Source of the DNA: a virus
Length of the DNA stretch: 51,252 nucleotides
Strand: one strand, 5' to 3'
IMG/VR virus record: IMGVR_UViG_3300045996_000928
Span: 1-51,252 of that record
Of the stretch, positions 1 to 51,252 are shown piece after piece. The notes beneath the pieces are model-generated. The model did no database searches and had not been told where the DNA came from. It saw nothing but the letters and a program-made list of their open reading frames with translations. The position numbers and the translations under genes were made by a program. Every line of letters starts with the position of its first letter. Positions within the stretch are counted from its first letter, which is position 1.

Positions 1-127
1 AAAAATGAAAGCGACCCAACCCCAAAAGCAAGCAAAACAAGCATGGTACTAAGTGATTTAACCCCGCATAAAGGTTATAGTACCACGCCTACAAAGAATA
101 CCGAAAATAAAGGAGTACCTTATTATG
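1..127. repeat. Terminal direct repeat, left copy (circular overlap)
   Basis: The first 127 bases are identical to the last 127 bases of the window (51126-51252). The repressor reading frame continues without interruption through the join, so the repeat marks a circular molecule of 51,125 bp rather than a biological terminal repeat. A length of exactly 127 matches a common assembler k-mer size, which is inference. Confidence 0.93.
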
Positions 128-513
128 ATATAGATTTTATGGGTGGCTTTGATATGGTATTTAATGACCAAACGATTGCGCCATCTTTTTACATAGACTT
201 TTTACCCTTTAACGATTGTGATTGCTGGATAAATGTAACAGGCAAAAGCATGGGGCCCCTTATCGCTCATGGGGATATAGTAGGGCTTAAAAAGGTGGCT
301 GACTGGCAACGATTTTTATTAGAGGGTGAAATATATGCTGTGGTTACAGATAATGGCTTCAGAACCATTAAAATGCTCGGAGCAGGTCCGGATAAATCTA
401 CTTACACATTAATACCTTATAATAAAAGCGAAGAATACAAGCCCCAGGTAATCCCTAAAGAAGTAATTACCCATATATTCAGGGTAAAGGGAAATATTAA
501 GAAATTCTTTTAA
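1..513 (+). CDS. CI-like repressor, C-terminal S24 peptidase part (continues from 50964 across the circle)
   Basis: This is the 3' part of the phage repressor. The frame is open from base 1 and the true start is the GTG at 50964, giving about 224 residues on the circle. The part seen here holds a LexA/CI-type S24 peptidase domain. The motif NVTGKSMGPLIAHGDIV carries the catalytic Ser (about residue 137 of the full protein) and the Lys in GFRTIKML (about residue 178) completes the Ser-Lys dyad. In the family this domain dimerises the repressor and allows RecA-stimulated self-cleavage that triggers induction. The segment YYDIDFMGGFD sits where the cleavage hinge would be, but I see no clear Ala-Gly or Cys-Gly site, so cleavage is uncertain. 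It is the first gene of a plus-strand lysogeny block. An internal ATG at 43 would give only the peptidase domain and is not the likely start. Confidence 0.9.
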   Translation, partial: KNESDPTPKASKTSMVLSDLTPHKGYSTTPTKNTENKGVPYYDIDFMGGFDMVFNDQTIAPSFYIDFLPFNDCDCWINVTGKSMGPLIAHGDIVGLKKVADWQRFLLEGEIYAVVTDNGFRTIKMLGAGPDKSTYTLIPYNKSEEYKPQVIPKEVITHIFRVKGNIKKFF

Positions 514-529
514 CACTAAAGTAAAAATT

Positions 530-967
530 ATGGGAATATTCGACAAAATCATACCAGGTACATCTAGAAACAATTCGGAGTTTACAAGCGAATCATCTGC
601 ATTTTATTGCATTTTAATGGCGCTTGGCGACAATGGAGAAGAAATAGGAGATTTCGAATTAGAGTTTATCGTAAAAATAGCATCGATAAAACCGGTTTTA
701 AGATCAATGTCAGCCTCTGATGCTATTAGGGAATACTACTGGCTAAAAAACACATATAGTCCCGTGCAAATTATCGAACTTGCAATTAAGCTGCTGTCTG
801 ATGAAAATAAAAAAGCGGCACTTATAATCAGTATTGACTTGGCATACAGTTCTCATCATATTGATAATCGGGAGAAGTCATTACTAGAAAGCCTAGCAAA
901 ATTTAGTGGATTATCGGACGAATTTATTGATAGTACTACAGAGGCAATGAGACTTAAATATATGTAA
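530..967 (+). CDS. TerB-like protein
   Basis: A 145-residue soluble, mostly helical protein directly behind the repressor (16 bp gap). The C-terminal half, with an acidic loop HHIDNREKSLLESLAKFSGLS after a helix, resembles the repeated helical motif of the TerB (tellurite resistance)/DUF533 fold, in which the acidic residues can bind metal. No signal peptide or membrane segment is visible. Its place between repressor and integrase, co-oriented with both, suggests expression from the prophage. The function in this phage is unknown. A stress or defence role would follow the general pattern of TerB proteins but is inference. Confidence 0.55.
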   Translation: MGIFDKIIPGTSRNNSEFTSESSAFYCILMALGDNGEEIGDFELEFIVKIASIKPVLRSMSASDAIREYYWLKNTYSPVQIIELAIKLLSDENKKAALIISIDLAYSSHHIDNREKSLLESLAKFSGLSDEFIDSTTEAMRLKYM

Positions 968-978
968 CGTATGAAAGT

Positions 979-1335
979 ATGAAAAATCTAAAAAAAATAT
1001 TTTTATTAGCGCTGCTAGTAATCTCTTTTACATCATGCTCAAAAAAAGAAGACCCCAAACCGCAGCCTGTTAAGACCTGGATAATGGGCAAATGGGTAAG
1101 GCAAGCAAAGACAGCATCTTCTTTTTCAAGCAATTTAGAGTTAAATTTTGATAGCGAACCCAATGGTACTTATGTTTCAGAAAGCGGGTCAAGTTGGAAA
1201 TTTACATATTCGCTTAAAACAATGATCTATACTGGAGACACCGGCAACCAATGGCAGATCAATAAAATATCCGACACCCAAATAAGCATAGGAACACCCA
1301 ATGTTACCGTTTTAACATATTACAATAAACAATAA
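979..1335 (+). CDS. Small lipoprotein, lipocalin-like
   Basis: A 118-residue protein with a clear lipoprotein signal: Lys-rich start, hydrophobic core, and lipobox FTSC with the lipidated Cys at residue 20. The charged SKKED stretch just after the Cys recalls Bacteroidota surface-export signals, though the match is loose. The mature part starts with a WIMGKWVR segment followed by alternating beta strands, as in short lipocalin-like domains of Bacteroidota lipoproteins. It is expressed with the repressor block and has no obvious lytic role, so a lysogenic-conversion (cell-surface) function is likely but not shown by the sequence. Confidence 0.6.
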   Translation: MKNLKKIFLLALLVISFTSCSKKEDPKPQPVKTWIMGKWVRQAKTASSFSSNLELNFDSEPNGTYVSESGSSWKFTYSLKTMIYTGDTGNQWQINKISDTQISIGTPNVTVLTYYNKQ

Positions 1336-1350
1336 CTTAAACTCGAAATT

Positions 1351-1722
1351 ATGAAAAAACTACTATTAAGCAGCATTGTACTATTTTTATTTTCAGCTTC
1401 AATTATCCTATTTCAGATCAGTTGTAAGAAAGAAGTTATAGGGCAGGTTACATCACCACAACTAAACAAAATTATTTATATTAAATCATCTACTTTATAT
1501 ACCGCTAATTATGACGGAAGCGGAGCAACAATAATTCCTATATCCCTAAACAATACTAACCTTGTTATAGATGATTTATCGGCAATATCCCCTGACCGAA
1601 AAACCGTTTTCTTTTCGGTATATAATAAAACAGGTGGGAACGCTCTTTACAAATGCAATATTGATGGATCGGCTGTTCAAAAGATAGTTGATGGTGCAGG
1701 CTCAAGTACCGTAGCATACTAA
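1351..1722 (+). CDS. Lipoprotein with TolB-like propeller repeats, possibly truncated
   Basis: A 123-residue protein with a lipoprotein signal peptide and lipidated Cys at residue 25 (FQISC followed by KKE). The mature part has the pattern 'KIIYI..STLYTANYDGSG', 'AISPDRKTVFFSVYN' and 'ALYKCNIDGSAVQKI', which are repeats of the TolB/PD40 beta-propeller type. Only about two repeats fit, far short of a six- or seven-bladed propeller. The gene ends one base before the first attP arm repeat (1723). A longer ancestor cut by a past integration or recombination event at att is a reasonable inference. Probably a surface-exposed conversion gene with the lipoprotein before it. Confidence 0.55.
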   Translation: MKKLLLSSIVLFLFSASIILFQISCKKEVIGQVTSPQLNKIIYIKSSTLYTANYDGSGATIIPISLNNTNLVIDDLSAISPDRKTVFFSVYNKTGGNALYKCNIDGSAVQKIVDGAGSSTVAY

Positions 1723-1911
1723 CCCGTACCAAAACCCGTACCTAAAAATAGCAAAATCCGCAATGAAAAACGGCTTAAATAAGCAGGAAACGCACTTTTT
1801 AAATGATGATGTAGATTCGATTCCCGCTCTGAGTACATTACAAACCCCGAAATTAGCCTCAAAAGAGGCTTTTTTCGTTTTAGAAAAAAAACCCGTACCT
1901 AAATCCGTACC
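1723..1911. other. Putative attP: tRNA-like core flanked by paired integrase arm repeats
   Basis: Two pairs of 8-bp direct repeats flank a core. CCCGTACC lies at 1723-1730 and 1735-1742. The right pair is CCCGTACC at 1892-1899 and TCCGTACC at 1904-1911. Both pairs have the same 12-bp period. Midway, 1816-1835 reads TTCGATTCCCGCTCTGAGTA, which has the layout of a tRNA 3' end: T-loop, 5-nt T-stem strand, 7-nt acceptor strand and discriminator A. A terminator hairpin follows at 1855-1875, as expected behind a host tRNA gene. The layout is that of a tyrosine-recombinase attP with the core copied from the 3' end of the target tRNA. The host tRNA cannot be named with confidence from this fragment. 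Confidence 0.62.
1855..1875 (+). terminator. Intrinsic terminator inside attP
   Basis: Stem AGCCTC/GAGGCT with an AAAA loop followed by TTTTT. It stands 20 bp behind the tRNA-3'-end-like core. It may be the transcription terminator captured with the host tRNA end, and it also isolates the integrase from transcription coming from the lipoprotein genes. Confidence 0.7.
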
Positions 1912-1930
1912 AATACGTAAAAGGTTTACT

Positions 1931-3124
1931 ATGGATATAAAGCCCTATAAATTACCTGTTATTATACGACCAAAAAGCGGAGATTGGTTTGTAAGGTTTT
2001 GGTATGAGTTACCGGATAGACCCGGCAAATTCAAAGCATTTCATGTTAGGGATGGTATTAATCGAATACACGACCCCATAGAAAAAGAGAAAGCTATTGC
2101 GGAACTGTGTAAGGATGTAAAATTTTGGCTCGAAAAAAAGGACTATAACCCATTTGATAAAGAAAACCAAATTAAGGAAAAGGTTACTACTATTCGGGCA
2201 AAGGTTGGGGAACTGAATAAGAAAATGCTATTGAGCGAATCCCTAACTTGGTTTTTAGGTCAAAAAGCTGAAAAGGGCAAATCTGATAAAACAACCAGGG
2301 GCTATGAATATCATCTTAAACCCTTTGTTGAATGGTGCGCTAAGAAAGAACTTTTACGAATTGATGAGCCAACTATTGACCATATAGAAAACTATTTGTC
2401 AGAACGCTTAAAACTAGGCTGGACGGCCCGTACATATAATAACGTCACTAATACTTTAACAGGATTTTTTAATTACTTGGTTGCAAAACGTAAACTAGCG
2501 GTTACCCCGATTGGCACCGGCATGATTGACCGAATTAAAAATACAGCAGAAAAAAACCGTTACTATGAGCCTGCTATACGGGAGCTAATAATGCCTGAAG
2601 TAAAAAAGAAACCACAATTAAGACGGTTTATACTTTGGACTTATTATAGCTGCGCCCGTGGATCGGAATTAAGGGCTTTAAAAATAAAGAATGTTGACTT
2701 GAAGCTAAAAAAGATAACCATCACGGCCGAAAGTGGCAAGACAGGTGAATATGTAGGCGCACGTTCAATCCCTATATGTAACGAGTTAATGGATATTTTA
2801 AAAGAGGAAAAATTAAAAGATTTAAACCCTGACTGGTACGTGTTTGGTAGAACCGGCGAACCCTCGGCAAAACCTTTATCACACGAATTAATGAGTAGAC
2901 ATTATTTAGCCATTAAGGATAAACTTAAAATTGATCGGAATTATACAATATATAGCTGGAAACACACAAGGGTTTGTGACCTATTGGTTGCTGGGTTTGA
3001 GCCTATTAAAGTAATGCGAATTACAGGACATACCGACTACGCCAGTTTCGAGAAATATACTCGGGAACTCGGTGTGGTAATGGATAAAACACTTACAGGT
3101 GATACATTAACACTTAATATTTAA
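1931..3124 (+). CDS. int: Tyrosine recombinase integrase
   Basis: From the ATG at 1931 the protein has 397 residues, the usual size for Bacteroidota phage integrases: N-terminal arm-binding domain, SAM-like core-binding domain (about 105-190) and catalytic domain. An in-frame ATG at 1763 would add 56 residues, but that stretch contains the attP core, the terminator and two arm repeats, so the shorter form is preferred. Visible catalytic residues in the 397-residue numbering are Arg243 (ARGSEL), Lys270 (ESGKTG), His367 (ITGH) and the nucleophile Tyr376 (EKYTREL). Box II reads YSWKHTR instead of HxLRHT. From memory this variant is common in Bacteroidota phage integrases. The enzyme joins attP to the host tRNA site and reverses this on induction. 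Confidence 0.93.
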   Translation: MDIKPYKLPVIIRPKSGDWFVRFWYELPDRPGKFKAFHVRDGINRIHDPIEKEKAIAELCKDVKFWLEKKDYNPFDKENQIKEKVTTIRAKVGELNKKMLLSESLTWFLGQKAEKGKSDKTTRGYEYHLKPFVEWCAKKELLRIDEPTIDHIENYLSERLKLGWTARTYNNVTNTLTGFFNYLVAKRKLAVTPIGTGMIDRIKNTAEKNRYYEPAIRELIMPEVKKKPQLRRFILWTYYSCARGSELRALKIKNVDLKLKKITITAESGKTGEYVGARSIPICNELMDILKEEKLKDLNPDWYVFGRTGEPSAKPLSHELMSRHYLAIKDKLKIDRNYTIYSWKHTRVCDLLVAGFEPIKVMRITGHTDYASFEKYTRELGVVMDKTLTGDTLTLNI

Positions 3125-3126
3125 AC

Positions 3127-3516
3127 TTACAGTAAGCCATTGTCTTTAAATGAAAAATACGCATCATCCTTTTCTACCAAAATTAAATGGTCAAGTAGAT
3201 TTATTTTTAGTATTTCCAAAGCGGCTTTTAAATTATTTGTAGCTATAATGTCGTTTTCGGACGGCTTGCAGTTTCCGCTTGGGTGGTTGTGCGCTAAAAC
3301 AACGTTACAGCAATTATTTTTAAAGGCTTTTTTAACTAACTTTTTTGCATTGATTTTACAGTTTGACATTTTCCCGGTATCAATAATTATAAAATCAATT
3401 CTTTTTCCTTGATTATCCACAAGAACCCCCAAAATACTTTCGTACATGGAAATGGAGTTGTAGGGCCAAATATTCCTTAAATAAGAATTGCAATCCTTAG
3501 GGTTGGTTAGTGGCAT
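3127..3516 (-). CDS. RadC-like JAB/MPN domain protein
   Basis: A 129-residue protein consisting of the RadC C-terminal JAB (MPN+) domain only. The helix-hairpin-helix N-terminus of long RadC proteins is absent. The metal motif is complete: Glu26, then His76-Asn-His78-Pro-Ser-Gly, and Pro85-Ser86 through Asp89. The family is a putative zinc hydrolase common on mobile elements, where it is loosely linked to recombination and anti-restriction. The true role of RadC is unsettled. It converges on the integrase with 2 bp between the stops and probably has its own promoter in 3517-3721. Confidence 0.85.
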   Translation of the reverse strand: MPLTNPKDCNSYLRNIWPYNSISMYESILGVLVDNQGKRIDFIIIDTGKMSNCKINAKKLVKKAFKNNCCNVVLAHNHPSGNCKPSENDIIATNNLKAALEILKINLLDHLILVEKDDAYFSFKDNGLL

Positions 3517-3721
3517 AGTTCGATAAGTTTAGTTTATTAGGATAACCAAAATACCGCTCTAACATCATTTAAACAATGTTTTTAGTTAAAAAACTACAGT
3601 TTTAATTTAATCTATGTATTTAAAAAATATTATTTCACTACGCAATTAGTTGATAATGATTTGATTTAACAACTAATTAGAGTATAACTTACACTAACTT
3701 AAAGTAACAGATATATTACAA
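3517..3721. promoter_or_regulatory. Divergent AT-rich control region with a long inverted repeat
   Basis: No gene is seen in these 205 bp between two divergent genes. The region contains a perfect 9-bp inverted repeat, AATTAGTTG (3644-3652) and CAACTAATT (3670-3678), with a 17-nt spacer, followed by loose repeats of ACTTA. It probably holds the promoters of both neighbours. The repeat could be an operator. Confidence 0.45.
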
Positions 3722-3955
3722 ATGAACATACATAAACTAAGGGAGGTTAAAGCCCATGCAGATTATTATAAGATAAAATATACCTATGAGCCTGTAGATG
3801 TGTTTGAATATAAAATAGTTTTCAGCGAAGATGAGCAATACACCAACGGGCATAAAGCCATATTATTTATAGATAGGCTGGTTGAAGAAAAGGATTTAAC
3901 ACCTTATACTAAGCCTTATAGGGTTGGTTTTGGATGGGAGATACCTGGTAAATAA
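3722..3955 (+). CDS. Hypothetical protein (77 aa)
   Basis: A small, tyrosine-rich soluble protein with no recognised motif, signal or membrane segment. It is a lone plus-strand gene that ends directly against the stop of the minus-strand gene at 3956. The start ATG follows the AT-rich region with the inverted repeat. Function unknown. Confidence 0.55.
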   Translation: MNIHKLREVKAHADYYKIKYTYEPVDVFEYKIVFSEDEQYTNGHKAILFIDRLVEEKDLTPYTKPYRVGFGWEIPGK

Positions 3956-4294
3956 TTATAGTCCGCTTCCGTAAGTTAGGATTATCTCGGCAATTTGTTC
4001 CTGCTCATGGATGGTAAGTTGGTCGCCGTCATAAACCCAATGCATTTTATCAGGCGAAAAATGGAGTAAGCCCATTTCAATAACATCTTCGGTTTCGGCA
4101 TCTTCGTTGATAAATACCCGGTAATCATTGGTGTATTGAAACCCATAACCTTTAGGATCTTCGTGTAAGGCTTCAACAACCATATCACGCTCTACACCAA
4201 GCCTATCCATTACTACTACATGAAGTGAGTTTACCATATTGCAATTATACAAATTATCAAACAAAAAATGGGCTTCTCCTTTCGAGTTGCCCAT
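3956..4294 (-). CDS. Hypothetical acidic protein
   Basis: A 112-residue protein, or 93 residues from the second ATG at 4237 (MVNSLHVVV), which I find equally plausible because the stretch before it (TTTTTTGTTTGATAATTTG) looks like promoter DNA. The rest is acidic and beta-rich, with DYRVFINEDAETEDVIEMG. No known domain is recognised. It is the last gene of the leftward late region. Confidence 0.5.
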   Translation of the reverse strand: MGNSKGEAHFLFDNLYNCNMVNSLHVVVMDRLGVERDMVVEALHEDPKGYGFQYTNDYRVFINEDAETEDVIEMGLLHFSPDKMHWVYDGDQLTIHEQEQIAEIILTYGSGL

Positions 4295-4356
4295 TCTACA
4301 CCAATAATTATAAACCTAGTATGAAAAGGCTTTTTGAGGAAGCGTAACCTGTAGTA

Positions 4357-4815
4357 TTATTTAACTCCTTTAAATATTTTTTGGTAGGCGAACTCCAAAA
4401 CCCCTAAACCTAAAGTTATCCAATTTAAACGCCCTGTGCTTAACCATGAAGCAGCCGCCTTTGCGCCCACTTCCCAAAGTCCGTTCCATCCATCATCTGT
4501 TAAACCATCTTCTATGCGCTCTGCCAGTTTATCAAGCCCTGATTGAATATCAGTACTATTTATACCCCAACTTTTAAGCACGTGGTCTATAACGCCCCGT
4601 GCAACATCCTTTGAAACATCGCAGCCTGTAGCTACGGCATTAATTAAATATTCGGGGCCTAATGTATATCCCGATTTTATAAGCTCGCTTATATTAACGC
4701 CTTTGATAATAGCGTCCTTTTGGTCTTCCGGCAATTCATTAAATGCCTTTTTAGTGCTTCGGAATAACCCATCAAAAAACTTTCCAATGGATTGAATTAA
4801 GGATTTCAAACTCAT
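4357..4815 (-). CDS. Lysis-region protein of unknown function (152 aa)
   Basis: A helical protein with a basic amphipathic N-terminus (about 1-26), an acidic middle and a hydrophobic, Ala/Trp-rich C-terminal third (AAASWLSTGRLNWITLGLGVLEFAYQKIF). It starts 2 bp behind the stop of the holin-like gene, so it is probably translated with the lysis genes. The hydrophobic C-terminus suggests membrane contact. A holin, antiholin or spanin role is possible, but nothing in the sequence decides it. Confidence 0.6.
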   Translation of the reverse strand: MSLKSLIQSIGKFFDGLFRSTKKAFNELPEDQKDAIIKGVNISELIKSGYTLGPEYLINAVATGCDVSKDVARGVIDHVLKSWGINSTDIQSGLDKLAERIEDGLTDDGWNGLWEVGAKAAASWLSTGRLNWITLGLGVLEFAYQKIFKGVK

Positions 4816-4817
4816 AA

Positions 4818-5084
4818 CTAATCTTTTTCTACAACTCCAAACATTTTACTGAAGCCTAAAGCCAAAGCATCAACACCTTTCAAGACGAGTAATATTTCAA
4901 ACTTATCTGCTTCGGCTATGCGCTGCGTACCTGCTACAACCAACACAATAGCCGATGTAACAATAAACACACTTCTAAACAGCCATTTAGCCCATAAGGG
5001 AGTTGGTGCGCTTATAGCCCCAAATTGAACTGTTGTGTTTGACTTGGCTACCGCCTTATCATCAATTAATACTTTTTCTGACAT
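4818..5084 (-). CDS. Putative holin
   Basis: An 88-residue protein with one strong membrane helix (about 36-54, LFRSVFIVTSAIVLVVAGT) and a second hydrophobic stretch (about 64-84). It lies between the endolysin gene (12 bp upstream) and another lysis-region gene. Size, topology and position match a small phage holin that opens the inner membrane for the endolysin. No holin family signature was recognised, so the call rests on context. Confidence 0.55.
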   Translation of the reverse strand: MSEKVLIDDKAVAKSNTTVQFGAISAPTPLWAKWLFRSVFIVTSAIVLVVAGTQRIAEADKFEILLVLKGVDALALGFSKMFGVVEKD

Positions 5085-5096
5085 GATCTTATTATT

Positions 5097-5588
5097 TTAA
5101 TTAATTAATTTTTTATACCTCGCTAGCGAATAAGGCTCATAAACCTTTTTGCCTTTATTGGTGTACATGAATAATATTTGATTTCGATTGCCGGTTGCTT
5201 TGTATGAACAATGCACCCATGCCATTTTGCCGTCCGAAATACCCTCAATTATAAGTTGGTCAAACTGTAGGTTATCTCTTATAAATTCAAATATTTCTTT
5301 GTTACTAGGGCTATCGTAAACATCACCGTCCATATCCAGGGCTTCGCCGTTTACGTGAGCTGAAGTTTTAGATCCACCTATAGCAACATTTAATGCGCTG
5401 CTTCTGAAAAATGACGATACATATATCGGTTTATCAAAGTGTGTTCTAACCTTTTCAAAGATGTTTACAGCAACTAATTTCATGCGCTTTAACACATCTT
5501 TGGACGGCTCATTTTTAATGCCTTTAGCTTTAGCTGTAGGGCTATAGGTTGCCTCTTTATAACTTATATGATCTGAAATCTTATCCAT
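5097..5588 (-). CDS. Endolysin, M15 family D-Ala-D-Ala peptidase
   Basis: A 163-residue peptidase M15A-type endolysin that should cut peptide stems in peptidoglycan. The zinc motif SAHVNGEALD gives His78 and Asp85, and His126 in WVHCS is the third ligand. Glu115 in LIIEG is the likely catalytic base. There is no signal peptide, so it needs a holin. The start ATG is embedded in ATGGATAA, where the last two codons of the upstream small membrane peptide overlap it, which argues for translational coupling and fixes the start. Confidence 0.9.
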   Translation of the reverse strand: MDKISDHISYKEATYSPTAKAKGIKNEPSKDVLKRMKLVAVNIFEKVRTHFDKPIYVSSFFRSSALNVAIGGSKTSAHVNGEALDMDGDVYDSPSNKEIFEFIRDNLQFDQLIIEGISDGKMAWVHCSYKATGNRNQILFMYTNKGKKVYEPYSLARYKKLIN

Positions 5589-5661
5589 CGTAATTATGTA
5601 TTAAAATTGAAATAACTATATCCACTATCCACATTGCTAAATGGATGTAAAACACTTTCAT
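5581..5661 (-). CDS. Tiny membrane peptide 2 (26 aa)
   Basis: ATG at 5661 to TAA at 5581, encoding MKVFYIHLAMWIVDIVISIL followed by IHNYDG: one membrane helix. Its start overlaps the stop of the preceding peptide as ATGA, and its stop overlaps the start of the endolysin by 8 bases. This chain of overlaps supports translation. It could be a regulatory holin or antiholin peptide. The function is not shown. Confidence 0.5.
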   Translation of the reverse strand: MKVFYIHLAMWIVDIVISILIHNYDG

Positions 5662-5738
5662 TTATTGCGGTTAATAAATGCCCTTATCGAAATAAATAAG
5701 ATGGCTATCAAAAAACCTGTTACTATGTAATTGCCCAT
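5658..5738 (-). CDS. Tiny membrane peptide 1 (26 aa)
   Basis: ATG at 5738 to TGA at 5658, encoding MGNYIVTGFLIAILFISIRA followed by FINRNK: a single N-out membrane helix with a basic tail by the positive-inside rule. The TGA overlaps the next ATG (ATGA). The frame is open for 17 codons upstream without another ATG, so the N-terminus could be longer with a rare start. A lysis or signal-arrest peptide is likely from position. Confidence 0.5.
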   Translation of the reverse strand: MGNYIVTGFLIAILFISIRAFINRNK

Positions 5739-5838
5739 TTGTGGCTTTATTTTTGTTTGCTTATTATTATGATATGGATCGTACTGTTTTTATTATCATT
5801 TGCTTTAGAAATTGACCTTTTAGGGGATTTAAGCGAGG

Positions 5839-6198
5839 CTAATTGACCGGAAACTCATAAAGTTTACCATTAACCCTGCGCTGCGTGTAAAACCCCTTTC
5901 TAAGTGCCGGGTATCTGCTTTCAATGGCCTGTACTTTAAAGCTTAGCGAATCAAACGCATGACCAGTTGGCGACCTGTTGTTTTCAAGCTTTGTTAACCT
6001 AAAATCTACAGATCCGTTAATGCTCTTTTGTTCTGATAAAAAAGCCGTATTGGCCGCTATTTCCGCCCTTAATGCTTGAAACTCTGCACTCAATTTCCAT
6101 GTGCAGCCGACAAGCGTAAGACTGTATAGAACTATCTTAATCGCCTTTACTTTAAACGTCCATTTTTCTATATCTGTCATGGCCTTATTTACGGTCAT
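5839..6198 (-). CDS. Membrane-anchored coiled-coil protein, possible spanin
   Basis: A 119-residue protein with one N-terminal membrane segment (about 19-33, IKIVLYSLTLVGCTW), then a predicted helix or coiled coil (FQALRAEIAANTAFLSEQ) and a polar tail. A second in-frame ATG at 6180 may be the true start. Topology and position between tail fibre and endolysin fit an inner-membrane spanin (Rz-like) that would help disrupt the outer membrane. No sequence family was recognised and no outer-membrane partner is evident. Confidence 0.5.
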   Translation of the reverse strand: MTVNKAMTDIEKWTFKVKAIKIVLYSLTLVGCTWKLSAEFQALRAEIAANTAFLSEQKSINGSVDFRLTKLENNRSPTGHAFDSLSFKVQAIESRYPALRKGFYTQRRVNGKLYEFPVN

Positions 6199-6224
6199 TT
6201 TTCATGGTTAATATTCCTTGTTGA

Positions 6225-8642
6225 TTAAATTACTTGGTATGTAAATGTGAAATGTATTACAGGGGTGGTTCCCGACCCGGATATAAAAGATAACAATGCT
6301 TCATCAGGTCCGGGGCTTCCAATTAAAGTAGCATCATTAACAATACCACCTGTGCTGCTTGAACCTTGTGCCACGCCATTTAACTCATAAATAGTACCTA
6401 TGTTTGATGGTATAGGTAATGATATATTTATATCTGTATTTGTGCTCGCAGAGGTTACAGTTAAATCCACCCTGCCACTTACTGTAACTATATTTCCAAC
6501 CCTTGTATATTGGCACACCCTCGGAGTGTTTGCTGTTACATTACTGCCGTTAGTTATTGTTGGTGTGTATGTTCCGCTTGATACAGAAAGAGCCGTTATA
6601 TCCGCTAGCCTTGCTACCTCATTTGGATTTGATGGCGCTGCTGCTGTAGTTCCACTCGGTAATTCGGTTACGCTCACTAAAACCTTATTTGCGTCTGTAG
6701 CGACTAATTGCGAAAGTGATAATGCCGTACTACCTATACTTCCCGTAACATCTAATTTTGGCGCGCCAGCGGTTGCAGAAGATGCGCCTAATAATAAATT
6801 ATTACTTGCGTTTATTCTGAATACCTCCGTATTATTAATAAACCTTATAGTAGGGCTTGTTCCTGCGGCTTGGTAGTACATACCCGTTGCGTCTACACCA
6901 AGATCGCCTGTAAATGATGTGTTTTGAACCCTAAAACGAGCGTCTGCTGTTGATGCGGTATTTCTGTTTAAAACCATTGAAGCTCCAGCAGTTGACACCT
7001 CTAATCTTTGTGTGGGTACAGCTATGCCAATACCCACCCTACCATTTGCCAACACCCTCATTAATTCAGTTCCGCCATTATTGCCGCCCTGCCAAATAAA
7101 ATCAGCTCCCGTTGTAGCATTTCCCGTAGTTGTCTTAAATGTCAATGGACTTGTTGTTGTCGTGCCCCCTACAATTAAAGGAGATGTAACAGTGGTAGCG
7201 GACGCACCCCCGTTCACTTGCAATTTATTTCCACCATCATCCGTAGTAGTGGCAATTAATATTCTATTAGCTGCACTAATTCTAAAGGCTTCACCACCAG
7301 CAGGAGAGTTAATAAATTTAACAACCCCGACACCCGACCCAAGAGACACGTAACCACCATCCGATTCTGCTCCAAAATCCATCTCGTAAAGGGTATTTCT
7401 TGCCCTAAATCTTGCGTCTACATTGGTGAGTGTGTTTCTTACCTGCATAATAATCCCTCCTGGGTATTGAGCGTCTACAAAATGCTGTGGTGATGATGTT
7501 CCAATACCAATCCGTCCATTATTTAAAATTCGCATAAACTCCGTTGCCCCATTATCCCCACCCTTAAATATCATATCTGCGCCCGTTGCGCCCACACCAG
7601 TAGTTGTTTGAAGTGATAATGTGCTTGTAGTTCCTGTTCCGCCGATAAGTAAAGGGCCAGTTAACGATGTATGTAGTCCGTCTCCTAAAACAGGGGCAAC
7701 AAAAGTTTTATTGTATAAAGTATTTACCCCACTTATATACTTACCATAACTAACATAATTATTGGCTACGTTACCGCTATCGGCTTTTGGCAAATAAGTT
7801 AACCCCTCCTGATACCTTAAAGGCATACCATTAGCGGTGGGGGCATTGGATATTTTAACATTATTTAGCATATAGGTGGTATCATTACTAACTTGTATTT
7901 GACCGCCACCTGCAACACCAACTTCAACAGTTCCACCTGTACCAACATTTAAAGCTGTTAAGCTACTATTGCCATAAAACGCTGTATTTGATAGAAACTT
8001 ACTTGTTACGTCCTTAAACCACAAACCACCATAAACAGAGGCGTAACCCAATGTTAAACCATGATTACTGCCGTCTGATATGTTTTGCAAGCCCGTTGCA
8101 TCATTACCGCCCGTTAGTTTCCAATAATTAGTACTTAATGAATAAGGTGTGGCATATATCGTACTGTCAGCCAGCCTCAAGACCTCATTCCCGGTCGTGG
8201 GCACTTGATCTGACCTCAAACCGCTTGTAAAATCTGTTCTTGCGCTAAAGAAAAACCTGTTTAGGGCCGCCACATATCCATGCGCACCCGTAGATACCAA
8301 TTGGTTGCTTGCGTTTTTATACATCCCATAATTAGTTCCGCTTGGGGTTGTACCGTTGTATTTCCAATTTGTAACATATCCATCTGCATTTACCGTATCA
8401 TTCTTTAGCTTGTAGGACGATAGCCCGGTTAATGTTGCAAACCTTAAATTAGCCTCTGTAGCTGAATAAAATTGATTCCAGCCAATTCCGGGAAAGTTTA
8501 TCCATGTTTGATGTAATGAATCTAAAAACTTTGTCCTTACGGAAATAGTTGATGGATTAGTGCCTCCGGGTAATGTTACTGTGTTTTGCGCAAAGGCATT
8601 AAACGCCGATAGAAACAGGATGATTGCTAACAGTTTTTTCAT
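6225..8642 (-). CDS. Tail fibre / receptor-binding protein with Sec signal peptide
   Basis: An 805-residue protein from the ATG at 8642. A TTG at 8660 is the only upstream alternative. It opens with a textbook signal peptide, MKKLLAIILFLSAFNAFAQ, with a likely cut after Ala18 or Gln19. The body is Gly/Ser/Thr-rich beta structure. It contains repeated blocks of the 'NNGRIGIGTSSPQH' and 'ANGRVGIGIAVPTQRLEV' type, each preceded by 'GADFIWQGGNNGGTELMRVL', which are typical of trimeric fibre shafts. The C-terminus is a beta-rich knob-like domain without an S74 chaperone signature. Its place at the end of the tail operon supports a receptor-binding role. The signal peptide is unexpected for a virion protein assembled in the cytoplasm. 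Confidence 0.75.
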   Translation of the reverse strand: MKKLLAIILFLSAFNAFAQNTVTLPGGTNPSTISVRTKFLDSLHQTWINFPGIGWNQFYSATEANLRFATLTGLSSYKLKNDTVNADGYVTNWKYNGTTPSGTNYGMYKNASNQLVSTGAHGYVAALNRFFFSARTDFTSGLRSDQVPTTGNEVLRLADSTIYATPYSLSTNYWKLTGGNDATGLQNISDGSNHGLTLGYASVYGGLWFKDVTSKFLSNTAFYGNSSLTALNVGTGGTVEVGVAGGGQIQVSNDTTYMLNNVKISNAPTANGMPLRYQEGLTYLPKADSGNVANNYVSYGKYISGVNTLYNKTFVAPVLGDGLHTSLTGPLLIGGTGTTSTLSLQTTTGVGATGADMIFKGGDNGATEFMRILNNGRIGIGTSSPQHFVDAQYPGGIIMQVRNTLTNVDARFRARNTLYEMDFGAESDGGYVSLGSGVGVVKFINSPAGGEAFRISAANRILIATTTDDGGNKLQVNGGASATTVTSPLIVGGTTTTSPLTFKTTTGNATTGADFIWQGGNNGGTELMRVLANGRVGIGIAVPTQRLEVSTAGASMVLNRNTASTADARFRVQNTSFTGDLGVDATGMYYQAAGTSPTIRFINNTEVFRINASNNLLLGASSATAGAPKLDVTGSIGSTALSLSQLVATDANKVLVSVTELPSGTTAAAPSNPNEVARLADITALSVSSGTYTPTITNGSNVTANTPRVCQYTRVGNIVTVSGRVDLTVTSASTNTDINISLPIPSNIGTIYELNGVAQGSSSTGGIVNDATLIGSPGPDEALLSFISGSGTTPVIHFTFTYQVI

Positions 8643-8832
8643 TGATTTTTTCGTTTTCAATGAACGCTGTCACTCTAAGGCAATCGGGTTCGTTTGTTAA
8701 TATAAAAGTTATCTCTTTATTGCATTTTTTACACCATAAAAAAACCTTGCTACCTACCTCTGCTCTGCCCAATAATTTATCATGTATTGGACATCTGCAA
8801 TCTACCTCTATTTGGTTAACTTCAATGGGCAT
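8599..8832 (-). CDS. Com-like zinc-ribbon protein
   Basis: A 77-residue protein with a Cys-x-Cys and a Cys-x2-Cys knuckle (CRCPIHDKLL, then WCKKCNKEITF). The pattern of 'C..C.KLL.......v...C..C...I' resembles the Com family of phage Mu, whose founder activates translation of the mom modification gene by binding its mRNA. Here the gene overlaps the start of the tail-fibre gene by 44 bp, so an RNA-binding control of fibre translation is a possible role (inference). The Cys spacing of the first knuckle is atypical. Confidence 0.6.
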   Translation of the reverse strand: MPIEVNQIEVDCRCPIHDKLLGRAEVGSKVFLWCKKCNKEITFILTNEPDCLRVTAFIENEKINEKTVSNHPVSIGV

Positions 8833-8892
8833 TATGATGCTTTTAAATTGGTATAAAATTAAGCAACATTTTAATAAAAAATAGTACTTTTT

Positions 8893-9390
8893 TTATGGCT
8901 TAATAATGATGTTAATGTTGTCTAAAGTTAAGCCCCCTGATATGCCTGTATCTGTATCAGGCTGAAGGGTTAATTCAACTAATGAACTGTAAGTAATGTC
9001 AAACCATTCTTTGTTTGAAATCCATGCTGCCGTGTCCTTTGGTGTTGTGTTTAATGAGCTTGTAATTATCTCAAATTTTATATCAGGATTTGCCTGATAA
9101 TCGGACAAATCAAAACCAATAGAAACCGGGCTTGCAGCACCTATTTTTACGGTACTATCGTCAAAATTTATGATCACCGGAGTTTCCGAATTTGCAGGCA
9201 GATTATAAACCTTTGGTGTAGCAATTTCGGGAGTGTTTTCTTCCAATAACTTTTTGGTTATAAAGTCCTCGTCTTCAAGTTCACCTAATCCGTAATCTTG
9301 CTTATATCCCGTTGGTGCCGAATGAGCAACACGAAGTCCGGTTTTCGGGGTTATTTCGTCTACTGCTTTTGTTACTTTTGCTGTTGCCAT
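8893..9390 (-). CDS. Putative virion protein (165 aa)
   Basis: A beta-rich protein with a disordered N-terminal third (about 1-55) and no signal peptide. The later part has a jelly-roll-like pattern of short strands (TPVIINFDDSTVKIGAASPVS). It sits 4 bp behind the tail protein gene at 9395 and before the Com-like and fibre genes, suggesting a small tail-tip or fibre-attachment subunit. No family recognised. Confidence 0.6.
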   Translation of the reverse strand: MATAKVTKAVDEITPKTGLRVAHSAPTGYKQDYGLGELEDEDFITKKLLEENTPEIATPKVYNLPANSETPVIINFDDSTVKIGAASPVSIGFDLSDYQANPDIKFEIITSSLNTTPKDTAAWISNKEWFDITYSSLVELTLQPDTDTGISGGLTLDNINIIIKP

Positions 9391-9394
9391 GTCA

Positions 9395-11053
9395 TTAATC
9401 TGTTATACATACAAAAAATACGGTTACCCTGGCCCTGTTTGATATATCCATAGGTTGAACACTTGAATTATTGCTTTTGGTTTTACCCATTGTCGGCACG
9501 GTGTTGGTAGTTGACATTATGTAATCACGTTTGATATTAACATCTTTTTCATGGTTTACATAAGTTTCTCCGGTCAAATCAGGGCCGTTTTTATCACTAT
9601 TAAACATTAAGTGGTAGTGATCTCCAACCTGATTTGCTGACTGGGTTATTAAGTTATCTACGTTACCTACCAATATATCACGGGTTAAAGGCTGTGAACT
9701 ATCCCAACCTTTTTCAATAAGCCCGTTCATGTCTTTAGTGCCGTTTGTACCTGATAATACGCACCCCTCATATTTAGTACCGACGTTACCAACACCTGTT
9801 CCTATATTCCAGTCAATTTCGAAGTCGCCAATATTAACTTCCTCATAACTATATCGTGTGCCTTTAACAAAAGGTTTTGGTGCTGGCGACGGTACAAATT
9901 CCGGTGCATCTAATTGATCCCATTCTACTACTATATTACAATTTGTGCCAGCAAGCCCTAATAAATAAAGTGTTGTAACTCCCTCTGTAGGGTCTGAAAT
10001 TTCCCATACTTCAATCGCTCTTCCATCGGTTGTATAAGCTGGTGCAATTGGGTCGCTTCCGTCTGCTGTTTTGCTTGCATTAACGGTAAAAATATCGCCA
10101 CCCAAATTGTAAATAATGATACGTGTTATTAACGAAAAATCATTAAATACACCTGCTATGGTGATATTGCTTGATACGCTTAAATACTTTTTAGTTCTTG
10201 TTACCACTTGTATTGCATCTGCGGGAGTTTCACCCGGTTGATATGTTTGTAAATATCGGTTAATTACTTCAATAATATTAATTTTTAATCCTATGAAATT
10301 AGGGCTTAATTGGTCGGCTCTTGTAACCTCCCATTTTGAACCATTTGTGTTTTGATAATACACCCCGTCAAGCTGTATTTGATCGCAAGAAAAAGCCCAA
10401 TTTAATTTATCTGCAACATAGGGTGGAATACCTGCAAAACCTCTGTTAGAACCTACGTAAAAAGTAAACTCTCTACGGGGTGTGGAATGTAGCTTTGTAG
10501 TATTGTAATATTGGTCATTATAAATCACATCATCAAAGGCGGGGGTGTAATCTTCAATGTTGCCCTCAACTACTAAATTAAATACAATTCCTGTGCTGAA
10601 AATAGCCGAATATTCATTAACCGAATTAGTGTATTGGACTACTACGGTTTGCGGAAAACTATCGGCTGTTTGGATTAACCCACTACGCTCTATTTTTAAT
10701 ACAGGATCATCGTTTGTATAATGACTTTCCACAAAGTATTTACCTGCCGGATAATCGCCCCAATTAATAGTAAATTCATATAAGGTAAATGTTTGGTCAA
10801 GTATGCCACTTGTTGGTGTTGCCCCGGTAATCGTATCTACTAAAAAGCCTGTATCGCCATCATAAATCTTAAACTCTGGCACCCAGTCAGACAATACCTG
10901 TACGGTTTGAGGCAACCCCCTTAATGCTTTTTGATAATAACACTTTTGAGGCCCCTGAAAATCAAACGGCAAATTATTGTATATCGGGTTAAACGTAGTA
11001 ACCGGGTTCATCCATATAGGATTGATTGCGGGATATATGTATTGCTTTGCCAT
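9395..11053 (-). CDS. Putative tail tip / fibre protein (552 aa)
   Basis: A long beta-rich protein with many Tyr, Asn and Thr residues. The N-terminal part contains strand blocks with FKIYDGDTGFLVDTI and AGKYFVESHYTNDD, consistent with fibronectin-like or carbohydrate-binding folds. The C-terminal 100 residues contain GDHYHLMF and resemble the phage tail-collar region. The start overlaps the stop of the upstream gene by one base (11053). Order within the operon (tape measure, tail tip, this gene, fibre) supports a distal tail role. Confidence 0.6.
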   Translation of the reverse strand: MAKQYIYPAINPIWMNPVTTFNPIYNNLPFDFQGPQKCYYQKALRGLPQTVQVLSDWVPEFKIYDGDTGFLVDTITGATPTSGILDQTFTLYEFTINWGDYPAGKYFVESHYTNDDPVLKIERSGLIQTADSFPQTVVVQYTNSVNEYSAIFSTGIVFNLVVEGNIEDYTPAFDDVIYNDQYYNTTKLHSTPRREFTFYVGSNRGFAGIPPYVADKLNWAFSCDQIQLDGVYYQNTNGSKWEVTRADQLSPNFIGLKINIIEVINRYLQTYQPGETPADAIQVVTRTKKYLSVSSNITIAGVFNDFSLITRIIIYNLGGDIFTVNASKTADGSDPIAPAYTTDGRAIEVWEISDPTEGVTTLYLLGLAGTNCNIVVEWDQLDAPEFVPSPAPKPFVKGTRYSYEEVNIGDFEIDWNIGTGVGNVGTKYEGCVLSGTNGTKDMNGLIEKGWDSSQPLTRDILVGNVDNLITQSANQVGDHYHLMFNSDKNGPDLTGETYVNHEKDVNIKRDYIMSTTNTVPTMGKTKSNNSSVQPMDISNRARVTVFFVCITD

Positions 11054-13527
11054 TAGTGTACTAATTTTATTAAGTCGTTATTTGGGGTTAATAACCCTTT
11101 AAATTCTTGTTGTGTGTTCTCGCCAACATCTACGCTTATAGTATCCGCAAAAATTTTATATTCTGTTTGATTGTATGTAAACCTGATATATCCATAGGGT
11201 AGGTTATCAATCATCTGCAATGCATTTGTTGGCAATCCAGGCTTAAAAAGGGCATAGAAAGGCAAGAATAACGGCTTGGGTAATTGTGAGATATAAACAG
11301 GGTCTGCTTCAGCCACCCTTATGCCGTCAATATCTGTAGTTACCAAAGCAGTATTTTTAAGTGCTGCAGAAAGTGTAAGCTTATATCCCTGCATATTATA
11401 AAATATGGATGCCAGGTAATTACCGCCCCTTAGCAGGTTTCTTTTTGGTGTAAGTTTCCAGTTATAATAAGACGGATCTACACCTGTTATCATAGGCTTG
11501 CCCGTAGTGGTATTAGTCATTAAACCCTCGGTACGCAAAGGGTGGTAATAGATAAACGGTACTGTATTTTCAGGATCAGATTTTTTCCATACCATTATAG
11601 TATCATTATCCGACCTACTGGCAGCGGTATCGTTTTGAGTTATGCGTATTTCTTCAATACCAAACGGATCGGCCCTATATGGGCTAACAAGGTTTAATTC
11701 TTTTTTAGGGTTAAGTATGTTGGAGATATAAGTTTGCTCTGAATTAACCTCTGTAAACCCGTTAAGCTGGCTATATTGTTGGTCTTTATAACCTACTTTA
11801 ATGGAGTTATAAAGCATATCTGTAGCCGGTATTATTTTTATTTCATCATTAACTTTACCTGCATTAAGATTACCCACACTTGCACGATATACATAGTCTA
11901 AGTTTTCTATAAAGCAGCGTCCTACAGTTGGGTTTAAAATAGCATCTACCGGGTCAGGATTAGGTACGGTTTCAATACCAAACGAAGCATTCCCGCCCTG
12001 TACTGAATAAATGGCCTGAAAGAAATCCCTGAAATTGGTTATTAACTGGGCAGATGCTTCAATTTGCTCAACAAATGAAGATTCATGGCTTCCTGTAAAT
12101 GTATCAAAGCCCAGTTTGTATTCAAAAACTTGACCCGGTGAATAGGTAATTGAATTATAAGTAACTGTAGTTCCGGAATCCCCGCCAACTAAATACTTGC
12201 CGCCTGCTTGCAAAGTGTCGCCCGGATCATAAACAGCACCCACAAAACCCGATTTATATCTTTCAACTACTGCACCACTACCTGAAAAACTTAGCACACC
12301 TGTAGCATAAGAAAACGTTTCATCTACTACATAGCTGCGCCCGTTATAAGTAGCCGTCCCAACAAGCACTTTATACAATCCGGGGAATAATGTATCACCG
12401 GGGTAATACAAACTCCCTGTAGCTAATCTTATGCTGTCAGATGAGGTAATTACAAGGTCACTTAATGCACCATCTAAAAGGTCAGATTTATAAGTTACGG
12501 GCAGGTTTGGCGAACTGTTAGTATTGGTGTTCATAGCCTCTAAAAGCTTGCCAAATAAATAGCTTGCAGGCAATGCCCTGCACATAGTTGCGGGACTAAT
12601 GGTATTGTAGGATAAATTAAACGTTCCTCCTGAAATAGCTATACCTGTGCCAATCGTTAATGTGCCTACCTGTTCCACATAGAAAAATAGTTTTTCACCC
12701 GTTACTACATTAAGGGTTTGATTTATTTCTACATTAAATTCAGTTACTCCGGTAGGTACGGTTTGGTCAAATAAAGACAGTCTTATAGTACCTGAATTAT
12801 TAATAAAATACATTTTTAAATGGGCTGCGCCACTAATACCGGCAATAGCCGCCCCCTGTATTGATCCCTTTATTAATAGTTTGCCGTCTACCCTAGAAAA
12901 GAAAAAATTATTATTTAGTGTACTCCAATCGGGGCTACTTAATTGATCATAACCTACAGCTTGTGATGAATAATTAACACTATTTTGTTGGTTTGCCGCC
13001 AACGCCATAGGGGGAAAGTAATCAGAATGTATATTACCGTCAGGTGGGCCACTTGGAATAAGTGTAGCCTGCTCTTTTAATTCAAGTGGTGTAAGCTCTA
13101 AATAAATAGCTTCGTCAACATCTAAAGGGATAGCATAATCAGTATTATCATTGGCGTTTAGCTTTACTGTAAAATCATCTGATACCGAATTAACTGTAAA
13201 TGAGGTTAACTCATCCTCGGCGGTGCTAAAGTCTAATTTACCTTTATAGATAGTATTATAAAGCCAGTTATTGGGGTTAAGTAAATTAACGGTTTGTTTA
13301 ACATTAGCCAATATGCCATACTTATAAAACTCTGCCCTTAATATTCGTGCTGCTTTGGTTACAAACTTAATAGGTAAGCTTTCGCCCCTAAACACACCCA
13401 TGTAGGTTTTTGAACGGGTAAACTTAATGGCCGTATTTAACCATCCGTCAGGGGCATTGGTAAGAACTTCGGTTTCAACACCCCGAACATCTAATATAAA
13501 TTCAAATTTATTAGGTTGTGCGCCCAT
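11053..13527 (-). CDS. Putative distal tail / baseplate hub protein (824 aa)
   Basis: An 824-residue protein encoded directly downstream of the tape measure with a one-base overlap at 13527. The N-terminal region (FEFILDVRGVETEVLTNAPDGW) and the C-terminal region (ALQMIDNLPYGYIRFTYNQTEYK) resemble beta-barrel domains of tail-tip proteins of Bacteroidota phages, but I cannot name the family. No peptidase motif was found. Its size and position match the hub that closes the tail tube. Confidence 0.6.
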   Translation of the reverse strand: MGAQPNKFEFILDVRGVETEVLTNAPDGWLNTAIKFTRSKTYMGVFRGESLPIKFVTKAARILRAEFYKYGILANVKQTVNLLNPNNWLYNTIYKGKLDFSTAEDELTSFTVNSVSDDFTVKLNANDNTDYAIPLDVDEAIYLELTPLELKEQATLIPSGPPDGNIHSDYFPPMALAANQQNSVNYSSQAVGYDQLSSPDWSTLNNNFFFSRVDGKLLIKGSIQGAAIAGISGAAHLKMYFINNSGTIRLSLFDQTVPTGVTEFNVEINQTLNVVTGEKLFFYVEQVGTLTIGTGIAISGGTFNLSYNTISPATMCRALPASYLFGKLLEAMNTNTNSSPNLPVTYKSDLLDGALSDLVITSSDSIRLATGSLYYPGDTLFPGLYKVLVGTATYNGRSYVVDETFSYATGVLSFSGSGAVVERYKSGFVGAVYDPGDTLQAGGKYLVGGDSGTTVTYNSITYSPGQVFEYKLGFDTFTGSHESSFVEQIEASAQLITNFRDFFQAIYSVQGGNASFGIETVPNPDPVDAILNPTVGRCFIENLDYVYRASVGNLNAGKVNDEIKIIPATDMLYNSIKVGYKDQQYSQLNGFTEVNSEQTYISNILNPKKELNLVSPYRADPFGIEEIRITQNDTAASRSDNDTIMVWKKSDPENTVPFIYYHPLRTEGLMTNTTTGKPMITGVDPSYYNWKLTPKRNLLRGGNYLASIFYNMQGYKLTLSAALKNTALVTTDIDGIRVAEADPVYISQLPKPLFLPFYALFKPGLPTNALQMIDNLPYGYIRFTYNQTEYKIFADTISVDVGENTQQEFKGLLTPNNDLIKLVH

Positions 13528-16256
13528 TAGTAGTTTCTTTGTCTTGAATAATCACCCCATCTGTCACCCTGTATGTTTACTATAGGGCGTTTTTGATTTT
13601 TAATATTTTCTGCTATCTCTGCTAATAGTTTTTCTGATTTCCTATTATCGGTTGTTGAGGTAGCTAAATATTGTATAGATTCAGGCTTTGACACCATTTT
13701 CATCAAATCCTTATTGTTGATAATTTTAGTACCAGCTTTAGCATAGGTAACATTTTCATGTCCGGCTGTTAAAGAATACTTACCTGACGGATCAATACGT
13801 AGTTCCGGCCCGGCCTCACCTGTTATGATTGGCCCGTCTTTTTGAACCGTACCGCCTTTTTCAAATTTGGGTATAGGTGTTGCTAAAATGGTAGCTATTT
13901 GAACAGCACCAATAGCCGCTATAACACCAACTAAAGGCGAAAACAATATACCACCCTCGGCAAGCGTTTTACTTATCGCCTCGGCGGTATTACGGATAAC
14001 TGCGGCAATACTCAAAGCCTTATCAAATTCAGCTTGCCTGGTCTTTATTTGGCGCTCCTCTTGTGCTAGTTTTTGCTTTTCTGCTGTTGCCCTAGCGTTA
14101 ATGATGGATATTTTAGCCGCTTTATCCTGTTCGCTTGCTATGCTATTGTTAACTGCATCAATTTCAGATTTGCTCTTAGCGTCAATTTCGTTTTTCTCTT
14201 CCTGAATACGGTTTAATTGATTAGTAAAAGCACCGTCGCCAACCGCCTTAGTGAAGTTAAATAACTCATCTATAAGTTGCTTTTCACGCTCTTTAAGTTC
14301 TTTTTTCTTATTGGCTGCACGTTCAGCATCCGCAATCTCTTGATCTGCTACCAACTTAGATAGCTTTAGTTTTAATTCGGCAAGTTTTAACTCATCCGAG
14401 GCTGTATCAGCACCAAATTCTTTTTCTAAGCGCAGAACTTCCTCTAGGGCTGATATTTGAATAGCAACAGATTGCTTTGTTAATGATTTTTCAATCTCAT
14501 TTTTCTGCTCTTCGTAAATAGTTTTAGATATTAAACCCTGCTTGTATTGCCCAGCCAATATCATTAACTGCATATCTGCTGAATCCTGGGCATCCTGTAA
14601 CTCTTGAGATTGCTTTTGCAGATAAACATTCTTAGAGTTTGTTAAAATCGCTTTTAAGCGTTCCTCTTCGGCTTTCTCGCCACGCTTTTTAGCATCCTCA
14701 ATTTGCTTTTCGTAGTCATTTTGCAAATCCATCAACTCACGTGCGCTTGCCTCTCTTGCCTCTTTTTCTTTTTGCAAACGTGCTTTTAATTCTGCTGCTG
14801 CTTTTTTAGCGTCTTCAGCCGCTTTTTTCTTGCGATCATTATCGTCACCACCAAAAAAATCAAAATTGTTAGTTTTGGCTAATTCAGCCGCTTGCTTATT
14901 CAGGTTTGCAAATATTTTTTCTAAGTCTTTTAAGTCTTTTTGACCTTGCGATATTACCGCCTGATTTCTTTGCTTACCACGCTTAGCTATCGATGCTTTT
15001 ACATTTTTTTCTGCGTCCGGATCAAATTCTACAGATGCTCCATAATTATCAATTAAGCGAGATTTTACCTTATCAAAAAAGTTAGCTGACTGTTCGGGCG
15101 TTTTTAAACGCTCTTGCTCAATTTCAAAGGCTTTTTTAGAGGCAGACTCTAAGGCAAGGTTTGCGGCGGCTTTTAAATATGTAAATTGTATATATGCGTT
15201 GGCATTTTTATTTAGCTGATCCTCCGCATCTTTTAAATTTGTTACTAATCCGGTTGTTTTGCCTATGGTTTCATTATAGTGTTTAACAACTGAATCTTTA
15301 TTTATAAATCCATCTTTAGCTAAATTAATTTCATTCTTTAGTTCAATAACATTCGATACAGCAGTTTTATAATCAGTGCTTTTTAACGCTTCTGATAGTA
15401 GCCTTTGTCTTTCGGCAAATTGGTTAATAGCTTCAGTTCCCTTAAAGGTCGCTTTTATAAATTCTCCTATTTCTTTACCATAAACAGTAAGCAAGGTTAC
15501 ACCAATTGATAAAGCCGTACCCCATGAAAAAATACTTGATGCTATTTGAGAAAACAGTCCAGGTACTTTTTGCCCCTCGGCCCTCATAGCCTTTATTTCA
15601 AGTTGCGTTTGTTTTATTTGGTCAAAGAATATCGGCAAGTTGTTCGATAATGCCATGAACCCCGTTTGTATAGAGTTTGTAAAGGCGGGCATTTCTCTCG
15701 TTAATTGGCTTATGCTGTTTCCTAGTCCATTAAATTTATTCTGATAGTTCCCTACGTTTCTACCGTAATTACCTAATGGCTGATCAATCTCATCTAATCG
15801 TTTACGCAATCCCAAAGCTTGCGCAGATGCTTCTTTAAATTGATAAGATGTTAAACCAAATTGAACCGCAGCGTTTTTAGCCTCCCTGTTTACAGCTTCA
15901 TAGGCTTGTTGTAACTTTAAATAAGCAGATGATGCCTTTGCGGTTTCGGCTGTTTGTTTAGCTAGTTTTTTTTCGTAATCGTCAAACGCTTTTTCACGTG
16001 CCTGTTGCAGACGAATTTCGGCAAGCCTTTCATTTTCTTTTGCTTTACTTACTTTATCAATAGCAGTAGCGGCTTTACCCTGATTTTCTATAAATTCAGG
16101 AATAGATTTAGAACCGGAAATAGCGTTATTAAACTTTGTAGCTTCTGCGGTTGCATCCACTAAAGCCTGTCTTGTTATGCCTAATTTTTTTAACAGGTCG
16201 TCTAACTGGGCAAACCCTTTATCATCTACAAACTCATTTATTTTACCTACCGACAT
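13527..16256 (-). CDS. Tape measure protein
   Basis: A 909-residue protein with long coiled-coil stretches (about 60-150 and 470-760), a hydrophobic segment near 240-262 and a second one near 770-800. It ends with the typical tail-tape sequence FEKGGTVQKDGPIITGEAGP. The family sets tail length and is expelled with DNA at infection. By the usual 1.5 angstrom per residue the tail would be about 135 nm (inference). It starts 2 bp behind the putative tail chaperone gene. Confidence 0.88.
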   Translation of the reverse strand: MSVGKINEFVDDKGFAQLDDLLKKLGITRQALVDATAEATKFNNAISGSKSIPEFIENQGKAATAIDKVSKAKENERLAEIRLQQAREKAFDDYEKKLAKQTAETAKASSAYLKLQQAYEAVNREAKNAAVQFGLTSYQFKEASAQALGLRKRLDEIDQPLGNYGRNVGNYQNKFNGLGNSISQLTREMPAFTNSIQTGFMALSNNLPIFFDQIKQTQLEIKAMRAEGQKVPGLFSQIASSIFSWGTALSIGVTLLTVYGKEIGEFIKATFKGTEAINQFAERQRLLSEALKSTDYKTAVSNVIELKNEINLAKDGFINKDSVVKHYNETIGKTTGLVTNLKDAEDQLNKNANAYIQFTYLKAAANLALESASKKAFEIEQERLKTPEQSANFFDKVKSRLIDNYGASVEFDPDAEKNVKASIAKRGKQRNQAVISQGQKDLKDLEKIFANLNKQAAELAKTNNFDFFGGDDNDRKKKAAEDAKKAAAELKARLQKEKEAREASARELMDLQNDYEKQIEDAKKRGEKAEEERLKAILTNSKNVYLQKQSQELQDAQDSADMQLMILAGQYKQGLISKTIYEEQKNEIEKSLTKQSVAIQISALEEVLRLEKEFGADTASDELKLAELKLKLSKLVADQEIADAERAANKKKELKEREKQLIDELFNFTKAVGDGAFTNQLNRIQEEKNEIDAKSKSEIDAVNNSIASEQDKAAKISIINARATAEKQKLAQEERQIKTRQAEFDKALSIAAVIRNTAEAISKTLAEGGILFSPLVGVIAAIGAVQIATILATPIPKFEKGGTVQKDGPIITGEAGPELRIDPSGKYSLTAGHENVTYAKAGTKIINNKDLMKMVSKPESIQYLATSTTDNRKSEKLLAEIAENIKNQKRPIVNIQGDRWGDYSRQRNY

Positions 16257-16258
16257 TA

Positions 16259-16876
16259 TTAAGCTGCTTTAGGGGTGTTATGTATCTTAAACCTTTTTAA
16301 TATGGCGCAATAGGCCGTAACTGTTAGCTTATCCGGGTTAAGCGAATAACCCTGGAACTTACCTAATTCGGATAATTGCATTTCATAATCCATTTCAGTT
16401 GCCGCTTTGCCATCATCACCACGCAATTCAGCTAACTCTGCCTTTGATTGATTTAGTTGAACTAAAAGGGATTTGCTTTGCACGATGGTCAACTCTAATT
16501 CACGCATTAACTCCGGCCCATCTTCGTACTTAAATCTAAAACCCATAGCATGCAACTGCTCTGCAAAGCCCTGATGGTAATTTTGAGCCATTTGAGACAC
16601 TACAAATTCAATAAGGGTAATCTTATTAGATAATATTTCAATCTCTTTTAAAAGGGCTAAAACGGTGCTTATATTGGTATCGCCCGATATGGTTAAGTAT
16701 TCATCTAATACTTTTTGCCATGCCAAAGCAAGCTCCTCGGCTTTTGGTGAGCCTTTTTTAATTAACCCTGAATAATCTTGCTTTACAATAGCCTTAATAA
16801 AGGCAGTCATGTACACTTCAGAACATGAAGTATAACAGATGTTTTTTTGACTTTTCTTTTTGAATATTGCAAGCAT
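16259..16876 (-). CDS. Putative tail assembly chaperone
   Basis: A 205-residue helical, acidic protein just upstream of the tape measure, the classical position of tail assembly chaperones that coat the tape measure before tube growth. The sequence has no recognised motif. The N-terminus is basic and Cys-containing and may be preceded by an alternative start at the Met at residue 23. I saw no second overlapping frame that would make a lambda G/GT-type frameshift product. Confidence 0.5.
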   Translation of the reverse strand: MLAIFKKKSQKNICYTSCSEVYMTAFIKAIVKQDYSGLIKKGSPKAEELALAWQKVLDEYLTISGDTNISTVLALLKEIEILSNKITLIEFVVSQMAQNYHQGFAEQLHAMGFRFKYEDGPELMRELELTIVQSKSLLVQLNQSKAELAELRGDDGKAATEMDYEMQLSELGKFQGYSLNPDKLTVTAYCAILKRFKIHNTPKAA

Positions 16877-17021
16877 AGTTTTTTATTGTTTTGCTTGCAA
16901 TTGTTTGCCTTAGTTGGGACACCCTAAAAAGGATTTACCACGGCACAATGATTGGATGGCAATTGCACTCATCCGTTGGAACAAATTTAATGTAATTATT
17001 ATTTATAAAAAACAACTTTTT
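16877..17021. other. Gap in the tail operon, no clear gene
   Basis: 145 bp without a solid gene. On the minus strand a short frame from a TTG at 17013, ending near 16938, would encode about 25 residues with the stretch KFVPTDECNCHPIIVPW. Its Cys-x-Cys-His is suggestive, but the start is poor, so I do not call it. No terminator is seen. Confidence 0.4.
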
Positions 17022-17483
17022 TTATGAGAAAGTTAACCCGGTTTTTTCAGTGATGTAAGCTTGTATTTTTAGTGCTAAAGTTTCTTCTATATATTCCTCT
17101 TTGCTTTGCTCTGATAGCCTTAAAACGTTATCGCCGTACTTACTTAAGCTATTGTTATTGGCGTATGGCACATCACTTTCAATGGCGTATTCAGTATCAG
17201 ATATTATTGCTACCCCAATGCCTTTATAATACTCTCCAGTAAGTTTTAAATCAGGGGTTCCATAGCCGGCTAATGGATTTAAATTATACTTCTTAGAAGC
17301 GTATATGGGGCTTCCATATTCCGGCTTTATTTTTTCACCTGTTGACTGTTCACCTTTTTGTAATTGAGCCTCGACTTTTAATGCTATTTCAGTACCTGTT
17401 TGCCTGATCAATTCGGGCAACTCATCACGCAATCTAATGCGATCTACGGCTTGGTATAAATCATCAATTGTACTCACATCCAA
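17022..17483 (-). CDS. Putative minor tail / virion morphogenesis protein (153 aa)
   Basis: A 153-residue protein with the pattern 'LKLTGEYYKGI...YAIESDVPYANNNSLSKYG...LRLS', which recalls tail-completion or virion-morphogenesis proteins (HK97 gp10/Mu gpG type) in which 'L..TG.L..S...YA....G' is typical. It starts at a TTG (17483) or GTG (17477), since no ATG is available. A TAAATTTG box overlaps the start region, so it is possibly the head of the tail transcript. It is cut off from the head genes by the inverted cassette at 17546-19151. Confidence 0.55.
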   Translation of the reverse strand: MDVSTIDDLYQAVDRIRLRDELPELIRQTGTEIALKVEAQLQKGEQSTGEKIKPEYGSPIYASKKYNLNPLAGYGTPDLKLTGEYYKGIGVAIISDTEYAIESDVPYANNNSLSKYGDNVLRLSEQSKEEYIEETLALKIQAYITEKTGLTFS

Positions 17484-17512
17484 ATTTAATGATTAACTGA
17501 TAATATTTTATT

Positions 17513-17520
17513 TATATTTG
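17513..17520 (+). promoter_or_regulatory. -7 box of a Bacteroidota promoter for the RNA ligase cassette
   Basis: TATATTTG matches the TAnnTTTG -7 consensus of Bacteroidota vegetative promoters, 26 bp before the ligase ATG. No good -33 TTTG was found 19-20 bp upstream, so the site is weakly supported. Confidence 0.45.
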
Positions 17521-17545
17521 ATGTACCAATATTTAGTATAGAGAC

Positions 17546-18253
17546 ATGAAACCATTAGGTCAAAAATCATACGGCTCTATTCCTCATTTATCTAACAGCA
17601 AGTTGGGCCCGGGTGATTATCATTGCCATGAGGGTCAAGAACGAATTGCAACGGTTAAAGCAAGGGATAAGCATGACATAGTAATCGTACAAGAAAAACT
17701 TGACGGCGGCAATGTTGGTATATGTAAAGTTAATGGGAAGATACATGCAATTACAAGGGCTGGCTATTTAGCAACTACTTCGCAATATGAAACACATTTT
17801 GTATTTGACAAATGGGTTAAAGATAATTACAAGCGCTTTAATGCTCTTTTAAAAGAGGGGGAGCGGGCTTGCGGCGAGTGGCTTTATCATGCAGTAGGCA
17901 CCCGATATAAATTACCACACGAGCCTTTTGTCGCCTTTGATTTAATTTTAGGCAACAAACGTGAAAGTCTATTTACAGCATCGAAAAGGCTTTGCGAACA
18001 TGGTTTTACGATGCCTTATACAATTCATGTTGGGGATGCTATTTCAGTAGATAACGCTTTAGATATTTTAGGCATTTATGGAAAACACGGCGCACTTGAA
18101 CCTGTAGAGGGTTTAGTGTATAGAGTCGAGCGAAAAGGTCAAGTTGACTTTTTATGTAAGTACGTTCGAAACGATAAACAAAATGGCATCTATTTCCCTG
18201 AAATAAGTGGTGGCGAACTAATAATTAACGAACATTCATACAATAATGGATAA
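17546..18253 (+). CDS. RNA ligase / nucleotidyltransferase-domain ligase
   Basis: A 235-residue protein that contains little beyond the covalent nucleotidyltransferase domain. Motif I is EKLDGGNVGI with the AMP-accepting Lys51, motif III is ACGEWL with Glu111, motif IV is EGLVYR with Glu188, and motif V is the FLCKYVR strand with Lys205. The compact size and KLDGGN motif fit the T4 Rnl2-like RNA ligase group better than DNA ligases, which carry an OB domain. Such phage enzymes seal RNA breaks, for example tRNAs cut by host anticodon nucleases (known for T4, inferred here). It heads a plus-strand cassette placed among minus-strand late genes. Confidence 0.8.
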   Translation: MKPLGQKSYGSIPHLSNSKLGPGDYHCHEGQERIATVKARDKHDIVIVQEKLDGGNVGICKVNGKIHAITRAGYLATTSQYETHFVFDKWVKDNYKRFNALLKEGERACGEWLYHAVGTRYKLPHEPFVAFDLILGNKRESLFTASKRLCEHGFTMPYTIHVGDAISVDNALDILGIYGKHGALEPVEGLVYRVERKGQVDFLCKYVRNDKQNGIYFPEISGGELIINEHSYNNG

Positions 18254-18509
18254 AACGCCTTACTTAAAAGGATATTCCAAAATGTTTAAAAAGAGTGTAG
18301 ACTTAACATATAAATATGATGAGTTTGAAAAGTCTTTTGCTGAATTTATGGTAGGGTTTATTCAATGCTATCCGCACCTAATTGAAAAAGAAGATATGCC
18401 ACACATGCCAGGTCATGAGTTATGGATATTCAAGTTTTGGGTAGAGGGTGATCCGGTTAAAGAAAAATTAAGGCTTCAGGAATTTAAAATAGAAATGATA
18501 AAAAAGTAA
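18246..18509 (+). CDS. Hypothetical protein in the RNA ligase cassette (87 aa)
   Basis: The ATG lies inside the last codons of the ligase gene (8-bp overlap), so the two are translationally coupled. The product is soluble, aromatic and acidic with paired His residues (MPHMPGHELWIFKFWVEGDP). No domain recognised. Coupling suggests that it assists the ligase, or simply joins its operon. Confidence 0.65.
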   Translation: MDKTPYLKGYSKMFKKSVDLTYKYDEFEKSFAEFMVGFIQCYPHLIEKEDMPHMPGHELWIFKFWVEGDPVKEKLRLQEFKIEMIKK

Positions 18510-18512
18510 ATT

Positions 18513-18677
18513 ATGAAAAACTCATCTGTAATCGCACTATCTATACAGTTCTTATTAACCGCCATTACAATAGTGTTAGAATTTGAAGATGTTATTACCT
18601 ATGTGTCATGTTGGATATTACTTTTCGCCATTGCGGTGTCTTTTATCTTATTTCAGGCTAAATACAATCACCATTAA
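18513..18677 (+). CDS. Small two-helix membrane protein (54 aa)
   Basis: ATG at 18513, 3 bp behind the previous stop, TAA at 18675-18677. The product has two hydrophobic helices (VIALSIQFLLTAITIVL and VSCWILLFAIAVSFILF) with a short acidic turn EFEDVI between them and a His-containing tail. Topology fits a small inner-membrane protein such as a superinfection-exclusion or holin-like factor. The role is not shown by the sequence. Confidence 0.6.
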   Translation: MKNSSVIALSIQFLLTAITIVLEFEDVITYVSCWILLFAIAVSFILFQAKYNHH

Positions 18678-18686
18678 AAAGAAGTT

Positions 18687-18956
18687 ATGGATTATTCACC
18701 AAAAAAAATAAACGCAACAATCAAATTGGTCAATGGCGAGGTCGTGCAAGGCACATTAGAATATCTACCAAACAAGCATTACCGTTTTAAAGCTATTGAC
18801 GATCCATATATAGGTTTCGAGTTTCATAGGACGGCGGTACTCGGGCCTATCACTCAACCAATAGTTGATAGTAACGTTGTTGGATTTCAAGTTTTTGATA
18901 GCTATATAAATCAACTTGAAGAACAAATAGCCATTAATGACCTACCGTCAGCATAG
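18687..18956 (+). CDS. Hypothetical protein, beta-rich N-terminus (89 aa)
   Basis: A small protein starting with INATIKLVNGEVVQGTLEYL, a pattern of paired strands like Sm-like or SH3-type barrels. It lies in the plus-strand cassette 9 bp behind the two-helix membrane protein. An RNA-binding barrel next to an RNA ligase would be attractive, but this is only inference. Confidence 0.55.
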   Translation: MDYSPKKINATIKLVNGEVVQGTLEYLPNKHYRFKAIDDPYIGFEFHRTAVLGPITQPIVDSNVVGFQVFDSYINQLEEQIAINDLPSA

Positions 18957-18962
18957 TTGATT

Positions 18963-19151
18963 ATGGTCTACACTAAATCAGAAATAGAAACATTGATTGA
19001 TGATTGCTGGGATATGGCATCACTAAAACGAATAGGCGATTACGTAACTGAAAACAAATACAAGTATTGTCTAAATGATTTACTTTCCATTAAAGCATAT
19101 TGGGAAGCACGTATAGCGGTGTTAATATTGTTTTCTCAAATGCCTAAATAA
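18963..19151 (+). CDS. Hypothetical protein (62 aa)
   Basis: Last gene of the inverted cassette. A TTG at 18957 is an upstream alternative. The ATG at 18963 gives MVYTKSEIETLIDDCWDMAS and a short helical protein with a Trp/Leu-rich C-terminus. No motif recognised. It ends immediately before the terminator hairpin at 19156. Confidence 0.5.
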   Translation: MVYTKSEIETLIDDCWDMASLKRIGDYVTENKYKYCLNDLLSIKAYWEARIAVLILFSQMPK

Positions 19152-19176
19152 AAAAGCCCCTGCGTTATACAGGGGC
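19150..19176 (-). terminator. Strong intrinsic terminator of the head operon
   Basis: Seven-bp stem GCCCCTG/CAGGGGC (19156-19162, 19170-19176) with a 7-nt loop. Read on the minus strand it is followed by six T, so it ends leftward transcripts that come from the head genes. On the plus strand the hairpin lacks a T tract. It separates head and tail expression. Confidence 0.8.
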
Positions 19177-19194
19177 CTCAAAACAAACCAAAAA

Positions 19195-19377
19195 CTAATC
19201 TAATCCCTTTTCAGGTTCTTGCGCCTCGGTCTTTGTCGGGGCTTTCTCTTTTGGCGGGTTAATGCGGTCATATTCCGCACTCCAGTCAATATCTCCGGGA
19301 TGGTTTTTATAGGTTTCTATAAATTCCTTTTTGGTTACTGACTTTGCCCATTTTTCGTTATACTTAATCGTATTCAT
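19195..19377 (-). CDS. Hypothetical small virion-region protein (60 aa)
   Basis: A short, charged protein with a Lys/Glu/Pro-rich tail (NPPKEKAPTKTEAQEPEKG) and no known motif. Its start overlaps the stop of the tail tube candidate by one base. Could be a small assembly factor. Confidence 0.5.
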   Translation of the reverse strand: MNTIKYNEKWAKSVTKKEFIETYKNHPGDIDWSAEYDRINPPKEKAPTKTEAQEPEKGLD

Positions 19378-20330
19378 TAGCTTGCTGTTTGAGCGGTGTT
19401 ACTTTCGTAATGTAAACCTGCGGCATCTAAAACAGAAGCAGCGGCTAATGAAAGTATTACCGGGTTACCTGCATTATAAGCCGGATCTGCTGTTGGCACC
19501 GTGATAGTGTACGTTTTGTTAGTTGTAGAGTACGATACGCTGGTAATGGTAGCGTAAGTGTTGCCTGTTACAGCATCGGTTACGGTCCACAAATCAACAT
19601 CTGCCAAAGTTGCACCTAAAGTAGTACCCAAATCATCGCCTACGCAACCAATAGTACCTTTTACTACAGATACGTTTGTGCTGCGGGTTGCACCATAAAG
19701 GTAGATAGGCTGTAAGCCAACAACCATAGCAACATCAACCGGGGTTAATTGCACACCTCCAAAACTATCAAACACATTACCTGGGAATGAAAAGTTTTGC
19801 ATATAGATAGTGTTTTTAGAGCCGTCATTGATTTTTAACGGTGCTTGGTACACTTGGTACTGTGGAATACCTCCAAAGGTTACTGTGCCGTCTGATGCAA
19901 CGTTACGCTGGCCTATTACCAAACCATCAGCATCAACAAAGAATACATCAACATTCATATCATTGAATGCACGTAATGCTTTAGATAAGCAGAAGCCACC
20001 TTTTAAAATACGGAAACCCCATTTGAATGAACCGTCACGTACATTCAATTCAGCACCATAGCCTAATTTTTCAGTTACCGGGCCTTCAGATCCGTCATTG
20101 ATTTCAGCTAAGTTATGGATAGGATATAAACGTGAAGCTTTTACTGCGCTTGTAGCCGCTATAAGGGCGGTTAAAAAGGCGGCAGGGGTAAGGGTTTCAG
20201 TTTGCGAAAATGAAGTACCAGCAGGTACTATAAATGCGTCAGTGATGTTTTTAAAATCAACAACGCAAGTGCCGAAGCCGGTATTTGAACCGAGTAAAGC
20301 ACATGGAAAGTTATTTAATGCGTTTGCCAT
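19377..20330 (-). CDS. Putative major tail (tube) protein
   Basis: A 317-residue protein, rich in Gly, Ala and Thr, with a low charge typical of abundant virion proteins. The C-terminal 100 residues (TVTDAVTGNTYATITSVSYS onward) look like an immunoglobulin-like decoration domain. It is placed after the tail-terminator-like gene and before the tail block, where the tube gene is expected. No sheath gene follows, which supports a non-contractile tail. The call is by position and composition. Confidence 0.5.
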   Translation of the reverse strand: MANALNNFPCALLGSNTGFGTCVVDFKNITDAFIVPAGTSFSQTETLTPAAFLTALIAATSAVKASRLYPIHNLAEINDGSEGPVTEKLGYGAELNVRDGSFKWGFRILKGGFCLSKALRAFNDMNVDVFFVDADGLVIGQRNVASDGTVTFGGIPQYQVYQAPLKINDGSKNTIYMQNFSFPGNVFDSFGGVQLTPVDVAMVVGLQPIYLYGATRSTNVSVVKGTIGCVGDDLGTTLGATLADVDLWTVTDAVTGNTYATITSVSYSTTNKTYTITVPTADPAYNAGNPVILSLAAASVLDAAGLHYESNTAQTAS

Positions 20331-20339
20331 AATTTCTTT

Positions 20340-20876
20340 TTAGTTACAGTCGTAAATATTATAAGTGATATTAAAATTTAACCGGAAACAATGCCAGGGC
20401 TGCATATCCCGATATTTAATGCTTTTTGTGCCGTACTCTTTGAAAACCTGATCTATTCCTGTTACTATTCCTGTCAAGAAAAAACCATACACACCATTTG
20501 AAACCATGCGCTCTATATCAACCCTTGCCTCTTCGTCATTGCGTGTCGTACCGGGCTTTATTTTTGCTAAATTCACCATCATAATCAGCGAAACAACCGC
20601 TATTGTATCAACTCCGTTTACTTTAGTGCTTTCATAAGTAAAAAAGGCACTACCTGATTTTGCATCATCAAAGTAGCTGTCTTTATATTCCTTATTTCCA
20701 ACGTAAACTTCGGGGATATAACTGCCATCCAAAAGCTGATTGCGATAAGCCCGGCCATACATGTTGAAAGTGCTATCTGTTACACTCCAAATTGTTTTAA
20801 TCTGATCATAAAGCAACGATTGCAGCTTTTGAATAGGAATATCAATTCCTGTTACCGATGGCTTTACGTAGTTCAT
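20340..20876 (-). CDS. Putative head-tail joining / tail terminator protein (178 aa)
   Basis: A 178-residue protein with alternating helix and strand, including GSAFFTYESTKVNGVDTIAVVSLIMMVN and a C-terminal FRLNFNITYNIYD strand. Size and gene order (capsid, neck protein, this gene, tube) fit the tail terminator family that caps the tube. It overlaps the neighbouring gene by 4 bases (ATGA-type). Family not recognised from sequence alone. Confidence 0.5.
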   Translation of the reverse strand: MNYVKPSVTGIDIPIQKLQSLLYDQIKTIWSVTDSTFNMYGRAYRNQLLDGSYIPEVYVGNKEYKDSYFDDAKSGSAFFTYESTKVNGVDTIAVVSLIMMVNLAKIKPGTTRNDEEARVDIERMVSNGVYGFFLTGIVTGIDQVFKEYGTKSIKYRDMQPWHCFRLNFNITYNIYDCN

Positions 20877-22036
20877 GTTACAATTACTCCCGGATTGTTA
20901 AATACACGTTTGTTTTGATCAAGCCAGTTCTTTTCGTAACTATCCATACCCTCACCATGAGTATTTTGATTTACAGATACTGGCACCGCTGTCGGATAAA
21001 ATGTTTCACGTAGCCTTTTAAACTCTGCCATGATCCTGCTTTTTAAACCCGGCGTTACCGGAACGTCTTTAGTTGCAAAAGCTTGGTTAAGCTCCATAAA
21101 TGCCTGTTGGCTTCTTTGCTCGGTTAAACGTTCTGTTGAGTTGCTACGGGTTGAATTGTTTACCAACTCCATTGCGAAAGCTGCCATTTGTAAGCCCTGT
21201 ATCTCATCAAACAAGTTTGCCATCCTAATAATCTTTTGGGTATGGTCTTTAAAGCTGATGATTTCTAAGTTTACACCTGCTGGTAAAGCAGGATATTGCT
21301 TATTGTTATGGTTAAAATAAGTGCCATCATCAGTTCTATATGCCTGAAAATTATAAGCCTCAAAGCATTTAGTAGCTGCAACGGTTTGCACTTGTTCACG
21401 TATGGCTTTTGCAGTACCTAATTCCCGCTGATCATAACAGAAATAATAGCGTTGACCAGTCTTAAAATTTAATACAATCTCATCTTCACCGGTAAACTCA
21501 ACAACTGTGTGTTCAAAGGCAACTACAGATACTTCAATAGTTTTAAGCGGTTCACGTATACCATCCTGAAACAGATACATATTAAACGTTACATCCTCGT
21601 TAAAATAGAAAGTGCCAAAGTTTATTTTACTGCTTATAGATTGATCATTAGCTACGTTTATAACCCATCCTACCCATTGGTCTACGTTCGGCAAAACAAG
21701 GTCGTTCATTCCGAACCGGGTGTACATTAGATGCTGCTCTATTAACTCCACCTTTCTAAAGGTTTCTGTTAATGCTCGCATGATCATACCATTTTGTTTT
21801 TTAGTCAAATAGGTATTAAAATTAGCATCGCTTATTTCCGGGTCTTCCTGATTGGCTTTGATGTTATTTATAGTGCAAAGAGCGTGGAAATCATCTCCAA
21901 AGTAACGGCCTGATAAAGACGTAGTATTAGCCGAAGTAAGAACAGGGCTTCCCGCCAAAGTGGGTTGCATCCATCCTAAACGTTGTTGCAACGCTGGTAG
22001 CACTAAGTCAATATCAAAGCCGTTTGTGTACTTCAT
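20873..22036 (-). CDS. Putative neck / structural protein (387 aa)
   Basis: A 387-residue protein with an N-terminal helical part, a central beta-rich region (about 125-210, with FYFNEDVTFNMYLFQDG and EIVLNFKTGQRYYFCYDQ) and a helical C-terminus ending in a flexible segment. It is encoded 2 bp before a secreted-type small protein (22039) and overlaps the next gene. Probably a connector or minor capsid component. I recognise no family. Confidence 0.5.
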   Translation of the reverse strand: MKYTNGFDIDLVLPALQQRLGWMQPTLAGSPVLTSANTTSLSGRYFGDDFHALCTINNIKANQEDPEISDANFNTYLTKKQNGMIMRALTETFRKVELIEQHLMYTRFGMNDLVLPNVDQWVGWVINVANDQSISSKINFGTFYFNEDVTFNMYLFQDGIREPLKTIEVSVVAFEHTVVEFTGEDEIVLNFKTGQRYYFCYDQRELGTAKAIREQVQTVAATKCFEAYNFQAYRTDDGTYFNHNNKQYPALPAGVNLEIISFKDHTQKIIRMANLFDEIQGLQMAAFAMELVNNSTRSNSTERLTEQRSQQAFMELNQAFATKDVPVTPGLKSRIMAEFKRLRETFYPTAVPVSVNQNTHGEGMDSYEKNWLDQNKRVFNNPGVIVT

Positions 22037-22038
22037 GG

Positions 22039-22452
22039 TTAATTACTTTGGAATGTTGGAGTTCGATACCATACGGCAACTTTCACGGATTCAGTACCGC
22101 TTCCCGTACATAGCACTTTTATTTTATTTGCTACCGGGGATGTGACGTAAAACACCTGTGATTGCGTTGCAGTATTTGTAATGGTGTAGGCCGAGCCTAA
22201 ATTAACGTAGTTAACACCATCCAATGAACTTTGTAATTGAACAGTGCCGGCACCAGTGCCTGATAATTTAGTCAAAACTACCTGGATAGCAACTCCATTG
22301 TAACCGCCTGTAACATTGATGTATTTTGTTACTGTACCTGCATCTGTTAGGGTATCACCTACCGCCAACGGCAATTTTACAGCCGTTCCTTTTTGTGCGA
22401 ATGCGCTTAATCCAATTAAGCTACAAACTAATATTAATAGATACTTTTTCAT
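22039..22452 (-). CDS. Secreted or decoration-type beta protein with signal peptide (137 aa)
   Basis: A 137-residue protein with a clean Sec signal peptide MKKYLLILVCSLIGLSAFAQ (cut after Ala19 or Gln20). It is followed by a single beta-sandwich domain with AGTVQLQSSLDGVNYVNLGS, a pattern seen in virion decoration and fibre domains. The gene sits 2 bp behind the capsid gene, where decoration proteins are often encoded. Export would remove it from virion assembly, so either the signal is not used or the product works at the cell surface. Confidence 0.65.
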   Translation of the reverse strand: MKKYLLILVCSLIGLSAFAQKGTAVKLPLAVGDTLTDAGTVTKYINVTGGYNGVAIQVVLTKLSGTGAGTVQLQSSLDGVNYVNLGSAYTITNTATQSQVFYVTSPVANKIKVLCTGSGTESVKVAVWYRTPTFQSN

Positions 22453-22454
22453 AG

Positions 22455-23507
22455 TTATGAGCCTTGAGCGATTTCAAATACTGCGCTATCACCTGCCAAA
22501 GTAAGCGGTGGTGTTACGTAGCCAATTGTTAAGGTTAACTCAACTTGTAACAAGATGTCTTGAGTTGAACCACCGGTTGTGTTTGCTGATGTGTCTGCAC
22601 GTTGTGAGTACATAGAGATATCGGCAACTGCGCCTGTACCCAAAGGATCGCTTACAGTACCTAACATACCTATTGCATCGTTACCTGTGTTACCATACCC
22701 TTGACGGTTGGCTTGCTCATTCCAGTTTAAACCTGCAAAAGTGCCTTTAGGCATAAACAGGGTTGCGCCTTGAGGGAAAGCAGCGTCAATAACTTTTTGA
22801 GTAGTGTAAACAGCAGCATCACCAAATTGAAATGCGAAGTTGTTAGCGTTGCTTGAGCCTTGATTTTTTTCATACTCAAAACCACGTGCTATTTGCAAAT
22901 CAGCAACCACATCATAAGGGCCAGTATAAAACTGTGCTGCCATGAATGATTTAGCATATTGCATGAATAGCTTTTGGTTAACAGCGTCAATAGGCAAAGC
23001 ATAGTTGGTATCATCCCATGATCCAGCGTTTGCGCTTGCAGCACGTGCGTCAATAACAGCGGCAGACAATTGCGAACGGTTAGCATACAAATAGGCTAAA
23101 GCTGCGTTATCCTGACGGGTACGCAAGTTTCTCCAATGTTGCTCGTACATATCATTAAACAATTCCTGACGGCTAAACACGTTGTTAGCTCCAATTTTCA
23201 AAGGCACACTAAATGTTTCAACTGTTTGTACGTAGGTTACATTGATCAATGAACTGTCGCTAATGCTACCTGTGTGGGCTGCGGCTTTAGCGGTTGCACT
23301 ACCTGGCGCAATATTGTTTTTGAAATACACATCAACCGGGCGAAGTGGCGATGTACGCAACTCTTGAGCATCCGGGATGGAAATACTTTGATTTTGCAGG
23401 GCTAAACCCATTACGGTTGCTCTCTGCGCTCTTAGTTCCGGGGCCTGAAACTTTTCCTTAAGTTTAGATTGGCCCTTAGCTAAAATACTTGCAGCATAAT
23501 TTGCCAT
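22455..23507 (-). CDS. Major capsid protein
   Basis: A 350-residue protein downstream of the scaffold gene. It has an N-terminal arm (about 1-60), an FKNNIAPGSATAKAA segment, strands TETFSVPLKIGANNVFSRQE, a helical spine and a C-terminal beta region ending in TLTIGYVTPPLTLAG, consistent with an HK97-fold capsid protein. Codon use is regular and the composition is low in charge, as for a highly expressed gene. It has its own promoter and hairpin leader (see 23508-23713). No HK97-type prohead protease gene is adjacent. Confidence 0.75.
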   Translation of the reverse strand: MANYAASILAKGQSKLKEKFQAPELRAQRATVMGLALQNQSISIPDAQELRTSPLRPVDVYFKNNIAPGSATAKAAAHTGSISDSSLINVTYVQTVETFSVPLKIGANNVFSRQELFNDMYEQHWRNLRTRQDNAALAYLYANRSQLSAAVIDARAASANAGSWDDTNYALPIDAVNQKLFMQYAKSFMAAQFYTGPYDVVADLQIARGFEYEKNQGSSNANNFAFQFGDAAVYTTQKVIDAAFPQGATLFMPKGTFAGLNWNEQANRQGYGNTGNDAIGMLGTVSDPLGTGAVADISMYSQRADTSANTTGGSTQDILLQVELTLTIGYVTPPLTLAGDSAVFEIAQGS

Positions 23508-23662
23508 AGTTTTTTAATTAATTACGTGAAAATTAAAATGATTTAATGAAGCACCGCTTCGGTGGTTTGGAGTACCACTCCGTGAAGTTTTGTCGGTAGC
23601 TAAATTGTATCGCTATGACGTAAGCAAATATAGTGTAAATAGTAATTGAAAAAAAACAAAAA
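23508..23662 (-). promoter_or_regulatory. Capsid gene promoter and structured 5' leader
   Basis: On the minus strand a TATATTTG -7 box lies at 23632-23625, about 118 bp before the capsid ATG. The leader then carries two small hairpins, GGAGT-GGT-ACTCC and CACCG-AAG-CGGTG. With the terminator just upstream this gives the capsid gene an independent transcript. The hairpins may stabilise the mRNA, which is inference. Confidence 0.6.
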
Positions 23663-23690
23663 AAATCCGAACAAATTAATGAACGGATTT
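23658..23690 (-). terminator. Intrinsic terminator before the capsid gene
   Basis: Stem AAATCCG/CGGATTT (23663-23669, 23684-23690) with a 14-nt loop. On the minus strand it is followed by five further T, a G and a second T run. It ends or attenuates the packaging-scaffold transcript before the capsid promoter. Confidence 0.75.
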
Positions 23691-23713
23691 CTTAAAATAG
23701 TTCGGGGTTACTA

Positions 23714-23995
23714 TTATGCTTCGTGAGTTGCTTTTTTACCGGCTTTGGCTGGCTTAACAGTAGGCTTAACACCATCCTTTTTAACTTCATCAACCGGCAC
23801 TTCCAACGGTGCTTCACCATAAGGTTTTTCGTCGGTTTCCTCATACTTGGTGCCGGTGCTTGGAAAGTGGCTGTTTAACTCTTCGGCTTGATCATCTGAA
23901 AGCGAAGTTACACCTAATGATACAATAGGTTCATTCCATCCGTTTTCATTGCCGGTGTGCTGTAATTTCTTGTAGTTCTTTTTTAAGTTTTCCAT
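23714..23995 (-). CDS. Hypothetical protein with Lys/Pro-rich tail (93 aa)
   Basis: The N-terminal part (about 1-45) has a compact fold with SLGVTSLSDDQAEELNSHFP. The C-terminus is a disordered Lys/Pro/Glu-rich tail. Located between scaffold and capsid genes, so perhaps a minor head protein. Similar small proteins with a 'LSDDQAE' helix occur among Bacteroidota phage head genes in my memory, without known function. Confidence 0.5.
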   Translation of the reverse strand: MENLKKNYKKLQHTGNENGWNEPIVSLGVTSLSDDQAEELNSHFPSTGTKYEETDEKPYGEAPLEVPVDEVKKDGVKPTVKPAKAGKKATHEA

Positions 23996-24040
23996 GATTA
24001 TTTTTTAGTGATTATAATACAATATCTGTGCTACTTTTTA

Positions 24041-24265
24041 TTAAATAGATTGGTTTTTGTCTGATATATCTAATTGCTTCATTAGATCTTTTTTAGAAGA
24101 TAATTCTATATCATAATGACAACTTTGAGAAGCACCTAAGTTTAGGTTGTAAATTATACCGCCATCACCTTTAAACGCCACTTCGGTTACAATCCTTTCA
24201 AATTGATCCGGGTCTGTTTTGAGGTAGACAATGTCGCCTAATCCATAAGTGCTTTTAAACTGCAT
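24041..24265 (-). CDS. Hypothetical protein with SH3-like barrel pattern (74 aa)
   Basis: Starts MQFKSTYGLGDIVYLKTDPD, followed by RIVTEVAFKG and IIYNLNLGASQ: a small beta barrel of the type found in many short phage proteins of this phylum. Start overlaps the stop of the scaffold gene by one base. No membrane segment. Function unknown. Confidence 0.55.
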   Translation of the reverse strand: MQFKSTYGLGDIVYLKTDPDQFERIVTEVAFKGDGGIIYNLNLGASQSCHYDIELSSKKDLMKQLDISDKNQSI

Positions 24266-25089
24266 TAGGCATCGTAATTAAAGTCCGTAGTGGCTTTAGC
24301 AACTGTTTCAATATAAGCTTCACCCTCCGGGCTTAATATGTTGCCGCCGGGATTATCTTTAAGAAACTGCTCTTGAGCTTGTGATAGCGTTTTAATACCG
24401 CCTCCGCTACCGCCTGGGTTATCATTACCACCCCTGCCGCCCGGTTGTTTATCTTCAACAAATTTCTTTTCAACAAAGAATGTGGCAACAGCATCTTTAG
24501 GGGCTATGTAGTCTTTTGTCTTATCGTCTCTTAGAATAACACCATCTTTTTTGACAAATCTTTTTCCTTCATCATCTTTGCCGAATTCAAGATTATTCTT
24601 TAATAATAGTAAATAATCTTTATCACTCATATCGCCCTTACGACCTGCCGGGAAACTTGACAGTAATTCAGTATCGAATAGAACCGTTTCATTATTAGCT
24701 TTTTCAGCCAATAGATCAGCTTCAAGCTTTTCATTATTCTTTATAAGCAGGTCAATACGTTCTTTGGTTGCAGCATCACCGCCTGTGGCAATAGTATCTA
24801 ATGCTGTTAATAGCTTTGCGGTGTCTTTAGCGTCTATATCCAGGCTATACTTTTTAGCAATATCCTTTGCAAGTAATTCTTTGCCTACTAGTTTGCCCCT
24901 GTCGTAACCCTCTTTATCAGCCAGTTTTTTTACATTCTCATCACGGGCGGCAAGATCATCATCAGAATATGTTTTTACTTCAGGCACTTCAAAGTCCTGC
25001 TCATCTTCATGCCTAATGGCTTCTATAAGCTTATCGGTATCTTTACCAAATAAGACTTTCAATTTTTTAAGTTCGGTTGATTTTAACAT
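24265..25089 (-). CDS. Putative capsid scaffolding protein
   Basis: A 274-residue, strongly charged, helical protein. Long helices span about 1-130, then comes a compact middle part (DYLLLLKNNLEFGKDDEGKR), a Gly/Pro/Asn-rich linker (PGGRGGNDNPGGSGGG) and a short C-terminal helix, as in phage scaffolds whose C-terminus binds the coat. Position between portal-linked genes and capsid gene supports this. No protease domain is visible. Confidence 0.65.
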   Translation of the reverse strand: MLKSTELKKLKVLFGKDTDKLIEAIRHEDEQDFEVPEVKTYSDDDLAARDENVKKLADKEGYDRGKLVGKELLAKDIAKKYSLDIDAKDTAKLLTALDTIATGGDAATKERIDLLIKNNEKLEADLLAEKANNETVLFDTELLSSFPAGRKGDMSDKDYLLLLKNNLEFGKDDEGKRFVKKDGVILRDDKTKDYIAPKDAVATFFVEKKFVEDKQPGGRGGNDNPGGSGGGIKTLSQAQEQFLKDNPGGNILSPEGEAYIETVAKATTDFNYDA

Positions 25090-25110
25090 TGTTTTAGTTT
25101 TTTGGGTTGA

Positions 25111-25389
25111 TTAATTTGCTAAACCTAATTTTTTCTTAACCTGTTGTTTTTCGTTTTGCTCGTTAGTCTTTTGGGCTAACATATTCCAGTAAGCTTGTAT
25201 TTTAGCTTCGTATTCTGCCAATGACAGATTAATTTGAGTTGGTTGCCCATGTGAATAGATGAAAATACTTGCATCATCAAAGCCCTGATGGTAGCTTCCT
25301 ATTTGAGACGGCTGAAACTTGCCTATTACGGTTTTTTGCTCTTTGTCATAACCTATAACAACGGGCAACTCTAAATAAGGCAACAGCAT
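25111..25389 (-). CDS. Hypothetical head-region protein (92 aa)
   Basis: N-terminal beta part (LPYLELPVVIGYDKEQKTVIG) and a helical, Lys/Gln-rich C-terminus. One-base overlap with the next gene at 25389 indicates co-translation. No family recognised. Confidence 0.5.
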   Translation of the reverse strand: MLLPYLELPVVIGYDKEQKTVIGKFQPSQIGSYHQGFDDASIFIYSHGQPTQINLSLAEYEAKIQAYWNMLAQKTNEQNEKQQVKKKLGLAN

Positions 25390-25610
25390 TAAGCCTGTAT
25401 TGTTAAGTCCATATATTCATCTAATGATCCTGTACGGGTAGAATTATCTTCTAAAACCCATGCCAGTACACAATATTGATGATATAGCTTAGAGGCTTCG
25501 ATTTCATCAAAACACCCTTTGACCAAAACATCCGGTATCTGCTTAGTCTTTTCTTCTAATAACTGTTTAATCTCATTAAACTTGGTTACTAACTTTTCTT
25601 CGCAAATCAT
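25389..25610 (-). CDS. Hypothetical head-region protein (73 aa)
   Basis: Small helical protein with a possible leucine-rich coiled coil (about 8-22) and a Tyr/His-containing middle. It overlaps both neighbours by one base. Function unknown. Confidence 0.5.
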   Translation of the reverse strand: MICEEKLVTKFNEIKQLLEEKTKQIPDVLVKGCFDEIEASKLYHQYCVLAWVLEDNSTRTGSLDEYMDLTIQA

Positions 25611-25975
25611 TACACTTGTGGTTTTACTAACAGGTAATAAACAGATGTTTGAGCCTCACGGGTTTTGCTATCGCTTACATGAGCGTTTAGTTCCAGGGCA
25701 TCGCTCCATTTAAGGCGGGTTTTTTGGATAGGCTTAGTGCTGTTTAATCTTATCCCGGCCACATAGGCCACTTTTTCACCGTTATCTTCATCTAATTTAA
25801 ACTTTCCAACGCTCGAAGCTTTGTAAGAATGAAAGTCGTACTTGTTGTTTAATAGTAGCCCGGCAGTTACTTTTTGGTAGTTATCCCAATGTTCACCCAT
25901 TAAATTTTCGTAATCAATACCGGCTAACTCTAAATCCTTGTTTGGATCTGCCGATTGTGCTTCTTTTTTTGCCAT
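25610..25975 (-). CDS. Hypothetical head-region protein (121 aa)
   Basis: Charged N-terminus, then a mixed helix and strand domain with KYDFHSYKASSVGKF and RLKWSDALELNAHVSD. Encoded between portal and scaffold genes, so it could be a minor head protein or head-tail adaptor. No motif recognised. Confidence 0.5.
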   Translation of the reverse strand: MAKKEAQSADPNKDLELAGIDYENLMGEHWDNYQKVTAGLLLNNKYDFHSYKASSVGKFKLDEDNGEKVAYVAGIRLNSTKPIQKTRLKWSDALELNAHVSDSKTREAQTSVYYLLVKPQV

Positions 25976-25998
25976 TGTTTTTAAAAGATTAGTTATAA

Positions 25999-27753
25999 TT
26001 AATTAGTTGGTTGCATTTTAGGCTCTACAGGCGGGGTTAATAAATCATTTACATCAACCATTTTAGTAGTAGCGTAACCCTGTAGGTCTGATATTAATTT
26101 ATCTTTAGCCGTAGTTAGTAAGTAGGTACTTTCTTTGGTAGCAAGCCATTCGCTGTAATAAAGCTTTGTAAAGAAGTCTAAGCGGCTAGGGTTGCTCATC
26201 TTAACCTGATCTATGGTTTGATGAACAAAAGGCTCTACATCCATTAATTTAAGCTTAATAGCCAATTGTTTTTGGTCATTAGCATACATAGCATGGTAGT
26301 ACTTGCTTAGAGTGTCAAATAAGGCTGTTTGGGGCGCACCTTTTGTTTTCATGGCTAAATACATCTCCATTAATTCATCAGGTGTCTCAAGTATGTAATA
26401 ACGTCCATAAGTGCGAACGCTATCTTTGAAAGTGTCGGGAAACATTTTTTCACCAATGAAATTACATAAGGCATTTTCGGTTGATTGCGCCCAATCTGCC
26501 GTTTTGTTTAACCTGGCATAGATGGGTTGCAAATCAGTAAGTGTTTTAGTAGCGGTTTCCTTAATTGATTTTTGCCCTACTTCCGGGCCTGTTGTGCTTT
26601 GAACTGATGTAGTACCCCAATAGGTATCATTCATTGCGGTTTCAATATCATTAAGGGATGTATCTTGTTTATTCCATATATCAATTGGCGGGGTAGCATA
26701 TCCGAAGTAATTAGCCATGTTGATGCCCTGATCCCCCTGTTTTGGCAATGGCACTTTAATTGAATCGGCTACTTTGGTACATAATTTAAACCCCGTGCCT
26801 TTATCTGCGCCCGCAGGTGTACAACCGGGACATGAGCCACCACTTAAAAAACCTGTCCCGCTGCATTGCTCACATGAAACCATAGGCTCAAATGATTTAG
26901 CAAAGCCATTATACTTTTTACTTAAGTCACGTATTGACCTATCCTGAAAGTATGATTGTGATAACTCAATAGTTTTTTGTACTGGAGATAAGAAGTTTTG
27001 ATTGTTTTTAAAGTCTATTAGGTCGGATGCAATAATTGCAGGAACTGTTTTAAATACAACTGGGATAGTGTGCAACTCTTGTATCGAACCATTTGCGTTT
27101 TTTAATATCCTATCTTCAGCATCATCAACAAAGCGGTAATAGTTAGAATATTTGCTTGTTACTTCCTGCTTTAAATCAGCATCAGCAGACGTATCAATAC
27201 CTGCCTCGGTAAGTAATCTAATTGCTTCGGCAATGGTTAACCTAAAACAAACGTATTCAAGCCTGCGTCCGTTGGTTTGATAGTCATAAATACAGTCTGT
27301 GCTTTTATAAGTAGGGTAAGCATTGCTATTGACATCAACTTCAACAAATAACACGCCCATAGGATCAACACGGTATGCTTCAAGAGCAAATTCCTTTATC
27401 CATTTTCGGATAGTCATGTTAAACCTTATTTTATCTAATACTGCATCAAATTCAATAGTTTGTTTTTCATCTAATCCTGCATAGTATGAAGCACCACCTT
27501 TGGCACTAAAAACCATTTCTTCACGGTGTAATAACCGAGCAAATAAATCAGCGTTTGAAGTAGCTCCTTTTTTGCGCTCTCCATAAACATCTTCACTTTC
27601 AAAATAGGTATTTTGCTTTAATGATTTTTGGGCTTCATCACCCAGTACATTGAGTCTTAAACTTGTAGAATAGTCTCGTGCTTTCGATACTAAATCCTTT
27701 GATGGATTGTTTTTAATGATAATCTGTACTTGATCAAATTTGATTATTGCCAT
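25999..27753 (-). CDS. Portal protein with zinc-ribbon insert
   Basis: A 584-residue protein directly downstream of terL. Overall layout matches a phage portal: N-terminal wing with FARLLHREEMVFSA, then helices, and a C-terminal helical part. At residues 294-311 it carries two Cys-x2-Cys knuckles, CEQCSGTGF and CPGC, of the DnaJ zinc-ribbon type (CxxCxGxG). The order terS, terL, portal is canonical. The portal ring is the DNA entry channel and nucleates head assembly. The ribbon is unusual and may bind metal or another protein. Confidence 0.75.
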   Translation of the reverse strand: MAIIKFDQVQIIIKNNPSKDLVSKARDYSTSLRLNVLGDEAQKSLKQNTYFESEDVYGERKKGATSNADLFARLLHREEMVFSAKGGASYYAGLDEKQTIEFDAVLDKIRFNMTIRKWIKEFALEAYRVDPMGVLFVEVDVNSNAYPTYKSTDCIYDYQTNGRRLEYVCFRLTIAEAIRLLTEAGIDTSADADLKQEVTSKYSNYYRFVDDAEDRILKNANGSIQELHTIPVVFKTVPAIIASDLIDFKNNQNFLSPVQKTIELSQSYFQDRSIRDLSKKYNGFAKSFEPMVSCEQCSGTGFLSGGSCPGCTPAGADKGTGFKLCTKVADSIKVPLPKQGDQGINMANYFGYATPPIDIWNKQDTSLNDIETAMNDTYWGTTSVQSTTGPEVGQKSIKETATKTLTDLQPIYARLNKTADWAQSTENALCNFIGEKMFPDTFKDSVRTYGRYYILETPDELMEMYLAMKTKGAPQTALFDTLSKYYHAMYANDQKQLAIKLKLMDVEPFVHQTIDQVKMSNPSRLDFFTKLYYSEWLATKESTYLLTTAKDKLISDLQGYATTKMVDVNDLLTPPVEPKMQPTN

Positions 27754-27805
27754 GTAGGCAAATTTAGATAAGAATATTTATCAAAAAAAGTACTATTTTT
27801 TTACA

Positions 27806-29119
27806 TTAATAAACACGCATTGAAGCCTTGCCTCTTTGATCTTCGCAGACGTACCCAAATGCGTCTAAAAATGCATGATCATACCCTGCTTTTGGTGTAT
27901 CTGTGTAGTTGCCATATTTGTCTTGATCGTATACGCAATTATTAACCTCTTCCCATAATTCGGCGTGTTCTTCAACTGCATAAATTTCTAAGCCGGTCAT
28001 TAATCCAATACGAGCTTTAATATCTTTAGATGGGCATGGAACTGCATAAAAACCCCTGTTTAATTCGGGATGCTTTCTATACATTTCAATATCTAAATCA
28101 CGCCACCCGGTTGCTAACTTGTTAATGGTTTCAGGCTCTGCATAATCACATACAATTTTATCTTGTGGGCCAAGCTTCAAAGTGCTATATAATTTACCTA
28201 TTTCTAATACAGGTTTTGGCTTATAGCAAATCAGCCTTACATAAGCCTTGTTGCCATCAAATTTAGCCCCTATAGTTGCTGCCGGGCTTGCTGTTCCGAA
28301 ATCCTGACCAAATACTTCAGGTAAGCGTAAAGCCATGTAATCAGCAAGCTTAATAGGTTTTACCTTAGTAAACACTTGGCCTTTACGCCCGGTGCTTGCA
28401 TAACCTTTAATAGCTGTTAAGTAGTAATGCGGGTTGTATAAATGATGGTCAGGCTTGCCGTAACCCTCGTAATTATCTACAATGTGGGCCGGTAGGTATG
28501 GATTATCTAAGTAGGATGTTTGTATGCAGAAAAAACCTTTTATGTCTTTTGGTATAAGTTCATAGTAACCATCTTCTACTTGCCTGGTATTAAAGAACCT
28601 CTTAACTATCCAGTGGCCCAAATCAGGGGTGTTAAGCATAATTACAATGATAGCGCCCCGCTTGCGCAAGCTATCGGCAAAGGTGTTAAACTTATCAACG
28701 TCTCTTATATCTTCGGCCTCTTCAATTACCGCTATATCAATTGCCGCATCACCCTTTAAGTTTGCAGACTTTTGATTATTGGAAGCCCTGAAGCCTTTGG
28801 TGTAAACTAAGGTGTTGCCGGTTTTCTTTTCTTTTAACTCGGTTTCGTTTTTAGAATAGTAATGATCAAGTATTCCATCTTCATTAGCGGTGTCATACCT
28901 TGCCCAAATCTCACTTAAAATACTTTCTTTGATACGGGTTAATTCATCACGTAGGATAACACAACGTTTCTTTTCAATTGTGGCTTTGTAGGCTATGAAT
29001 TTAGATACCTCATAGGTTTTTCGGCCTCCACGCCCTCCGATTGCAACTACTATGCTTATATCTTCAGGTAGTTCATAAAGGGCTTTAAATGGGCCAGTAT
29101 CTAATACCTCAACTTCCAT
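27806..29119 (-). CDS. terL: Terminase large subunit
   Basis: A 437-residue packaging motor. The ATPase has the deviant Walker A IGGRGGRKT (27-35) and a Walker B with Glu133-Glu134 (IDIAVIEEAED). The C-terminal RNase H-like nuclease shows Asp273 (GQDFGT), Asp325 (IVCDYAE) and Asp414/Asp419 (YDHAFLDAFGY). The order terS, terL, portal and a one-base gap to terS complete the picture. It cuts concatemers and pumps DNA into proheads. Whether ends are cos or pac cannot be told from the sequence. Confidence 0.92.
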   Translation of the reverse strand: MEVEVLDTGPFKALYELPEDISIVVAIGGRGGRKTYEVSKFIAYKATIEKKRCVILRDELTRIKESILSEIWARYDTANEDGILDHYYSKNETELKEKKTGNTLVYTKGFRASNNQKSANLKGDAAIDIAVIEEAEDIRDVDKFNTFADSLRKRGAIIVIMLNTPDLGHWIVKRFFNTRQVEDGYYELIPKDIKGFFCIQTSYLDNPYLPAHIVDNYEGYGKPDHHLYNPHYYLTAIKGYASTGRKGQVFTKVKPIKLADYMALRLPEVFGQDFGTASPAATIGAKFDGNKAYVRLICYKPKPVLEIGKLYSTLKLGPQDKIVCDYAEPETINKLATGWRDLDIEMYRKHPELNRGFYAVPCPSKDIKARIGLMTGLEIYAVEEHAELWEEVNNCVYDQDKYGNYTDTPKAGYDHAFLDAFGYVCEDQRGKASMRVY

Positions 29120-29575
29120 TTATTTAAAAGTTACCTTTTGCGAAAGTTCAAAGCCCCCACTATGCTCAACATCTGTTTTATCAGAAATTTTATTGAGACG
29201 AGCCGTTAAGTTAGCATTAAACGCTCCTACCATTGCGCCCTCGACCTGTTGAGTAACTATAATATCCTCTATACGTGATATGACCGTGAAAAAATCTTCA
29301 CTGCAAGTTGTTTTAAACTTGCGAAAGTAAGATGAATCACAGCCTAGATATAAACATAGCCCTGTCAATGTGTAAGGTCTTGCCGTAGGTATTGATATGA
29401 TCTGCCCGGCAAATTCACCGCCTTTTATGGCTTCTTTATTCATCCACGGGCTTTCATCTACGTATGTTAGATATTCTTCTACCGCCTCCATTAACAATTC
29501 AGGGGTTGCAAATAGTTTGTCCCTGCCATGTTTTGCCCTTTTTTTCCAAAAGGAGTTTCCACTCGGTGCTGCCAT
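29120..29575 (-). CDS. terS: Terminase small subunit (gp3-like DNA packaging protein)
   Basis: A 151-residue protein with a long N-terminal helix-rich part (FATPELLMEAVEEYLTYVDE) and the segment RPYTLTGLCLYLGCDSSYFR, a helix-turn-helix as in the P22 gp3-like packaging family. It lies directly before terL. The small subunit forms a ring that recognises the packaging site. Confidence 0.8.
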   Translation of the reverse strand: MAAPSGNSFWKKRAKHGRDKLFATPELLMEAVEEYLTYVDESPWMNKEAIKGGEFAGQIISIPTARPYTLTGLCLYLGCDSSYFRKFKTTCSEDFFTVISRIEDIIVTQQVEGAMVGAFNANLTARLNKISDKTDVEHSGGFELSQKVTFK

Positions 29576-29576
29576 G

Positions 29577-30005
29577 TTAAATCTTCTTTATTTCTAGGTA
29601 GCCTGATGCATACCCATTGTATTTTTCTGTATATTCTTTTAGGCTTTCACAAATGCCGTGTCCTGAACAAATTATTTTACCCTTATTATATGCTATCCAA
29701 TGCGCTGCCGTTCCCCTACGTAAGCCACTATCTATAGGTGGCCCATACCATCCAACAGCTATTAAACACAAATCAGGCAAAACGGTATCTTGTGTTATTA
29801 ATTGCATTCTTTCATTTGACGAATAACCCAATGCTTTTAATGCTACTGCTACATCTTTTGTATGAGTACCGGTTTTACGTTTATTGACACCCGGTTTACC
29901 AAAAGCTTTAATACTTTCTTCAGGCGTACATCCTATTAAATTAGCGACTGCATATTGACCGCACAATCCAGTATTTTCAGGCTGTAAAAAAATATCAGTA
30001 TTCAT
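29577..30005 (-). CDS. Papain-like (C39-type) cysteine protease
   Basis: A 142-residue single-domain protein. The motif FLQPENTGLCGQYAVANLIG has Gln8 and Cys15 in the spacing of papain/C39 enzymes (oxyanion Gln and nucleophile Cys). GTAAHWIAYNKGKI supplies His102 with Asn107 close behind, though the usual acidic or Asn partner may be elsewhere. It starts the late minus-strand block, 2 bp before terS, behind a terminator. No other protease is recognisable among the head genes, so a prohead maturation role is possible. An isopeptidase or host-targeting role is also possible. Confidence 0.68.
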   Translation of the reverse strand: MNTDIFLQPENTGLCGQYAVANLIGCTPEESIKAFGKPGVNKRKTGTHTKDVAVALKALGYSSNERMQLITQDTVLPDLCLIAVGWYGPPIDSGLRRGTAAHWIAYNKGKIICSGHGICESLKEYTEKYNGYASGYLEIKKI

Positions 30006-30043
30006 ACAAATTTCAATGTAAAATTACCCTATATAATACAAAC

Positions 30044-30067
30044 AAAAAAGCCTCATTTTTTTGAGGC
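30044..30067 (-). terminator. Intrinsic terminator ending the early block
   Basis: Stem GCCTCA/TGAGGC (30050-30055, 30062-30067) with a T6 loop. On the minus strand it is followed by six T. It lies between the early genes and the late protease-terminase block, so late genes need their own promoter or antitermination. Confidence 0.75.
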
Positions 30068-30147
30068 AAATTTTAGTGTTTTTGATGAAGCGTTTCAGCC
30101 TTTATTCTTTTAGGTTTAGTTCTTCCCCTGATAAAGAATAAAAAAGG

Positions 30148-30426
30148 TTACTTGGTAAACACTAAAATATTATCAGTTTGAAATTCCTTTAATAGTGGCT
30201 CTAAATGTATTTTTGTTTCTGAATCCAGGCTTTTAACATCGCCGAGCATATTGTAACCATCTAACTTAAAATCGTATCGCTTAGCCGATCTTATTGGCCT
30301 ACCTGCCATCATTAACTGATAACCAAATACAAATAGAATTCCATCTTCGTAGTTAAACTCCGGCACTACATCGCATTGCTCATATTCAAATAAAGCTACG
30401 TTGCCTGTTATTAATAATTTGCTCAT
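30148..30426 (-). CDS. Hypothetical early protein (92 aa)
   Basis: The ATG at 30426 (MSKLLITGNVALFEYEQCDV) gives 92 residues. A longer frame up to 30519 would run into the neighbouring gene that stops at 30434, so the shorter start is preferred. Beta-rich, soluble. No family recognised. Confidence 0.5.
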   Translation of the reverse strand: MSKLLITGNVALFEYEQCDVVPEFNYEDGILFVFGYQLMMAGRPIRSAKRYDFKLDGYNMLGDVKSLDSETKIHLEPLLKEFQTDNILVFTK

Positions 30427-30433
30427 AGTTCCC

Positions 30434-30730
30434 TTATTGATTTGTATTGGTTGCTTTGTTGATGGCCGATTGCGCTTTCCTATATTTTTCAAGGCCACCT
30501 TCAGCAAGTCCGAAAACATTTACCAGTTGTAATACGTCTTGTAACGCCTCTAACAATTCAGGAGCTGATGCAATTAATGAGGCATTGGCTTTGGCATCTG
30601 GCCCATATAAACAGGCTACACTAAAGTCATTGTTCTTTCCCTCATCGCAAACTATCATATAACAATCATAATCCGCAAAGTCCTGTCCTTCCGTTATTGC
30701 CCACGGGCCGGTCGTAAATCTATTTTCCAT
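30434..30730 (-). CDS. Hypothetical phage protein with ANASLIASAPELLEAL motif (98 aa)
   Basis: The N-terminus FTTGPWAITEGQDFADYD and the motif ANASLIASAPELLEALQD are typical of a widespread short phage protein family of unknown function found in many early regions. No catalytic motif. Confidence 0.6.
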   Translation of the reverse strand: MENRFTTGPWAITEGQDFADYDCYMIVCDEGKNNDFSVACLYGPDAKANASLIASAPELLEALQDVLQLVNVFGLAEGGLEKYRKAQSAINKATNTNQ

Positions 30731-30760
30731 GTGTTTTATATAAGGGTACTTAGATACCCC

Positions 30761-31042
30761 TTAAATTACTTTTTCGTAGGTCATTTCAAAGATGTCAGGC
30801 TTGCATGGGTATAGTTCTCCCTTAACGCCTTTTATGATATAATCGCCTGGCATCGCCGTCATTTCGCCCTCAAGTGTGTTAATAATAATTTTATTGCCTG
30901 CCGGATCATTTATTCTAATAATTCCGTTTGGCTTACCCCATTCTGTATTAACAGCTTCGGATATCCATTCTGTAGCTTCAGATACTCTGTTACCATCCCA
31001 TAGGACTGCTTCAATTTCTACCGGTTTTTTTCTGTACTTCAT
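30761..31042 (-). CDS. Conserved phage protein (KYRKKPVEIEA / GDYIIKGVKGE family, 93 aa)
   Basis: The start MKYRKKPVEIEAVLWDGN and the end MPGDYIIKGVKGELYPCKPD-IFE are hallmarks of a very common phage protein family without a known function. The complete family length is present. Confidence 0.7.
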   Translation of the reverse strand: MKYRKKPVEIEAVLWDGNRVSEATEWISEAVNTEWGKPNGIIRINDPAGNKIIINTLEGEMTAMPGDYIIKGVKGELYPCKPDIFEMTYEKVI

Positions 31043-31044
31043 AT

Positions 31045-31191
31045 TTATTTAAATTGATGATACGGGCAATAATTATCAGCTTTAGTGGCCCTTACTTTAG
31101 TAAAGCCTATTTCTATATGACAAAAGTTTATTTTGTGTTCATCTGAATAATACCAAAACTTACAGTTACCACAAAATGCTTCCTCTTTCAT
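31045..31191 (-). CDS. Small Cys/His zinc-finger-like protein (48 aa)
   Basis: ATG at 31191, TAA at 31045. The product MKEEAFCGNCKFWYYSDEHK continues to FCHIEIGFTK and ends DNYCPYHQFK. The Cys-x2-Cys and later Cys-His and Cys-x2-His pairs suggest a zinc-binding finger. It ends 2 bp from the ATG of the gene at 31042. Confidence 0.6.
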   Translation of the reverse strand: MKEEAFCGNCKFWYYSDEHKINFCHIEIGFTKVRATKADNYCPYHQFK

Positions 31192-31230
31192 TATCTGTTT
31201 TTATATTGGGATTACTTAGAAAGTAAATAA

Positions 31231-31419
31231 TTAATCGTGCATGCCTAATATACCCTCGGCAACATTTATGACGCAGATGCCGGTTTGCAAGGCTACACAC
31301 CATTCAATCGCCATGTCCCACCTACTTTCATTAATACATTTATGCAACTCGGTAATGGCTGTTTGCAACTCCGGCCTTGTATTATTCAATAAATCGGCAA
31401 TCTCTTGTTCCGTTTTCAT
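31231..31419 (-). CDS. Hypothetical small protein (62 aa)
   Basis: A short helical protein, MKTEQEIADLLNNTRPELQT onward, with two Trp and two Cys. No motif recognised. Starts and spacing fit the surrounding short early genes. Confidence 0.45.
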   Translation of the reverse strand: MKTEQEIADLLNNTRPELQTAITELHKCINESRWDMAIEWCVALQTGICVINVAEGILGMHD

Positions 31420-31519
31420 CTTATATTGTTTTAATGCTTACACCCTCTCAAATTACCTTGGACGGTGCTAGGTGTTGTCTTTGTTTATTATAGTGGCTTG
31501 TAGGGGCTTAAAATGGGCT

Positions 31520-31828
31520 CTATTCGCTTTCGGGAATGTCTTTCCATAGATCAAAATACATGTACGGCGTCCCTTTGGGAATTATTTGATACCCCTGCGA
31601 TTGCGGCGTCGGATATTCGGGGTCTTCTTCGCCGTCATAAACCGACACGGGCTGCATGGCGTAATCATCCACAAAGTAATCTTCTTCAAGTTCGCCTACG
31701 TCTTGAATATTAAATCCCCGCTCTTCGCCACTAGCTATTACAGGACATTCTAACTGTTCATCATTAAGCGTGTTGCAAAATGTTTTTAATTCTCTAAAGG
31801 TTATTGCTTTTGCTGGTTCTGTTTTCAT
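31520..31828 (-). CDS. Hypothetical acidic protein (102 aa)
   Basis: Strongly acidic early protein with ITFRELKTFCNTLNDEQLEC at the N-terminus, a pattern of short phage proteins that begin 'T..eL...l..l...l..pV', and a Pro/Tyr-rich middle. No catalytic residues evident. Confidence 0.55.
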   Translation of the reverse strand: MKTEPAKAITFRELKTFCNTLNDEQLECPVIASGEERGFNIQDVGELEEDYFVDDYAMQPVSVYDGEEDPEYPTPQSQGYQIIPKGTPYMYFDLWKDIPESE

Positions 31829-31881
31829 ACTGTTTATTTACATTAAATATACTATTTATCAATGACTTATGCAATACCCTG

Positions 31882-32025
31882 TCAAGGTTTTTCAATGGTT
31901 ATTTTCCCGGTAAACCAATTAACCCGGACAGTGCCCTTATCCCTTACTTCCTCAACCGGCATAGGCTGTATTAAAGAGGTTGCCATGTAGATTGTAAAGG
32001 TGTATAGTATGCGGAGGCGGATCAT
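31882..32025 (-). CDS. Hypothetical small protein (47 aa)
   Basis: ATG at 32025 overlaps the TGA of the preceding gene (ATGA). The product begins MIRLRILYTFTIYMATSLIQ, a possible short membrane or signal segment, and ends with basic residues. Coupling supports expression. Function unknown. Confidence 0.4.
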   Translation of the reverse strand: MIRLRILYTFTIYMATSLIQPMPVEEVRDKGTVRVNWFTGKITIEKP

Positions 32026-32201
32026 ATTGAAAGTTCACGAACAACATGGTCGGTATTAAAACCCCATTCGAAACAAGTTCTTATAAGCCTATCGTTATTT
32101 TCTATGCCTCGTTTTAATTCAGCATCTGAAATATCAGTAAACCTTGCCCTCGCTTTGTTTACAACTTCTATTAAATACTTTTCAAATTGTTCCTCGTTCA
32201 T
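32022..32201 (-). CDS. Hypothetical small helical protein (59 aa)
   Basis: ATG at 32201, TGA at 32022, overlapping the next ATG by 4 bases. Fully helical and charged: MNEEQFEKYLIEVVNKARAR and later FEWGFNTDHVVRELSI. No motif recognised. Confidence 0.5.
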   Translation of the reverse strand: MNEEQFEKYLIEVVNKARARFTDISDAELKRGIENNDRLIRTCFEWGFNTDHVVRELSI

Positions 32202-32288
32202 AATATTTATATTTTACTCTGCCCCATAACGCCCTAAGACGCTAGTAAGAGGATGCTTAATGTTAGGTTAGTTTTCATGATTACTTGT

Positions 32289-32504
32289 TTATAGTGATGC
32301 TAATAAATCTTCTTTACTGCCGAATATGTCGGCTGATGAAAAGCGTATTGTATATTGGCTTCCTGCTGGGTTTTCTTTCACTGTGTAAATTATATAGTCG
32401 TTTTTTACACGTATTTCAATGTCAACTATTATAGATGAATGTACTTTGCCGTGCATTAAAAAATATCCTTTATCGCCTATATCTAATTTTGTTTCAATTT
32501 TCAT
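32289..32504 (-). CDS. Hypothetical SH3-like small protein (71 aa)
   Basis: The start IETKLDIGDKGYFLMHGKVH has the strand-turn pattern of a small SH3/KOW-type barrel common in short proteins of Bacteroidota phages, followed by YTIRFSSADIFGSKEDLL. No known function. Confidence 0.55.
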   Translation of the reverse strand: MKIETKLDIGDKGYFLMHGKVHSSIIVDIEIRVKNDYIIYTVKENPAGSQYTIRFSSADIFGSKEDLLASL

Positions 32505-32520
32505 AATCTTTTTGCTTTAT

Positions 32521-32697
32521 TTAGTTGGGGGTTGAGGTAAGGGCATCAATCTGCATAATGTGAGTTTTGCTTCTTGTTTTTACGCAGCAATCAGTATCAG
32601 TCGCCCAGACTATTTTGCCTTTGCCAGTTACACACTTAGTTTCGGTGTAGTATTCAAATGATACTTTGTCGCCGGGTTGTAGTTCTATCTTTTCCAT
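32521..32697 (-). CDS. Hypothetical small protein (58 aa)
   Basis: ATG at 32697, TAA at 32521. The product MEKIELQPGDKVSFEYYTET and later IVWATDTDCCVKTRSKTH looks like a small beta barrel with a Cys pair. It is separated from its neighbour at 32703 by 5 bp, so it belongs to the same operon. Confidence 0.5.
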   Translation of the reverse strand: MEKIELQPGDKVSFEYYTETKCVTGKGKIVWATDTDCCVKTRSKTHIMQIDALTSTPN

Positions 32698-32702
32698 AAT
32701 GC

Positions 32703-32876
32703 TTATTGTTTGGGTTTAAGGGTGGTAATGCGTAAATAACCAAGAAGTTTTATTTCATCTTCGGGTATCCATAACCGAGTACCATACAGATGCACAAGCG
32801 GAAAAAATCCATGATTAAATCCCGTGTATTGGTTGCCCCTGTAGTTATACACTTCAATTCGTTGCCCTGCATTCAT
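32703..32876 (-). CDS. Hypothetical small protein (57 aa)
   Basis: ATG at 32876, TAA at 32703. The product MNAGQRIEVYNYRGNQYTGF and later LYGTRLWIPEDEIKLLGYLR is a compact, aromatic, probably beta-barrel protein. No family recognised. Confidence 0.5.
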   Translation of the reverse strand: MNAGQRIEVYNYRGNQYTGFNHGFFPLVHLYGTRLWIPEDEIKLLGYLRITTLKPKQ

Positions 32877-32898
32877 GTTTATAGTGCTTGGTATTTGG

Positions 32899-33075
32899 TT
32901 ATTTAATTGTGATTTTTCGCTCCAGTATCAGAACGTTGCACTCGTCTTTGTTGCCTGCCCTGCTTTCGGGTATAACCATCTTTACAGTCCATCCTTTTTT
33001 AAACAAGTCGTTCAAGTCCTGTAATGTGTTGCCAGTCCATCCATGAGGGTATAATCTAAATGCTTTATTTTCCAT
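32899..33075 (-). CDS. Hypothetical protein (58 aa)
   Basis: The internal ATG at 33075 (MENKAFRLYPHGWTGNTLQD) is preferred. The longer frame to 33147 would run into the next gene upstream. The pattern 'L.DLF.KGW.V....P..AG...ECNVLILER' is found in short phage proteins that follow a 'GW.v' strand. Function unknown. Confidence 0.5.
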   Translation of the reverse strand: MENKAFRLYPHGWTGNTLQDLNDLFKKGWTVKMVIPESRAGNKDECNVLILERKITIK

Positions 33076-33086
33076 TGCTATAGGGG

Positions 33087-33233
33087 TTAGTAAATTAAAT
33101 TGTGAACAATAATAGCCATGATAATTGCGCAAATACCGCCTATCCATAGACCTAATTTTACGCCTGATAAAAAAGTTTCTTTCGCATGGGGTTTTAAATC
33201 ACCCCACATAATTAATGCTGTGCTTATTTTCAT
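33087..33233 (-). CDS. Small single-pass membrane protein (48 aa)
   Basis: ATG at 33233 overlaps the TGA of the upstream gene by 4 bases. TAA at 33087. The C-terminal half is a membrane helix (LGLWIGGICAIIMAIIV), the N-terminus is polar. Function unknown. Confidence 0.5.
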   Translation of the reverse strand: MKISTALIMWGDLKPHAKETFLSGVKLGLWIGGICAIIMAIIVHNLIY

Positions 33234-34132
33234 TTCTTCAACTCCTTTATTATATCGGCTTTCGTGTTTAAAATATTTTGTTTAGTATCTTGGTCGTTAT
33301 ACGGATACATTGCACCAGTCCTTTCAGCTACCCACTCCAACACAAACCCTACTATGCTTTCGATGGATGGTTTAGACTGTAACTTTGTAAACCTGCCGAC
33401 CACAGAAAGTTTATTATTATCATTATGTGTGGGTGCGTCCTGTTCGTCAAGCCATTTATGTATTGATTCCACCTCTTCTTCAAACCATTGTAACCTATTA
33501 ATCTCCAAATCCACTTCATCCTTGATTTCGATGGATTGGGATTGTTGCCATTCGATACCAACCTTTAATCCCTCTCTGTAATCAGTTTCATCATTCATAC
33601 ATCCCGGCCCATACTTCTTTTTGGATAACTTCCTTACTACGTCATCAACATTTTGCTCTTTATTGGCATCAACAGCCTGTAAGTTATTATCATCAAGATT
33701 ATTCATTTTAAGGTCGCCATATTCAAATGTGATATATCCAATAACCTCACCCTCGTCTGTTTGCTCGTATTCTTTCGGCACTTCCTTTTCTCCCTTTACT
33801 GGTTGAATAGGCTTAATTGCTTTACGAGTTTCAGCATTTGAATTGCGATATAATTCGGTTTCTTCGGCTGTTATAATGCTCCATCTTTGAGTTGTTTTTA
33901 TCTGCCACACCTCAACACCACTAAACTCGGCTCCCTCTTCCATTGGTTTGGTTAAAGCAATAGGCGGGTTTGTTTCATTAAAATAGTCTGCCATTTTACA
34001 TATACATTTATCATGGTCCGAACATTTTAATTGCTGTTTTTGACACTCGTGTTTATAGTTATGAAATGGATTTACTTTCTTTGCTGTCTGCCCTCCTGGC
34101 AATACTTTATAAAGTTGGTTTGGGTTAGTCAT
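33230..34132 (-). CDS. Hypothetical protein of the early region (300 aa)
   Basis: The ATG at 34132 (MTNPNQLYKVLPGGQTAKKV) overlaps the stop of the small gene upstream (ATGA), which sets the start. A longer frame to 34171 is less likely. N-terminal part holds a Cys/His cluster (HECQKQQLKCSDHDKCICK) that may bind zinc. The remainder is acidic and helical, with a possible coiled coil (DEVDLEINRLQWFEEEVES). No enzyme motif recognised. Confidence 0.5.
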   Translation of the reverse strand: MTNPNQLYKVLPGGQTAKKVNPFHNYKHECQKQQLKCSDHDKCICKMADYFNETNPPIALTKPMEEGAEFSGVEVWQIKTTQRWSIITAEETELYRNSNAETRKAIKPIQPVKGEKEVPKEYEQTDEGEVIGYITFEYGDLKMNNLDDNNLQAVDANKEQNVDDVVRKLSKKKYGPGCMNDETDYREGLKVGIEWQQSQSIEIKDEVDLEINRLQWFEEEVESIHKWLDEQDAPTHNDNNKLSVVGRFTKLQSKPSIESIVGFVLEWVAERTGAMYPYNDQDTKQNILNTKADIIKELKK

Positions 34133-34281
34133 GGTGTGTAATCTTTTAGTGTTGGGTTCCATAATCGGCATACGGTGCCGGAAGTATTACTATAGCCTAC
34201 ATATTGACCGTCTTGGTAATAATTATAACAGCGTGATCCGTGGATATTTCTGTAAGCAACAATTCTTATTCTGCGTTTCAT
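34129..34281 (-). CDS. Small basic protein (50 aa)
   Basis: ATG at 34281, TGA at 34129, overlapping the next start. Product MKRRIRIVAYRNIHGSRCYN continues with YYQDGQYVGYSNTSG. Basic and Tyr-rich, perhaps nucleic-acid binding. No family recognised. Confidence 0.5.
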   Translation of the reverse strand: MKRRIRIVAYRNIHGSRCYNYYQDGQYVGYSNTSGTVCRLWNPTLKDYTP

Positions 34282-34315
34282 CTTTATCTTTTAATTTAAC
34301 TAAGGGCTTTATCCC

Positions 34316-34660
34316 CTAGTCATGGGGTTGTTGGTTATACCAGTTTATAAATTCTATTACGGCAGAGTAAGCCTCTGAAAGTTCTTCATTTATGTGCAAG
34401 TAAAGAACGCAGTCTGCCTTACCGTAAGACGGTTGGTCATAAGTACCGCCATTATTTTCATCCATACTAGAAATAGCGTTTACCTTTTGAACGGCTAACA
34501 TTAACCAATCCCAGCTTTCATGAAAACACAATTGCTCAAAATGGTGCGAACCCTTGCTAAAAGTTATTGGGCTTATCAGCCCTGTATTTCTGTACCAAAC
34601 TTCATCGTCGGGCTGACCCCAAATAAATTCAGCTATCAGCTTGTTATTTTCTTCTATCAT
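34316..34660 (-). CDS. Conserved phage protein with FHESWDWLM motif (114 aa)
   Basis: The ATG at 34660 (MIEENNKLIAEFIWG) matches the usual start of this phage family. An ATG at 34681 would add 7 residues. The motif FHESWDWLMLAVQKVNAISS is the family core. Function unknown, often encoded in early regions of phages of Bacteroidota. Confidence 0.65.
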   Translation of the reverse strand: MIEENNKLIAEFIWGQPDDEVWYRNTGLISPITFSKGSHHFEQLCFHESWDWLMLAVQKVNAISSMDENNGGTYDQPSYGKADCVLYLHINEELSEAYSAVIEFINWYNQQPHD

Positions 34661-34706
34661 AATCGTTTGTATTATCCCCATGGTTTTACTTTGATGTATG
34701 GTTAAC

Positions 34707-34856
34707 TTATTCTGCCGACTTTTTACAGTAATGGCATATCTGATACTCGTAATCTATTTCGTCGTACTCGTGTCCGCAATGAGGGCAATTATCAACCATG
34801 TTTTCATCTTCCTCATCATCATAAAAATTGTCAGGCAAATCCATTTCGTTGCTCAT
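34707..34856 (-). CDS. Acidic zinc-ribbon protein (49 aa)
   Basis: ATG at 34856, TAA at 34707. The N-terminus is highly acidic (DNFYDDEEDEN). A ribbon follows: NCPHCGHEY and later ICHYCKK, giving two Cys-x2-Cys knuckles for a zinc ion. Probably a regulator or adaptor. No specific function visible. Confidence 0.6.
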   Translation of the reverse strand: MSNEMDLPDNFYDDEEDENMVDNCPHCGHEYDEIDYEYQICHYCKKSAE

Positions 34857-34882
34857 ACTCTATAGTTATTGATAAAATCCTT

Positions 34883-35118
34883 TTAGTCGTGATCTCCGTA
34901 GCTTGTGGCGTTATCCCAATCAGGGTCGTAGGTTCCTTCTTTGCAGGGTATCTCCATTACAAGTTCGCCTAACACCCAACAGTAACCTAAACCGTTTTGC
35001 TCGGAATATTCTTGTGCTTCTTCAGATGTTTCCCCCGGGACGTTCGGCCCCCATATGTGCGCATACTACCATCAATAGGGCTTTTAGCCTTTACTTCTGT
35101 CACCCAAAGCTTACTCAT
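34883..35118 (-). pseudogene. Frameshifted small conserved phage gene
   Basis: The frame from the ATG at 35118 (MSKLWVTEVKAKSPIDGSMR) continues as TYGG. The logical continuation GPNVPGETSEEAQEYSEQNG, and further to CKEGTYDPDWDNATSYGDHD with a TAA at 34883, is in the -1 frame. The switch falls near a run of five G on the coding strand (35048-35052, C on the plus strand). Read through, the product would have about 78 residues and matches a small phage protein type I know. Either a real mutation, an assembly error in the homopolymer, or a -1 slippage site. The in-frame product alone is short and basic. Confidence 0.6.
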
Positions 35119-35294
35119 GTTTTTTTCAATTTTAATTTACTGTTAGATATTTTCGTTTGCCCCCACTTGCCGTCCGCATACTTAAAAACAATAGCAGTAT
35201 TGGTTACGCTTACATTATGAATAGTTATATCAGCTCCGCCAAACTTTGCTTGATTGCTGTAGGTCCTTTCATTAATGACAATCGTCTTTTTCAT
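35115..35294 (-). CDS. Hypothetical small protein (59 aa)
   Basis: ATG at 35294, TGA at 35115, overlapping the next ATG as ATGA. Product MKKTIVINERTYSNQAKFGG is beta-rich with a Lys-rich end (SNSKLKLKKT). No motif recognised. Confidence 0.5.
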   Translation of the reverse strand: MKKTIVINERTYSNQAKFGGADITIHNVSVTNTAIVFKYADGKWGQTKISNSKLKLKKT

Positions 35295-35323
35295 CTTCTT
35301 TTATTTTAATAGCCTCCACACCC

Positions 35324-35542
35324 CTAGTTGAGCGTTAAGCTTATTTCGTGTTGTAGTCCAGTAATTTGATTTTTTGCGTCATTGATTAATTCATTGCAAG
35401 TTTCATCATCAAGTCCACCGCCATAAACCCGATCAATATCTTCATAGAACCTAAACATTTTTACAAACCTTTTTAACTCATTGAGCTTTTTCTTCTTTGC
35501 CCTGCGATCTTGACCACTTATTAAAAACTTTGGCGCATCCAT
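35324..35542 (-). CDS. Hypothetical small basic protein (72 aa)
   Basis: A basic, helical protein, with DRRAKKKKLNELKRFVKMFR, followed by YGGGLDDETCNELINDAKNQ. Could bind nucleic acid. No family recognised. Confidence 0.5.
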   Translation of the reverse strand: MDAPKFLISGQDRRAKKKKLNELKRFVKMFRFYEDIDRVYGGGLDDETCNELINDAKNQITGLQHEISLTLN

Positions 35543-35618
35543 AATCTTTATCTTGTTTATCCCCCACCCCCTAATGGGTTATGGAGAGGGTTTTATTTTC
35601 TTTCTTTTTCCTTTTTTG

Positions 35619-35817
35619 TCAGAGGGGCAGGATTTGAACCTGCATGGGTATAGTGCTTCACATTTACAATTTTTATCTGCCGAATAGTACACGGCATCCT
35701 TTTGTTTATGGGTTTTTAGAATGTTTTCCCGCATTCTCCCGCCAATCATTTCCTATTGGCCTAAGGTTAGTGAATTACCCTACTGCTTAATAGCGTCTAC
35801 CGTTCCGCCACCCTCTG
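35619..35817 (-). tRNA. tRNA-like RNA with a giant insert between D arm and T arm
   Basis: On the minus strand both ends are tRNA. Acceptor CAGAGGG (35817-35811) pairs perfectly with CCCTCTG (35626-35620), followed by discriminator A. After T8-G9 a D arm GCGGAACGGTAGACGC follows (35808-35793), of the Leu/Ser-like type. The T arm GCAGG-TTCAAAT-CCTGC (35643-35627) touches the acceptor strand exactly as in tRNA. Between the D and T arms are 149 nt instead of about 24-45. This stretch holds a short arm (ATTA/TAAT with a 10-nt loop) and three hairpins: GCCAAT/ATTGGC, GAATG/CATTC and TGCCG/CGGCA. No clean anticodon arm is visible, so no amino acid can be assigned. Confidence 0.6.
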
Positions 35818-35822
35818 TTTAG

Positions 35823-36209
35823 TTAATATGGTTGTAGGCCTTGCGCCTCAATGCTGTTAGGATTAATATCCTCGTTTAATTCAATAAAGTAATCGCCAAT
35901 AGGTTTGCAATCTTCCCAGCCGATTGTACTATAAGCCAACATGCCATTAGTTCTAGATTGCTTTATTTCAATAAGTTTTCTATTAGCCAATTCTTTATAC
36001 ATTTCTCTGACTTCTTTAAATGTAAATTGATGCTGACTTAAACTATTTAAATGCTTCAATAAATCCATAGACCATACCCACCTTTCAAAGCCGTATCCAA
36101 AAGCTGTTTGTCGGCTTGTTAAGCCCTGTCTAACAACTAATAATCGTTGTAATTCTGCCATTGCGCCCTGCATTGAAGTGTTCTTAAATATTCTATCGTG
36201 ATTATTCAT
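35823..36209 (-). CDS. Hypothetical protein with possible winged helix (128 aa)
   Basis: Helical protein with TFKEVREMYKELANRKLIEI followed by MLAYSTIGWED, similar to a winged-helix arrangement. Its promoter is a good Bacteroidota match, TTTG at 36263-36260, 20 nt, then TATATTTG at 36239-36232, overlapped by the palindromic repeats of the divergent XRE gene. So it is probably controlled by that regulator. Confidence 0.55.
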   Translation of the reverse strand: MNNHDRIFKNTSMQGAMAELQRLLVVRQGLTSRQTAFGYGFERWVWSMDLLKHLNSLSQHQFTFKEVREMYKELANRKLIEIKQSRTNGMLAYSTIGWEDCKPIGDYFIELNEDINPNSIEAQGLQPY

Positions 36210-36231
36210 GGTATGTTTTTGTTTTACAGTT

Positions 36232-36331
36232 CAAATATAACTCTATAATGTTATATATCCAAATTTATTTTTGACACTTTAATGTTATTTATTATTTACT
36301 TTTTATTTTTATATATAACACTTTATTGTTA
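36232..36331. promoter_or_regulatory. Divergent promoter with operator repeats
   Basis: Minus-strand promoter TTTG (36263-36260) with 20-nt spacer to TATATTTG (36239-36232), with the near-palindrome TATAATGTTATA inside the spacer. Two direct repeats, ACACTTTAATGTTAT (36274-36288) and ACACTTTATTGTTAC (36318-36332), lie before the XRE gene. The second is part of the palindrome TAACA-N6-TGTTA (36316-36331). This layout is a typical operator set for a small Xre/Cro-type repressor. Confidence 0.65.
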
Positions 36332-36344
36332 CCTTTACCATTAT

Positions 36345-36560
36345 ATGACCAAAGAAGATATCGGGGCGGAGATAAAAGCCCGTAGACAGCAACTCGGATT
36401 AACACAGCAACAGTTCGCTGATACGCTAGGAATGAAAGTGCAACACGTGCCTAACATTGAAAAGGGCGTTACTAATCTGACCATTAAAAGCCTTTTAGCT
36501 ATCTGCACAGCCCTAGACATGGAAATAAAATTCAAACACCTTAAAACGTCTAAAAAATAA
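36345..36560 (+). CDS. XRE-family transcriptional regulator
   Basis: The ATG at 36345 (MTKEDIGAEIKARRQQLGLT) gives 71 residues: a helix-turn-helix domain with KARRQQLGLTQQQFADTLGM as the first two helices. A longer frame to 36282 would only add hydrophobic residues encoded by the operator region. It is the only plus-strand gene in the early region, divergent from the gene at 36209, and probably represses both promoters by binding the TAACA/TGTTA repeats. Confidence 0.8.
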   Translation: MTKEDIGAEIKARRQQLGLTQQQFADTLGMKVQHVPNIEKGVTNLTIKSLLAICTALDMEIKFKHLKTSKK

Positions 36561-36615
36561 ACTCTCTTCTCTCTACTCATAGATGGGGGGATGAAAAAAC
36601 ATTAAGCGGTAACGG

Positions 36616-36879
36616 CTAGTCTCCAAAGAATTTTGCTTCAGTGCCGAGCTTAAATTTTTTACAATATTCAATATCCCGGAACTTGTCAAACATTGCATTG
36701 TGGTCGGTTTCTTTATCTTCCTGCCATGTTAGAGTTGCTGATATAAAACCGTTAATTTTTTCACACCAAAACTTATATAAAAGTTTAAAAGTGTCGTCGT
36801 CGGGTTCATACCACCTATGGGCTAAGAATTGAGTATCTTCTAACTCATGTATTATTGCAAAATCTTCGGTCTCTTTCAT
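36616..36879 (-). CDS. Hypothetical acidic protein (87 aa)
   Basis: Acidic and aromatic, with HRWYEPDDDTFKLLYKFW in the first half. No recognised family. The next gene lies 58 bp upstream. Confidence 0.5.
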   Translation of the reverse strand: MKETEDFAIIHELEDTQFLAHRWYEPDDDTFKLLYKFWCEKINGFISATLTWQEDKETDHNAMFDKFRDIEYCKKFKLGTEAKFFGD

Positions 36880-36937
36880 AATCTCTTTTTTATCAATTTA
36901 TAATTTACATTAAAGGGGTATTAGATAACCTGGTTGG

Positions 36938-37630
36938 TTAGGCGGCTTTAATGTTTTTATAATTAGCCTCAAAAACTCCTTTTGCAAATCCTTCCGGTGT
37001 TACTGATCGTATCTCTTTTGTTCTTTCAGATTTACCGCCCAATAGCGCCCATCCAGGGTAATCATTGCTTACCGGCGATACTGGTATAGCTTCAGGAAAA
37101 ATAAAGCCATTACCGGCCCATATCCACGTTTCTTTTTTATAAGCATCCCGGCCCGGGTAAATTTCAGGGAATAAACAATGCTGATGGTTTTCCGGTAAGT
37201 AGCCGCCAAAGTCGCAGGGGTTAAATTTATAGTCCGGTTTCCGGTCAAAGCTTGTTATCATACTTTTTGGGTTCTCGCAGAAATAGGGAATGTTAAAAAA
37301 GTCTGCTAAGAATACACCGTGCCAATAAAACCCCATCGCCTGCGCCCATATCAAAGCATCGTTTAATACTTTCTTTTCAAAGTGCCTAGTGCCGCATAAG
37401 TCGAGGTCTGTGCAAGGAGAAAAACATCCTATCATTACACACTCGTTATTCCTGCATAACTCACCCAATAGCTTACGGTTTTGTCTTATGTCGCCTCCGT
37501 GAAAAACCATATTACCCTCTGCATGGTCAGTACTTGCTATATCAAATAAATGACATTCTATCCCGGCATCGGCCCACTGCTGCGCTATTATCTTGCTTTT
37601 GCTATAAAGGAATATGGCTATCTGTCTCAT
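36938..37630 (-). CDS. Putative C5-cytosine methyltransferase-like protein
   Basis: A 230-residue protein with landmarks of the C5-methyltransferase fold: CFSPCTDLDLCG (residues 69-80) in the place of motif IV (PPC, catalytic Cys73) and FCENPKSM (117-124) in the place of motif VI (ENV/ENP). The glycine-rich SAM motif at the N-terminus is weak. A C-terminal 'SERTKEIRSVTPEGFAKGVF' closes the domain as in phage relatives. Short compared with bacterial enzymes (300-400 residues), so the target recognition domain is reduced. Encoded beside two adenine-type methyltransferases, so modification of phage DNA against host restriction is likely. Confidence 0.62.
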   Translation of the reverse strand: MRQIAIFLYSKSKIIAQQWADAGIECHLFDIASTDHAEGNMVFHGGDIRQNRKLLGELCRNNECVMIGCFSPCTDLDLCGTRHFEKKVLNDALIWAQAMGFYWHGVFLADFFNIPYFCENPKSMITSFDRKPDYKFNPCDFGGYLPENHQHCLFPEIYPGRDAYKKETWIWAGNGFIFPEAIPVSPVSNDYPGWALLGGKSERTKEIRSVTPEGFAKGVFEANYKNIKAA

Positions 37631-37652
37631 CTCTTTTGTCTTTTATTAATTG

Positions 37653-37734
37653 TGCGCCCTAAAGGATTCGAACCTTTAGCAACGGATTACGTTCTTTTAG
37701 CAACGTTGTGTCCTTTTGTAAATCCTACAGGCGC
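37653..37734 (-). tRNA. Degenerate tRNA-like element (82 nt)
   Basis: Read on the minus strand, GCGCC-TG (37734-37728) pairs with A-GGGCGC (37660-37654) over five Watson-Crick pairs and one G-U, with a mismatch at the last position, followed by discriminator A. The T arm AAAGG-TTCGAAT-CCTTT is perfect and has the right distance. The interior is abnormal: no D stem, an ACGTT/AACGT arm with an 8-nt loop, and a direct duplication of CGTTGCTAAA. Probably a decayed or specialised tRNA. It lies between two methyltransferase genes. Confidence 0.5.
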
Positions 37735-37742
37735 TTTGTTTA

Positions 37743-38162
37743 TCAAAAAATTACTATCATACTATCGTGCATACCACCATTTTTAGGGGTGAAAAAGTTT
37801 CCTTGATCATCTTTTTTCTGAAACTTAATTCGACGTTTTACAAAGCGGATCTCTTTAGCGTTCGGCTTAATATAATCGTGAAATAGGGTTGTACTTGTTG
37901 AAACCGGCAATAGCATTACACAAGTTTTGCCCTGGTGCGATTCCTCAATAGCCCGTTTGACAAATTCCTCTTTTAGTTTTCTACTGTAAGGTGGGTTGAT
38001 GAAGTTAGAATTGCCCCATTGAGCGGTTAGTCCGTTAAAGACATTAGTATCGCATTGAAACGGGCAGGGATCAAAATCAAAGTTAAACTCCGCTTTAAGC
38101 TCATTATAAACTTCGGCAGGTGTCGCCCAATTATCATCTACTGCTAAATTTCTATTTTTCAT
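37743..38162 (-). CDS. Phage DNA N6-adenine methyltransferase (Dam-like)
   Basis: A 139-residue enzyme of the compact phage N6-adenine methyltransferase family. The catalytic motif is NPPYS (56-60). Before it, FDFDPCPF (28-35) is the usual SAM-side motif, and RFVKRRIKFQ near the end is the family's C-terminal signature. Complete in length for this phage family. Ends 8 bp from the next methyltransferase gene. Expected to methylate phage DNA, probably at adenine in short sites. Confidence 0.85.
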   Translation of the reverse strand: MKNRNLAVDDNWATPAEVYNELKAEFNFDFDPCPFQCDTNVFNGLTAQWGNSNFINPPYSRKLKEEFVKRAIEESHQGKTCVMLLPVSTSTTLFHDYIKPNAKEIRFVKRRIKFQKKDDQGNFFTPKNGGMHDSMIVIF

Positions 38163-38170
38163 GTTGTCTT

Positions 38171-38863
38171 TTATATTATTGATAACTGTATAGGGTTATA
38201 TGATTCAGGAGTGAATAGCTTTTGTTGTTTGATGTGGGTTTGAAAGCGTTTCTCCTGTGCTTCGTAATAATCTTTGTCTAATTCGGTCGCATAAAAGTCA
38301 AAACCTAAATCGTAGGCGGCTATTCTACTACTTCCGCTGCCGAGATGCGTATCGAGGATTTTATCTCCGGGTTTAGCGTAGTTCTGTAACAGCCATGTAT
38401 ATAAGGCAATTGGCTTTTGAGTGTCGTGTATTTTGACCTCCCGGACTTTCATGTTACCTTGAATAAACCCGCTCCATGTATATTTAAACTTCCTTAACGG
38501 ACTTGTAAAGCTGCTCCACGCAAGTTCACCATCCGCAAAATCAGAACCTCCATTGTTTTTATCCCAAAATATGTAACAAGGCGTTGGATTAAGTTTGTCA
38601 GTAAAATAGTTACCACCCCATATAATTTGATTTTTCGATACTCTTATGAGTTCGGTAAAATATTCTGCAGATGGACTTTCTTTGTCCCAATCGCCACGCT
38701 TAATTTTCTTTTCCTTACGATATTTGCCACCGCCCCTTCCAAGACTTTGCCTTCCCGCATTAATGCCGTAGGGAGGGTCTACTAAAGCAAGTTCAAAGTA
38801 CTTATCGGGCACTTTCCCCATGTACTCCATGCAATCAATATTAAATACTTCACTTATTGGCAT
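38171..38863 (-). CDS. DNA methyltransferase (N6_N4_Mtase, beta-class)
   Basis: A 230-residue DNA adenine-N6 or cytosine-N4 methyltransferase. Motif order is DPPYG (29-33, catalytic) first, then the SAM-binding motif in GDKILDTHLGSGSSRIAAYD near the C-terminus, which is the beta-class order. The long central loop (about 35-130) is probably the target recognition region. No restriction nuclease is adjacent, so it is an orphan, self-protecting enzyme (inference). Confidence 0.88.
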   Translation of the reverse strand: MPISEVFNIDCMEYMGKVPDKYFELALVDPPYGINAGRQSLGRGGGKYRKEKKIKRGDWDKESPSAEYFTELIRVSKNQIIWGGNYFTDKLNPTPCYIFWDKNNGGSDFADGELAWSSFTSPLRKFKYTWSGFIQGNMKVREVKIHDTQKPIALYTWLLQNYAKPGDKILDTHLGSGSSRIAAYDLGFDFYATELDKDYYEAQEKRFQTHIKQQKLFTPESYNPIQLSII

Positions 38864-38950
38864 AATCCTTATGTATTAATAATCTTTATTTAGTAGTTAA
38901 ACCCTTGTTGGTTGGGGTGGTTGATAAACTTTGAAACCTAAATTTTGGGC

Positions 38951-38986
38951 ACAAAAAAAACTCGATACTGGGCTTAGCATCGAGTT
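38951..38986 (-). terminator. Intrinsic terminator of the early operon
   Basis: Eight-bp stem AACTCGAT/ATCGAGTT (38959-38966, 38979-38986) with a 12-nt loop. On the minus strand the hairpin is followed by six further T. It ends the transcript of the coiled-coil gene at 39011 and separates it from the methyltransferase genes. Confidence 0.8.
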
Positions 38987-39010
38987 CAATTATTAAAGGG
39001 ACTTATTGGG

Positions 39011-39325
39011 TTACTGATTTGCCAGTTTGGCTCTCTGTGTCCAATGAAGTTTTTTAGGTGGTTCAACTACCGGGGCTTCGCCGTTTTCAACACTATTAAC
39101 TATTGCGCTGTATATGGCTAATTCCCGGTTTAAAAACGTTAGTTCCTCTCTTTCGGGGGCAACCTTTCGCTCCATTTGACCTTTTAATTCGGCAACCTTT
39201 TTATCCAATTGTTCCTGCAAGCTTGCAGTCTTTGTTTTAATGGTTGCCGAAACCTCTTCTTTCCTTTTTTTAATCGATGCTATTTTTTGGGTAATAAAAG
39301 CTTCGTACTTGTCGTTTGTACTCAT
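39011..39325 (-). CDS. Coiled-coil protein (104 aa)
   Basis: A Lys/Glu-rich helical protein. Most of residues 10-80 form a coiled coil (KKRKEEVSATIKTKTASLQE and onward), followed by a Pro-rich linker and a Trp-containing end. No family. Structural or scaffolding function possible. Last gene before the terminator. Confidence 0.55.
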   Translation of the reverse strand: MSTNDKYEAFITQKIASIKKRKEEVSATIKTKTASLQEQLDKKVAELKGQMERKVAPEREELTFLNRELAIYSAIVNSVENGEAPVVEPPKKLHWTQRAKLANQ

Positions 39326-39474
39326 TTTTTTAAGTTTTAAAATTTTTCTTCCAAATTGTATTGTTAATTCTTATTTGTATAGCGTTTTGCTTACGCTGGT
39401 GGTGTTGTTTTCATTTTAATGAGGGTTTGTATGGTTTAATATTTAAGTGTCTTATATCGCTTTATTTAGGCTTA

Positions 39475-39630
39475 TTAATTAACGCTTGTAATATATACTG
39501 TTCCATATTTCGGCTCAATATAAATGCCTTGTATATCATCTTTTGCCATTCCAGTATCGTAGCTAATTTTAGCGGTTGCGCCCTTATCTTCAATTTGGTT
39601 CAATTCATCTATCAATTCCTGTACGGTCAT
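39475..39630 (-). CDS. Conserved small phage protein (MTVQELIDELNQIEDK family, 51 aa)
   Basis: ATG at 39630, TAA at 39475. MTVQELIDELNQIEDKGATA followed by IYIEPKYGTVYITSV matches a small helix-plus-hairpin family common in phages of many hosts. Function unknown. On the plus strand nothing credible is encoded here. Confidence 0.65.
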   Translation of the reverse strand: MTVQELIDELNQIEDKGATAKISYDTGMAKDDIQGIYIEPKYGTVYITSVN

Positions 39631-39670
39631 GTCTTTGTATGGTTAAAGTGTTTTAGTTGATTGTAGGGGC

Positions 39671-40000
39671 TTATTTAAAGGTTTTTTTATCAATTAAGGT
39701 TTTAGCCGTTCGAGTTCCACCCTTAATTTCAATGGTTAAATAGTGGTTATCCATTTCCACCAACAACAGGTCACCACCCCAAATTTTTATATTCTTACCA
39801 ACCGCCTCTGAAATTGCGCTATTGGTTTTAAATTCAGCCTCGAAATATTGGCCTTCGAACTTAATATTTTTTACGCTATCGGCATCAATATCGCAGATAA
39901 TATCATATCCATCAAACTTACCAAATATTGATTGTTGCCTATTAGTTTCCTCATAGATGTGGCTATCGTTAGTATCGATAACTGTGGCTTTTGTTGACAT
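39671..40000 (-). CDS. Hypothetical beta-rich protein (109 aa)
   Basis: Residues 24-105 alternate strands (FGKFDGYDIICDIDADSVKN and further), ending in a Lys-rich tail. Soluble. No family recognised. Confidence 0.5.
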   Translation of the reverse strand: MSTKATVIDTNDSHIYEETNRQQSIFGKFDGYDIICDIDADSVKNIKFEGQYFEAEFKTNSAISEAVGKNIKIWGGDLLLVEMDNHYLTIEIKGGTRTAKTLIDKKTFK

Positions 40001-40038
40001 GAAATTTACTACTTTAATTATTGGTGATGTAAAGTTAT

Positions 40039-40194
40039 TTATTTAGTTGGTTTTAGCAACTTTTTATCTGTTAATTTTTGTGATTTATTTCGGGCTTCAA
40101 CTTCAATTTTATAACGCAATTCCTCAGTAGAATAATTAGGTTTTTTGTTTTCAAAGTTGAAGTGATGAAAAAAGTTTGTGCTTTCAAATCTCAC
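40039..40194 (-). CDS. Hypothetical small protein with GTG start (51 aa)
   Basis: GTG at 40194, 3 bp behind the stop of the next gene, and TAA at 40039. The product MRFESTNFFHHFNFENKKPN continues helical with ELRYKIEVEARNKSQKLTDK. Coupled position supports it. The GTG start is the weak point. Confidence 0.4.
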   Translation of the reverse strand: MRFESTNFFHHFNFENKKPNYSTEELRYKIEVEARNKSQKLTDKKLLKPTK

Positions 40195-40197
40195 AGC

Positions 40198-40398
40198 CTA
40201 TATTTTACTTATATCATACCCTTTAGCTTCGCTAGGTTCGTAGCTATCAGAAACGTAACTCTTATGCTCTAATGACCATGCTTTTAGCTTATCCCAAAGC
40301 GTTGCATTATCAGGGTCGGCATAAACCATTAATGCAAGTTGCGCACCCTGTCCGATTTTTTCCTCCAGTTCCTCAAATTCAAATTGTTGATGTCTCAT
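40198..40398 (-). CDS. Hypothetical small acidic protein (66 aa)
   Basis: ATG overlaps the stop of the HNH-like gene (ATGA, 40398/40395). Acidic protein with FEFEELEEKIGQGAQLALMV and DNATLWDKLKAWSLEHK. No domain recognised. Confidence 0.5.
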   Translation of the reverse strand: MRHQQFEFEELEEKIGQGAQLALMVYADPDNATLWDKLKAWSLEHKSYVSDSYEPSEAKGYDISKI

Positions 40399-41054
40399 AC
40401 TTTTGCCTCCTTTAAATCGTTTGCCAGGTTTAAGCTTTTGGTTGTTATACCCATATACTCATCAGCTTTTTGTTGTTGTGGTTCGGTTAATTGAGGGCGC
40501 AATTTTTCAATATACTTTTTAAGAGCATAAGGATAGATAGCCATTTTAACACGCCTCGCAATTGTGGAATCCCAAGTGCCGTGACAATTACAGTTAGAGC
40601 CCTTAGGCATACATCCTAAAAACAAAATATTATCCTGATCGGTTGCAATTTCGGGAAAACCACCCTCCTTTGTCTTGGGTAAAATATGCGCTGATACGCT
40701 TCGCTTTTGATTATTGTTAATAGCGAATAAATCGGCCCGGCAATTCATGCACTTATAATGATGCTTATCATCCCAAAGTGATTTAAAGAAATCATCTAAT
40801 TCAATTTGAAATTGCTGCTCTTCGGGTTCAAGTTTCTTATGCCTATTAGGTATTGGTTTTGCGGGTTTTTGAACCGGCACCAAATCTGATTTAAGCACCA
40901 CCCAAAAGTTACACTCATCATGTAGGCTTTTATCATCACATATACATACAGAGCCGTTTTCCTGATCCCGGAATACCCAAACGGATTTGCCAAATAGTAA
41001 ATGCTCCGTACCTCGCCTTAGCTTAGTTGATACCTTGTTAATTCTGCTATTCAT
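40395..41054 (-). CDS. HNH-like endonuclease-type protein
   Basis: A 219-residue protein. The middle part shows YKCMNCRADL (Cys-x2-Cys), then VSAHILPKTKEGGFP with the His of an HNH-like beta-beta-alpha metal finger, then DQDNILFLGCMPKGSNCNCH, so Asn and further Cys/His positions of an HNH/His-Me nuclease are in order (about residues 100-165). The catalytic His-Asn-His order is plausible, but the family (NinG-like or other) is not certain. Could act in recombination or host DNA attack. Confidence 0.6.
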   Translation of the reverse strand: MNSRINKVSTKLRRGTEHLLFGKSVWVFRDQENGSVCICDDKSLHDECNFWVVLKSDLVPVQKPAKPIPNRHKKLEPEEQQFQIELDDFFKSLWDDKHHYKCMNCRADLFAINNNQKRSVSAHILPKTKEGGFPEIATDQDNILFLGCMPKGSNCNCHGTWDSTIARRVKMAIYPYALKKYIEKLRPQLTEPQQQKADEYMGITTKSLNLANDLKEAKV

Positions 41055-41114
41055 TTTATATTAGGTTAATGGTAATTAGGGTTTGGTATTTTGTATTGTT
41101 TTTTTTGTTCTGAT

Positions 41115-41888
41115 TTATATTCCACAAAAAATACCGCATTCAAAGTTTAAGTCTTTCATTTTGCCACCTTTTGCCAATGGGTCAAGTTCATCTAAGAATA
41201 TACGTTTACCTTTAACCCTTACAAGCCTAACACCTTTGCCAATCTCACGGCTTTGTTTTGCCCGTTGTTCAAATACTTCGGGGTGTGCTTTTCTTACATG
41301 ATTCCAATACGTTGGAGAATTTGATTTAACACACCCTATGCAGTTGGCATTCGGATAGCCCATTTTATATATTCTCGGCAACTCAATTCCTGCATTTACC
41401 AACTCTAAAAAACATTCAGCTTTGGTTGTCTCGGAGAGTATATGAATACTGGCGGGGCGTTCCTTTAATTGGAACTTATCAAATCTATTTTTTTCCTCTT
41501 TAGTAAATCCCATTATAGTCCAATCGGGGCGATTTTTAATTTCCCACTCATGCCGGGCTTTCTTTTTCAATTCGAGCGTACAGGGCGCACCCTTAACCCC
41601 TGACATGTATTGTCTATCATCCCAAACCTCAACACATGAGCAATCTTTATATTTACTATTCACCGCTACTAATATTTTTTGACCAAGCCAAGTTTCAACA
41701 TCCCTTAAAAACCGTTGGTTATCTTCGTCTTCATCCTTAATCGGATTGTTTACAATAACAACTTCGTTTGTAGAGCCGTAAATTTCAATCGCTTTCTTAG
41801 CCGCTACAGCACTGGCAGCACCACATGAAAACCAGACTACTATTTTTTCGTTCGGTTTAGGCTTTAATCTATCGGCAATCTGGCTCAT
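41115..41888 (-). CDS. PP-loop ATPase, PAPS reductase-like protein
   Basis: A 257-residue protein of the adenine-nucleotide alpha-hydrolase fold. The PP-loop is VWFSCGAASAVAAK (about 18-31), a variant of SGGxDS. GVKGAPCTLELKKKARHEW has the Cys-Thr-x2-K(x)K pattern of CysH/DndC-like proteins, and GYPNANCIGCVKSNSPTYW carries a Cys-x2-Cys pair that could hold a metal or Fe-S centre. The C-terminus has further Cys in NFECGIFCG. Phage relatives are often annotated as PAPS reductase, but sulfur activation for DNA or nucleotide modification is equally possible. No dnd or sulfate pathway genes are near. Confidence 0.72.
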   Translation of the reverse strand: MSQIADRLKPKPNEKIVVWFSCGAASAVAAKKAIEIYGSTNEVVIVNNPIKDEDEDNQRFLRDVETWLGQKILVAVNSKYKDCSCVEVWDDRQYMSGVKGAPCTLELKKKARHEWEIKNRPDWTIMGFTKEEKNRFDKFQLKERPASIHILSETTKAECFLELVNAGIELPRIYKMGYPNANCIGCVKSNSPTYWNHVRKAHPEVFEQRAKQSREIGKGVRLVRVKGKRIFLDELDPLAKGGKMKDLNFECGIFCGI

Positions 41889-41986
41889 AATATTTTGTTA
41901 AATTTTATACAATTAAGTTACTAAAAATCAATGGAATATCCATCAACTTAACACTAATTATTCCTGAAAAATTGAAGTATTTTTAA

Positions 41987-42307
41987 CTACGCTACCAGTA
42001 GTTTCTTATAGGTGTTTAACCTTTGCTCTGAACGCTCAACTGCAAAAGCTAAAAGAAACTTTAAGGCTTGCTTTTTACCCATGTATTTAGTAGCTACAAT
42101 AAAGAATACTTTGCCGTTAAAATACACTTTGCCAGTATTCAAATACTCGGCTTTTTTAAGTGTTATTAACCCACTTGGTAGGTTGATTTGCAAGGTGTCT
42201 GAATGATGATTGCAAGCGTCAACAAGGTACTGTCCGAGGTTAATATGTAACTTAACTTTACCCTCGGCCTCAAAAAACGAATACAGCATTATTCGTGACC
42301 TTGCCAT
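41987..42307 (-). CDS. Hypothetical protein (106 aa)
   Basis: The ATG at 42307 (MARSRIMLYSFFEAEGKVKL) is preferred. The longer frame would need a TTG at 42349. Beta-rich start followed by ALKFLLAFAVERSEQRLNTY at the C-terminal helix. No motif recognised. Confidence 0.5.
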   Translation of the reverse strand: MARSRIMLYSFFEAEGKVKLHINLGQYLVDACNHHSDTLQINLPSGLITLKKAEYLNTGKVYFNGKVFFIVATKYMGKKQALKFLLAFAVERSEQRLNTYKKLLVA

Positions 42308-42375
42308 ACATAAAAATACAGCTAATTTTTCAGGAATTTTAAAGAACAATTTTGCTTATAAAAGCAGGTATTTTA

Positions 42376-42807
42376 TCAGGCTGCTTTAGCCCTTTTAATC
42401 AGTTTTGTAATACTTTCTGCAAACTCCGCACTCATAGCCCTCATGCTTGCAACACGGGTTTTATCACCTGCAAAATTTAAGTAATGGTCACGCAATACAG
42501 TTAACTCCGCTTCATATAAAACAGCTTTTGGTTGCTCACTAATTGCCACCTCATCTTTCAATAGTTGGCGTTTTTTAATTTGAGTTTTTAGGTCTGCTAA
42601 ATCAGCATCAATTTCATTTGACTGACAGGCTAAATCCTTACGCTTTGTAACTAACTCATTAAAGGTTTCGTGACCTTGTTGAACATACTTCAACATTTCT
42701 TTAATGTTACTAATGTCAGCCTGTAATTGCTGCTTCTTAATACCCAGCTTAGAACGCTTTGATTGCAATTCTAAAATTGAATACTGAATGTCTTGTTGTG
42801 TTGCCAT
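42376..42807 (-). CDS. Coiled-coil protein (143 aa)
   Basis: A mostly helical protein with a coiled coil over about 10-95 (ILELQSKRSKLGIKKQQLQA and onward) and a short compact end. In the replication region, so possibly an accessory DNA metabolism protein. No family recognised. Confidence 0.5.
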   Translation of the reverse strand: MATQQDIQYSILELQSKRSKLGIKKQQLQADISNIKEMLKYVQQGHETFNELVTKRKDLACQSNEIDADLADLKTQIKKRQLLKDEVAISEQPKAVLYEAELTVLRDHYLNFAGDKTRVASMRAMSAEFAESITKLIKRAKAA

Positions 42808-42858
42808 GCTATTTAAAATTTAATTATTTTTATGTTTTACCCTTACATCAATGGGTTA

Positions 42859-43653
42859 TTATTCAAATAAATCTGCTATCTCAATATCCATTTCTTTCAA
42901 TTCGACAAAGAAGTGATTTAAGGCTAATTTTTTAGCGTTGACCTTTACCCTTGTATTCTCATCACCACCGTTTATTATCTCGGCAATTATGGATTTACAC
43001 TCATTCATTTTAACCACATTACCTACATACTGTACCGGGTTATATTGCTTCATTAAATCAGCTTTAGCAAGTCGATAAAAGTCTGCTTTCTGCTCATCAC
43101 TAAAGTTTATTTTACCGTTATCAACTAAGGTTTTATAAACAGCGTTACCGAAGTCATTATAACTTCCTTGCTCTTTAAAACAGGCCCATGCTTTAAGTAG
43201 GTTATTCCATGCCATTTGAGCCTTTTGCTCATCTGTTGGTTCCGGTGTGGCTTCATTTTGTTTAGCCAACTCTGCAACCTGGTCTTTACGTAATTGTGAA
43301 ATTGAATAAGCAGTAAGCCAGTTAAAAGCATCTTTAGGCGCAAGTCCTTTAACCTCACCATACAAACCTTTTGATCCGTTTTCAATAGCGATACCTATTT
43401 CAGCAATCGTTAAGTTGGTAAAGTGGCGTTTAGCATCATCAATTACCGTTATCTTAATCATATCCCTATCTTCATTCGGGGTTTTTAAGCCTAAGTAGAA
43501 AATAGCTTTGTCAATGGCAACTGATACAGCACCATCAATCTCATAAGCAACTGCGCTTTTAACCAAAGTGCTTTTAAGTGCTGATTTGATTATTTGGTTT
43601 TCAGATACCGGCTCGGGCTCTGAATTTTTAATTATCTGTAGTTTGGCTTCCAT
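42859..43653 (-). CDS. Putative replication-associated protein (264 aa)
   Basis: A helical protein located directly after the DUF1376 gene and overlapping it by 26 bp. It contains FTNLTIAEIGIAIENGSKGL and KDAFNWLTAYSISQLRKDQV, the type of sequence seen in replication accessory proteins of Bacteroidota mobile elements. No ATPase motif, so it is not a DnaC-type loader. A role at the replication fork is inferred from position. Confidence 0.55.
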   Translation of the reverse strand: MEAKLQIIKNSEPEPVSENQIIKSALKSTLVKSAVAYEIDGAVSVAIDKAIFYLGLKTPNEDRDMIKITVIDDAKRHFTNLTIAEIGIAIENGSKGLYGEVKGLAPKDAFNWLTAYSISQLRKDQVAELAKQNEATPEPTDEQKAQMAWNNLLKAWACFKEQGSYNDFGNAVYKTLVDNGKINFSDEQKADFYRLAKADLMKQYNPVQYVGNVVKMNECKSIIAEIINGGDENTRVKVNAKKLALNHFFVELKEMDIEIADLFE

Positions 43654-44395
43654 GTCTTTTTTGCATAAAATTTAAGTGGCTGTTGATAGATGATGTTGAT
43701 TTGGCTTGCACTTCGCTCGGTGGTGAAATAGTTGGCTTTGGCTCAAAGAAACCGGCATAGTTATTCCCTATGGCGTCGTTAATTATGCTGAAAGCTATGT
43801 TTGGATCACCTTTGCAAAACCTTTTTAATTTTTCAAAAGCTGTATTTAGGCTATCCGTTGATTTGTAATTTTCCTTACGGTCTTTTTTGTATTTAAGCCA
43901 TCTGTGAAAAACAACTAAAATTTCATGCTCTTGAGCGTTATTAGTTTTAATATCACTATCAACTTCATAATCAATATCAATATCAGTGTTTTGCTTTAGT
44001 TTTGCTTTTGATTTGCTTTCAGTTTGCTTTACGTTTGCTTTAGTTTTGCTTTTATGCCCCCTGCCACCGGTCTTTCCAACTTCGCTCCTAGCCTCTGAAA
44101 TATTAGCCTCACGCATCATACGGCGGCTTTTTATTGAAATCTCAGCATCAGAAATTATTTCAATTTCTAGAATATTATTCTCGGTTAATTCACCTAAAAT
44201 CTCTTTAGTTTCTTGCGAATTTGACTTAAAAAGCACCGATAAACTGCGTAAATTAGTAGTAAAAACACCCTTATTTTCGGCTCTAAAAAGCTTAAATGTC
44301 AATTTCAATAAAGCAAATTCTGCAATTGGTGTTATGCAGTTTGTATCCTGCTCCCAGTCGCCAATATAAAGCGGTATGTAAGGTTGTTTTGCCAT
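43628..44395 (-). CDS. DUF1376-like replication initiation protein
   Basis: A 255-residue protein. The N-terminus QPYIPLYIGDWEQDTNCITP followed by AEFALLKLTFKLF is the DUF1376 winged-helix domain that heads many phage replication proteins. A Lys/Gly-rich, low-complexity linker (about 110-140) leads to a C-terminal helical domain with AIGNNYAGFFEPK, a pattern of replication initiators that recruit the host helicase. Expected to bind the phage origin, which I could not locate as iterons. Confidence 0.72.
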   Translation of the reverse strand: MAKQPYIPLYIGDWEQDTNCITPIAEFALLKLTFKLFRAENKGVFTTNLRSLSVLFKSNSQETKEILGELTENNILEIEIISDAEISIKSRRMMREANISEARSEVGKTGGRGHKSKTKANVKQTESKSKAKLKQNTDIDIDYEVDSDIKTNNAQEHEILVVFHRWLKYKKDRKENYKSTDSLNTAFEKLKRFCKGDPNIAFSIINDAIGNNYAGFFEPKPTISPPSEVQAKSTSSINSHLNFMQKRHGSQTTDN

Positions 44396-44424
44396 TGGTT
44401 TAATTAGTTAGTATCGGTGATTTG

Positions 44425-44826
44425 TTATGCTGCTTTATAGTTATTGAAATGCCTATTTAGGGTAAATAGTATCTTCTCATACCCTCTCCTAAATGAAGCA
44501 TCGGTATCGTTTAAAGCATTGAATTTTTTTAATGAATAGATGATAGTAGTATGATCACGACCGCCAAATAATACCCCCATTTTTTTTAATGTCATAGCAG
44601 GTACGTATTGCTTTATCAAATACATGGCCGTTGACCTGGCATCTGAATAATTACGTTTTCTGCTTTGGCTTTTTAATTTGTACTCTGTAATAGCATAGTG
44701 ATGGCATACAGCTGCCATAATATGATTGATATAAAATTTATCGGTTTTAGGCTCATGTATTTGCTGTAATAAAACAACTTTACTAAGCATACTAGGGCTG
44801 TAAATAATTGGTCTACAATACATCAT
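44425..44826 (-). CDS. Stand-alone DnaA domain IV-like protein
   Basis: A 133-residue protein. The C-terminal part carries SRKRNYSDARSTAMYLIKQY and LFGGRDHTTIIYSLKKF, the Trp-repressor-like helix-turn-helix and the signature GGRDHTT (88-94) of DnaA domain IV, which reads DnaA boxes. The AAA+ module and domains I/II of DnaA are absent. The N-terminal 35 residues are unique. The protein may mark the phage origin or compete with host DnaA for boxes (inference). It overlaps the HTH gene upstream by 4 bases. Confidence 0.82.
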   Translation of the reverse strand: MMYCRPIIYSPSMLSKVVLLQQIHEPKTDKFYINHIMAAVCHHYAITEYKLKSQSRKRNYSDARSTAMYLIKQYVPAMTLKKMGVLFGGRDHTTIIYSLKKFNALNDTDASFRRGYEKILFTLNRHFNNYKAA

Positions 44827-45074
44827 GCTGCCTTAATTTTATTACTACGATCTAGCCAATACTCTTTATATGATTCACCATCTACACGCTTAGAAACGAT
44901 GTTTAAGCCCTTATCTTTAAGCCTGCACACGACTTTTCTTAACTCTGTAGTGTGGAATTTCCAAAACGCTTTTTGAACAGTAAGCACACCTCCAGTCTCA
45001 AAGAATTGCTTAATATCTTCTTGCGCTTTATCTTGGTTACTTAAAATTGAAAGTTGGTTGCTATCCGTTTTCAT
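44823..45074 (-). CDS. Helix-turn-helix protein (83 aa)
   Basis: A short wHTH protein with GGVLTVQKAFWKFHTTELRK and VVCRLKDKGLNIVSKRV, matching the 'HTH domain' family frequent in phage replication regions in which a helix pair is followed by a beta wing with a conserved 'Y..Y.L'. Coupled to the DnaA-like gene. Confidence 0.6.
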   Translation of the reverse strand: MKTDSNQLSILSNQDKAQEDIKQFFETGGVLTVQKAFWKFHTTELRKVVCRLKDKGLNIVSKRVDGESYKEYWLDRSNKIKAA

Positions 45075-45108
45075 GGCTTGGTGTTATTAAGTATTGGTAA
45101 TTGGTTAA

Positions 45109-47196
45109 TTAATCGTTTTTAGGTATGTAGTATGCCTGAAAACGTGTTGTTTCTTTGTATTCAGGACTTTTTATAAGCCCATCACCGGCACCCGCTAAAC
45201 CCTCTGCGCCCCCCTCGTCAATGACTACCTTGCTATCAACCTCTTTAGGTACTCTAAAGCATATTTGTACAGGAAAGTTAACTTTGGCATCGCCTGTAAT
45301 AACTTTTACTGAAGCCCTTTGTGTAGCTGACACAATCCTAAATCCAGTTGAGCGACCTTTTTGCAATAACACACGTAAGTTTTCTTCAAGTGATTTTAAT
45401 TCGCCTGTTTTTTGCAGGGCCAGTTTTGGCTTTCCAGTTTTGGCATAATTGCCCACTTCAACCATTTCTTTAACCGCCAACTCATTGCCTTTTCTTGCTG
45501 CGGAAACAGCATCCGCAAACTCGTCGAATACAACTAAAGTTTTTGTTTTTTTACCATCTTTTACTAGTTCATTCATGTACTCAACAAGATTTGCCATTTC
45601 AGCTTCTATCTCTGAAATTTCGTTATACACTTTATAGCCTCTGCGCTTGTAATCCATAAATTCATATTTCGGGTCAAAAATTACTATTTGGTCAACCCCT
45701 GCTAATTCAGCGTACTCAATAGTTGAGCGTATTGATACAGATTTTCCGCTGCCTGTTGCACCGCATATAAGCATGTGAGGTGTAGAATGGTTATTTAAAT
45801 CCCAATAGATAACATTTTCGAAGTTATCCCGGCCAATTGGTATCTTCATGCCGTTAAGGTCTTTTGGATTGAACAGCAAGTCTCTTTCGCGCTTTTTAGC
45901 TAATTCAACTGCTAAGTATGATTTACCCTCATACACTACAAGGTCATTCGATATGCGGACTGTGGAAACATCTAAGGCGTTTGCTATATCCAATTTGTGG
46001 GAGTGTATGGAAGATATTTTAACCCCGGCTGATATTGATAGTAAATAAGTATTACTTGAATAACCATCAAAGGCGTGTTTAACCTCAACTATTAGCCCGA
46101 AAGAGCGTAACACGTGTTCTATTTTTTGCTGTTGTGTCATATTTTTATTTGAAAAATCGTACTGTATAAATTCTGATGCGTTTTTTTGAAACTCCCTGAT
46201 AACTTTCGGGTTAACGGTTGCTATTGAAGCATCACGTATTTTTTTAAGGCGTTTGGATATTAACTCACGTTTATGAAGTGGCACGTCAAATTCCTCTACT
46301 TCAGACAATAAAGTTTTCATCCAAAAATCATATAGTTCAGCTTTGTCTACATAATTGTCGGCTTGATTGATAACATAAGTATAGTCGGGGTCGCTCACAG
46401 CCTCACACATGCGTTTTAAAGGCTCATAAAGCAAGTGTTCATATAGTCGCCTGGTATCTTTGTTTACATCAACTGAAATAGGCACTACCTGCGCTGATTT
46501 GTCTTTATTTTGAGACGGCTTATTTTCAATGAATTTTACTTTACCTACTTCAAGTCCTGATTTCGCTTCATAAACATTAACATAAGTTATGGCCTGCTCA
46601 CCTATTGATAACCGGGCCTCTTGCTCATCTGTAAATGAAACTTTTGATTTATGATCCACTATTACTATTTGATCGCTGTAGTTAAGGTAAACAAGGTCAA
46701 TTTGAGCATGGCAGGGCATTGGTATGTCAACACCGTTTACAGCAACCCATTCATTGCAATAAACCTCAACATCAATTACCTCTTTTATATCATCTATGTA
46801 AACATTAATATCACTAAAGAAATTTCGTATTAGCTTAGTAGCTACTTCAGTTGCTTTAATTCTGCATTCCTCAACCGTTGGCGTTGTTTTCTGAATTTTC
46901 CAAATATTTGCCGGGCGTTCATCAATGTACTCAAAGGCAACTTTCTCGAGCGTAACAACATCTAAAACGTTACCGGCTTTATATTCTAAAAAGAATGATT
47001 TTAAAGCCTCATGATAAGCGTTGCCTGCCATTGTGGTTGAGGATAACCTACCTTTAATGTTGTAGATATAGCCCATTTCAAATGCCTTTTCATTACGGGC
47101 AAATGATGATACTTTGCTATAACTCCAACTACTTATTAAAAAGTTGGAAAGGTGTGTATCTATTTCTTGCTGATTGTATGTTTTATAGATACTCAT
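45109..47196 (-). CDS. RecB-type nuclease fused to FtsK/SpoIIIE-like DNA translocase
   Basis: A 695-residue two-part enzyme. Residues 20-210 form a PD-(D/E)XK nuclease of the RecB/Cas4 type: GNAYHEAL with His62, IDLVY with Asp167, VDHKSK with Asp181 and Lys183, and the QxxxY motif QAITY at 201-205. Residues 365-690 are an FtsK/SpoIIIE motor: the beta domain with SISAGVKISSIHSHKLDIAN, Walker A GATGSGKS (479-486), the FDPKYEFMDY strand and Walker B VVFDEFAD (Asp558-Glu559). There is no FtsK gamma (KOPS-reading) domain. The start overlaps the annealing protein gene stop (ATGA), so the pair works together, probably as exonuclease-plus-annealing recombination. Confidence 0.85.
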   Translation of the reverse strand: MSIYKTYNQQEIDTHLSNFLISSWSYSKVSSFARNEKAFEMGYIYNIKGRLSSTTMAGNAYHEALKSFFLEYKAGNVLDVVTLEKVAFEYIDERPANIWKIQKTTPTVEECRIKATEVATKLIRNFFSDINVYIDDIKEVIDVEVYCNEWVAVNGVDIPMPCHAQIDLVYLNYSDQIVIVDHKSKVSFTDEQEARLSIGEQAITYVNVYEAKSGLEVGKVKFIENKPSQNKDKSAQVVPISVDVNKDTRRLYEHLLYEPLKRMCEAVSDPDYTYVINQADNYVDKAELYDFWMKTLLSEVEEFDVPLHKRELISKRLKKIRDASIATVNPKVIREFQKNASEFIQYDFSNKNMTQQQKIEHVLRSFGLIVEVKHAFDGYSSNTYLLSISAGVKISSIHSHKLDIANALDVSTVRISNDLVVYEGKSYLAVELAKKRERDLLFNPKDLNGMKIPIGRDNFENVIYWDLNNHSTPHMLICGATGSGKSVSIRSTIEYAELAGVDQIVIFDPKYEFMDYKRRGYKVYNEISEIEAEMANLVEYMNELVKDGKKTKTLVVFDEFADAVSAARKGNELAVKEMVEVGNYAKTGKPKLALQKTGELKSLEENLRVLLQKGRSTGFRIVSATQRASVKVITGDAKVNFPVQICFRVPKEVDSKVVIDEGGAEGLAGAGDGLIKSPEYKETTRFQAYYIPKND

Positions 47197-47903
47197 GGCA
47201 TTTGGGTTTTATTTTGGAAACCACTTAATAACTCATTGTATTTTGCAGTAGATACAAGGTTTTGAGCGTATGCCCTTACTAAATCAGCTTTAGTTTTAAT
47301 TGCCTTTATGGTGGTTGGCTTATCAATATTCTTATCGGTTTCCTGCTCATCTTCAGGTACTACTTTGTGGGCCGGTTTGTCTGAAATGTTATAAGGGGTG
47401 TAATCATCTTCAATTTTTCGCATCAGGTCAGATCCAAATCGTTTGCCTATTTTTTTGGCTGCGTTTTTAATTGCTTCGGCATATGCATTTGGGGCTGCTA
47501 ACTTTAAAGCAGTTTGCAACTTTTCAACATGAAAGTCTATTATTTGAGTACCCGATTTTTGCTGTATAAGTGCTGCGCCTATTCCATCATAGTTTAGCCA
47601 TTGCATCATTATTGGATGAAAAACTTTAACCCGGGCTGCAACCTCAAACTCATTAAGTACTTGCTTTGACCATAGTATCTCAAATTGCACCATTCCAAAG
47701 AAAACTTTGTCCAGGTCTTTTTCAATAACTGAAATAGGCACATAGGTAATGTTTTTACCGTTTATGCTTTCGGTTACTACTTTGGTGGGCTTTGCGTTTA
47801 ATGAAGTGGTGAAGTTCTGCATATCAGCAAGAAATTGCTTCCTCACTTCTGGCGACATCATTTTAAAACTGCCGGAATCTGTTACTTGTAATTCGGTACC
47901 CAT
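47193..47903 (-). CDS. Rad52-like single-strand annealing protein
   Basis: A 236-residue recombinase of the Rad52/22-like (Sak-type) group. The core reads YVPISVIEKDLDKVFFGMVQ, then VAARVKVFHPIMMQWLNYDG, and later AAPNAYAEAIKNAAKKIGKR-FG, matching the beta-sheet and the A..A..N..K..G.RFG helix of the Rad52 fold. The C-terminus is an acidic, flexible tail. Sits before the nuclease-translocase gene with a 4-base overlap. It should anneal resected phage DNA ends during replication and circularisation. Confidence 0.78.
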   Translation of the reverse strand: MGTELQVTDSGSFKMMSPEVRKQFLADMQNFTTSLNAKPTKVVTESINGKNITYVPISVIEKDLDKVFFGMVQFEILWSKQVLNEFEVAARVKVFHPIMMQWLNYDGIGAALIQQKSGTQIIDFHVEKLQTALKLAAPNAYAEAIKNAAKKIGKRFGSDLMRKIEDDYTPYNISDKPAHKVVPEDEQETDKNIDKPTTIKAIKTKADLVRAYAQNLVSTAKYNELLSGFQNKTQMP

Positions 47904-47904
47904 T

Positions 47905-48057
47905 TTATTTTTGGTTTGGTGTGTATTCTATATTTGTTATTTCAGTCATTAGTAATTTATTCACTTTACAGTAGCCTTTCAAGCGTCCTATTTTTAGCCA
48001 GTCCTCGATTGAAAGTTTGTCAGTTTTACTCTTATTTATCTCTATCGTTACTGTCAT
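47905..48057 (-). CDS. Hypothetical small protein (50 aa)
   Basis: ATG at 48057, TAA at 47905. It overlaps the zinc-ribbon gene by 26 bases. MTVTIEINKSKTDKLSIEDW and then GRLKGYCKVNKLL. Basic, soluble. Function unknown. Confidence 0.45.
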   Translation of the reverse strand: MTVTIEINKSKTDKLSIEDWLKIGRLKGYCKVNKLLMTEITNIEYTPNQK

Positions 48058-48271
48058 TTAGCATAAATTCAGACATTGGTTTTAACTTCGGTTTTATAAT
48101 TTCTTTCTCTATCCGAACTATTAAGTTTTTACTTTCTTCTATCGTATTATATATAAAGTACCACCCACAATGCTCACATATAAGCATCTTTTTTAAGAGG
48201 CTAACCTCCCGCAATCCGCATTTGGGGCAATGCGTCTCAATAGGTATAAAATGGCTACCATTTGCTGGCAT
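48032..48271 (-). CDS. Zinc-ribbon protein (79 aa)
   Basis: Two Cys-x2-Cys knuckles (HCPKCGLREV, then LICEHCGWYF) form a zinc ribbon near the N-terminus. A basic helical segment follows (LIVRIEKEIIKPKLKP). Possibly a transcription or DNA repair factor of the early region. No specific family. Confidence 0.6.
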   Translation of the reverse strand: MPANGSHFIPIETHCPKCGLREVSLLKKMLICEHCGWYFIYNTIEESKNLIVRIEKEIIKPKLKPMSEFMLNDSNDRDK

Positions 48272-48275
48272 CGCT

Positions 48276-48407
48276 TTATGCTTTATTTTTTATTTTAATA
48301 GCCGGGCAACGGTTACATATTTTAGCATCGGTGTACTCTATCCATTGATGTTTTGTAAGCCAACAGTTGATACCTAACTGATTAAATATGTGTGTTATCC
48401 ATTTCAT
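48276..48407 (-). CDS. Hypothetical small Cys-containing protein (43 aa)
   Basis: ATG at 48407, TAA at 48276. MKWITHIFNQLGINCWLTKH followed by AKICNRCPAIKI. The Cys-x2-Cys pair may bind metal. It begins behind the structured RNA region at 48439-48525, which may be its 5' leader. Confidence 0.45.
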   Translation of the reverse strand: MKWITHIFNQLGINCWLTKHQWIEYTDAKICNRCPAIKIKNKA

Positions 48408-48438
48408 TGTTTTTAATAATTATTGGTTGCTTTTCAAT

Positions 48439-48525
48439 GCCCTAATCCCATGCCGGGGAAGCTATGGGACGGGCGTTCTAAACCTATAAACCTTATGCGT
48501 CAATTAGGGATGAGCAGTCCCGTAG
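48439..48525. other. GC-rich structured intergenic element
   Basis: Between two genes lies a GC-rich, highly self-complementary stretch. Visible pairings on the plus strand are TCCCAT/ATGGGA (48446-48451, 48464-48469) nested within GCCC/GGGC (48439-48442, 48471-48474), CCCTAAT/ATTAGGG (48441-48446, 48503-48509), and CTATGGGAC/GTCCCGTAG (48462-48470, 48517-48525, one U-G pair). Several pairings exclude each other, as in a switching leader. Which strand is transcribed is open; a leader of the gene at 48407 is one option. Confidence 0.4.
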
Positions 48526-48530
48526 TTTCT

Positions 48531-48857
48531 TTATGCTGCCATTGCTAATTTTTTATATCCCATAGAAACAAATCCATTTCTGATAAAAAAGCGTTTTAGC
48601 TTATCACTCGTAACATTGTCTATTGATGGGTTATATATATAATGGCCCGTGCCGTCTTTATCAATTTTGTAGAAGTTAAAGCCATTAAGGCATATTATTA
48701 TTTCAATTTGCTTTGCTATTGCCACCTTTGTAGTCCTTTCAATAGCCTCACAACGCTTGTAATAAGTTATTTTAGAGTAACCCTTAATTGTGTAAACCTC
48801 TTGGCTGAAAATATTGCTAACTGAATCTATGCAAGCCGGGTTAATTCTTGGTCTCAT
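48531..48857 (-). CDS. Hypothetical basic protein (108 aa)
   Basis: Basic, Tyr-rich protein, with YSKITYYKRCEAIERTTKVA and FNFYKIDKDGTGHYIYNPSI. No domain recognised. Overlaps the next gene by one base. Confidence 0.5.
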   Translation of the reverse strand: MRPRINPACIDSVSNIFSQEVYTIKGYSKITYYKRCEAIERTTKVAIAKQIEIIICLNGFNFYKIDKDGTGHYIYNPSIDNVTSDKLKRFFIRNGFVSMGYKKLAMAA

Positions 48858-49075
48858 TATATAGCCTCCTTTAAAAAGTCCTCAAATTCTATTATGTGAA
48901 ATCTTTTATCTTCAGTATCAGATAAGAAGTAGGGTAAAAAGTTATCTTCTACCGATACGTATCTATCACCTTTTATTATTGCAGCAGGACGGGCCGGTTT
49001 AAAGCCTCTGGTATGCTCTAAACTTTTAATCACTACATTATATTCCTCTTGGGTTGTTATATGTATCAGTTCCAT
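48857..49075 (-). CDS. Hypothetical protein (72 aa)
   Basis: Small protein with KPARPAAIIKGDRYVSVED, beta strands and an acidic C-terminal helix (IIEFEDFLKEAI). Adjoins both neighbours within 3 bp, so it is co-translated. Confidence 0.5.
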   Translation of the reverse strand: MELIHITTQEEYNVVIKSLEHTRGFKPARPAAIIKGDRYVSVEDNFLPYFLSDTEDKRFHIIEFEDFLKEAI

Positions 49076-49077
49076 GA

Positions 49078-49299
49078 TTAAGCAGATAATTCTGTTTGTA
49101 GGTCTTGTGCCATTTCCTCTGCCATTTCGTGATAGCCCTTTTCTTTTGCCAGTATAATAAAGCTTTCAGCCTCTAATGATGTAACCGCCCGGTCAAATGC
49201 CCTCCTAATAAGCGTTTTTACATCTTCATAAAGCATCTGCCTGTTTTCGGCTGTTCTTAGCTTTAGATCAACTGCGGTATAATTTGAATGTACTATCAT
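49078..49299 (-). CDS. Hypothetical helical protein (73 aa)
   Basis: Fully helical and acidic, MIVHSNYTAVDLKLRTAENR followed by ILAKEKGYHEMAEEMAQDLQ. Start overlaps the stop of the small membrane gene upstream. Confidence 0.5.
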   Translation of the reverse strand: MIVHSNYTAVDLKLRTAENRQMLYEDVKTLIRRAFDRAVTSLEAESFIILAKEKGYHEMAEEMAQDLQTELSA

Positions 49300-49418
49300 G
49301 GCTTTCTATTTTTTAAATCTGCTATCTCATCTTTCAGGTCGAGAATAATACCTATCAATAACACTATGAATATTGCCCCTACTAAAAATCCAACAGCGAT
49401 TAACATAGGGGTTTCCAT
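49296..49418 (-). CDS. Small single-pass membrane protein (40 aa)
   Basis: ATG at 49418, TGA at 49296 overlapping the next ATG. Helix MLIAVGFLVGAIFIVLLIGI followed by a charged tail. Coupled to its neighbour. Could be an early superinfection-exclusion peptide (inference). Confidence 0.5.
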   Translation of the reverse strand: METPMLIAVGFLVGAIFIVLLIGIILDLKDEIADLKNRKP

Positions 49419-49422
49419 AGCT

Positions 49423-49770
49423 TTAAAATTTGGCGTTTAGATAATCAGTTACAACTGAATTAAGGTTCTCTTTTAGGTAGCCATAGCCTGCCATTGGAAC
49501 ACGCTCTTGTACGTGCATATCGTTGGCGGCATCCCATGAATCGGTATAGTCACGGTAAAACTCATTGGTAAAATCAACCAGGTCTTGTAATGGGACGGTT
49601 TTATATTCTAACTCGCTATCAATAACATTTTCGTCAAAGTAGGCTACTGTTACCTGCCTTGCGTCAATATCTACTTCCTCAATACAATAAGAGGGTGTGT
49701 TACTTGCTGTATGCACGATAACAAGATTTGTTTTAATGACTGGAGTTTGTATTTTTGCTGCTGTATTCAT
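49423..49770 (-). CDS. Hypothetical protein (115 aa)
   Basis: Soluble, acidic, beta-rich protein with SYCIEEVDIDARQVTVAYFD, then VDFTNEFYRDYTDSWDAAND. No family recognised. Between two small early genes. Confidence 0.5.
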   Translation of the reverse strand: MNTAAKIQTPVIKTNLVIVHTASNTPSYCIEEVDIDARQVTVAYFDENVIDSELEYKTVPLQDLVDFTNEFYRDYTDSWDAANDMHVQERVPMAGYGYLKENLNSVVTDYLNAKF

Positions 49771-49787
49771 AATAATTTAATTTAATC

Positions 49788-49815
49788 GCCACGGCTTCTG
49801 ACCCCGTGGCTTTTT
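49788..49815 (+). terminator. Intrinsic terminator on the plus strand
   Basis: Seven-bp stem GCCACGG/CCGTGGC (49788-49794, 49804-49810) with a 9-nt loop and TTTTT behind it on the plus strand. No plus-strand gene precedes it in the window, so it must act on antisense or read-through RNA, or form part of the leader of the gene at 49770. Confidence 0.6.
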
Positions 49816-49819
49816 CTGT

Positions 49820-50023
49820 TTATTTAACTCTTATCTCCGGCATCCATCCCGGCTTATATTTTCTTATTTCTTTTATTTCTTTAGGATGTTCTGCAATAGC
49901 CTTTTCAACATCACGGGCTTCTCTGATTTTTAACCGCTTTAAGGCTCTTTCTTCATTTGGGCTTAACCTTTTGGCCTTAACCACCCTCGGCGGCTCTTTA
50001 AGGGCTGAATAGGCTACTTGCAT
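49820..50023 (-). CDS. Hypothetical basic protein (67 aa)
   Basis: Lys/Arg-rich, helical protein (VKAKRLSPNEERALKRLKIR) likely to bind nucleic acids. One-base overlap with the next gene. Early position just after the regulator fits a transcription or host takeover factor, without proof. Confidence 0.5.
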   Translation of the reverse strand: MQVAYSALKEPPRVVKAKRLSPNEERALKRLKIREARDVEKAIAEHPKEIKEIRKYKPGWMPEIRVK

Positions 50024-50259
50024 TAGGCTGTTTGTTTAAGGTCTAAATCAAAATCACGCACTACCTTGCAATAGCCAGCCTCGATCTGCTCTTTTTTACC
50101 CTCTACGCTATATTGCTTTTCAGGATATTTATTTTTAATCCTTTCGCTTACATATTGGCGCATAGTGCCCAAAGTTTCGGCAGGAAATTTTTCGCTCTTA
50201 CCCTCTTTGATAGCCAGTACCAAATCAAAATATGATATGCCTTTTTTATTCCTTTTCAT
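50023..50259 (-). CDS. Hypothetical early protein (78 aa)
   Basis: The ATG at 50259 (MKRNKKGISYFDLVLAIKEG) overlaps the stop of the LuxR-type gene (TAATG), which fixes the start. An upstream TTG would extend it. Basic, with SEKFPAETLGTMRQYVSERI. No family recognised. Confidence 0.55.
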   Translation of the reverse strand: MKRNKKGISYFDLVLAIKEGKSEKFPAETLGTMRQYVSERIKNKYPEKQYSVEGKKEQIEAGYCKVVRDFDLDLKQTA

Positions 50260-50783
50260 TATGCTGCTCTTTTTAAAAAACCTTTTTCTTTTGCCCAAAC
50301 AGTTACTTCTGCCCTGCCGTTAAAGCCCGTATTGAAGAATAGGTAGGCGCAATGCCCCGCTACTGTTTTAGGTGAAATGCACAGACGGTCTGCTATTTCC
50401 TTATCTTTTAAATAGATATATTCAAGCACCCTCATTGGGCCGTCACCAATTGGCGCACCGTTATCGAAATAAGCCGAAGTAAAGTTTGGCATGTATTCAG
50501 GCTCACTAGGTATGCCATCTTCGGTTATATCAACCTTGCCATCCATACCGCCCCATCTGCCAAAGGCAAAGTCTTTCATTTCGCCCATCGTAGCATTTAG
50601 TTGCTTCATTGTTTTCCTAATCGTCTTGAAAACGTACTCCGGCAATTCCTCAAATGCTATCTCTTTATGATTATGGAAAACTCTTAGCACGTTTTGTTCT
50701 ACAGCTAAGAATTCAGTTCCCATTGTCATTAGCCCAGGGATAATATTATTATGGTAGATCTTTTGGTTATCGGCTATTTTCAT
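50259..50783 (-). CDS. LuxR-type HTH regulator, first early gene
   Basis: A 174-residue protein. The C-terminal third is a GerE/LuxR helix-turn-helix: VLEYIYLKDKEIADRLCISP followed by KTVAGHCAYLFFNTGFNGRA. The N-terminal 110 residues have no recognised sensor. It is the first leftward gene, transcribed away from the repressor, in the position of cro in lambda-type switches. Its promoter overlaps the repressor operators. Expected to activate or reset the early programme. Confidence 0.75.
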   Translation of the reverse strand: MKIADNQKIYHNNIIPGLMTMGTEFLAVEQNVLRVFHNHKEIAFEELPEYVFKTIRKTMKQLNATMGEMKDFAFGRWGGMDGKVDITEDGIPSEPEYMPNFTSAYFDNGAPIGDGPMRVLEYIYLKDKEIADRLCISPKTVAGHCAYLFFNTGFNGRAEVTVWAKEKGFLKRAA

Positions 50784-50847
50784 TTCGGTTAATTTTACCT
50801 ATTGTCAGGACTTTGTTTATATTTACTTTTGTTAGCATTAACTAATA

Positions 50848-50929
50848 CAAATATATTCATTTTTGACAAATCAGTATAATATATTTTCATTTTTGACATA
50901 TTTATGTGTAAGTTATTGATTATCAATAA
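50848..50929. promoter_or_regulatory. Lysis-lysogeny control region: early promoter and operators
   Basis: The minus-strand -7 box TATATTTG (50855-50848) drives the LuxR-type gene and the early operon. Two exact copies of TTCATTTTTGACA lie at 50856-50868 and 50886-50898, 30 bp apart. The first touches the -7 box, so a repressor bound there would block the promoter. A 17-nt perfect palindrome TTATTGATTATCAATAA lies at 50913-50929, nearer the repressor start. No clear -33 TTTG was found. The same ATTTTTGACA string recurs near the XRE gene (36266-36276). Confidence 0.68.
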
Positions 50930-50963
50930 GATTAATTTTTCATTATTGAAACAAAATTAAAAA

Positions 50964-51252
50964 GTGAACGGAATAGAGTTAAAAGAGTTGCGAATAAAAA
51001 AGGGATTGACACAAACGCAATTAGCCGAAATTACGGGCATTCCGCAGGGTACTATAGGCAGATTAGAATCAACCGGTCAGGATATTAAAAAGGTTGATGT
51101 TCTAACTAAACTGATTGCAGTATTCAAAAATGAAAGCGACCCAACCCCAAAAGCAAGCAAAACAAGCATGGTACTAAGTGATTTAACCCCGCATAAAGGT
51201 TATAGTACCACGCCTACAAAGAATACCGAAAATAAAGGAGTACCTTATTATG
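50964..51252 (+). CDS. CI-like repressor, N-terminal HTH part (continues at 128 on the circle)
   Basis: GTG at 50964 opens a frame that runs past the window end into base 128 of the left end, giving a 224-residue repressor. The first 60 residues, NGIELKELRIKKGLTQTQLA and then EITGIPQGTIGRLESTGQDI, are an XRE-type helix-turn-helix. The C-terminal peptidase half is described at 1-513. It lies opposite the early promoter with its operators and controls lysogeny. GTG is used as the start because no ATG fits. Confidence 0.9.
   Translation, partial: MNGIELKELRIKKGLTQTQLAEITGIPQGTIGRLESTGQDIKKVDVLTKLIAVFKNESDPTPKASKTSMVLSDLTPHKGYSTTPTKNTENKGVPYY
51126..51252. repeat. Terminal direct repeat, right copy (circular overlap)
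   Basis: Identical to bases 1-127. See the left copy. It includes the middle of the repressor gene. Confidence 0.93.

Follow-up and report, generated by a model that had tools for sequence, protein, structure and literature searches.

A phage fusion of an FtsK-type motor and a RecB-type nuclease, encoded beside exchangeable annealing proteins with a common C-terminal tail, as a candidate ATP-driven recombination system

The DNA analysed here, hereafter the window, is the 51,252-base IMG/VR virus record IMGVR_UViG_3300045996_000928. Two overlapping genes are the subject of this study: P0002 (47193..47903, minus strand), which codes for a protein of 236 residues of the family phrog_15333 and occupies what we call the annealing-protein slot, and P0001 (45109..47196, minus strand), which codes for a 695-residue fusion of a nuclease and a motor. 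The stop codon of P0002 and the start codon of P0001 overlap as ATGA (47193..47196, minus strand), an arrangement already seen in the first-pass annotation. The pair sits in a leftward early block, and the same operon continues with an 83-residue protein with a weak winged-helix match (44823..45074, minus strand), a 133-residue protein with a match to domain IV of DnaA only (44425..44826, minus strand; PF08299, E = 6e-22) and a protein with a weak replication-initiation O-like match (43628..44395, minus strand), forming an early replication/recombination module. The DnaA domain IV, which adjoins the recombination genes, lacks the AAA+ part; one perfect DnaA box, TTATCCACA, is found at position 3413, within a gene for a RadC-like JAB protein (3127-3516). 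The early block also codes for a PAPS-reductase-like protein (41115-41888; phrog_424, E = 3e-42). A search of the window against Rfam gave no match.

The window ends in a direct terminal repeat of 127 bases (1-127 and 51126-51252), as would be given by a complete circular or terminally redundant assembly, which the window appears to be; when the ends are joined, a repressor-like gene spans the junction. A tyrosine integrase (1763-3124), which the RadC-like gene adjoins, and a large terminase (27806-29119) are also encoded. The best relatives of the terminase belong to phages of Riemerella, Parabacteroides, Olleya, Nonlabens and Bacteroides, which places the host probably among the Bacteroidota. 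The fusion-bearing phages as a group are probably temperate, with hosts probably in the same phylum, and several of the IMG/VR proviruses appear to be derived from isolate genomes.

The N-terminal part of P0001 is a PD-(D/E)XK nuclease domain of the RecB/Cas4 type (residues 23-255; 46432..47130, minus strand; PDDEXK_1, PF12705, E = 2.6e-9), with the fold of ACE1, Dna2 and AdnA and with the His, Asp, Asp-x-Lys and QxxxY motifs of this type at H62, D167, D181-H-K183 and QAITY 201-205 (Q201 and Y205), the positions at which they had been read initially. A conserved set of iron-sulphur cysteines is absent from the nuclease in the aligned copies. The remainder of the protein carries both domains of an FtsK/SpoIIIE motor: an alpha domain (residues 350-432; 45901..46149, minus strand; FtsK_alpha, PF17854, E = 1.6e-8) and a RecA-like beta domain (residues 445-695; 45112..45864, minus strand; FtsK_SpoIIIE/DUF87 in Pfam from residue 450 on, E about 1e-8), with the Walker A motif GATGSGKS at residues 479-486 (45739-45762, minus strand) and Walker B at D558-E559. 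No Pfam match to a gamma domain was found and the protein stops at residue 695, after beta; the first-pass description of a complete motor without gamma thus holds. The N-terminal membrane domain of cellular FtsK/SpoIIIE is likewise absent, the nuclease lying at the N-terminus. In 54 of 54 aligned copies G58, Y61, H62, D167, D181, K183, Q201, G479, K485, E559 and R615 are invariant, as are Q626 and R627, while Y205 is kept in 53/54 and D558 in 52/54, so that both active sites are under selection.

An AlphaFold2 model of P0001, built on 54 homologues, has a pLDDT of 88.9 and consists of two domains, the relative placement of which is not reliable (pTM 0.52). Residues 352-695 match the dsDNA-bound FtsK motor (Z = 32.7, rmsd 2.5, 307 residues aligned), and HerA ranks well below FtsK as a match to the motor (Foldseek/VIA). 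The N-terminal part matches the AdnA nuclease (residues 11-295; Z = 16.5) and the Cas4-like ACE1 (Foldseek E = 4e-9), so that the PD-(D/E)XK fold, on which the first-pass proposal depended, is indeed present. Neither NurA (Pfam, E<=1) nor the SF1 helicase family was matched in P0001, its motor being of the FtsK alpha-beta kind. Among the best structural matches in BFVD was a protein of a metagenomic virus bearing the automatic name 'PD-(D/E)XK nuclease', which may belong to the same fusion family.

A scan for close relatives gave one homologue, while 61 hits came from an alignment scan, all but one of them with a long frame. These 60 further fusions, all from IMG/VR, are 37-66% identical to the window protein and have the same architecture in all complete copies; one frame (L040:2104-3804) stops early, after Walker B, at 566 residues, possibly through a frameshift or truncation. 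Where PDDEXK_1 was found in fusion-bearing records, there was one match per record and always in a frame of about 700 residues; this search missed the window's own copy, found by hmmscan, and its absences carry no weight. The fusion was absent from 50,697 annotated phages and 72,556 plasmids, no match there covering most of P0001, and residues 1-340 alone had no match among the 50,697 phage records. Annotated phage FtsK proteins match P0001 only from about residue 250-360 on; those of phages WXIN, SIOphi and Troll, considered as relatives of the same architecture, were rejected as motor-only matches. Two peptide-pattern scans of a cellular genome collection found no relative, which says little given the strictness of the patterns.

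The gene preceding the fusion was clustered across the 60 loci and the window and named with Pfam and PHROGs. A named annealing family fills this slot in 35/61 loci: RecT (12), Sak4-like (12), ERF (4), Rad52 (3; a true Rad52_Rad22, PF04098, in L033, where E = 8e-7, L038 and L042), a second RecT type (3) and a Bet-like protein (1). These loci thus show the arrangement of SynExo pairs, an annealing gene adjacent to a nuclease gene. In 24/61 loci the slot is filled by one of four unnamed families, phrog_3657 (15), the L007 type (5), the window type, phrog_15333 (3), and the L028 type (1), and in two, L034 and L049, no partner was found. In L025 a gene for an HNH endonuclease (4477-5004) has entered precisely at the junction of the annealing and motor-nuclease genes and overlaps both. 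The closest relative of the window fusion (L003; 66% identical) has a RecT upstream, and a tree built from 59 fusions requires at least 24 changes of slot family, the minimum possible being 9. Unrelated proteins have thus been exchanged in one functional position upstream of the fusion.

The partner encoded in the window was labelled Rad52-like in the first-pass annotation, and this label could not be confirmed. P0002 has no match to Rad52_Rad22 (PF04098) at E<=1, nor any Pfam, PDB-sequence or hhalign match; profile comparisons with Rad52, ERF, RecT and L007-type sets gave no support, the sets, of 3-11 sequences, being too small. The order of predicted elements fits the beta-beta-alpha-beta-beta-beta-alpha core of the Rad52 superfamily, but the AlphaFold2 model is poor (pLDDT 49.6), and its Foldseek matches, to unrelated proteins, were discarded for that reason. 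Homologues of P0002 precede the fusion in L020 and L022, and the only one in an annotated phage, a TM7 phage, overlaps the gene for a stand-alone exonuclease by four bases. The position of P0002, its C-terminal tail (see below) and this TM7 homologue, rather than its fold, support its being an annealing protein.

The same annealing families were then considered where they occur without the fusion. Among fusion-free relatives, one of the two genes that follow encodes an exonuclease of the YqaJ/RecE type in 65 RecT, 45 phrog_3657 and 13 Sak4-like loci. Three representatives of the exonuclease cluster were checked with PHROGs; two were named exonuclease and the third, of the Sak4 type, falls in phrog_4763, of unassigned function, and is linked to the rest by BLAST. 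The YqaJ nuclease (PF09588) was not found in 23 fusion-bearing records in a search that detected its positive controls. On this evidence the fusion occupies the place of the stand-alone exonuclease, and the neighbours of the fusion-free relatives support, without proving, an annealing role for phrog_3657 and for P0002. Of the recombination system proposed at first, the genetic coupling of the fusion to an annealing protein, in place of a stand-alone exonuclease, is supported; for a Rad52-like nature of the window's own partner no support was found.

Nearly all proteins in the slot, whatever their family, end approximately in K-[VIL]-x-[LM]-P-COOH. The tail of P0002, QNKTQMP (47196..47216, minus strand), conforms to the shared form K-x-x-[LM]-P with K-T-Q-M-P. 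As a control, we compared relatives of four families with and without the fusion, counting non-identical sequences and a strict [LM]P-COOH end. The strict tail was found in 5/13 RecT proteins with the fusion and 1/55 without, in 11/12 and 0/59 of the Sak4-like proteins, in 17/21 and 0/44 of phrog_3657 and in 4/4 and 0/36 of the ERF proteins, or 37/50 against 1/194 for the four families pooled. With the fusion it was also present in Rad52 (3/3), the other RecT type (3/3), the Bet-like protein (1/1) and the window type (2/3). A relaxed form, [LM][PLMA], was found in 50/53 distinct tails against 5/167 controls. The nominal Fisher value on the first tail count, 2e-26, overstates independence, as the loci are related; among 10 well-supported, phylogenetically independent pairs the tail follows the fusion in about six and the reverse occurs in none. 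The repetition of the tail in unrelated families is the stronger argument. Exceptions are the divergent fusions of L049, L051 and L053, with a tail-less or no recognised partner, and L034, with none nearby.

The bodies of annealing proteins with and without the fusion are up to 68-84% identical, yet their C-termini differ. In RecT, Sak4-like and phrog_3657 proteins paired with an exonuclease, medians of 54-62 residues follow the last conserved core position; in those paired with the fusion the medians are 32-34, with the tail at the end. A few proteins (L068, L163 and L250) keep the longer C-terminal region and add the tail. Examples of unnamed slot genes with the common tail are L001:4177-4992 (phrog_3657), L007:3457-4200, L028:4186-5004 and the window's own, 47193-47903; by position and tail, not by fold, the four unnamed families are probably unrecognised annealing proteins. 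The tail looks like the end of the SSBs encoded at these loci: that of one fusion-bearing phage (L001:8234-8608) ends in DDLPF, which tails of the form [DEN][LM]P resemble but for the final Phe.

The sharing of one tail across annealing families suggests a contact with the fusion protein. A different origin is conceivable, in which the fusion is a recombination partner and the tail results from translational coupling, or from DNA hitchhiking with the fusion gene, and not from docking. Most pairs do overlap, by four bases in 28/60 and by one in 11/60 of the homologous loci (39/60 together); the tail codons sit where the ribosome-binding region of the downstream gene would be; and exchange junctions near the gene end are plausible. 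In part, the tail could have travelled with the fusion gene whenever its upstream neighbour was replaced. However, an [LM]P end occurs in only 2/70 of the remaining overlapping pairs at these loci, in each case on an annealing gene displaced from the fusion (in L025 and L041). The tail is kept at intergenic gaps of 78 and 196 bases (the latter in L047), behind the HNH gene in L025 and at about 1.6 kb in L041, and its last two codons vary synonymously (CCA/CCC/CCT/CCG for the last; ATG, TTA, CTG, TTG, CTC, CTT and CTA for the one before). The ATGA overlap was therefore rejected as the cause of the tail, and we regard a tail without a docking function as unlikely.

A late role for the motor-nuclease, in concatemer processing, packaging or dimer resolution, with the annealing gene a mere neighbour in the early operon, seems to us slightly more doubtful still. 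In cells, FtsK motors translocate duplex DNA and act in dimer resolution, and the motor of P0001 has one PHROG match to a terminase large subunit (phrog_2666). The terminase that the window itself encodes at 27806-29119, separate from P0001, makes a role in concatemers or packaging less likely, and we accordingly do not take P0001 for the packaging motor of the phage; TerL (phrog_2) was matched in 9/23 records. Moreover, the fusion gene lies in the replication/recombination block, and a tail that tracks the fusion requires a link to the annealing protein. That the fusion degrades host or competitor DNA, in take-over or inter-phage conflict and in the manner of HerA-containing defence complexes, is highly improbable: the PADLOC matches of the motor to HerA-type, mad8 and SspH models (E down to 4e-22) are expected of any FtsK/HerA motor and were rejected as a defence assignment, being judged generic motor similarity, no defence partner gene is present, and the steady linkage is to annealing proteins whose partners elsewhere are recombination exonucleases.

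We favour, with fairly good confidence, a phage recombinase of two components in which an ATP-driven motor-nuclease takes the part of the exonuclease and the annealing proteins dock by their tail; sequence and genetics support this reading, with activity, polarity and binding inferred from known families. Like known FtsK motors, which are hexamers that track along duplex DNA, the FtsK part of the fusion would form a hexamer and run along the duplex from an end, and the N-terminal RecB-type nuclease would remove one strand, probably the 5'-ended one, as the DNA enters. The 3' strand thus exposed would be passed to the annealing protein, docked on the motor-nuclease via its short C-terminal tail, and this protein would anneal it to phage DNA of homologous sequence in repair, circularisation or exchange. 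If a short tail makes the contact, proteins of nearly any annealing fold could be accommodated, which would explain the frequent swaps. That this amounts to a separate class of recombination machine, a hexameric FtsK-type translocase-nuclease accepting any annealing fold via one short C-terminal peptide, is a broader claim towards which we lean only slightly.

In the SynExo pairs (lambda Exo/Red-beta, RecE/RecT, YqaJ/RecT) an annealing gene of the same families likewise lies beside, and usually upstream of, a PD-(D/E)XK nuclease gene. There, the annealing protein contacts its partner with its C-terminal part, as known for Red-beta, which contacts, and is loaded by, lambda Exo via its C-terminal domain, and non-cognate mixtures (RecE/Red-beta or Red-alpha/RecT) fail (PMC5052646; PMC9512822). 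Here, by contrast, the nuclease is of the RecB/Cas4 type and fused to an FtsK motor instead of being a stand-alone exonuclease of the lambda-Exo, YqaJ or RecE type; a single nuclease family is paired with many annealing families, unlike the lambda and Rac pairs, whose members cannot be interchanged (PMC5052646); and the contact would be a short terminal peptide. The C-terminal module common to annealing families of Firmicutes phages (PMC8093625) is a folded helical domain, unlike the five-residue tail, tied to one partner, described here.

Other systems resemble the fusion in its motor, its nuclease or both. HerA-NurA couples a dsDNA motor of the FtsK-HerA superfamily to a nuclease, the 5' strand being removed in end resection (PMC9960219); it consists, however, of two separate proteins that act with Mre11-Rad50 in archaea, whereas the fusion is one polypeptide, in phages, with a true FtsK alpha-beta motor, a RecB-type nuclease and an annealing-protein partner. 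AddAB, RecBCD and AdnAB also combine an ATP motor with a RecB-type nuclease, that of AdnA being a structural match to the fusion, in processing DNA ends for recombination; their motors are SF1 helicases, and RecBCD and AddAB work with RecA, in contrast to the FtsK motor and annealing protein here. The FtsK/SpoIIIE translocases, including phage FtsK-like proteins, share the alpha-beta motor, but the fusion has neither their membrane domain nor their gamma domain and carries a nuclease instead. A search of the open-licence literature turned up neither an account of an FtsK motor fused to a nuclease and paired with an annealing protein, nor any report that unrelated annealing families share a terminal peptide, and thus no described family that would already account for the architecture and function first proposed. 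Together, the fusion and its tail-bearing partners point to a recombination machine of phages that is driven by ATP, uses one docking tail for its various annealing proteins and has so far gone undescribed.

Recombineering is built on phage recombinases, in which the nuclease and the annealing protein are, as a rule, mutually specific. The fusion can be seen as a phage counterpart of HerA-NurA and RecBCD in a single polypeptide. The plug-in use of partners via one peptide, if true, is absent from the classical exonuclease/annealase pairs, and a motor-nuclease able to serve many annealing proteins by way of a short tail would account for how these proteins come to be exchanged by phages. The tail would then also allow unknown annealing families to be recognised, and the fusion would provide an ATP-driven module for resection in hosts in which recombineering is poor.
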